A stretch of DNA of 32,150 nucleotides, taken from contig JAFGKF010000242.1 in assembly GCA_016928695.1 (NCBI GenBank), positions 1 through 32,150 on the forward strand, in the 5' to 3' direction. Within the stretch, counting starts at the first letter, position 1, and every line of letters starts with the position of its first letter. The translations under genes and the position numbers were made by a program. Below, one piece after another: positions 1 through 32,150 of this stretch. Under the pieces are notes generated by a model. The model was not told where the DNA came from, did not search any database, and was given only the letters and a program-made list of their open reading frames with translations. Origin of the DNA: Candidatus Sumerlaeota bacterium. GTDB taxonomy: Bacteria > Sumerlaeota > Sumerlaeia > JABWBI01.

Positions 1-2740
1 GCTCGCCCGTGTGGAGATCGTTGACGCGGAGCTGGCTCTGCGTGTCGACCGTGTGGACCCGTCCATCGGAGATGGTCGGCGACCCGTGCAGACCGGAGGT
101 GCTCTGAGTCCAGAGGAGATCCTCCGTCTCCAGGTCAAAGGCCGCGAGGCTGTTCATCCGGTTGTCGCCGAAGCTCTGCCAGATGCCCCCCATCACGACG
201 ACTCCATCCGCGACGGCTGGTGAGCACCAACTCGAGATCCAGTCGCCGCCGGGGCGGATCTCCCAGAGGGGCTCGCCTGTCTCGCAGTCGAGGCTCGCCA
301 GGCCCCCCGAGCTGCCACAGACCAGGCGCCCCTCCACGATCGCCGGTGCGGAGTAGATCCAGCGGAAGCGTGCATCGCCGTGCAGGTCATGCGTCCAGAT
401 CTCACCACCCGTCTCGGCATCGAAGGCGTAGACCCGCCCCCCGTGATCCGAGGCGTAGACGCGCTCGCCGTCGGTCGCGACGGTGTGGCAGACCGCCGTC
501 TGGGTCGGTGCGAACCAGAGCAGCTCACCTGTGTCGGCATCGTGCGTCACGACACCACTGTGCTCGAGATTGTCGCGGTCGCGAAGGCCGATGTGGACAC
601 GCTCACCGTCGGTGACCGGTGACCCGAACTCGAAGGTCACGGGATGCGTGGCAATCCAGTTCACGGCGAGAGGTGGCGTGATCTCGAGATCTGTCTGACC
701 CAAGTGCATCGCATCGCCCATGTGCATGGGCCAGGGTGTCAGATCACCGTGCTCTGATCCGATTGTCTCCGGCAGGAGCTCAAACTCCTGATCGGTCGAC
801 CAGCTCTCGCCACGTCCATCGACCGCGGTCAGCGTGACACTGTAGGGACCCGGTGTGATCAGCTCCGGTGTGATCTCCGCAGACCAGCCCAGCGGAGAGT
901 GAGCATGGAGCTCGCCCTCACGGCTCTCGGGAGCGACACCACCCCCCCCGGAGATCTCAAAGCGGGCCTCGACGACATCGCTCTCCGAGTCATACACCGC
1001 CGCGTGGATCGCCGTCAGCGGGGCCTCGACAACCAGATCCTCGGAGGGGCTGTGGACTGTCAGGATCCGCCCCGTCCGCCCGAACATGAAGCGGCTCGTC
1101 ACATGGTCGTCGTCGATGGTGATCAGCCGGAAGCCCGAGGGGCTGAGGTCGATCCCCCCCATCATGAAGGTCGGTGAGTTGATGCTCAGAAGCCCCTCGA
1201 AGTCGACCAGTCGATTCGAGTGCCAGTGGCCCGTCACGACCGCCCTGGCGCCCAGATCCACCAGTCGCTCGTACCGCTCGATGGTGGTCGGGGGGTAGTG
1301 CTGAAAGACGACGACGGTCTTGCCCTCGCCGAAGATGCGGACATCCTCGTCGATCCACGCCTCCATCGCGTCCGTCACGATGATCGAGTTGCGCACGACG
1401 AAGTGGCAGTCACCGCGGTCGAAAGAGTGATAGTCCGGCCCCACAAAGTGGCGATAGTGGACCGCGCCCTCATAGCTCCGCGTGTCGGAGTCGTGATTTC
1501 CAAAGCACGCCATCCATGGCCGCTCCGCGCGCTCTGCCACGGCGCGATAGGTTTCGAGCTGCCAGGGGCGTCCGCCGACGTTCACCAGGTCCCCCGTGGC
1601 CATGATGAAATCGATCGGCGCCGGATGACTGTCGACCTCCTCCAGGGCGTCGAGAAAGCGGGGGAAATCCTCCCGCTGATTGATGTGGATGTCCGTGACC
1701 TGGGCGAAGGTGAGCGGTCCCTCCCCCACCTCCTCGGGGATGAGGCCGAAATCCACCTCCGCGAGATCCTCGATCTCGCAGATGGGCCGGTGGAACGTCT
1801 GCATGAGTCGGCAATCCGCGGGCTGAATCACGAAGACGAGCTCCATGGCCTCCTCGGCGGGCTCGAGCGTGTAGTGCCCCTCCTCATCCGTCAGGGCGAT
1901 GCTGACGCCGTTGGACACACCGACCCCCGGCCATCCCGCCTCTCCCGCGTCGCGGAGGCCATTGGCGTTCTCATCGCGGAACACGGTCCCGGAGATCGGC
2001 CCATCGGCGAACACGGGCTCCGGTGGCTCCTCCGGGGCCGCAACGCCCTCCATGAAACGCTCCCAGTCAAAGCTGGGCCCCGGATCGATCTTCGGCGAGC
2101 GCCTCATGCCCAGATGAATCGCCCGCTCGCCGCCGATGTGCTCGTGGCCCGTGATGTTCTCCAGCGGGATCGGATGGCGCTGGCGGATGTCTCTCACGAG
2201 CGCGATGGCGGCCTCATATTGCTCCTCGGAGAACGGATCGCCGTGGATGTTGACGATCTCGATGCCGATCGAGAAGTCGTTGACCCCCTCGCGGTTGTCG
2301 GGCGCGGGCATGATCGATCCGCCCGCGTGCCAGGCGCGGTCGCTCTCGCGCACGAGCTGATAGATGATCCCGTCCCGCCCAATCACGTAGTGGCTCGACA
2401 CGTTGTAATAGTCGAAGATGTTCCAGTTGATGTCGATGCTGTGGGGATTCTCGGGGTCGACGTTGATGCCACTCGTGTAGTGGATGATCACCGTGTCGAT
2501 ATCACGCTCGGGTCCCACCGGATTGAAATGGGGAATGGGGATGGGGACGATGCCGAGGTGCTCGGAGGGCTGGAAGTGGCCCGGGGCCTGGAACTCCTCT
2601 GGGGCCACGCGCGCGGGCGGGGGCATCTGGCGGATGTCTTCGAGGTCGTCCGCCCAGACGGAGGGGGCAACCAGACCTGCCAGCCCGAGCGCCGCCATCA
2701 GACACTCTTGCCAGAGCCCAAAACTCTGTCGAAAAATCAT
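1..2740 (-). CDS. Secreted mosaic protein: N-acetylmuramoyl-L-alanine amidase + calcineurin-like phosphoesterase + PQQ-like beta-propeller (C-terminus cut by window edge)
   Basis: One uninterrupted minus-strand frame of at least 913 residues begins at the ATG at 2740 and leaves the window at its left edge. Residues 1-30 look like a signal peptide ending in SVWA. Residues about 80-232 match zinc amidases of the Amidase_2 type: IIHYTSG (His87), SSHYVIGRDG, HAGG, GHEH (His199) and KIDPG, which supplies the usual C-terminal ligand region. Residues about 247-335 form a small beta domain with SdrD/MetallophosN-like spacing (FRDENANGLRDAGE). Residues about 343-555 carry metallophosphoesterase motifs: DIH (350-352), GDL (383-385), GNHD (414-417), FQHYP (His481) and GHWH (504-507). 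A beta-rich linker follows, and from about 690 there are PQQ-like propeller blades (VYAFDAETGGEIW, LASLDCETGEPLW). The amidase suggests peptidoglycan cleavage; the phosphoesterase substrate and the propeller ligand are unknown. The gene diverges from 2775 with only 34 bp between the starts. Confidence 0.85.
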   Translation of the reverse strand, partial: MIFRQSFGLWQECLMAALGLAGLVAPSVWADDLEDIRQMPPPARVAPEEFQAPGHFQPSEHLGIVPIPIPHFNPVGPERDIDTVIIHYTSGINVDPENPHSIDINWNIFDYYNVSSHYVIGRDGIIYQLVRESDRAWHAGGSIMPAPDNREGVNDFSIGIEIVNIHGDPFSEEQYEAAIALVRDIRQRHPIPLENITGHEHIGGERAIHLGMRRSPKIDPGPSFDWERFMEGVAAPEEPPEPVFADGPISGTVFRDENANGLRDAGEAGWPGVGVSNGVSIALTDEEGHYTLEPAEEAMELVFVIQPADCRLMQTFHRPICEIEDLAEVDFGLIPEEVGEGPLTFAQVTDIHINQREDFPRFLDALEEVDSHPAPIDFIMATGDLVNVGGRPWQLETYRAVAERAERPWMACFGNHDSDTRSYEGAVHYRHFVGPDYHSFDRGDCHFVVRNSIIVTDAMEAWIDEDVRIFGEGKTVVVFQHYPPTTIERYERLVDLGARAVVTGHWHSNRLVDFEGLLSINSPTFMMGGIDLSPSGFRLITIDDDHVTSRFMFGRTGRILTVHSPSEDLVVEAPLTAIHAAVYDSESDVVEARFEISGGGGVAPESREGELHAHSPLGWSAEITPELITPGPYSVTLTAVDGRGESWSTDQEFELLPETIGSEHGDLTPWPMHMGDAMHLGQTDLEITPPLAVNWIATHPVTFEFGSPVTDGERVHIGLRDRDNLEHSGVVTHDADTGELLWFAPTQTAVCHTVATDGERVYASDHGGRVYAFDAETGGEIWTHDLHGDARFRWIYSAPAIVEGRLVCGSSGGLASLDCETGEPLWEIRPGGDWISSWCSPAVADGVVVMGGIWQSFGDNRMNSLAAFDLETEDLLWTQSTSGLHGSPTISDGRVHTVDTQSQLRVNDLHTGE

Positions 2741-2774
2741 CGCACAGACCTCTGATCAGAGATATTGAGAGCCC

Positions 2775-3887
2775 ATGTTTGTCAGCGGCGGTCGAATGTC
2801 AAAGGTTCCCTGGTGGATCCCCCTCGCCCTGGCCGCCGTGGCCGTCCGGGTGCTCCTGATCGTCCTGGTCTGCCTCCGCGCCGACATCTCACTGGGTCAG
2901 TGGGCCCTGCTCCACGATGGGTGGGAATACATGCGGCTCAGCCAAGCGATCTGGGCCTGGGACCTCGGGGAGCTGAACCCTGAGCACCTGCGCTTTTTTC
3001 CCCTCTATCCGCTGGTGATGGCCCCCCTGAGCCAGATTCTCCCCATCGAGGTGGCAGGGCTCTCCCTCGCCATTCTCTGCGCCGTGGTCTGCGCCGTTCT
3101 GACCGCCCATCTGGGGAACGACCGCCGCCTGGCGTGGTGGCTCGTCGCATTCACCCCCTCCTGGCTCATGTACACCTCCACGGTCATGAGCGAGGCGCTC
3201 TCGGTCGCCCTCACCCTGGGCTGTCTCCTGATGATCACACGGCAGCGCTGGGCCTGGGCGGGCCTCCTGGCGGGGCTCTCGACCCTCACACGCCCTGTGG
3301 GGGCTCTTCTCCTTCTCCCCCTGATCACGGCGGCGCTGCGGTGCCCCGAATCGCGCCGTCGGAAAGTCCTGACGGCCCTGGCAACTGGTCTTCCCTTTCC
3401 CCTGGCCTATCTCGCCGTGAATCGTCTGATGCTGGGTGAGGCCCTCCGCTCGGTCAGCGGCTATGTCCAGCAGGACGCCGCCTGGCCGCTCCAGAGTCTG
3501 GTCCACGACACTCTGGACCCCTCATTCAGCCTCCAGCTCAAAATCCTTCTCTGGGGCACCCTGGCGCTGAGCCTGGCGGGGGCTGTGGGGCTGTGGAGGC
3601 GATGGAGGCAGGGCGAGCGATTCACATCGCCCCTGCTCATCTGGCATGTGAGCGCTCTGATCTTCTACGTCCTGATCCCCAGCATCTGGGCCTTCCGATG
3701 CCTTGACCGCTTTTTGCTCGCCATCTGGCCGACCACCCTCATCGGCCTGGCGCCCTGGCTTCCGCGCCACCGAGTGATCCACACAGCGCTCTGGCTGCTT
3801 CTCTCGCTCGCGGCCCTCTCCGTGGCTCACCGATGGGCGGTGAACCTCTCGGCTGTCTTCCCCTTCGCCGAGCGGGCTCTGCCCTGA
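2775..3887 (+). CDS. Multi-pass membrane glycosyltransferase, GT-C / PIG-V mannosyltransferase-like
   Basis: The 370-residue protein is strongly hydrophobic, with about eight to ten predicted membrane segments. An acidic aromatic stretch follows the first segment (LLHDGWEYMRLSQ, about residues 50-62) and then RFFPLYPLVMAPL (about 75-87). That layout, with an early luminal Asp and a following FPLYP, is typical of GT-C enzymes such as the PIG-V/DUF2029 group, which use polyprenyl-phosphate sugars. A role in lipid-linked sugar transfer in the inner membrane is inferred from fold and topology only; the substrate cannot be read. The ATG at 2775 follows GAGAG by four bases, and an alternative ATG lies at 2796. 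The gene diverges from the amidase mosaic gene and stands alone on its strand. Confidence 0.7.
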   Translation: MFVSGGRMSKVPWWIPLALAAVAVRVLLIVLVCLRADISLGQWALLHDGWEYMRLSQAIWAWDLGELNPEHLRFFPLYPLVMAPLSQILPIEVAGLSLAILCAVVCAVLTAHLGNDRRLAWWLVAFTPSWLMYTSTVMSEALSVALTLGCLLMITRQRWAWAGLLAGLSTLTRPVGALLLLPLITAALRCPESRRRKVLTALATGLPFPLAYLAVNRLMLGEALRSVSGYVQQDAAWPLQSLVHDTLDPSFSLQLKILLWGTLALSLAGAVGLWRRWRQGERFTSPLLIWHVSALIFYVLIPSIWAFRCLDRFLLAIWPTTLIGLAPWLPRHRVIHTALWLLLSLAALSVAHRWAVNLSAVFPFAERALP

Positions 3888-3936
3888 GAGTGCGCCCTGC
3901 CCAATGGGAGAGCGGCGACGAATATGGGCTGCAGCC

Positions 3937-3991
3937 CTCACCCCCCGTCCCCCTCTCCCGATCCTGGGAGAGGGGGAGTTGAGGGGGTGAG
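3937..3991. repeat. G/C-rich interrupted palindrome in intergenic region
   Basis: An inner perfect inverted repeat pairs 3948-3959 (TCCCCCTCTCCC) with 3966-3977 around a six-base loop. After a short mismatch, an outer pair joins 3937-3945 (CTCACCCCC) with 3983-3991. It lies between the convergent glycosyltransferase and secretin genes, about 50 bp past the stop at 3887. It could form a long hairpin and act as a bidirectional end signal, or be a dispersed REP-like repeat. Copy number cannot be judged from one window. Confidence 0.6.
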
Positions 3992-4042
3992 AGAGTGAGA
4001 GGGGCGCGGCCCATTTTCAATCTCACCGCCGGATAAGAGAAA

Positions 4043-4070
4043 CCCCCACACCGTGCGTCAGGTGTGGGGG
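4043..4070 (-). terminator. Probable Rho-independent terminator of the pil operon
   Basis: A perfect 10-bp stem pairs 4043-4052 (CCCCCACACC) with 4061-4070 (GGTGTGGGGG) around an eight-base loop. On the minus strand the stem is followed by TTTCTCTTAT, a pyrimidine-rich tail. It lies 28 bp after the stop codon of the secretin gene, the last gene of the pilMNOPQ run, so it is well placed to end that transcript. The tail is not a pure T-run, so efficiency is uncertain. Confidence 0.6.
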
Positions 4071-4098
4071 CTGAGCTCTGATCCCGGGTGGAGGGAGA

Positions 4099-5634
4099 TC
4101 AGTAGGTCGTCTCAATCGTGACATCCTCAAAGAAGTAGTCCTCGGGCAGATCCCACTCGAGGTCGAGGAGATCGTGCGCATACCGCTCGGCGGCGGCGAG
4201 TGTCGGATCATGAAGAATGTTCGGGGTGACGAACACGTAGTAGTCGACCCTCTCGCGACTGTAGTCATCCCCACGGAAAAGCCAGCCGATGACGGGCAGC
4301 TGACGGAACCAGGGAACACCCTCCTCCGAGTTGACGCCCTCCATCTGGCGCAGTCCTCCGACCATGACGGTGCCCCCGTCCTCGATGATCACGTTGGACT
4401 CCGCCTGGCGGCGCGCGACCTGGGGAACGCTCGAGCCCTCGACCAGGATGCGGCCGACGAGGATCTCCTGGCGGCTGATGATCTTCATCCGCACGTAGCC
4501 GTTGTTGGTGATCCGGGGTGTGACCGTCAGAGACAGGCCCACATCCTTGAAGAGGACCGACTGGGTGGTCTGACCGCCCGGGTTGAAGGTCGACTCGACG
4601 TAGGGCTCCTCGCGGATGATCTCGATCTCCGCGGGGATGTTGTTGATCGTCGCGACCCGCGGAGCGGCGAGCACGCGGGCGAGCCCCTCCTCCTCGTAGG
4701 CCTCGAGCCGCACTGAGACGTCATAGCCGGCGATCACATTGCCGTAGGTCCAGACGGCGGCGGGGTCGGGCAATGCCCCGGAGACCACACCCAGGGCATC
4801 GCGGGCGACGAAAGTGGCATCATCTCCCCCGGCCCCCGGGTAGGTCAGAAGGTTGGGATTGAACGGCGCGTTGGCCCAGGGCGCACCACTGGTGGCCGTC
4901 TGATCGTCCGCTTGGCCGATGGCGAAGTTGGCTCGGAGCTGGCGCAGCGCGGTCTCACTGAGATCGACAAGGCGCGCCTCGATCATCACCTGGCGCTCAG
5001 GCGCGTCGAGCTCGTCGAGCAGGGCATCGATCTCCTCGATGCGCTGCGGGACGTCGCTGATCACCACCGAGTTGGTCGCCACATCGGGGCGGACCTGGCC
5101 CTCCTCCGAGATGAACTCCTCGAGGACACCGGCCATCTCGGTCGCGATCTGCCAGTTGAGCCGGCGGATCAGCAGCTGGCGCTCGATCGCGTCGGGCCGA
5201 ATCGTCTCGGCGGGGACGACACGGACGATCCCCCCCCGCTCGATGATGTAGCCGAGGCCGTTCGAGCGCAGGATCGCATCGAGTGCAAAGCGCAGCGGCA
5301 CATCCTTGAGGTCGAGGGTGATCGTCTGGCCTCTGGCGCCGGGCCCGATGATGATGTTGAGCTCCATCTGGCGGGCGATGATCCTCAGCGCGTTCTCGAG
5401 GTCCGCGTTGACGAAGGTGATGTTCACCAGGCGGTCGAGCACCTGCTCGGTCGAGCGCGACGAGAGCGCCGCGAACGAGTCGCCGGTGATGTCGGTCGAG
5501 ACGTTGACCGACTCGATGATGGCGTTCTCGGGCACGTAGCCCACTCCATCGACAGCGTTGGTCTCCGGGGCTCCGGCCAGTGAGGCCGCGAGGGCAACAG
5601 CCAGAGTGAGGGTGGTCACGATAGTCAACCGCAT
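4099..5634 (-). CDS. pilQ: Type IV pilus secretin PilQ (short form)
   Basis: The 511-residue protein is the outer-membrane secretin through which the pilus is extruded. Residues 1-27 form a signal peptide. Residues about 67-140 are an STN-like N0 domain (VNADLENALRIIARQMELNI, then DVPLRFALDAIL). Residues about 150-212 resemble an N1 domain (VRPDVATNSVVISDVPQRIE). Residues about 213-495 are the secretin domain, with VMIEARLVDL at its start, VIIEDGGTVMVGGL near its end and VPWFRQLPVIGWLF, the usual C-terminal signature. It lacks the AMIN domains of many proteobacterial PilQ proteins. ATG 5634 was preferred over an upstream start at 5679 because AGGAG lies ten bases before it and the signal peptide begins there. 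It is the last gene of the pil operon, and a hairpin follows it. Confidence 0.92.
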   Translation of the reverse strand: MRLTIVTTLTLAVALAASLAGAPETNAVDGVGYVPENAIIESVNVSTDITGDSFAALSSRSTEQVLDRLVNITFVNADLENALRIIARQMELNIIIGPGARGQTITLDLKDVPLRFALDAILRSNGLGYIIERGGIVRVVPAETIRPDAIERQLLIRRLNWQIATEMAGVLEEFISEEGQVRPDVATNSVVISDVPQRIEEIDALLDELDAPERQVMIEARLVDLSETALRQLRANFAIGQADDQTATSGAPWANAPFNPNLLTYPGAGGDDATFVARDALGVVSGALPDPAAVWTYGNVIAGYDVSVRLEAYEEEGLARVLAAPRVATINNIPAEIEIIREEPYVESTFNPGGQTTQSVLFKDVGLSLTVTPRITNNGYVRMKIISRQEILVGRILVEGSSVPQVARRQAESNVIIEDGGTVMVGGLRQMEGVNSEEGVPWFRQLPVIGWLFRGDDYSRERVDYYVFVTPNILHDPTLAAAERYAHDLLDLEWDLPEDYFFEDVTIETTY

Positions 5635-5703
5635 GGTCACAGTGCTCCTTTGTCGATCAGCCGGTGGGCGTCCCGGCAAGTTCGTTTCACGCCGTCCCCT
5701 GAG

Positions 5704-6552
5704 TCAGTTCACCGCCACGGGGACGGTGAACTCCTGGTTCAAGTACTCGAAGACCACGGCCTCCTGCCGGATCTCGACGATCCGCACATCGTAGTTGGGG
5801 ATAACATCGCCCTCCCCATAGATGCTGTCGCCGATCAGGCAGTTGGCGTTGGTCGGTTCGAACAGAATGCCGCGCAGCCCCAGCCGGATCTCATGGGGCA
5901 GGGTCACCTGCGACTGGGCCGTGGCTTGGATCGCCGCCGAGTTGACACCCTGCAGCATGGCCTCGATCCGCCCGATGGCCTGCTCGGCCTCTCCGGCCTC
6001 GGGGGAGCCGTAGTACTGGTCGTAGATGTCCCGGTAGTGCTCGAGCGCCGCGGGGAAGTTCCCGCTCCGCTCCGCCGCGCGCGCCAGCTCGATGAGGTTG
6101 TGCCGGTCGAACTCGCGCCGGATCCAGGGGATGATCATGGGGTCGCGCATGTCGGGCGTCGAGTAGATGAAGGCCGGGTTTGTCCCGAGCAGGCGCTCGA
6201 TGTGCTCCTCGGAGTCGAAGATCTGATTGATCAGAGAGGTGCCCTCCCCCGTCAGATCGGTCGCCTGAATGAGCTCCTGGGTGATCTCCTCACCCACGGG
6301 GCGGTCGAAGGGATTGGCTGTGGGGGGCACAACCTCGCCGCGCGCATCGATCTCGACGCCGTCGGGGCTGCCAGTCGCGCCGACCCTTCCCATGGTGTTG
6401 ACCAGGCCCGCCCCCGGGCCTCGGTAGGCCACATTGCTGGGCACAGCGTTGGGTGTCGGACCCTGGGCACCCGATGCCGCCGTCAGCAGCAGCGCGGCGG
6501 CGATGACGAGCACCGCGGTGAGTCTCTGCGACGGATGGTTTCTCATCATCAT
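5704..6552 (-). CDS. pilP: PilP-like periplasmic pilus protein with inserted helical (TPR-like) segment
   Basis: The 282-residue product starts with a signal peptide (about 1-29, ending near ASGAQ). A Pro/Gly-rich low-complexity stretch runs to about 85. The motif DMRDPMIIPW near 134-143 resembles the GRRDPF segment of PilP proteins. Residues about 150-200 look like a helical hairpin of TPR type (NFPAALEHYRDIYDQYYGSP). The C-terminal 65 residues form the beta-rich PilP/GspC-like domain (GDSIYGEGD, then VVFEYLNQEFTVPV). Its known role is to link the PilNO inner-membrane complex to the secretin. Three consecutive ATGs lie at 6552, 6549 and 6546, and GAGGTGA overlaps the stop of pilO. The assignment rests on position and C-terminal pattern because overall similarity to PilP looks low. 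Confidence 0.7.
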   Translation of the reverse strand: MMMRNHPSQRLTAVLVIAAALLLTAASGAQGPTPNAVPSNVAYRGPGAGLVNTMGRVGATGSPDGVEIDARGEVVPPTANPFDRPVGEEITQELIQATDLTGEGTSLINQIFDSEEHIERLLGTNPAFIYSTPDMRDPMIIPWIRREFDRHNLIELARAAERSGNFPAALEHYRDIYDQYYGSPEAGEAEQAIGRIEAMLQGVNSAAIQATAQSQVTLPHEIRLGLRGILFEPTNANCLIGDSIYGEGDVIPNYDVRIVEIRQEAVVFEYLNQEFTVPVAVN

Positions 6553-6558
6553 TTCACC

Positions 6559-7128
6559 TCAGAGCCCAGCGGGCAGATCATGGAGCATGAACGTCGTGAT
6601 CTCGACGTCCACGGGGTGGTTGACGGGGAGATCGCGGTCGTTGGAGATGTCGATGCGGCTGATGCGCATGAACCGGTTCGGGTTCTCCTCGATCAGATTC
6701 AGGAACTGACCGAACTCGTGGTAGTTGCTCCGGGCCGCGATCCGGTAGGGGATCTCGGTGTAGAGCTGATGGGTTCTCTCTCTCTGCGGGTGGAACTCGT
6801 TCCAGTCGAACTGAGTGGTCCCGACGATCTGCTGCAGCTCGCCGTAGAACTCGCGCGCCTCACGCGTCGACGGAAGGCGGCTCGAGGCCAGGAGAATGCG
6901 CTGCGCGAGCGCCTCGATCTCATCGTGCCGATCACGCAGGTCGAGCAGATCGTTGCGCAGCTGCTGCTGGACACGGATCTCCGCGTTGATCGTATCGATC
7001 TCGCTCATCGTCCGCGTGTGGGTGACGGAGAAGATCTGGAACTTGGCCCACACCGCACCCACCAGGATCAGGGCGCAGAGGAAGAGCCCGATCTGAAGTG
7101 TCTTCTTGTCCTGTTCGTTCAGCGCCAT
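6559..7128 (-). CDS. pilO: Type IV pilus inner-membrane alignment protein PilO
   Basis: The 189-residue protein has a short cytoplasmic N-terminus, one transmembrane helix (about 11-33), a coiled coil with many charged residues (about 36-75, MSEIDTINAEIRVQQQLRND) and a ferredoxin-like C-terminal half (EFYGELQQIVG, then YHEFGQFLNLIEENPNRFMRI). This order is that of PilO, which dimerises with PilN in the periplasm. ATG 7128 is preferred over the in-frame GTG at 7137 because AGGAGG sits ten bases upstream of the ATG but only one base from the GTG. The gene lies between pilN and the PilP-like gene, six bases before the latter. Confidence 0.88.
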   Translation of the reverse strand: MALNEQDKKTLQIGLFLCALILVGAVWAKFQIFSVTHTRTMSEIDTINAEIRVQQQLRNDLLDLRDRHDEIEALAQRILLASSRLPSTREAREFYGELQQIVGTTQFDWNEFHPQRERTHQLYTEIPYRIAARSNYHEFGQFLNLIEENPNRFMRISRIDISNDRDLPVNHPVDVEITTFMLHDLPAGL

Positions 7129-7148
7129 TGCGGCCACTCCTCCTGCGC

Positions 7149-7982
7149 TCAGGTGCTGTGGGGGGTGCCGCCCCCCATGCTGGCGAGATCGACGGTCGGA
7201 AGGACCATCCGGAACTCGTTGACCCAGACGCCGGCGACGTCTCGGATCCGGTTGTACTCGATGCGCGGCGCGTCGGCGAAGTGGTCCATGAAACGGCGCA
7301 CCTGGCCCGACTCGCCCCAGCCGACGTGGTTGAAGAGGTTGTCGCGGAACTGCAGCACCCTGCCGATCCGCTCGTCGACCTCATCGGAGTAGGCGATGCC
7401 ATCGATGACCAGCGTCTGGATGATCGAGGGGACGAGGATCGGCTCCGGGGGCACCGGATTGCGCGTCTCCTCGGGCTGCCCCTCCCAGGCCAACCGGGCC
7501 TCGATGCTCTCGATCGTCTCGACCTCATTGACCGTCTCGTTGACCGAGATGTGTGTGATGTAGACGTTGTCCGGCACACACTGGGCGATCTGATAGAGCT
7601 TCTCCGACCAGAGAATGCGGTTCTCTGGCATCAGGATGTCGATGACGCGCGCCTGCTGCTCGTACTGATACAGCGCCTCGCGGAGGTTGGCGTACTGCCC
7701 CTCGAGCTCGCTGACCTCCGCGCGGAGACCGTCGAGGTTCCCCTGAAGCTGATCGCGCTCCTGCTCGGGCTGATAGACGTCCGTGTAGTAGATGTAGGCG
7801 AACGCCCCGATGGCGATCAGAAACGCGGGGATCACCACGAGATAGACCAGCGGGGAGGTGCCGTCCCCGGAGCCTCCCCCGCCCCCGCCTCCGAAGTGGG
7901 ACTCGGGCGAGGACGGCCGGGAGGGACGGCGGCGCCGACTCTTCTCATCCTGGGGCAGCAGATTGAGGCGGATCATGCTCAT
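7149..7982 (-). CDS. pilN: Type IV pilus assembly protein PilN
   Basis: The 277-residue protein opens with MIRLNLLPQDEK (from residue 3), the cytoplasmic peptide by which PilN docks on PilM. A basic stretch and a run of seven glycines (31-37) follow. A transmembrane helix spans about 44-66, a coiled coil about 70-115, and a periplasmic domain follows with the PilN pattern LYQIAQCVPDNVYITHISV. The start at 7982 overlaps the pilM stop as ATGA, indicating translational coupling; the ATG at 7976 is an alternative. PilN is longer here than the roughly 190 residues common in proteobacteria because of the glycine linker and an acidic segment after residue 160. It bridges cytoplasmic PilM and periplasmic PilO. 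Confidence 0.9.
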   Translation of the reverse strand: MSMIRLNLLPQDEKSRRRRPSRPSSPESHFGGGGGGGSGDGTSPLVYLVVIPAFLIAIGAFAYIYYTDVYQPEQERDQLQGNLDGLRAEVSELEGQYANLREALYQYEQQARVIDILMPENRILWSEKLYQIAQCVPDNVYITHISVNETVNEVETIESIEARLAWEGQPEETRNPVPPEPILVPSIIQTLVIDGIAYSDEVDERIGRVLQFRDNLFNHVGWGESGQVRRFMDHFADAPRIEYNRIRDVAGVWVNEFRMVLPTVDLASMGGGTPHST

Positions 7983-9142
7983 GCGACCTTTCTCAGCGCC
8001 AAGCCGATACCGACACCGAGGACCTCTCGGCAGTTGGCCAGGGTGTTCTCATCGATGTTCTTGGAGTTGAGCGACAGCGATGCCACGGGGTTGAAGATCT
8101 CGGTGGGGAGACCGATCTCCTGGGTGAAGTGATTCGCGATGTTGGGCAGGCGGGCGGTCCCACCGCACAGAACCATGCGCGAGACCGGCTGCCCGGAGAC
8201 CTGGTTCTCGAAGAACTGCAGCGAGCGCCGGATCTCGGCCACCAGGGTGTTGAGCGACCCGCGGATGATCCGGCTGGCCTGGCTCTCGAGACTGTCGTCG
8301 CCGAGGTCCTCGCCGGTCATCTCGTTGACCGCCCCCTGCAGCGACTCGATCAGGGGTGAATCCTCTCCCTCGCCCCCGTCGGTGTCGACGGAGGGGGCGG
8401 GGGCCGCGACGTGGACACCCTCGCTGAACTTCAGCTGCTCGGCCTCGGAGAAGCTGATGCCCAGCTTCTGCTCGAGTGCCGTCGTGATCGTGCGGCCACC
8501 GAGGTTGATGTCGCGGGCGAAGTGGCTGAGACCACCATGGTAGATGTTGATGTTGGTGATCTGAGATCCGATGTCGACAAGCACCACCACCTCGTCGGGG
8601 GAGGGGCGGGCGCTCTGCTCATAGCAGTTGAAGAGCGCGAAGGAGTCGACATCGACGATCTCGGGGATGAGACCCGCACCGCGGATCAGGTCGAGGTGGG
8701 AGCCGATGATGTCCTTCTTGGCGGCGACGAGCAGGACGTTGAGGCGGCGGCTGCCCCCCTCCTCGGTGACACCGAGGATGTGACTGTCGAGGTTCACCTC
8801 TTCGATGTGGAAGGGGATGTACTCCTCCGCCTCGTAGCGCAGGGCGTTGCGCAGCTCCTCCTCGGTCATGTGCGGAAGCTGAATGTAGCGGACGATGATC
8901 GACTCGCCGCTGACGGACGAGACCACATTTTTGGCTGTGATCTTGGCGGCGGCGACAGCCCGCTCAATCGCGGCGATCTTGGCGGCGCGGACGTCAGTCT
9001 CAGAGTCAGACTTGCCGTTGGGGTAGATGGGAACAGAGGCAAACTTCTCCAGCTCGATCCCTCGGCTGGTGCGGCGCATCTGCACCGCCTTGACGCTGCA
9101 GGACCCGATGTCCAAGCCGAACGCGGCTTTCCGTTTGAACAC
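7979..9142 (-). CDS. pilM: Type IV pilus assembly protein PilM (actin-like ATP-binding)
   Basis: The 387-residue cytoplasmic protein has the actin/FtsA-fold nucleotide motifs: phosphate-1 GLDIGSCSVKAVQ (9-21), phosphate-2 VVLVDIGSQITNINI (186-200) and the adenosine motif LCGGTARLPNIANHF (325-339). Its first third (HMTEEELRNALRYEAEEYIPF) is characteristic of PilM. An acidic, low-complexity insertion lies at about 246-288. The start is GTG at 9142, with GGGAG nine bases upstream. It is the first gene of the minus-strand pilMNOPQ operon and overlaps pilN by four bases. PilM binds the PilN N-terminus and forms the cytoplasmic ring of the pilus alignment complex. No PilB or PilT motor gene is in the window. 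Confidence 0.95.
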   Translation of the reverse strand: MFKRKAAFGLDIGSCSVKAVQMRRTSRGIELEKFASVPIYPNGKSDSETDVRAAKIAAIERAVAAAKITAKNVVSSVSGESIIVRYIQLPHMTEEELRNALRYEAEEYIPFHIEEVNLDSHILGVTEEGGSRRLNVLLVAAKKDIIGSHLDLIRGAGLIPEIVDVDSFALFNCYEQSARPSPDEVVVLVDIGSQITNINIYHGGLSHFARDINLGGRTITTALEQKLGISFSEAEQLKFSEGVHVAAPAPSVDTDGGEGEDSPLIESLQGAVNEMTGEDLGDDSLESQASRIIRGSLNTLVAEIRRSLQFFENQVSGQPVSRMVLCGGTARLPNIANHFTQEIGLPTEIFNPVASLSLNSKNIDENTLANCREVLGVGIGLALRKVA

Positions 9143-9360
9143 GCTTGATCACTCCCAGCGGGGCCAAAGCCACCCACAGATTTTATGTCAAACAGCCTTG
9201 CCAGCTGTGGTCACAAAACCCTCATCGGGGGTTCCGGGGGAAACATTGAGGGCTTTCTTCAGATTTTTCGGCACCCCCGCTCAGGACCGTGGACCTCTCG
9301 GAGAGGGGAACTTGGGGTGAGGCTTGTCAGTGCTCTTCGGTGGGGGCATGGTCGTGGCCA

Positions 9361-11436
9361 ATGAGCACGTCGAGCACCTCCAAAATCGACCGGCTGTGGC
9401 CCTGGGATGCCCTCGGGGTGAGCCTGTGGCTGCTGTGGAGTCACTGGCGACCCCAGGAGGCATTTCCGGAGTGGCGAGCGATGGGGTTGGCCGTTTGGAC
9501 CGCGGCAATCCTGCTCCGGGGGCTCGTCGCCGTGCGAATGCAAGGGCTGGCACGCCCCGCTCTGATCACTGCACTGATTTTCATTGCACTCCCCCTCTGG
9601 GCCTGGGTGGCCACGGTGATGGGAATCAATCCCCCCGCGGGTGCCGTGGTGCTGGGGACACTAATGCAGGGGGCCATGGCAGCGCTCTGGGGAGCACTTG
9701 TGGTGATGAGCCGGCGCAGCTCCGCGGACGCCACTCTGAGGGGGGGCATTCTGGCTCTCGGACTCCTCGCCCTGCTGCTCTGCCTCTGGGGCCTCTATGC
9801 TCACCAGGTTCAGCGCCATCGCAGCATCGCCGAGCTCGAGGCGCTGGTGACCCCTCAGGATTATGAGACACAGGCTCTGCTGCACAATCTGCGGGAGGGA
9901 AGGATGCGCTCCAGCCTCGGCGATCCAAACCACCTGGGTCTGATTGCCGCGGCAGGCTGCATCGGCTTGGTCGCGGGGGCGATGTGGACAGGCAGCGCCC
10001 TGACTCGATGGGGACTGCTTGCCGCAGCCGCCGTGACGGCCGTGGCGGAGGTGATGACCGCGTCGCGGGGGGGAATGCTCTCTCTGCTGGGGGGATTCAC
10101 TGTCCTTCTGCTGGCTTGGCTGCTGCAGGGGCGCCGTGGCAGGGGGCGAATGAGCCCGCTGCTGCTGGGAGCAATTGCACTGCTCTTGCTCGGCGCGGGA
10201 GGTCTGGCACTGCTGCTCTCCCCCACCCTTCTCGAGCGGTTGACCAACACCGCGACGATCACCGAGCGCCTGGGTTACTGGAGCATCGCATGGCAGGTGT
10301 TTCTGAAAAATCCTCTGATGGGTGAGGGGCTCGGGGGATTCGTCACCTGGTATCCATCACTGCGACCGCCCGGCCTGGGAACCGCCCAGTTCGCTCACTG
10401 CCTCCCCCTCCAGCTGCTGGCGGACATCGGTCTTGTCGGTCTTCTCGTCTCTCTTCTGCCCGCGCTGCTCTTCGTGGGGCCGCGCCGTGCCCTCGACAGC
10501 CCCGTGAGCCCGGGGGCCGGCTCCGCTTGGCTGGCTGTGATGACCTGCTTTGCGATCAACAGTCTGATTCAACACTCGATCCTCTTCCGCGAGCTCTGGA
10601 TTGACGCGATGCTGCTGCTGGGCCTGGGAGCGGGTTGGTCAATGTCAAGGGGTGAAACCCGCGAAACGAACTCCCCTCTTCTGGCCCTTCTCTCTGCAGT
10701 GCCCGTGATCGCCCTGATCGCTTTGGTGGCTCCCCGTGAGATTCAGAGAGCACGGGCCGAGCTGCTCCAGATGGCGGGGAGAGTCGCATGGGAGAGCGGT
10801 CAGGCACAGGAGACCCTGGATCTGACCGAGGAGCTGATCGCCTGTGAGCCGGATTTCGATCGATGGCGGAGCCTCGCCGCCGCGCGATTCCTCTGGCTGG
10901 CCCAGGTCATTCCAGCACGGTCAAGTGAGTTCCTCGATCAGGCGCGGGCGAACCTGAGTGAGGCCCATGCTCTCAATCCCCTCCTCCCGTCGGTTCACGC
11001 CACCCGGGCACGGATCGCCTCCCTCCTCGGGCAGAGGCAGGCCGCAGTGGATCATCAGCGCAGGGCGGTGGAGCTCCACCCCGCCGAGGTCGCGCACCGT
11101 GCCCAGCTGGCGATCTATCTCCTGGAGGCTGGGAATGCAACCCAGGCGGAGATCGAGGCGCGCGCCGCTCTGGCCATCGATCCCCATGATGTGGACGCGC
11201 TGATGGCACTGGCGCGCACACTGTATCAGCGCGATCAGCATGCGGAGGCGCTGGAGCACGCTCGTCTCGCCGCCCAGCTCGAGGACATCAGGGCCGACAC
11301 ATGGCTGCTGATCTCCCAGATCGAATATTCCTCAGGGGAGATCGATGCCGCCCGACTCAGCGCACAGAGTGCTCTGGAACGAGACCCCCAGAGCCCCGAG
11401 ATTCAGGGCTGGGTGCAACGACTGGGAGCCCGGTGA
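9361..11436 (+). CDS. O-antigen ligase/polymerase (Wzy_C-like) membrane protein with C-terminal TPR domain
   Basis: The 691-residue product has about eleven hydrophobic segments up to residue 450. Within them are a conserved Arg-Gly stretch (ASRGGMLSLLGGF, about 233-245) and a large periplasmic loop with EGLGGFVTWYPSL and AQFAHCLPLQLLADIGLVGL (about 321-361). This pattern is that of the Wzy_C/O-antigen ligase family, which joins undecaprenyl-linked glycan to an acceptor. From about 455 to the end the protein is soluble and helical with TPR-like repeats (WESGQAQETLDLTEELI, HALNPLLPSVHATRARIASL, AALAIDPHDVDALMALARTL). ATG 9361 is chosen because the protein is hydrophobic soon after it; an in-frame GTG at 9289 would add 24 unconvincing residues. 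Its stop is three bases from the stop of the facing deacetylase gene. Confidence 0.85.
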   Translation: MSTSSTSKIDRLWPWDALGVSLWLLWSHWRPQEAFPEWRAMGLAVWTAAILLRGLVAVRMQGLARPALITALIFIALPLWAWVATVMGINPPAGAVVLGTLMQGAMAALWGALVVMSRRSSADATLRGGILALGLLALLLCLWGLYAHQVQRHRSIAELEALVTPQDYETQALLHNLREGRMRSSLGDPNHLGLIAAAGCIGLVAGAMWTGSALTRWGLLAAAAVTAVAEVMTASRGGMLSLLGGFTVLLLAWLLQGRRGRGRMSPLLLGAIALLLLGAGGLALLLSPTLLERLTNTATITERLGYWSIAWQVFLKNPLMGEGLGGFVTWYPSLRPPGLGTAQFAHCLPLQLLADIGLVGLLVSLLPALLFVGPRRALDSPVSPGAGSAWLAVMTCFAINSLIQHSILFRELWIDAMLLLGLGAGWSMSRGETRETNSPLLALLSAVPVIALIALVAPREIQRARAELLQMAGRVAWESGQAQETLDLTEELIACEPDFDRWRSLAAARFLWLAQVIPARSSEFLDQARANLSEAHALNPLLPSVHATRARIASLLGQRQAAVDHQRRAVELHPAEVAHRAQLAIYLLEAGNATQAEIEARAALAIDPHDVDALMALARTLYQRDQHAEALEHARLAAQLEDIRADTWLLISQIEYSSGEIDAARLSAQSALERDPQSPEIQGWVQRLGAR

Positions 11437-11439
11437 GGC

Positions 11440-12195
11440 TCACATCGAGGGGGAGACGGTGGCCTCAGGGGATGCGGGCTCAGGGGGTGGATTGCGGAGA
11501 TCCTCGATCATCTCGGAGGCGGTGACGAACTCGAAGCCCCGTGCCCGGAGCTCCTCGACGATGACGCGGGTGGCGGGCACCGCCTTTGAGTGGATGTCAT
11601 GCATCAGGATGATGTCCCCGCCCTGGACGTTGCTCAGGACACTGTCGACCACCTGCTCGACCGTTGTCTCGGGCCGCCAGTCCTCGGTGTCGCCCGTCCA
11701 GAGCACGATCTCCATTCCGCGCTCGCCGTAGGCCTCCTCCACCACGTCGCGGTTTGACTCGCTGATGCCATAGGGGGGGCGGAAGACATGCGAGGGCCCC
11801 CCCCCCGCCTCGGCGATCAGCGCCTCGAGTCCATCGATCTCCTCACCGATCTCATCGCGGCTGAGCCGGCGCAGGCGGGCATGGGTCATGGAGTGATTCC
11901 CGATCTCGAAGCCCGCCTCAATCAGATGGCGTGCGGTGATCGGATTGCGCGCCACAGAGTCACCGAGCAGGAAGAAGGTGGCCGGGCAGTCGAGCTCCTG
12001 GAGCAGAGCGATCAGCTCGGGGGTGCGCTCATGGTGAGGGCCATCATCGTAGGTCAGCGCGATCAGATTCGAGGAGCGACGGCCATGGCGGATGTAGAGC
12101 TCGCGGTGGTTCTCAGGCACAGGGGGAGCGGGGAGGAGTGGAACTCCGACCAGCATCACAGCGAGAGCGATCACAGCGCGCATGGGCATCCTCAT
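11440..12195 (-). CDS. Secreted polysaccharide deacetylase (NodB/CE4 family)
   Basis: The 251-residue protein begins with a signal peptide (1-22, PLLPAPP after the hydrophobic core). All CE4 motifs are present: LTYDDGP (Asp50-Asp51), NHSMTH (His101 and His105 as metal ligands), FRPPYG (Arg139), WTGDTEDW and ILMHDIH (His199). A short Pro/Glu/Ala tail follows residue 235. It probably removes N-acetyl groups from an envelope or extracellular glycan; the exact substrate cannot be read. ATGs at 12195, 12189 and 12183 are all possible starts, the last having GAGG six bases upstream. It converges on the Wzy_C-like gene with a three-base gap, which hints at a shared glycan theme, though they lie on opposite strands. 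Confidence 0.92.
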   Translation of the reverse strand: MRMPMRAVIALAVMLVGVPLLPAPPVPENHRELYIRHGRRSSNLIALTYDDGPHHERTPELIALLQELDCPATFFLLGDSVARNPITARHLIEAGFEIGNHSMTHARLRRLSRDEIGEEIDGLEALIAEAGGGPSHVFRPPYGISESNRDVVEEAYGERGMEIVLWTGDTEDWRPETTVEQVVDSVLSNVQGGDIILMHDIHSKAVPATRVIVEELRARGFEFVTASEMIEDLRNPPPEPASPEATVSPSM

Positions 12196-12256
12196 ATCTC
12201 ATCCGTCGGTGAATGACCCATCGAATATGACTCTGAGAGACCAGAAAAAGTTCGGC

Positions 12257-12274
12257 CCCTGGGAAAAATCAGGG
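12257..12274 (-). terminator. Weak terminator-like hairpin after rplS
   Basis: A 5-bp stem pairs 12257-12261 with 12270-12274 around an A/T-rich loop seven bases after the rplS stop. On the minus strand a run of five T residues follows, but only after a seven-base gap. The position fits the end of the trmD-rplS transcript; the stem is short and the call is tentative. Confidence 0.3.
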
Positions 12275-12280
12275 TGAGAA

Positions 12281-12706
12281 TCACTCGGCCGATGCATTCT
12301 CGGGAGCCGCATTGGACTCCTCGGCATTCGCCTCCATGGCCTTCTTTCGACCCGCCCCACGCCGCTCGGAGATGCGGGCCTTCTTGCCGCGGAGATTGCG
12401 CAGATAGTAGAGCTTGGCGCGGCGAACCCTGCCGTGGCGGATCACCTTGATCCCCTCGATGCGGGGCGAGTGGAGCGGGAAGGTCCGCTCAATGCCGATG
12501 CCGAAGCTGATGCGCCGAACGGTGAATGTCTCACAAACGCCCCCCCCTCGGCGGGCGATGACGACACCCACGAAATCCTGGACGCGCTCGGTCTTGCCCT
12601 CGACGATCCGCAGGGAGACGCGGACGGTGTCGCCGGCGCGAAAATCCGGAACGTCTTTCTTGGGCTTGAGCTGGGCTTTTTCGATCTCACGGACAGCGGC
12701 GTGCAT
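12281..12706 (-). CDS. rplS: 50S ribosomal protein L19
   Basis: The 141-residue product has the L19 hallmarks in order: [20 protein letters not shown] (residues about 22-41), [54 protein letters not shown] and LRGKKARI. L19 sits at the 30S-50S interface. It is about 25 residues longer than the usual 115 because of a charged Ala/Glu/Asn tail after [11 protein letters not shown] 12706 ([10 protein letters not shown]) is chosen as the L19-like N-terminus; the frame stays open further upstream without family similarity. It is the last gene of the trmD-ytxJ-SPOUT-rplS cluster, 25 bases after the SPOUT methyltransferase gene. Confidence 0.97.
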
Positions 12707-12731
12707 TGCTGTGCTCTCTCGGCTTAGATGT

Positions 12732-13295
12732 TCAGCGGATCTCAGGTCCGCAGAGGCGGTCCAGCACAATGGCCACTGCCGCCCGCACTGACAAGTGCTG
12801 ATAATCCCCGACGCCCCTGATCGGTTCAAGGAAAAAATCGAGCTGTTCCATCAGGCAGGGGTGAAGTCCCCAGGCGGTGCCGAAGATCAGACAGATCAGC
12901 TCCTCGGGATCGGAGAGCCGCTCCCGCACATCGGCGAAGGGGCGCGATTGCGTCTGGGGTTTGGCGGACGTCCCCACCAGGGTGGGCCGACGCCCCCACA
13001 GAGTCTCGCAGCGGGAGTTGACCCCCGCCAGGTCAGGGAGCACCTCGATCAGATCGAGGGCCTCGCGTCGATTGGGATTGTACTCGGCTCCCCAGCCCTC
13101 CCGCCAGTGTCGGACAATGCGGCGCGCAAGCCACTGCTGGGGCTCGCTGGGCGTGACGAAGAAGTACTTCTCGATGCCGTAAGTGCGGCAGGAGCGGGCG
13201 ATATCGTGGATATCGAAGTTGGTCAGTGAGGATGTGACGGTCTTGCCGCGCTTGTTGACGACCGGGCTGTGGATGAGGGCGAGGCAGAGGGGCAT
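12732..13295 (-). CDS. SPOUT-type RNA methyltransferase (Methyltrn_RNA_4 / PF09936-like)
   Basis: The 187-residue protein begins [20 protein letters not shown] and continues [20 protein letters not shown], the N-terminus of a small family usually found beside trmD and rplS. Near the C-terminus, [12 protein letters not shown] (about 133-144) and [20 protein letters not shown] (161-180) form the SAM-binding trefoil-knot loops seen in SPOUT methyltransferases. The RNA target is not established from sequence. The start at 13295 was taken because upstream codons in the frame lie inside the ytxJ gene and do not resemble the family; it leaves 16 bases after the ytxJ stop. Its position between trmD and rplS supports a translation-related role. 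Confidence 0.85.
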
Positions 13296-13311
13296 GGATG
13301 AGAGATCGGGA

Positions 13312-13653
13312 TCAGCGATGGTTTCCGAGGGCCTGGGCGATGGACTCGGCCGTGATCTGACCATGGGAGGTCTCCCAGATGGCACGTCTCCCCTGAACCA
13401 AAATCAGCTGCGGTGACTGATGTCGCACCCCGAGCACCTCGGCAATCCGGTTCGAGACCAGCCGCGACTCGATCACCTTGACCAGGTGAAATGGTGGGGT
13501 GCTCGGGGGAGCAGCGCTGAGATAGGCCCTGAGCCTCCGGTGCGCGGAGGCTGAGGTGGAGCAGGCGGTGCTGTGCTTGTAGAGAAACACGGGCTCGCGC
13601 TCCGACCGCGCCAGGCAGGTTTCGAGATCCTCCTCTGTGTTCAGCTCGATCAA
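13312..13653 (-). CDS. ytxJ: YtxJ-like monothiol bacilliredoxin
   Basis: The 113-residue protein fits the thioredoxin-like YtxJ family (DUF2847). It has a single active-site Cys in LYKHSTACSTSASAH (Cys31), where the family usually shows KHSTxCPIS, and a conserved cis-proline stretch VRHQSPQLILVQGRRAIWE (Pro81). Family members are linked to removal of bacillithiol from mixed disulfides on proteins. The start is inferred to be TTG at 13653: GGAGGA lies eight bases upstream, the TTG follows the trmD stop by one base, and the resulting N-terminus MIELNTEEDL fits the family. The bshC gene in the same window makes the bacillithiol link more credible. Confidence 0.83.
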   Translation of the reverse strand: MIELNTEEDLETCLARSEREPVFLYKHSTACSTSASAHRRLRAYLSAAPPSTPPFHLVKVIESRLVSNRIAEVLGVRHQSPQLILVQGRRAIWETSHGQITAESIAQALGNHR

Positions 13654-13654
13654 C

Positions 13655-14425
13655 TCACACGTCCTCCGCCGGTTCAGGGTCTGATGACTCCGCCTGAATC
13701 TCGCGGAGCAGTCTGTGATCCTCTTCACTCAGATCGGCGGTGTCCAACAGCTCCGGCCGCCGCTGGTGCGTTCGGCGGAGGGCCTCCCGGCGCCGCCACT
13801 GTTCGATCTGGGCGTGGTGACCGCTCCGGAGAACCTCGGGGACTTGGAGGCCGCGGAAGTCGTCTGGCCGCGTGTAGTGGGGGCAGTCGAGAAGACCTGT
13901 GGCGAAGGAGTCGTTGGCCGCCGAGGCCTCATTGCCCAGAACCCCGGGCACCAGGCGCACCACGGCGTCGACGACGATCATCGCGGCCAGCTCGCCCCCG
14001 GTGAGAACCCAGTCGCCCACCGAGAGCTCCTCGTCGATCCATCCCCCCTCATGGACCCGCTCATCGATCCCCTCGTAGTGACCGCAGAGCAGCGTGAAGT
14101 GGGGCAGGGCAGCGAGACGCTCGGCCTCGGCGTGCCGGAAGGGCTTGCCCTGGGGCGAGAGATAGATGATGGGTCCCGCCTCTGCCCCGCGCACCTCGCG
14201 GACCGCCTCGATGGCGCCCACGATGGGCTCGGGTTTCATGACCATTCCGCCCCCGCCCCCATACGGTGTGTCGTCGGTCACCCGGTGGCGGTCGAGCGCC
14301 CAGTCGCGGATGTCGCGCACCTCGAATCGCACAAGCCCTCTCTCCTGCGCCCGGAGGAGCATGGACTCATTGAGCACCCCCGGAAACATGCCGGGGAAGA
14401 GCGTGAGAATGTCGACCGTCAGCAT
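13655..14425 (-). CDS. trmD: tRNA (guanine-N1)-methyltransferase TrmD
   Basis: The 256-residue protein is a full-length TrmD, which methylates G37 of tRNAs. It starts MLTVDILTLFPGMFPGVL, followed by RDWALDRHRVTDDTPYGGGG and MVMKPEPIV. The SAM-binding knot is seen in IIYLSPQGKPF, LLCGHYEGIDERV and SVGDWVLTGGELAAM. The C-terminal tRNA-binding helices follow PHYTRPDDFRG. ATG 14425 gives the canonical N-terminus; the open frame upstream is not TrmD-like. It is the first gene of this minus-strand cluster. The usual upstream partners rpsP and rimM are absent, replaced by a divergent secreted-protein gene 127 bp away. Confidence 0.97.
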   Translation of the reverse strand: MLTVDILTLFPGMFPGVLNESMLLRAQERGLVRFEVRDIRDWALDRHRVTDDTPYGGGGGMVMKPEPIVGAIEAVREVRGAEAGPIIYLSPQGKPFRHAEAERLAALPHFTLLCGHYEGIDERVHEGGWIDEELSVGDWVLTGGELAAMIVVDAVVRLVPGVLGNEASAANDSFATGLLDCPHYTRPDDFRGLQVPEVLRSGHHAQIEQWRRREALRRTHQRRPELLDTADLSEEDHRLLREIQAESSDPEPAEDV

Positions 14426-14552
14426 GGGAGCCTTTTTCGGTGCTCGGGGGGGTTGGAGTCCAGCTTCGAATGTCTCTCTCAACAGATCCGTCTTGCTGAG
14501 GCGATCCATTCGAGTCAGTGTCGTCGGACACTCTGCCTTTGGAGTCAATGGG

Positions 14553-16067
14553 ATGCCCCACCCCCTGCTCGGAGTCCTCGTCGCACCCCTGATCGCCACA
14601 ATCACGGGGCTGGGGATGGCACAGACCCTGGCGCTTCCCCCTCGCCCCCCGGGCGCCCCGACGGGGAGCGAGCTGGTGCCGATGATCACCGACCTCTCGT
14701 GGAGTGAGCGCGAACTGGTGCTCTGCGACCAGATCACGTCGGGAAACGTCCCGGACTTCCTCCGAGATCTCGTGGCGATCACCGTCAACCGCTCGGGTCA
14801 CGTGGCGACGTTCTATGTGACACCCGACTATCTGGCGCTTGGCACGGACGACGACTATTTCCTGATGCCCATGACGCCGATCCTCGGGCAGTGGCTGGCC
14901 GACTTCACCGGATGCTGCCTGCCGACACGGCGGATTGTGAACGATGTCTATGCGGCGGCGACCGTCAAGCTGGCGCCGCAGCCGATCGCCCCCTCGCCCG
15001 AGATGATCACTGTCCCGGTGTTCGACCAGCACAACACGATCGTCTGGGGACAGCGCTCCGCCGTTCTGGGCACACACCCACTCGGCGAGCTCGTGGGTGG
15101 AACCAAGAAGGACGTCGTGATCACCCCCCTTCTCCACGATGGGGCTCACGACAACCGGGTGGCCATCTACGGGTGGCACCAGCTCGATGGGACGCCGATC
15201 CAGAACCTCTATCTCGGGCATGTGGACTGGTACGCCGACTACAGCCACGGGATTCGGCTGGTTCAGAGCGCCATGACGGTCGATGGACTCCCGACCACGG
15301 TGCAGGCGGTTTTGGCGAATCCGAACCTCGCTGTGCTGCTCAGCGACGAGGGCGTGGTCACCACGCCGCGGTACAATGTCGCCCCGCCCCCCGAGGGATT
15401 TCCGTACATCGACTCCTTCCCCTCGACGGGACGCGAGCTGTCCTCTTGGATCGATCGATTCACCACACCCGAGATCATCGCCATGTCGCCGATCTCTCCG
15501 GGCGGGGATGGCCATGTGCTCCGCGTGAGAGATCCCGCGGGCGGCATCGACACCACGCGCCTGGGAAGCGCGACGGACAGCGAGTGCTCGGTGGTGTGCG
15601 ACATCTATTGCGAGCTTCGCCCCTTCAGCCCCAGTGAGGGATTCGAGCGGCTGGGGATCTTCGCGCGCGACGACGGCAACGGGATGTTCGAGGGCACGAA
15701 CCTCGCCGGGACGATCCGCGGCAGCAATTACGCCCTGACATGGGATTCCCTGGACGGCCGGGTGCAGTGCCTCCGGACAATCGATGGCGTGCCCACCGAT
15801 CTCCTGCCTATGCAGGTGTTTCGTCCCACAACGGGCTGGAGGGAGTTCCGCATCGATGCCTTCGGAGACGATCTGACCTTTGTCTTCGATGGGGAGGTGA
15901 TCCTGCAGATCACCGACACGACCCATCCCAGCGGTCAGTGCGGAATCGGATACCACGATTATTTCACCAACAACGCGAACATCATCGGAACGCGGGCGGA
16001 CAACTTCGCGGCGACCGAGACTCCCGGTCCCCTCCCGTCGACGCTGAGCGGTCTCCTGCAGCGCTGA
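14553..16067 (+). CDS. Secreted two-domain protein of unknown function (conserved-looking N-terminal domain + ConA-like C-terminal domain)
   Basis: The 504-residue product has a signal peptide (about 1-24). I do not recognise the N-terminal domain (about 40-275). It has dense candidate catalytic or ligand residues: a CC pair (121-122), VPVFDQHNT (His160), KKDVVITPLLHDGAHDNRV (186-203), AIYGWHQLDG (His209) and LGHVDWYADYSHGIRLV (221-237). Invariant-looking D/H/Y clusters of this kind suggest a hydrolase, but that is inference. The second domain (about 285-490) is beta-rich and resembles concanavalin-like/LamG or DUF1080 folds (RLGIFARDDGNGMF, LTFVFDGEVILQI, GQCGIGYHDY), so it may bind glycan. 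ATG 14553 follows GGAG by eight bases. It diverges from trmD and converges on the ICMT-like gene six bases away. Confidence 0.75.
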   Translation: MPHPLLGVLVAPLIATITGLGMAQTLALPPRPPGAPTGSELVPMITDLSWSERELVLCDQITSGNVPDFLRDLVAITVNRSGHVATFYVTPDYLALGTDDDYFLMPMTPILGQWLADFTGCCLPTRRIVNDVYAAATVKLAPQPIAPSPEMITVPVFDQHNTIVWGQRSAVLGTHPLGELVGGTKKDVVITPLLHDGAHDNRVAIYGWHQLDGTPIQNLYLGHVDWYADYSHGIRLVQSAMTVDGLPTTVQAVLANPNLAVLLSDEGVVTTPRYNVAPPPEGFPYIDSFPSTGRELSSWIDRFTTPEIIAMSPISPGGDGHVLRVRDPAGGIDTTRLGSATDSECSVVCDIYCELRPFSPSEGFERLGIFARDDGNGMFEGTNLAGTIRGSNYALTWDSLDGRVQCLRTIDGVPTDLLPMQVFRPTTGWREFRIDAFGDDLTFVFDGEVILQITDTTHPSGQCGIGYHDYFTNNANIIGTRADNFAATETPGPLPSTLSGLLQR

Positions 16068-16073
16068 GCGAGG

Positions 16074-16748
16074 TCACCACACCCCCGGGAGCAGCCGCCA
16101 GCGCACGCGCGCGGCGTAGTCATCATATCCCTCGAGCTCTCCGCGCAGGAAACGATCCTCGATCGCCGCACGGCGGATGAGGAGCAGTGAGAATGCAAAG
16201 GCGGGGATCGCCGCCAACCACGATCCCAGAGCCAAACCCATGAGTGGCATGGCGACAATGGCACCCGCATAGCCGGGATGACGAACAAGGCGATAGGGGC
16301 CCTCGGTGACAACGCGGTGACCCCGCTCGGTCTGGTGGCGGATCAGCGTGGAGAAGAAGAGATTGACCACCATGGCCCACTCCATGACCGCGATCCCCGC
16401 GGTGAAGAAGACGAGGGAGACGATCTGAAGCGTGAGGGGCACAGAGTCGGACCAGTGATGCTGCCCCACATCCCATCCGGCGATGAGGAGACTCCCGACC
16501 ATCAGAAGCTTGCTGGCCATGAGCGTGAAACGGTCCCTCCCCCCCGGCCCGGGACGAAAGCGCTCCATGGCCATGCCGGAGTCAGCGAAGAGGGAGGCCA
16601 CGGCAACCACGAGCGCCAGGGCGATCGACGTGGCCATGAACATCGGGATGTCCCACCGCCCCGCGGAGATCGAGAGGAAGGCGAACACGGCGGCGCCCCC
16701 GAGGAGTGAGGCGATCACGGCGAATGCGCGGAAGAGCAGCGTCTTCAC
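16074..16748 (-). CDS. Isoprenylcysteine carboxyl methyltransferase (ICMT)-like integral membrane methyltransferase
   Basis: The 224-residue protein has about five membrane helices. Its C-terminal signature is that of the ICMT/PEMT group: GHRVVTEGPYRLVRHPGYAG (about 139-158), then IEDRFLRGELEGYDDYAARV (about 195-214) ending RWRLLPGVW. These bacterial proteins methylate lipids or small molecules with SAM in the membrane; true isoprenylcysteine substrates are not expected in bacteria, so the substrate is unknown. The start is inferred to be GTG 16748, which overlaps the nfo stop as GTGA and has AAAGGG just upstream. An ATG at 16805 is in frame but would overlap nfo by 61 bases. Confidence 0.8.
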   Translation of the reverse strand: MKTLLFRAFAVIASLLGGAAVFAFLSISAGRWDIPMFMATSIALALVVAVASLFADSGMAMERFRPGPGGRDRFTLMASKLLMVGSLLIAGWDVGQHHWSDSVPLTLQIVSLVFFTAGIAVMEWAMVVNLFFSTLIRHQTERGHRVVTEGPYRLVRHPGYAGAIVAMPLMGLALGSWLAAIPAFAFSLLLIRRAAIEDRFLRGELEGYDDYAARVRWRLLPGVW

Positions 16749-17695
16749 TGTCCCTTTCTCATTCGAGCCGCCCATTGCGAATCGATCTCCTCGGGTGTTT
16801 GCCATGTCGGTCGGCGTCGCGGGGGCGCCGGTGCCCCGATCAGCCGCCTCAGCACGCGCAGGTTCTGCCGATCCTCGTGGCCGTCGTCGCGCTTGGGCGT
16901 CTCGAGGACCTTGGGAACACCTGCGAATCGGGGGGCGTTGAGCAGCGAGTGAAAGGCCCCGAGTCCCAGCTCGCCTCGACCGATGTGCTCGTGGCGATCA
17001 CGCCGCGAGCCCAGCGGCTGCTTCGAGTCGTTGAGATGGATCGCCCGGATGTGCTCGAGGCCGATCACATCATCCCAGGCATCCATGACCTCCACGTATC
17101 GCTCCGGCGTCCGGAGGTCGTGCCCCGCGGCGTGCGCGTGGCAGGTGTCGAGGCAGAATCCCACGCGCTCGGGGACGCCGATGCGGTCACGCATCTCGGC
17201 CAGCTGCTCCCAGGTGTGACCGAGGTTGGTCCCCTGCCCCGCCACGTTCTCGAGGAGCACCATCGCCCGGCAGCCCCGTGTTCGCCTGAGCACCGCTCTC
17301 ACGCTCTTGGCGATGGTGGCGATGCCGCGCCTCTCCCCCGCCCCGAGGTGCGAGCCCGGGTGCGCCACCAGGCCCGGGATGCCCAGCATCTCGCAGCGCT
17401 CGATCTCGTCGACCAGCGCTTTGATCGATCTCTCGGCGATCTCCCGGTCAATGGCCCCAGGATTGATCAGATAGGTGCAGTGGGCAATGGCGGCATCGAT
17501 TCCGCACTCACGCATCGCGGAGCGGAAAGCCCGGGCGCTCTCCTCGCTCAGGGGTCGATCCGCCCATTGGCGATTGCTCTTCGTGAATATTTGAATGGCC
17601 GAGCATCCCAGCATTCTCCCCCGGCGCGGTGCCAGCTCAACGCCTCCGGCGATGGAGACATGGGTCCCCAAGAAATCCTGTGGTGCTGGCTTCAT
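16745..17695 (-). CDS. nfo: Endonuclease IV (AP endonuclease)
   Basis: The 316-residue protein is a complete TIM-barrel endonuclease IV, which cuts abasic sites in base-excision repair using three zinc ions. Visible family motifs include LGTHVSIAGG, AIQIFTKSNRQW, LVAHPGSH (His ligand), VLLENVAGQGTNLGHT (Glu ligand), GFCLDTCHAHAAGHD (Asp and His ligands), AIHLNDSK and DRHEHIGRGELG (Asp and His ligands), then VLETPK. The C-terminus extends beyond the domain by about 40 residues rich in Arg and Pro. ATG 17695 gives the expected N-terminus shortly before GTHVSIAGG. It diverges from pepA with 91 bp between starts and is coupled downstream to the ICMT-like gene by a four-base overlap. Confidence 0.96.
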   Translation of the reverse strand: MKPAPQDFLGTHVSIAGGVELAPRRGRMLGCSAIQIFTKSNRQWADRPLSEESARAFRSAMRECGIDAAIAHCTYLINPGAIDREIAERSIKALVDEIERCEMLGIPGLVAHPGSHLGAGERRGIATIAKSVRAVLRRTRGCRAMVLLENVAGQGTNLGHTWEQLAEMRDRIGVPERVGFCLDTCHAHAAGHDLRTPERYVEVMDAWDDVIGLEHIRAIHLNDSKQPLGSRRDRHEHIGRGELGLGAFHSLLNAPRFAGVPKVLETPKRDDGHEDRQNLRVLRRLIGAPAPPRRRPTWQTPEEIDSQWAARMRKGQ

Positions 17696-17786
17696 GTTGA
17701 CACCCGACACCCTTCGCCTCTTGACTGGGCGCTCATCCGCGCGGCAGTCAATCGCCCCGCCGACACCCCCGTCAAGGAGAGCCTCG

Positions 17787-19295
17787 ATGCGCATCTCTGT
17801 CTCGAATGCCAGCCCCCTCCGGGCCAAAGTCGACAGCCACGTCTTCGCCGTCTGGAGCGAGGACATCCGCGGCCGCAAAATCGCCTCCGACGATTTGGCC
17901 AAGATCGACCGCGACACACGCGGCGCGCTGAGTGCGGCATTTGCACGGCAGCGGTTCTCCGGCAAGGCGAGCGATCAGCTGATTGCAACCGGCCCCGGAG
18001 GCCGAGAGGTGATCTTTCTGGGTGCAGGCAAGCGCCGCGATGCGAAGGCGCGAACTTGGCTCACCCTGGCCGCACGCGCCGCCAAAGCCGTCCAGGGAGT
18101 TCGCGGCAAATCGCTGACACTCTCGCCCCGGGCGGAACTGGATGAGACCCTCACACGCCTCCTCGCCGAGGGCGCCCATCTGGGGGCGTACCACTACGAT
18201 GAGATGCGCGGCAAAGGGACGAAGGCGAAAGACAAACCCGCACGCTTGGCCGCGGTGACCCTCTGCGCCTCGGGGGCTGACATCAGAGCGCTGACCGCCG
18301 CTGTGAAAAAGGGCGAGGTGATCGGCGAGGCGCTGGCGCTGGCGCGCGATCTGATCAACGGCCCGGGCAACGTGATCACACCGACCGCCCTCGCCGCGCG
18401 CGCGAAGGCCTGGTGCGAGGCGGGGGGCCTCCAGGTCGAGGTCCTGGACAAAAGGAAGCTGGAGAAGATGGGCTGCGGGGGCATTCTCGCCGTCAACCGC
18501 GGCTCGGCCGAGCCGCCCTGCATGATCGTGATGAGATATCGCCCCAGGGGCGCTGTGAAGGGCGCCTCGCTGGCCCTCGTGGGGAAAGGCGTGACGTTCG
18601 ACACGGGCGGCATCTCGCTCAAGCCCGGCGCGAAAATGCATCTCATGAAAGCCGACATGTCGGGCGCGGCGGCGGTGATCGCCGCGATGGGGGCAATCGG
18701 GCGACTGGGGCTTCCGATCAACGTGACGGGAATCGTCCCCGCGACCGACAACATGCCCGACGGCAACGCGATCAAGCCGGGCGATGTGATCACGCATCTC
18801 AATGGGAAGACGGTCGAGGTGCTCAACACCGACGCCGAGGGCCGCCTGATTCTCGCCGACGCGCTGGTCCACGCCTGCCGGGAGTTCAAACCGACACACA
18901 TGCTCGACTTCGCAACACTCACAGGCTCCTGTGTCATCGCGCTCGGAGAGCGGATGGCCGGCGTGATGGGCAACGACGATGAATTCCGCACCCGCATCTG
19001 CGCGCTGGGCGAGGAGGCGGGCGAGGATCTCTGGCCACTGCCGCTGAACGAGGACTTCACGGCCGCGATGAAGAGCGATGTGGCCGACCTGGCCAACATC
19101 AGCTCGGAGCACGGGGCCGGCGCCGAGCAGGGCGGCGCGTTTCTCCAGGAGTTCGTCGACGGCCCGAAGTGGTGCCACCTCGACATCGCCGGTCCGTTCT
19201 TCGCCTCGACCCCCTTCGGCCCCTACCGCTGCAAGGGGGGGACGGGGTTCGGAGTGCTGACCGCGCTGCAGACGGCGGAGGCTCTGGCCGAGTGA
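17787..19295 (+). CDS. pepA: Leucyl aminopeptidase, M17 family
   Basis: The 502-residue protein is a full-length cytosolic M17 aminopeptidase, a two-metal enzyme that releases N-terminal residues from peptides. The C-terminal catalytic domain shows LVGKGVTFDTGGISLKPG (about 263-280, Lys and Asp ligands), MKADMSGAAAV, VPATDNMPDGNAIKPGDV and the signature NTDAEGRLILADAL (about 347-360) holding the Asp-Glu ligands and catalytic Arg. The end has WCHLDIAGPFF and KGGTGFGVLTAL. ATG 17787 has AGGAGA six bases upstream; an in-frame extension to 17595 lacks family similarity and lies over nfo. It starts a plus-strand run with the radical SAM gene, 60 bp before that gene's likely start. Confidence 0.97.
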   Translation: MRISVSNASPLRAKVDSHVFAVWSEDIRGRKIASDDLAKIDRDTRGALSAAFARQRFSGKASDQLIATGPGGREVIFLGAGKRRDAKARTWLTLAARAAKAVQGVRGKSLTLSPRAELDETLTRLLAEGAHLGAYHYDEMRGKGTKAKDKPARLAAVTLCASGADIRALTAAVKKGEVIGEALALARDLINGPGNVITPTALAARAKAWCEAGGLQVEVLDKRKLEKMGCGGILAVNRGSAEPPCMIVMRYRPRGAVKGASLALVGKGVTFDTGGISLKPGAKMHLMKADMSGAAAVIAAMGAIGRLGLPINVTGIVPATDNMPDGNAIKPGDVITHLNGKTVEVLNTDAEGRLILADALVHACREFKPTHMLDFATLTGSCVIALGERMAGVMGNDDEFRTRICALGEEAGEDLWPLPLNEDFTAAMKSDVADLANISSEHGAGAEQGGAFLQEFVDGPKWCHLDIAGPFFASTPFGPYRCKGGTGFGVLTALQTAEALAE

Positions 19296-19355
19296 CAGGA
19301 GATCAGGCCGATCACACCTCTCCTGGGCTTGACCCATCCCCATGCCTGTGAGTTG

Positions 19356-20870
19356 ATGGGAGTTCGAGATCCCACGGGTGTTTCGAAACACGTGATCCGC
19401 GTCTCCATCATCAATCCGCCCGAGCTGAGCGGCGAGATCTACTTCAAGGAGGTCTCGCGCTGCGGGCGGAAATCCGTCGCGGGCGAGATCTGGCCCCAGA
19501 CGGGACTGGCCTACCTGGCGGCGACGCTGGAGGAGGCGGGGCACCGCGTCGACTTCGTCGACTCGATGGCCGAGGGGATCGGACTCGAAGGCCTCCGAGA
19601 GCGGATCGAGGCCTTCGATCCCCACCTGGTCGTCTTCAACACGATCACGCCGACCATCCGAAACGACTGCGAGGTGATGCGGCGCGTGCACGATCCCAAG
19701 CGCCTCTGGGGCTGCGTCGGGACGCACGCGTCGGTCCTGCCCGAGGAGACGATCCGCGAGTCGGGCTGCGACTTCACCCTGATCAACGAGGCGGAGGATT
19801 CGATCGTCGAGGTGGCCGCTGCCATCGAGCGTCACGGCGTCGAGGCGATCCGGGCGGACCCCGCGCGGTGCCTCGCGGAGGTCCAGGGCGGCATCGCCCA
19901 CCCCGACGCGAACGGCGGGATCGCCATCGCCGAGCAGCGGAGGTTCATCCGCGAGCTCGACCGGCTGCCGCTGCCTGCTCGGCACCTGATGCCGATGGAG
20001 CGCTATCGGATGCCGTTCTTCCCCGGCCAGACATTCGCCACGATCATCCCCTCGCGCGGGTGCCCCTGGACGTGCACGTACTGCCGCGCGGGTCAGGTGT
20101 ACGGCTCGGCGGTGCGGGTGAGAAAGCCCGAGAGCCTCGTCGAGGAGATGCGCCAGCTCGACGAGCACTTCGACTGCCGGGCGGTGGTCTTCATGACCGA
20201 CGGCCTCACCTTCAAGCCCGAGTGGACCGCGGAGGTGTGCGAGGCGATCATCGCGGCGGAGCTCCGCACGCGCTGGATCTGCAACTCGCGGGTGGACAAC
20301 GTGACACTGGACCTGCTGCGTCTGATGAGACGCGCGGGCTGCGAGATGGTCTCATACGGTGTCGAGTCGGGCTCGCAGGAGATCCTCGATCGCTCGCGCA
20401 AGCACATCACGCTCCAGCAGAGCCGCGACGCGATCCGATGGACGCGCGAGGCGGGTCTGACGAGCATGGCCTACTTCATCCTCGGCCTGCCGGGCGAGAC
20501 GCCCGAGACAATCGAGCAGACCATTCGATTTTCGCGGGAGATCAATCCCGACTACGTCAACTTCCACGTGGCGACGCCGTTCCCGGGCACGGAGCTCTAC
20601 GACATCGCGAAGGGCAATGGCTGGCTGATCACGGACGACTGGAGCGCGTACGAGGAGGAGGGCTCGGCCGTGATGCGGACCGAGCATCTGACGGCGGAGG
20701 ATCTGATCGCGGCGCAGCGGCGCGCGATGCGCTCGTTCTACATGCGCCCCGGGCGAATGATCAAAGAGCTCTTCAACATCCGCAGCCTGAGCGATTTCCA
20801 GGCGAAGCTCAGCGCGGGGTGGAGGGTGCTGTTTGGGAATCGGTCAAAGGCGAATGGGGCGGAGGGGTGA
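19356..20870 (+). CDS. B12-binding domain / radical SAM protein
   Basis: The protein of about 504 residues combines an N-terminal cobalamin-binding-like domain with a radical SAM core. The first part shows VSIINPPELSG, WPQTGLAYLAATLEEAGHRV and DPHLVVFNTITPTI, the usual start of B12-binding radical SAM proteins, but no canonical DxHxxG is visible, so B12 binding is uncertain. The core has the cluster motif CPWTCTYC (CxxxCxxC, first Cys at nucleotide 20061), then VVFMTDGLTF, VSYGVESGSQEILD and YFILGLPGETPETIEQT. Substrate unknown; roles in lipid, hopanoid or glycan modification are common for relatives. Starts at 19329 (TTG), 19356 (ATG) and 19392 (GTG) are all possible. It overlaps the next gene by four bases (GTGA). 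Confidence 0.88.
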   Translation: MGVRDPTGVSKHVIRVSIINPPELSGEIYFKEVSRCGRKSVAGEIWPQTGLAYLAATLEEAGHRVDFVDSMAEGIGLEGLRERIEAFDPHLVVFNTITPTIRNDCEVMRRVHDPKRLWGCVGTHASVLPEETIRESGCDFTLINEAEDSIVEVAAAIERHGVEAIRADPARCLAEVQGGIAHPDANGGIAIAEQRRFIRELDRLPLPARHLMPMERYRMPFFPGQTFATIIPSRGCPWTCTYCRAGQVYGSAVRVRKPESLVEEMRQLDEHFDCRAVVFMTDGLTFKPEWTAEVCEAIIAAELRTRWICNSRVDNVTLDLLRLMRRAGCEMVSYGVESGSQEILDRSRKHITLQQSRDAIRWTREAGLTSMAYFILGLPGETPETIEQTIRFSREINPDYVNFHVATPFPGTELYDIAKGNGWLITDDWSAYEEEGSAVMRTEHLTAEDLIAAQRRAMRSFYMRPGRMIKELFNIRSLSDFQAKLSAGWRVLFGNRSKANGAEG

Positions 20871-21310
20871 GCGAAGGCGAGCCGTCGTCCTCTTCTCAAA
20901 CCAGAGTCTCCATCAACCGAAGGGCTCTGTTTGCAATCTGTATCCTCGCGCTCGTTGTGATCGTGATCTGGGTGCCTTTCCTGATCGTCAATCTGGTGGA
21001 CCCAGACTTCCAACCCAAACCATTTGAACAGCAGGCTTGGCTCGAGAATCGTCAAGATGTCAGTGGTCGCTACAGCGACCGAATGCTGATGGTCGATGAT
21101 CTGCTGAGGCAACACGACTTCACCGGATGGACACGCGGTCAGGTCAAAGAGCTGTTGGGAACACCCGATTATCCATCGGCGGGCTCGGGATATGATTTCG
21201 CCTATGATCTCGGACCAGAGAGAGGGATGATCAGCGTGGATTATGCGCTGCTCGAATTCAGTCTCACAGATCAGGGTGCGGTTCAAGGGTGCACTGTTCG
21301 CAGTCACTGA
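20867..21310 (+). CDS. Small single-pass membrane protein with BamE/SmpA-like C-terminal segment
   Basis: The 147-residue product starts at GTG 20867, overlapping the radical SAM stop as GTGA. A short polar N-terminus (SEGEPSSSSQTRVSINRR) precedes one strong transmembrane helix (about 20-43). The soluble part contains MLMVDDLLRQHDFTGWTRGQ and VKELLGTPDYPSAGSGYDFA, then a beta-rich end (MISVDYALLEFSLTDQGAVQ). The pattern of a helix, a turn with LLGTPD, then tyrosine-rich strands resembles small SmpA/OmlA-fold proteins such as BamE. There is no lipobox Cys, so it is not a BamE lipoprotein. Codon use is slightly less GC-rich than the radical SAM gene. Function is unknown; the overlap suggests it is made with the radical SAM protein. 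Confidence 0.7.
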   Translation: MSEGEPSSSSQTRVSINRRALFAICILALVVIVIWVPFLIVNLVDPDFQPKPFEQQAWLENRQDVSGRYSDRMLMVDDLLRQHDFTGWTRGQVKELLGTPDYPSAGSGYDFAYDLGPERGMISVDYALLEFSLTDQGAVQGCTVRSH

Positions 21311-21332
21311 GGGGAGCAGTCACCTCATCCCC

Positions 21333-21409
21333 CTGTCGGGGCGCAGCACCGCTGCGCCCGCCTCTCAGGGGCCACATGGCACGGGCGCAGCGGTGCTGCG
21401 CCCCTACAG
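21333..21409. repeat. REP/BIME-like pair of inverted hairpin units between convergent genes
   Basis: A 22-base arm at 21338-21359 is repeated as a perfect reverse complement at 21383-21404, with 23 bases between. One mismatch outward, the outer four bases also pair (CTGT at 21333-21336 with ACAG at 21406-21409). Each arm is itself a hairpin: GGGCGCAGC and GCTGCGCCC around a three-base loop (ACC or GGT). Two palindromic units in opposite orientation between convergent gene ends is the layout of REP/BIME elements. It may also stop transcription from both sides. Genomic copy number is unknown. Confidence 0.8.
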
Positions 21410-21435
21410 AAATGGATTGGCAGAGATAAGCCAGC

Positions 21436-22395
21436 TCAGAACAGCATCCACACATAGATCCCGTAGGCCAGGAGGAGAAAGAATCCCTCGAGGTTCGAGA
21501 TCCGCTTGCCCTGCCAGCAGATCGCCATGAAGCCGAAGGAGAAAAGAATCATCGCGGGGATGCTGAAGTTGCGGGCCGCGGGATCGATCGGGAGGTTGAT
21601 CACCGTCGCGGTGACCCCGAGCACGAGGAAGACGTTGAAGATGTTGCTCCCGATGACGTTGCCGAGCACGAGAGCCCCCTGCCCTCTCATCACACCCACA
21701 ATGCCCGTGGCGAGCTCTGGCAGCGAGGTGCCGACCGCCAGGAGCGTGAGTCCGATGACGAGCTCGCTGACCCCGAAGCGCTGGGCGAGCTCTGTGGCGC
21801 CCTCGATCAGGAAGTGCGCCCCCAGGGGGAGCAGAATCAGGCCGAGGAGGACAAACAGGGCCTCGACGATCCGCTGCTTGCCCGTCATCTCGACCCGCGC
21901 GACCGCCGGTCCCATCGATTTCGCCCGCTCGCGTCTGATCAGCTGGATCAGATAGACGAGAAACAGGCCGAGCATGATCAGGCCGTGGATGTGATTGATG
22001 GATCCCGATGTCCAGCTCCACAGGCCGATGATCACCGCCGCGGCCAGCGCCCAGTTGAGGTCGATCCTCAGATGCAGCTCGCGGACCCTGATCCGCTTCA
22101 GAATCGCCGATAGGCCGATGATCAGCCCGATGTTGGCGATGTTGCTGCCGACGATGTTGCCCACGGCGAAGTCGGTGTGCTCGCGATAGGCGGCGATGAG
22201 ACAGACACCGAGCTCAGGCAGGGAGGTGCCGAAGGCCACCACGGTGAGGCCGACCAGGAGGGGGGAGATCCCATAGCCCTCGGCCAGTCGGCTCGACCCG
22301 CGGATGAGCGCCTCCGCCCCAAGCCAGAGGAAGACGAAGCCCACGGCGGTGAGAAACCAGGGACTGGAGAGCCAGGGGGACAACGCGTTGAACAT
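21436..22395 (-). CDS. Calcium/sodium antiporter, CaCA family (YrbG-like)
   Basis: The 319-residue integral membrane protein has about ten helices and two inverted alpha repeats. The first repeat reads VVAFGTSLPELGVCLIAAY (about 52-70) followed by VGNIVGSNIANIGLIIG; the second reads AVGTSLPELATGIVGVM (about 221-237) followed by LGNVIGSNIFNVFLVLG. The acidic residues in the GTSLPEL motifs are the cation site of Na+/Ca2+ exchangers. It is about the length of E. coli YrbG (325 residues). Its role is exchange of Na+ or K+ for Ca2+ across the inner membrane, direction and ion not certain. It lies 46 bases before the HDOD gene on the same strand and ends beside the inverted repeat pair. Confidence 0.93.
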   Translation of the reverse strand: MFNALSPWLSSPWFLTAVGFVFLWLGAEALIRGSSRLAEGYGISPLLVGLTVVAFGTSLPELGVCLIAAYREHTDFAVGNIVGSNIANIGLIIGLSAILKRIRVRELHLRIDLNWALAAAVIIGLWSWTSGSINHIHGLIMLGLFLVYLIQLIRRERAKSMGPAVARVEMTGKQRIVEALFVLLGLILLPLGAHFLIEGATELAQRFGVSELVIGLTLLAVGTSLPELATGIVGVMRGQGALVLGNVIGSNIFNVFLVLGVTATVINLPIDPAARNFSIPAMILFSFGFMAICWQGKRISNLEGFFLLLAYGIYVWMLF

Positions 22396-22461
22396 GAGCG
22401 GAGGAGTCTGCTCTGGTCACGCCGCTGGGTGCAAGAGTCAAAAGAGGCTGGGTGGAGGATC

Positions 22462-23415
22462 TCAGGTGAGGATGAGGCCGGAGAGCTTGCCCATCGCGAC
22501 GCTCAGGGCATTGGTCACCTTCTCGCGGTGCGTCGCGTTGAGACCGAGCGGGAACCACATCTCCTCGGGGATCTCCGGGGTGGTGTGGTCGTGGTTCATC
22601 CCGATGCCCGCGGCGCGGACGATCCTGTCGGAGAGATCGAGCAGGCAGCGGAGCTGCAGCTCGGTCGATCCGGCCTGCAGGTGATCGGTTGTGGCGTGGT
22701 GGTTGCCGATGGCGTCGACGAGCACAGGGGGGAAGTTCCAGTGGAGGGCGACCATCCCGCCGACAAAGGCGTGATCGACGCCGAGCACCTTGCGCTCGGC
22801 ACACTCGATCGGCCAGCCCTTCTCCTGGGCCAAACTGAGGACCCGGTCGTGCTCCTGGGGGAAGACCTCATCGATGACCAGCTGCCCGATGTCATGGAGA
22901 AGGGCGCAGATGTAGGCCCGCTCGTTGGGCTGGGAGCTGAGGCGCAGCAGGATGCGGGTGCACTGCGCGCACGCCAGTGAGTACTCCCACAGTGCCCGGC
23001 GATCGAACAGTCCGGGGCCCTGGGTGTTGAGGAATCCGCAGAGGGCGGAGCTGATCACGTGGTCGGCGATGTCGTTCTTGCCGAGCACGGCGACGGCCTG
23101 TGTCACCGTGCTGATCTCTCGGACGAAGCCGTAGTAGGCGGAGTTGGCGACGCGGAGGATCTTGGCGGTCATCGCCTGATCCATGAGAAGTGTCTCGACG
23201 ATCTGCGGGACGGTGCTGTCGGGGTCGTGGACGAGCTCCATGACCCGGTAGACCACATCGGGAAGGCTCGGCAGCCCATTGAGGGTCTTGACGATCTTGA
23301 TCAGGCTCTCCTCGCTCGGCGGCACGGCCACGTCTCCAAAGAGCTCCCCCCCGCCATCGGTGCAACTCTGCCAGAGCGAGGGGACAATGGGAAGTGGAGA
23401 ATGGGAGATCGCCAT
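22462..23415 (-). CDS. HDOD domain protein
   Basis: The 317-residue cytoplasmic protein carries one HDOD domain from about residue 38. It starts with LIKIVKTLNGLPSLPDVVYR, continues with DQAMTAKILRVANSAYYGF and AVAVLGKNDIADHVISSALC, and keeps the HD pair in YICALLHDIGQLVIDEVFP (about 164-182). A second His pair occurs at AIGNHHATTDHL. HDOD proteins act in signalling, motility and stress control, generally without proven phosphohydrolase activity. No GGDEF, EAL or receiver domain is attached. ATG 23415 is preferred over the TTG at 23433 because GAGG lies eight bases upstream. Its 5' end faces bshC, and the short space between them must hold both promoters. Confidence 0.9.
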   Translation of the reverse strand: MAISHSPLPIVPSLWQSCTDGGGELFGDVAVPPSEESLIKIVKTLNGLPSLPDVVYRVMELVHDPDSTVPQIVETLLMDQAMTAKILRVANSAYYGFVREISTVTQAVAVLGKNDIADHVISSALCGFLNTQGPGLFDRRALWEYSLACAQCTRILLRLSSQPNERAYICALLHDIGQLVIDEVFPQEHDRVLSLAQEKGWPIECAERKVLGVDHAFVGGMVALHWNFPPVLVDAIGNHHATTDHLQAGSTELQLRCLLDLSDRIVRAAGIGMNHDHTTPEIPEEMWFPLGLNATHREKVTNALSVAMGKLSGLILT

Positions 23416-23511
23416 CCCCACTGCCTCAATCAACTCATCGGCGGAGTGATGGAGCTCGTTGAGCGGTTTTTCGAGGCAGCCCTTGACATCACAGAGAGAC
23501 GTCCCTCTTTG

Positions 23512-25161
23512 ATGACACAGGAGTTGGATGTGATACCCGCGTCAGGCAATCGCCTCTGGATCGACTCGGTGACGGATTTTCATCGGGTTGCACCCTTTTT
23601 CGAGCACGATCATCGCCTCGAGGCGCTCGGCCAAGTCTCCCCCACTGAGCGTCACAGGCCGCTCTCAGCAAGTGACATGGAGGCGCTCGTCAGCTTCAAC
23701 ATCCGCCCCTTCTCCGATGCGAAGGTCGTCCGATCCCTGGTGGAGCGGCTCGCCGATCCCGAGTGCCAGGTGATTCTCACCGGCCAGCAGGCCGGCCTTC
23801 TCCTCGGACCGCTGTACACGGTGCTCAAGGCGATGCACGCCATTCGATTGGCTCGGCACCTGGAGGAGACCACGGGGCGCCCGGCGGTGGCGATCTTCTG
23901 GATCGCCTCCGAGGATCACGACTTCGAAGAGGTGAACCACGTCACCTGGTTGGACTCGGCAGGACAGCGGCGGCGCTTCGAACTGCCACTGCCCGCGGGA
24001 TACGAGGGGCACAGCGTGGGACCCATGCCGCTCGACTGCGAGGCGCTGGAGAGTCTCCTGGACACACTGGCAAAGACCACACCCGAGACGGAGTTCCGCG
24101 CTCTGCTGTTCGATGCGATGCGGGAGTCGCAGAACACCTCGGAGGCGCTGGGTGAGCTCTTTCTCGATCAGCTGCTGCGACTCCTGCAACCCCAGGGCCT
24201 CATCGCTGTGGACCCGTGGTTCGCGCCGATCAAAGAGATGCTGAAGAGAGTTTGCCGGTGGGAGATCGAGAATCCCGGTGCATCGACAGCCCTGGTGCTG
24301 GAGACTTCGAAGCGGCTCCAGGCTGCCGGATACACGCCTCAGATCCATCGCCGGGAGGGGGACATCAATCTGTTCCTCTTCGTCGAGGGCGTGCGGTGCC
24401 GGCTGGAGACGAGAGACGGTGACTTTTTGGCCCTTCACCCAGGTTCGGGGGAGACCCTCGCGCGTCTCAGCGCCAGGGATCTCCTGGAACGTCTCGAGTC
24501 CCGGCCCGAGCTCTTCAGCCCGAACGTCGTGACCAAGCCGCTGGTCCGCGACGCGGTCTTCCTGCCGGTCGCCTATGTGGCGGGGCCGGGCGAGATGGCG
24601 TACCACGCCCAGCTGCGCGCCCTCTACGGGCACCATGGAATCGCCATGCCGGCGATCGTTCCGCGGGTGCAGGGAGTGCTCGTCAGCCCCCCCATTCAGC
24701 GTGCCCTGAGGAAGCTGGGGCTGACGGCGGAGGAGTGGCTCACGATGCCCTCCGAGAGGCGGTCGGAGCACATCGCGCGGCAGGGGATCGGGGGGAAGGC
24801 GCTGGAATCCTTCGACGCCCTGCGTCGCTCTGTGAGTGACAGGATGAGCGAGCTCTCGGAGAGCATTGTCTCCTTCGACCCTGGTCTGCGCCGCTCAGCC
24901 GAGCGCGCGGTGCGGGGCCTCGAGGGTGGACTCGAGCGCCTCGCTGAACAGATGACGCAGAGCGCTCAGCGCCGCGATGAGAAGCTGGCCACAGCCGCCT
25001 CTCGGGTGGAGGAGGCACTCACCCCCGGCGGCCAGCCGCAGGAGAGATGCGACAATCTCTTCATCCCCCACCTGCTGATGCACGGCCCCGGTCTGGTGGA
25101 GAGACTTCTCTCCGACCTCCGCCTGGACGCGCCAGGACCCCAGGTCTTCGAAATCCACTGA
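23512..25161 (+). CDS. bshC: Bacillithiol biosynthesis cysteine-adding enzyme BshC
   Basis: The protein is a BshC, the enzyme assigned to adding cysteine to GlcN-malate in the last step of bacillithiol synthesis. Diagnostic motifs are VILTGQQAGLLLGPLYTVLK (about 87-106), FWIASEDHDFEEVNHV (about 144-159), LIAVDPWFAPIKEML, VLETSKRLQAAGYTPQIHRR, NVVTKPLVRDAVFLPVAYVA and GPGEMAYHAQL. A charged helical region (about 420-500) corresponds to the coiled coil of BshC. ATG 23512 gives 549 residues, near the usual 520-550; an in-frame ATG at 23449 (570 residues) has GGAG only two bases upstream. Neither start has a convincing ribosome site. bshA and bshB are not in this window. It diverges from the HDOD gene. 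Confidence 0.93.
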   Translation: MTQELDVIPASGNRLWIDSVTDFHRVAPFFEHDHRLEALGQVSPTERHRPLSASDMEALVSFNIRPFSDAKVVRSLVERLADPECQVILTGQQAGLLLGPLYTVLKAMHAIRLARHLEETTGRPAVAIFWIASEDHDFEEVNHVTWLDSAGQRRRFELPLPAGYEGHSVGPMPLDCEALESLLDTLAKTTPETEFRALLFDAMRESQNTSEALGELFLDQLLRLLQPQGLIAVDPWFAPIKEMLKRVCRWEIENPGASTALVLETSKRLQAAGYTPQIHRREGDINLFLFVEGVRCRLETRDGDFLALHPGSGETLARLSARDLLERLESRPELFSPNVVTKPLVRDAVFLPVAYVAGPGEMAYHAQLRALYGHHGIAMPAIVPRVQGVLVSPPIQRALRKLGLTAEEWLTMPSERRSEHIARQGIGGKALESFDALRRSVSDRMSELSESIVSFDPGLRRSAERAVRGLEGGLERLAEQMTQSAQRRDEKLATAASRVEEALTPGGQPQERCDNLFIPHLLMHGPGLVERLLSDLRLDAPGPQVFEIH

Positions 25162-25178
25162 GGACAAACCCCACGCGC

Positions 25179-25826
25179 ATGGACTTTTTCCCCCTTCTGC
25201 CACTGGCCATCGCCGACACGCTCGAGACGGCCGAGGCTCTTCGGCCGGACAATCCCGCGCTGGAGATCGCTCTCGGCCTGGCCATCGGGCTGTTTGGGTG
25301 GCCCGTCTACTTCCTCCTCGTTCGCATGACCGGTATTCTCGTCGGTCTGGCCATCGGGATCCTGGGGACCCTGGTCTTCAACGACATCCGGTCTCTGGGC
25401 GAGTGGCTCCTCCCTGTGATGGCCATGGCGGGGCTGATCGGAGCCCTGCTCGGCGTCTGGGTGGTTCGGCGGGTGGTCATGATCGCCTGGCTGTTGATCG
25501 GCATCAGTGTCGGTCTTCTGGGCGCCTGGGCGCTCCATCCCCGCATCGCGGAGCTGAATCTCGCCAATGGCAACCCACTGGCCGAGGCGGCGCTTTGGGC
25601 CGGGACGGCGCTTCTCGCCGGTCTGCTCACTGTCTGGCTCCGCCGCTGGCTGGTGATCGCGGCGACCGCGGCTCTGGGCTCGGCCCTGCTGAACCCGTAT
25701 GCCGTGGGGCTGGGGGCCCCTGCGCTGATCACTCTGATCGTGGGTCTGCTGGTCTTCGCGGGGGTCCAGATCACACTCCACCACGTGGTTGGACTTGCCG
25801 AAAGGCACGAGGAGCCGGAAGAGTGA
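25179..25826 (+). CDS. Multi-pass membrane protein, TMEM198/DUF4203-like
   Basis: The 215-residue protein has about seven hydrophobic helices with many small residues: ALEIALGLAIGLFGWPVYFL, MTGILVGLAIGILGTLVF, AMAGLIGALLGVWVV, LLIGISVGLLGAW, LWAGTALLAGLLTVWL and LITLIVGLLVFAGVQITLHH. The repeated glycine-zipper pattern and overall length resemble TMEM198/DUF4203 proteins, which have no settled bacterial function. The start at 25179 lies 17 bases after the bshC stop, and the stop at 25826 is 18 bases before the YmdB-type start, so the three genes likely share a transcript. No catalytic motif is visible. Confidence 0.75.
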   Translation: MDFFPLLPLAIADTLETAEALRPDNPALEIALGLAIGLFGWPVYFLLVRMTGILVGLAIGILGTLVFNDIRSLGEWLLPVMAMAGLIGALLGVWVVRRVVMIAWLLIGISVGLLGAWALHPRIAELNLANGNPLAEAALWAGTALLAGLLTVWLRRWLVIAATAALGSALLNPYAVGLGAPALITLIVGLLVFAGVQITLHHVVGLAERHEEPEE

Positions 25827-25844
25827 ATGGAGACAGGGCAGATC

Positions 25845-26636
25845 ATGCGAATTCTTTTCATCGGTGACGTGGTTGGGAAGCCAGGGCGCGAGGCCCTCCG
25901 GGCGCGGCTGGGGGGTCTGCGTGAGGTGCAGCACGCAGACTTCGTCATCGCCAACGGCGAGAATGTGGCGGGGGGCTCCGGGATCACCCGATCGACTTTC
26001 AGCGTCCTGCGCGAGGCGGGAATCGACGTCGTGACGGGGGGCAATCACACGTTCAAGCAGCGCGAGGCCCTCGCGCTGGTGGCCAGCGAGCCCAGCATTC
26101 TCAGGCCCGACAATTTCCCGCCCGGAGTCGGCGTCCCGGGCCAGGGGGCCGGTGTCTTCGAGACCTCTGATGGACACCGCGTCGGAGTGCTCAACCTCCT
26201 GGGCCGTGTGAATCTGGGGAGCTATGAGGATCCCTTCTCCTGGGGGCTCCGCGAGGCCGCGGCCCTGCGGCAGGAGACACCGATCGTCATCGTCGACTTC
26301 CACGCCGAGGTGACCAGCGAGAAGGTGGCGCTCGGTTGGCATCTCGACGGCCACGTCTCCGCCGTGATCGGCACCCACACCCACGTCCAGACCGCCGACG
26401 AGCGGATCCTCCCGCAGGGCACCGCGTTCATCACCGACGTGGGGATGACGGGTCCACACGACTCGGTGCTCGGGGTCAAGCGCGAGATCGTGATTCAGCG
26501 ATTCCTCGACCAGATGCCCTGCCGCTTCGAGGTCGCGAAGGAGGGGGTGCGGATCAACGCGGTGTGCATCGAGGTGGACGAGGCATCGGGGCGTGCGCTG
26601 TCAATCGCCCGCATCAGCGAGCCGGTCGAGCTCTGA
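25845..26636 (+). CDS. ymdB: YmdB-type metallophosphoesterase (TIGR00282 family)
   Basis: The 263-residue protein matches the TIGR00282/YmdB family of dinuclear metal phosphodiesterases, whose Bacillus member hydrolyses 2',3'-cyclic nucleotides and affects biofilm and motility choice. Motifs in order: MRILFIGDVVGKPGREAL (Asp8), FVIANGENVAGGSGIT (Glu39, Asn40), VVTGGNHTFKQRE (Asn67, His68), VIVDFHAEVTSEKVALGW, AVIGTHTHVQTADERILP and AFITDVGMTGPHDSVLGV. All expected metal ligands appear present. ATG 25845 begins the family N-terminus and has AGGG six bases upstream; ATG 25827 abuts the previous stop. The last 36 bases overlap the 3' end of the opposing deacetylase-like gene. Confidence 0.95.
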   Translation: MRILFIGDVVGKPGREALRARLGGLREVQHADFVIANGENVAGGSGITRSTFSVLREAGIDVVTGGNHTFKQREALALVASEPSILRPDNFPPGVGVPGQGAGVFETSDGHRVGVLNLLGRVNLGSYEDPFSWGLREAAALRQETPIVIVDFHAEVTSEKVALGWHLDGHVSAVIGTHTHVQTADERILPQGTAFITDVGMTGPHDSVLGVKREIVIQRFLDQMPCRFEVAKEGVRINAVCIEVDEASGRALSIARISEPVEL

Positions 26637-27518
26637 TCGCGCCCACCGATCCGTCCGCACGATCTCGAAGTCCTCGGCGATCCACCCCAGCGCACTCCTC
26701 AGTCTCTCGCGTTTGCGATCGGCGGGTTGGCAGAACATTCCCTTCGACCAGCGGGGCGTGGGGAGATCCAGATCCGATGTGTCGCACAGATCGATGAGGT
26801 GGATCACCCAGACGAAGGGAAGCCCGCGCCAGGCGTGCCAGTGGAGGGTGGAGCGCATCTTCGATTCCCCTCGCAGCAGCGCGAAGCTCGCGTGGGCGGG
26901 CAGGCGCAGACGCGGTGTGACGGAGACGGGGATCTCGAGGAGAGAGCCGAGGGTGCGCGGCAACCGATTTCCCCACCCCGCGCGCCATCCGCCGTAGGGT
27001 CTCTGCGGCCTCTCGCTGCGCGTTCCCAGCAGACGACGCATCCAGCGCAGCGGCGGCCCCCAGGGTGAGGGGAAGAGAGAGCTGTCGTAGAGATAGCCCG
27101 CGCGCTCCAGCTCACTCGGGAGATCCGGCGACCAGGAGAATCCGGGTGAGCGGAAGCCGACCGGTGACACGCCGACGGTCGACTCGATCACAGCGCGGGA
27201 GTGATTGACCTCGCAGCGGAGCGTCTCGAGCGGCACACTGCGCAGATCCATGATGTGAGTGTGGCTGTGGCTCGCGATCTCGTGCCCCTCTTCGACGGCG
27301 CGCCTGGCAAGCGCCGCGTGGACTTCAATCTCCAGATCCTGGGAGACGGCGAACAGAGTCGCCGGGATTCCCAGGCCCTGAAACAGTTCGAGCGCCGCCG
27401 GCACACCCTCGGTCCAGAACCGATCGCCCGACGGATCGGAGGCCTCCATGGGGCCATAGCAGGACCGCACCGCCCAGAGGGAATCGCAGTCGACATGGAT
27501 GAACGCAGGGGGTCGCAT
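26601..27518 (-). CDS. Polysaccharide deacetylase-like protein, cytoplasmic (no signal peptide)
   Basis: The 305-residue protein has deacetylase-fold motifs with variant spacing: FIHVDCDSLW with Asp10 and Asp12, ATLFAVSQDLE, EIASHSHTHIMDL with His84 and His88, and PVGFRSPGFSWSPDL with Arg123. The remainder is basic with DSSLFPSPWGPP and a C-terminal TLHWHAWRGLPFVWVIHLID stretch. No N-terminal hydrophobic signal is seen, so the protein probably acts in the cytoplasm, unlike the secreted deacetylase at 11440. Relatives work on lipid-linked or nucleotide-linked sugars, but the substrate here is not readable. ATG 27518 overlaps the acylphosphatase stop by one base (TGATG). Its 3' end overlaps the opposing YmdB-type gene by 36 bases. 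Confidence 0.85.
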   Translation of the reverse strand: MRPPAFIHVDCDSLWAVRSCYGPMEASDPSGDRFWTEGVPAALELFQGLGIPATLFAVSQDLEIEVHAALARRAVEEGHEIASHSHTHIMDLRSVPLETLRCEVNHSRAVIESTVGVSPVGFRSPGFSWSPDLPSELERAGYLYDSSLFPSPWGPPLRWMRRLLGTRSERPQRPYGGWRAGWGNRLPRTLGSLLEIPVSVTPRLRLPAHASFALLRGESKMRSTLHWHAWRGLPFVWVIHLIDLCDTSDLDLPTPRWSKGMFCQPADRKRERLRSALGWIAEDFEIVRTDRWARSELDRLADAGD

Positions 27519-27799
27519 CAGTGGGTGATCTGGAAATCCCGGTGATTGGGGAGACGGGAGAGCCATTCAACGTCAACGCCTGAGACACGCGCACTTGACG
27601 GTCCTCGCCGCAGGTCCTCGATGAACCTCTCCAGGCGTTCACGGGGACCGCTGGCCTCGACCTCGACCGAGCCATCGGGGCAGTTGCGCACCCAGCCCTC
27701 CACGCCCCACTGCTCAGCGGCGTGAAGCGCGAACCAGCGGAAACCGACCATCTGCACGCGGCCGCGGACAAAGGCGTGAAAGGCGGCGTGATCGGTCAC
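27518..27799 (-). CDS. acyP: Acylphosphatase
   Basis: The 93-residue protein has the two acylphosphatase signatures: FVRGRVQMVGFRWFALHAAE, with the phosphate-binding loop and catalytic Arg in GFRWF, and GVEGWVRNCPDGSVEVEASG, with the catalytic Asn in VRN. It hydrolyses acyl phosphates such as acetyl- or carbamoyl-phosphate in the cytoplasm. The start is GTG 27799, overlapping the methyltransferase stop as GTGA; the longer open frame upstream to 27949 is only antisense-like reading through the methyltransferase gene. It sits between two genes of likely glycan function with a four-base overlap before it and a one-base overlap after it. Confidence 0.95.
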   Translation of the reverse strand: MTDHAAFHAFVRGRVQMVGFRWFALHAAEQWGVEGWVRNCPDGSVEVEASGPRERLERFIEDLRRGPSSARVSGVDVEWLSRLPNHRDFQITH

Positions 27800-28455
27800 T
27801 GGGGCTTCGCCTCGGGGCGCCGCAGACGGACGAGGTATCGCATGGACAGAATGGCCTCCTCGCAGTGGCGGCCCTTCGTGTCGCCGTACTCGCTGAGGGG
27901 CATGTCGCGGAACAGCCCGACCAGAGCGCTGAGCCCCATCAGCACCCATCGCCGGAGACTCCAGGCGGATCGCGTCGTTTGGAGCGCGACGCGGTGCAGG
28001 AGCAGGGAGATGGTCTCCATCGTCCCGTGGTCGGGCCGGATCTCCTCGATCTCAAATCCCACCTGCTCGAACAGCGCCCGGAGCCCGTGGTGAGTCCAGC
28101 GCTGATAATCATGGGGGGAATCGTGGATTGGATAGATGAAAGGGACGCAGAGCGTCACGCGTCCCCCGGGCCTGAGCACGCGCCAGATCTCACGCACACC
28201 GGCCTGGGGATCGAGGACGTGTTCGAGCACCTCGGCCATCAGGATGTGGCCGAAGCTCTGGGAGGCGATGGGGAGGGCGGTGACGTCGCCGATGATATCC
28301 ACATGCTTTCCCCCACGCAGGTCGAGTCCCACGCGGTTCGGGAAGTGCTGCCGATAGGGGGCACGGCTGCAGCCGATGTCGAGTGTCCGCTCCTCCGTCG
28401 CCTGGGCGGCGATGAAGGGGTCGACGTTGCGGCGGGTCTTTTTGGGGCGGGGCAA
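27796..28455 (-). CDS. Class I SAM-dependent methyltransferase (Methyltransf_11-like)
   Basis: The 219-residue protein has the class I methyltransferase order: motif I RTLDIGCSRAPYR (about 23-35), acidic motif II VGLDLRGGKHVDI, motif IV in FGHILMAEVLEHVLDP (about 69-84) and post-motif VREIWRVLRPGGRVTLCVPF. The next part (PIHDSPHDYQRWTHHGLRAL) is typical of methyltransferases found in surface-glycan clusters. Substrate unknown. The start appears to be TTG at 28455, with no in-frame ATG or GTG before the upstream stop and no strong ribosome site, so the start is uncertain. It overlaps the acylphosphatase gene by four bases and lies 77 bases after the permease gene stop at 28533. Confidence 0.88.
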   Translation of the reverse strand: MPRPKKTRRNVDPFIAAQATEERTLDIGCSRAPYRQHFPNRVGLDLRGGKHVDIIGDVTALPIASQSFGHILMAEVLEHVLDPQAGVREIWRVLRPGGRVTLCVPFIYPIHDSPHDYQRWTHHGLRALFEQVGFEIEEIRPDHGTMETISLLLHRVALQTTRSAWSLRRWVLMGLSALVGLFRDMPLSEYGDTKGRHCEEAILSMRYLVRLRRPEAKPQ

Positions 28456-28532
28456 ATCTCGGACTCGCTGATCGGCTGGCTCAGAAGGGGAGCACAGTCG
28501 GTGCCATCAAATCAACCTCTCAGCGGACCAGT

Positions 28533-29723
28533 TCACTCCTGCCTCAGCGCCTCGATGGGGTCGAGGCGGGCAGCTCGCCGCGCCGGGTAGATGCCGAAGA
28601 TCAGGCCAATGGCCGAGGCGCAGGAGACGGAGAGGAGGATCGAGCCCAGGGTGATGATGGTGTCGAACTGCTCCACGAGCCGATCGAGCGCCGAGGCGAT
28701 CCCCCACCCCAGGGCGATCCCCAGGGCACCGCCGATGATGGCGACGACGACCGACTCGATCAGGAATTGGACGAGGATGTCGCGCCTCCGAGCCCCCAGC
28801 GCCTTGCGGATGCCGATCTCCCGGGTGCGCTCGGTCACCGTGACAAGCATGATGTTCATGATCCCGATGCCCCCGACCAGCAGGGACAGAGCGGCGACCC
28901 CCCCGAGGAGAGCCTTGAAGAGGGCGATGCTGTGCTCGAGGCTCTCGATCAGCTCGGTCACCGCGAAGAACCGGAAGTTGTCCTCCTCCTCGGGGGTCAG
29001 ACCCCGGAGCCGCCGCAGCAGGGCGCCGATCGCCGCCTGCGCCTCGGGGGCGATGGAGTGCGAGCGGCAGCGGATGTGCAGGCGATCGAGATAGGTGCTG
29101 CCGCTGAGGCGATTCATCACCGTCGTGTAAGGCATCATCACCATCGAGTCCTGGCTGGTGAAACCCTCACCCTTTTCCTCAGCCACCCCGACCACGCGCA
29201 CCCGCCTGTTGCCGACAAAGATCCTCTGCCACAGGGCGTCTCCCAGGGGGAAGAGATCCTCGGCCACCTGGTGGCCGAGGACGCAGACATCGGCGCTCTG
29301 ACGGACCTCCTCCTCGGTGAAGGGACGACCGCGCACCACCTCCAGATCGCGCACGATGAAGTAGTCCGGTGTCGATCCGATGATCCGTGTCTCCACGGCG
29401 TTCGTCCCGGCCTTGCTCTGGACCGTGGTGTTCACCTCGGGGACGATCCGATCCACACACTGCGTCATCTCCTCGATCGCGTGCCACTCGCGGACCGTGA
29501 GCCGCTGGGTCCGGGAGTGTCCATGGTGATTGCCGAGGATCAGGAGATTGGTGCCCATCCGCTCGAAGCGCTCCAGCGTCGCGCGGCGCGCCCCCTCCCC
29601 GAGGGCGAGCATGGCGATCACCGCCGCGACGCCGATGATGATCCCGAGCATGGTCAGAAAAAGCCGCAGCCGGTTGAGCAGCATGCTGCGGAGGGCGACC
29701 CGGAGAACGTTGCCGAGGATCAC
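28533..29723 (-). CDS. ABC exporter permease, MacB/FtsX type (second permease)
   Basis: The 396-residue protein is a MacB-like permease without its own ATPase. A first transmembrane helix (about 20-42, FLTMLGIIIGVAAVIAMLAL) is followed by a large periplasmic MacB_PCD domain (about 45-265) and then the FtsX domain with three helices (ALLGGVAALSLLVGGIGIMN, VVVAIIGGALGIALGWGIAS, LSVSCASAIGLIFGIYPARR). The coupling segment TERTREIGIRKALGARRRDI is present, and it ends in LDPIEALRQE. The GTG start at 29723 has a G-rich run upstream and lies 13 bases after the preceding paralogous permease, which has the same length and near-identical FtsX half but a diverged periplasmic domain. Confidence 0.93.
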   Translation of the reverse strand: MILGNVLRVALRSMLLNRLRLFLTMLGIIIGVAAVIAMLALGEGARRATLERFERMGTNLLILGNHHGHSRTQRLTVREWHAIEEMTQCVDRIVPEVNTTVQSKAGTNAVETRIIGSTPDYFIVRDLEVVRGRPFTEEEVRQSADVCVLGHQVAEDLFPLGDALWQRIFVGNRRVRVVGVAEEKGEGFTSQDSMVMMPYTTVMNRLSGSTYLDRLHIRCRSHSIAPEAQAAIGALLRRLRGLTPEEEDNFRFFAVTELIESLEHSIALFKALLGGVAALSLLVGGIGIMNIMLVTVTERTREIGIRKALGARRRDILVQFLIESVVVAIIGGALGIALGWGIASALDRLVEQFDTIITLGSILLSVSCASAIGLIFGIYPARRAARLDPIEALRQE

Positions 29724-29736
29724 GGGGATCCCCCCC

Positions 29737-30927
29737 TCACTCGTGACGCAGCGCCTCGATGGGATCGAGCTGGGCGGCGCTGCGCGCGGGGTAGATGCCG
29801 AAGATCAGGCCGATCGCGGTCGAGCAGGTGACGGCCAGGATGATCGACCCGGCGGTGATCATGGTGTCGAACTGCTCGACGAAGTGATCAAGGGCGGAGG
29901 CGATCCCCCACCCCAGGAGAATCCCGAGGGCACCCCCGGCGACAGAGACGACGATCGACTCGATCAGAAACTGCACGAGGATGTCGCGCCGCCGTGCCCC
30001 CAGGGCCTTGCGGATCCCGATCTCGCGGGTGCGCTCGGTCACCGTGACGAGCATGATGTTCATGATCCCAATGCCGCCGACAAGCAGGGACAGAGCGGCC
30101 ACGCCCCCGAGCAGCGCCTGGAAGATGGCAACGCTCTGCTTGATCTCCTCGATGATCTCCGTCGGGGAGAAAAACCGGAAGTTGTCCTCCTCATCGGGGG
30201 TGAGCCCGCGGGTGCGACGCATCAGATCGGTCAGCGCCGCCTGGGCCTCGGGGATGATGCCGTAGGAGCGGCAGCGGATGTGGATGTTGTCGAGGTAATC
30301 CTGTCCGATGATCCGATTCATCACTGTGCCCAGGGGAGCGAAGATCCACTCATCGGGGCTCTGCCAACCCTCGCCCTTCGCCCGGGCCACACCGATGACC
30401 CGCAGGCGGCGCGTGCCCGCGTAGATGGACTGATTGATCGGATCCTGCCCCCCGAAGAGGTCCTCGGCGACCTGGGAGCCGATCACACAGACGTCAGCAT
30501 TCTGGAGATACTCGAGCTGATCGAAGGGGCGCCCGAACTCCACCTCCACATTGCGGACGATGAAGTACTCGGGGGTGGTCCCCGAGATCCGGCCGTCCTG
30601 ATTGTTGCTCCCGGCGCGGACTCGGACCGAGCTGAAGGCCTCGGGGGCCACCATCTCGACGTACTGGGTGTAGCCCTCGATGACATGCCACTCCTGAATC
30701 GAGAGGAACTGGCGCCTCGCCCGGCCCCACTGGTTGCGGAGCGTCAGGAGATTGGTGCCCATCGCCTCGAAGCGCGCCACCGCCGCCTCGCGGGCGCCCG
30801 TCCCGAGGGCCAGCATGGCGATGACGGCACCCACTCCGATGATGATGCCGAGCATGGTGAGAGCCATGCGCAGCTTGTTGGCGAACAGGCTCCGCAGCGC
30901 GACCCGGATGACATTGCCCAGGATCAT
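29737..30927 (-). CDS. ABC exporter permease, MacB/FtsX type (first permease)
   Basis: The 396-residue protein is a MacB-like permease: helix 1 about 20-42 (MALTMLGIIIGVGAVIAMLA), a periplasmic MacB_PCD domain to about 265, and a C-terminal FtsX domain with TERTREIGIRKALGARRRDI and the end LDPIEALRHE. Many residues match the next permease exactly in the membrane parts, while the periplasmic domain differs, for example MTQCVDRIVPEV there against YTQYVEMVAPEA here. ATG 30927 overlaps the ATPase stop as ATGA, so translation is coupled. Together with the ATPase, the adaptor and the second permease it should form an export complex; MacB systems export peptides, macrolides or envelope lipids, and the cargo here is unknown. 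Confidence 0.94.
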   Translation of the reverse strand: MILGNVIRVALRSLFANKLRMALTMLGIIIGVGAVIAMLALGTGAREAAVARFEAMGTNLLTLRNQWGRARRQFLSIQEWHVIEGYTQYVEMVAPEAFSSVRVRAGSNNQDGRISGTTPEYFIVRNVEVEFGRPFDQLEYLQNADVCVIGSQVAEDLFGGQDPINQSIYAGTRRLRVIGVARAKGEGWQSPDEWIFAPLGTVMNRIIGQDYLDNIHIRCRSYGIIPEAQAALTDLMRRTRGLTPDEEDNFRFFSPTEIIEEIKQSVAIFQALLGGVAALSLLVGGIGIMNIMLVTVTERTREIGIRKALGARRRDILVQFLIESIVVSVAGGALGILLGWGIASALDHFVEQFDTMITAGSIILAVTCSTAIGLIFGIYPARSAAQLDPIEALRHE

Positions 30928-31655
30928 CCGTCGCTCTCCTCGTCGATGATCTTGCCGTCGCGCATGTGGATGCGGCGTGGGCACCGGGCGGCGATGTCGG
31001 GCTCGTGGGTGACAATGATCAGCGTCACCCCCTGCCGGTTGAGCGTCACGAAGAAGTCGAGGATCTCCGCCGTGGTCTTCGAGTCGAGGTTTCCCGTGGG
31101 CTCATCGGCGAGAACGATCGAGGGATTGTTGACCAGCGCGCGTGCAATCGCCACGCGCTGGCGCTGCCCACCCGAGAGCTCGTTGGGGCGGTGTCGGATG
31201 CGGTCACCGAGACCCACACGCTCCAGAGCCTCCCTCGCCAGAGCCTTGGCCCGGTGCACCCCGCCGTAGAGGAGAGGCACCTCCACGTTCTCCAGCGCCG
31301 TGGTGCGGGCCAGGAGATTGAACGTCTGAAACACGAAGCCGATCTGGCGGTTGCGCACCGTCGCCAGCTGATTGTCTGTGAGCTTCGAAACATCTCGCCC
31401 CGCGAGCCAGTAGCGCCCCGAGCTGGGCCGGTCGAGGCATCCGAGGATGTTCATCAGGGTCGACTTGCCCGAGCCGGAGGCGCCGATGACCGCGACCATC
31501 TCCCCTTCTCGGACATCGAAGTTCACCCCATCGAGGGCGTGAACGGTCTCCGATCCCATCTGGTAGAACCGGGTGATCTCCTCGGTCCGCAGGAGTATGT
31601 CTGCGGGCGGTGGCTCACCCGGCGGCACGCGGCGGCGGCGCAGAAATCCGAGCAT
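30924..31655 (-). CDS. ABC exporter ATPase, MacB/LolD family
   Basis: The 243-residue ATPase has Walker A GASGSGKST, Q-loop IGFVFQTFNLL, signature LSGGQRQRVAIARAL, Walker B IVLADEPTGNLD and the switch His in IIVTHEPDIA. The pattern with LMNILGCLDRPSSG and ALENVEVPLLYGG is that of LolD/MacB ATPases that power FtsX-type permeases by mechanotransmission. The N-terminus (MLGFLRRRRVPPGEPPPADI) is basic and then Pro-rich before the domain starts at about residue 20. ATG 31655 is ten bases after the adaptor stop. It overlaps the first permease by four bases, placing adaptor, ATPase and two permeases in one operon. Confidence 0.96.
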   Translation of the reverse strand: MLGFLRRRRVPPGEPPPADILLRTEEITRFYQMGSETVHALDGVNFDVREGEMVAVIGASGSGKSTLMNILGCLDRPSSGRYWLAGRDVSKLTDNQLATVRNRQIGFVFQTFNLLARTTALENVEVPLLYGGVHRAKALAREALERVGLGDRIRHRPNELSGGQRQRVAIARALVNNPSIVLADEPTGNLDSKTTAEILDFFVTLNRQGVTLIIVTHEPDIAARCPRRIHMRDGKIIDEESDG

Positions 31656-31665
31656 GGCGCTTCGC

Positions 31666-32150
31666 TCAGAACCGCATTCCGCGGGGACGCTGGTTGCCCT
31701 CGTCACCCATCGCCTGGGAGCGCAGGAACTCCAGGCGCCACTCCGGGATGGGGATCAGGATCTCCTCGTCCCCCTCCAGACCCTCGATGACATGGGTCTG
31801 GATGCCATCGGTGACCCCCAGGCGCACAGGGCGGCGCTCCGTCGGCGGGGGCTCCGCGATGACGATGCCGAGCTCCGCATCACTGGGGCGATCTCCAAAG
31901 CCCTGAGTTCCCCCGCGGTTCGCGGTGGCGCCATTTCGTCCACTGGCACCGCCGGAACCCTGGGGGCGCCTTCCCTGACCTCCCGAAGGCCTCCGCGCAG
32001 ATCCCTCCCCTCTCTCCGGTGAGGCGGCGGCATTGCGCCCCGTCTGCGGCGAGGGGGCGGAGGCAGTGGTCTCCGGTGAGGCTCCCTCGACGACGACCTC
32101 GACATACCGCTCGTTGCCCTCACCGCGCTGGACCGCCTCGTTGGGGATGA
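31666..32150 (-). CDS. MacA-like periplasmic adaptor (membrane fusion protein), C-terminal part only
   Basis: A minus-strand frame enters at the right edge and ends at a TGA at 31666-31668. Its visible 160 residues start IPNEAVQRGEGNERYVEVVV, typical of the last strand of the beta-barrel of HlyD/MacA adaptors, and later read RRPVRLGVTDGIQTHVIEGL followed by EGDEEILIP, the membrane-proximal domain pattern. Between them lie about 70 residues rich in Gly, Ser, Arg, Pro and Asn (about residues 24-94 of the visible part), which is not part of the known fold. The stop is ten bases before the ATPase start. Such adaptors link MacB-type permeases to the outer-membrane exit duct. Confidence 0.85.
   Translation of the reverse strand, partial: IPNEAVQRGEGNERYVEVVVEGASPETTASAPSPQTGRNAAASPERGEGSARRPSGGQGRRPQGSGGASGRNGATANRGGTQGFGDRPSDAELGIVIAEPPPTERRPVRLGVTDGIQTHVIEGLEGDEEILIPIPEWRLEFLRSQAMGDEGNQRPRGMRF

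Follow-up and report, generated by a model that had tools for sequence, protein, structure and literature searches.

A peptidoglycan amidase joined to a secreted phosphoesterase–propeller core in one family of Sumerlaeia

Two genera of one Sumerlaeia family share a fused gene in which an Amidase_2 domain precedes a calcineurin-type phosphoesterase and a BamB-like propeller. The fusion is real and provides a documented case of one polypeptide, stable across the two genera, that unites a phosphoesterase with a peptidoglycan amidase. The phosphoesterase–propeller core is a widespread, known module with exchangeable N-termini, and only the added amidase is new, which makes this a plug-in event and not a new fold or chemistry. 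The three-way fusion appears to be lineage-specific, and the function proposed for it below is plausible.

The fusion gene and its counterpart in a sister genus

The window, that is, the whole stretch of DNA analyzed, is the complete contig C243 (32150 bases) of a metagenome-assembled genome (MAG) of 393 contigs and 4.17 Mb that is about 93% complete. The fusion gene occupies window positions 2..2740 on the minus strand, starts with an ATG at position 2740 and encodes 913 residues with no stop up to the contig end, by which it is truncated: residue 913 aligns to residue 902 of a 1049-residue ortholog. From the N to the C terminus, the protein consists of a signal peptide, an Amidase_2 domain, a MetallophosN domain, a calcineurin-type phosphoesterase, an Ig-like domain and a BamB-like propeller (Table 1). 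Pfam matches were obtained for Amidase_2 (PF01510; residues 79-222, E 1.6e-31, 109.8 bits vs. a curated cut-off of 26), MetallophosN (PF16371; residues 267-315, E 8.2e-11, 42.4 bits vs. 35.6), Metallophos (PF00149; residues 344-508, E 4.8e-16, 60.2 bits vs. 21.5) and PQQ_2 (residues 729-851, E 3.9e-20). A hydrophobic leader also starts the ortholog (L003). The first-pass annotation of this DNA had read a signal peptide, an amidase, a MetallophosN-like domain, a phosphoesterase and PQQ-like blades in a single frame, with which the Pfam matches and the motif positions agree; the truncation and the Ig-like domain between the phosphoesterase and the propeller had escaped it.

Table 1. Features of the fusion gene and of the adjoining part of the window
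Feature	Window positions	Strand	Residues and basis
Signal peptide	2648..2740	-	Residues 1-31, MIFRQSFGLWQECLMAALGLAGLVAPSVWA, apparent signal peptidase I site before DD; read from translation
Amidase_2 zinc amidase	2075..2506	-	Residues 79-222; H87, H199, D219 and catalytic E161/K217; Pfam, motif positions
MetallophosN-type beta domain	1721..2002	-	About residues 247-340; PF16371 over cut-off, AlphaFold2 strands
Calcineurin-type metallophosphoesterase	1031..1720	-	About residues 341-570; PF00149; all dimetal ligands present
Ig-like beta domain between phosphoesterase and propeller	761..1030	-	About residues 571-660; AlphaFold2 strands, Foldseek matches to PKD/Ig domains
PQQ/BamB-like propeller, first ~5 of 8 blades	2..760	-	Residues 661-913; cut by contig end; PQQ_2
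Divergent gene, weak GT87-like membrane glycosyltransferase	2775..3887	+	Pfam GT87 below cut-off; adjoins the fusion gene in the sister genus too (synteny)
Type IV pilus cluster (secretin, PilM, genes between)	4099-9142		Collinear in sister genus
O-antigen-ligase-like protein with TPR repeats	9289-11436		Collinear in sister genus

The same order, which the earlier annotation had proposed to look for in related genomes, was found in Candidatus Sumerlaeia bacterium MAG_26 (JABWBI010000024, locus L039), a member of the same family that belongs to another genus. Its ortholog is one intact gene of 1049 residues with an identical domain order and 60% protein identity to the window protein. The neighborhoods of the two genes are collinear and comprise the divergent GT87-like gene, a secretin, further pilus-cluster genes, PilM and an O-antigen-ligase-like gene. 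That two genes were joined by a frameshift or by the assembly, a reading to which a fragmented MAG and a gene running to the contig end might lend themselves, is vanishingly improbable: a frameshift or chimera is excluded because an independent MAG of another genus holds the same order in one open frame, with full collinearity, and GC and GC3 are even along the fusion gene, with no step at the amidase/phosphoesterase joint. Identity between the two genera reaches 67.5% in the amidase and 70.7% in the phosphoesterase, compared with 27% in the 11-residue linker between the amidase and the core, 47% in the Ig-like domain and 50% in those propeller blades that the window covers. This is the pattern that would be expected if both enzymes were under selection.

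The remainder of the gene was sought with a composite query made of the ortholog C-terminus and its downstream genes. Its 3′ end turned up on another contig of this genome: one end of C306 encodes 82 residues that share 60% identity with the C-terminus of the ortholog, and about 67 residues between the two contigs are still missing. Since no direct sequence overlap was found between C243 and C306, their connection is supported by homology and gene order and not by joined reads. On C306, the fusion gene is directly followed by a DUF2961 gene whose product is 80% identical to that of the downstream DUF2961 gene of MAG_26, and then by TetR and RND efflux genes. In MAG_26, the fusion gene is followed, with gaps of a few bases each, by genes for a small secreted carboxypeptidase-regulatory-like protein, the DUF2961 protein and a GH51-like protein. 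Thus, the linkage of the fusion gene to DUF2961 (GH172-type) is conserved in both genomes and the rest of the downstream context is not. C306 also encodes another phosphoesterase (L144:8878-11574), which is joined to a carbohydrate-binding CBM9 domain and lies about 7 kb away from where the fusion gene ends (3′).

Catalytic domains and propeller

The amidase motif residues H87, E161, H199, K217 and D219 were read from the translation, and the zinc ligands and catalytic Glu are also present in an alignment of relatives. The best solved relatives of the domain are AmpDh2 and AmpD (PDB 4bj4 and 1j3g), with which it has in common the zinc ligands, the catalytic Glu and the Lys-x-Asp-Pro-Gly motif of Amidase_2; unlike them, it harbors a 10-residue insert before Lys-x-Asp and is joined to a phosphoesterase. 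Assignment as an AmpD equivalog (NF008758) was rejected, with 99.4 vs. 143 bits. Stand-alone secreted amidases of Armatimonadota are 54-57% identical to the fused amidase and carry the same 10-residue insert, and other stand-alone members of this secreted set occur in Sumerlaeota. In the deep part of the amidase tree, the fused-amidase clade and its related clades meet at open forks.

Other Sumerlaeota also combine Amidase_2 with further domains. Three proteins of family f4 (L012, L021 and L105) have a related amidase likewise joined to another secreted hydrolase; unlike in the window protein, this hydrolase is a GDSL lipase/acylhydrolase, and their amidase falls into a different clade. In other members of the class, more distant Amidase_2 domains are fused to an M23 peptidase (L100) or to Golvesin_C (L115).

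The motif residues of the phosphoesterase (D350, H352, D384, N415-H416, H481, H505 and H507, from the translation) include metal ligands that are invariant over the 13 sequences of an alignment of relatives. An AlphaFold2 model of the MetallophosN–phosphoesterase–Ig part of the window protein itself had a pLDDT of 85.8, and Foldseek returned Rv0805 as the nearest solved phosphoesterase. In a profile search against PDB sequences, the enzyme part matched purple acid phosphatases, GpdQ-like phosphohydrolases and Rv0805, and the N-terminal part matched SdrD B domains. The pairing of an N-terminal beta domain with a phosphoesterase recalls the MetallophosN-Metallophos-MetallophosC proteins (PF16371/PF00149/PF16370), from which the window protein and its ortholog differ in that MetallophosC is absent and an Ig-like domain and a propeller stand in its place.

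AlphaFold2 modeling of the full-length ortholog (mean pLDDT 85.6, pTM 0.81) gave, by strand count, a propeller of eight blades with four strands each, which is closed by an N-terminal-side strand; about five of these blades are thus encoded in the window. The propeller has the 8-bladed fold of BamB and PQQ-like propellers in common and matches BamB with TM-scores of up to about 0.8 on the target. It is nevertheless not a BamB ortholog (TIGR03300; 50.9 vs. 285.2 bits), and a PQQ-dependent redox function was ruled out (TIGR03075; 38.5 vs. 480 bits), the propeller lacking the vicinal Cys pair (CC) of PQQ dehydrogenases; unlike these proteins, it is part of a multidomain enzyme. The best reading of the propeller is that of a non-catalytic platform, and the scaffold role suggested in the first-pass annotation thus finds support in the BamB-like fold and the missing Cys pair.

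Spread of the core and rarity of the fusion

Cores made of MetallophosN, phosphoesterase, Ig-like domain and propeller without the amidase were found in at least seven phyla, namely Sumerlaeota, Armatimonadota, Calditrichota, KSB1, Delongbacteria, Bacteroidota and Verrucomicrobiota. The secreted core takes different N-terminal modules in different phyla: a leader only, an unnamed domain of ~240 residues, a LamG/concanavalin-like domain (judged by reading) or Amidase_2, the last in one Sumerlaeia family only. In L004, L006 and L120 (two Sumerlaeota proteins and one from Armatimonadota), the unnamed domain occupies the place of the amidase; no Pfam match to it was obtained in L004 and L006, the two that were scanned. 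In the core tree, the six Sumerlaeota proteins form one clade (99/99), within which the two amidase fusions form a clade of their own (100/100). The fusion would have originated by N-terminal domain exchange, an old and widespread core having received an amidase from the secreted stand-alone family.

The three-way order is present in two of the 39 genomes of the class, these being both members of the family, and was found in none of 291 genomes of the Armatimonadota phylum, 388 of the Verrucomicrobiota phylum and 82 of the phylum that holds both the Caldithrix and the KSB1 MAGs. Scanning about 85,000 species genomes for motifs returned 50 loci, with an amidase within the match only in MAG_26; these scans were seeded with patterns and scored a small number of candidates in each genome, and they could miss fusions whose core has diverged. 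The first-pass annotation knew of no described architecture with this combination, and genome scans did not find it outside the one family; nor were papers on the exact three-way architecture found with the search terms used. No relatives were found in viral contigs, and a viral origin was rejected, as phage matches cover the amidase or the phosphoesterase alone and none exceeds 34% of the query. Among the matches listed, plasmid relatives correspond to the phosphoesterase–propeller part only.

The co-occurrence of phosphoesterase and propeller, also pointed out at first reading, is common in relatives and has been described (PMC11188070). According to that study, the calcineurin domain of B. 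subtilis ShfP belongs to a ‘vast radiation’ of secreted bacterial phosphoesterases, whose members are joined to surface domains such as Ig, LamG and PQQ propeller and in some cases to an extra catalytic partner, ZU5 (autopeptidase) or NAGPA; ShfP releases glycerol, and PhoD is cited as a teichoic-acid diesterase (PMC11188070). The fusion protein fits this ShfP-like radiation in its secreted calcineurin domain, Ig-like domain and propeller, a match by architecture as described there. It differs in its N-terminal peptidoglycan amidase, a partner not listed in the portion of the account available (PMC11188070).

Predicted function and its alternatives

On balance, we lean towards a secreted, modular and bifunctional hydrolase whose amidase acts on peptidoglycan and whose phosphoesterase acts on wall or glycan phosphodiesters, with the propeller as a platform and the products passed to glycan catabolism. 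After Sec export, the amidase would cut the MurNAc-L-Ala bond of peptidoglycan or muropeptides, as predicted from its family and residues. The phosphoesterase would hydrolyze phosphodiesters in a wall polymer or glycan that is bound to this peptidoglycan or intermingled with it, for which a teichoic-acid-like polymer, a linkage phosphodiester or a phosphorylated glycan are candidate substrates. A phosphodiesterase step is predicted from the calcineurin site and the nearest relatives, and phosphodiesterase is a likelier activity than monoesterase. The choice of these candidate substrates follows from the amidase partner, the GH172 neighbor and the contexts of relatives. Nucleotides or glycerophosphodiesters could also be substrates, since the nearest solved phosphoesterases, Rv0805 and GpdQ-like enzymes, are promiscuous. 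The propeller may hold the domains together or dock them to a partner or polymer. The products would enter a glycan-catabolic pathway, with the neighboring GH172-type gene as a candidate component. The DUF2961 protein may instead act inside the cell on another substrate, since no signal peptide is visible in that of MAG_26, and GH172 (DUF2961) also includes difructose-dianhydride enzymes. Other enzymes of this family have alpha-D-arabinofuranosidase activity on mycobacterial wall arabinan (PMC10115798).

A coupling of wall cleavage with dephosphorylation of an envelope polymer, as put forward in the first-pass annotation, is plausible, but the two catalytic domains may also stand together without mechanistic coupling. 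If both activities were coupled on one wall substrate, a single chain would degrade the wall, and this would hint concretely at what an uncultured phylum feeds on. Without such coupling, the protein would be a well-defined case of domain shuffling.

The genes around the fusion gene and the core relatives point to catabolism of glycans or wall fragments more than to modification of the own envelope. They include, beside the GH172-type genes of both Sumerlaeia genera and the GH51-like gene of MAG_26, genes for GH2/GH27/GH36 next to the core relative of a Prolixibacteraceae and for an LD-carboxypeptidase next to that of Caldithrix. In Bacteroides finegoldii (L147), a phosphoesterase–propeller relative is clustered with a phosphodiester glycosidase, a DUF6528 protein and two GH3 enzymes, likely a utilization locus for a phosphodiester-bearing glycan. 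Across phyla, no conserved core neighborhood was found beyond this recurring glycan-enzyme theme, and the context is suggestive only because the neighbors of the core differ between lineages.

Alternatively, the protein might serve the own envelope: a periplasmic amidase of AmpDh2/AmiD type would turn over or recycle the own peptidoglycan, the phosphoesterase would trim phospho-groups from the own envelope polymers, and the BamB-like propeller would dock to an outer-membrane complex. This is rather unlikely, although several observations speak for it. Among solved structures, the amidase comes closest to AmpDh2 and AmpD and the propeller fold to BamB, an LD-carboxypeptidase adjoins the Caldithrix relative, and the fusion protein is the only Amidase_2 found in its genome, which encodes an Omp85 protein and is therefore probably that of a diderm. 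On the other hand, an amidase is missing from most core relatives, many of the relatives have glycoside hydrolases as neighbors, the propeller failed the BamB cut-off, and the plentiful Amidase_3 enzymes could cover own-wall turnover. The genome is probably rich in wall amidases: it has 15 Amidase_3 matches (contigs C64, C88, C130, C39, C240, C249, C318 and others), several in tandem pairs, and that of the sister genus has eight. Together, the Omp85 protein and the 15 matches fit either a wall-feeding habit or a complex turnover of the own wall.

A more specific version of wall feeding, in which a single secreted enzyme dismantles the walls of other bacteria, is improbable as it stands. It would cut the stem-peptide bond of peptidoglycan as well as the phosphodiester that holds or makes up the secondary wall polymer (teichoic acid or arabinogalactan), the linked GH172 would take the D-arabinofuranoside part, and the organism would feed on actinobacterial or other Gram-positive walls.

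It is similarly improbable that the protein mainly scavenges phosphate, the phosphoesterase acting on nucleotides, phospholipid head groups or extracellular DNA and the amidase being mainly a peptidoglycan anchor or a passenger of a chance fusion. The wide spread of the core without the amidase, the broad specificity of the diesterases that are its closest phosphoesterase structures and the release of glycerol by ShfP (PMC11188070) would agree with such a role. The fused amidase, however, has kept all its catalytic residues and is conserved on par with the phosphoesterase, and the fusion gene is linked to DUF2961/GH172 in both genera.
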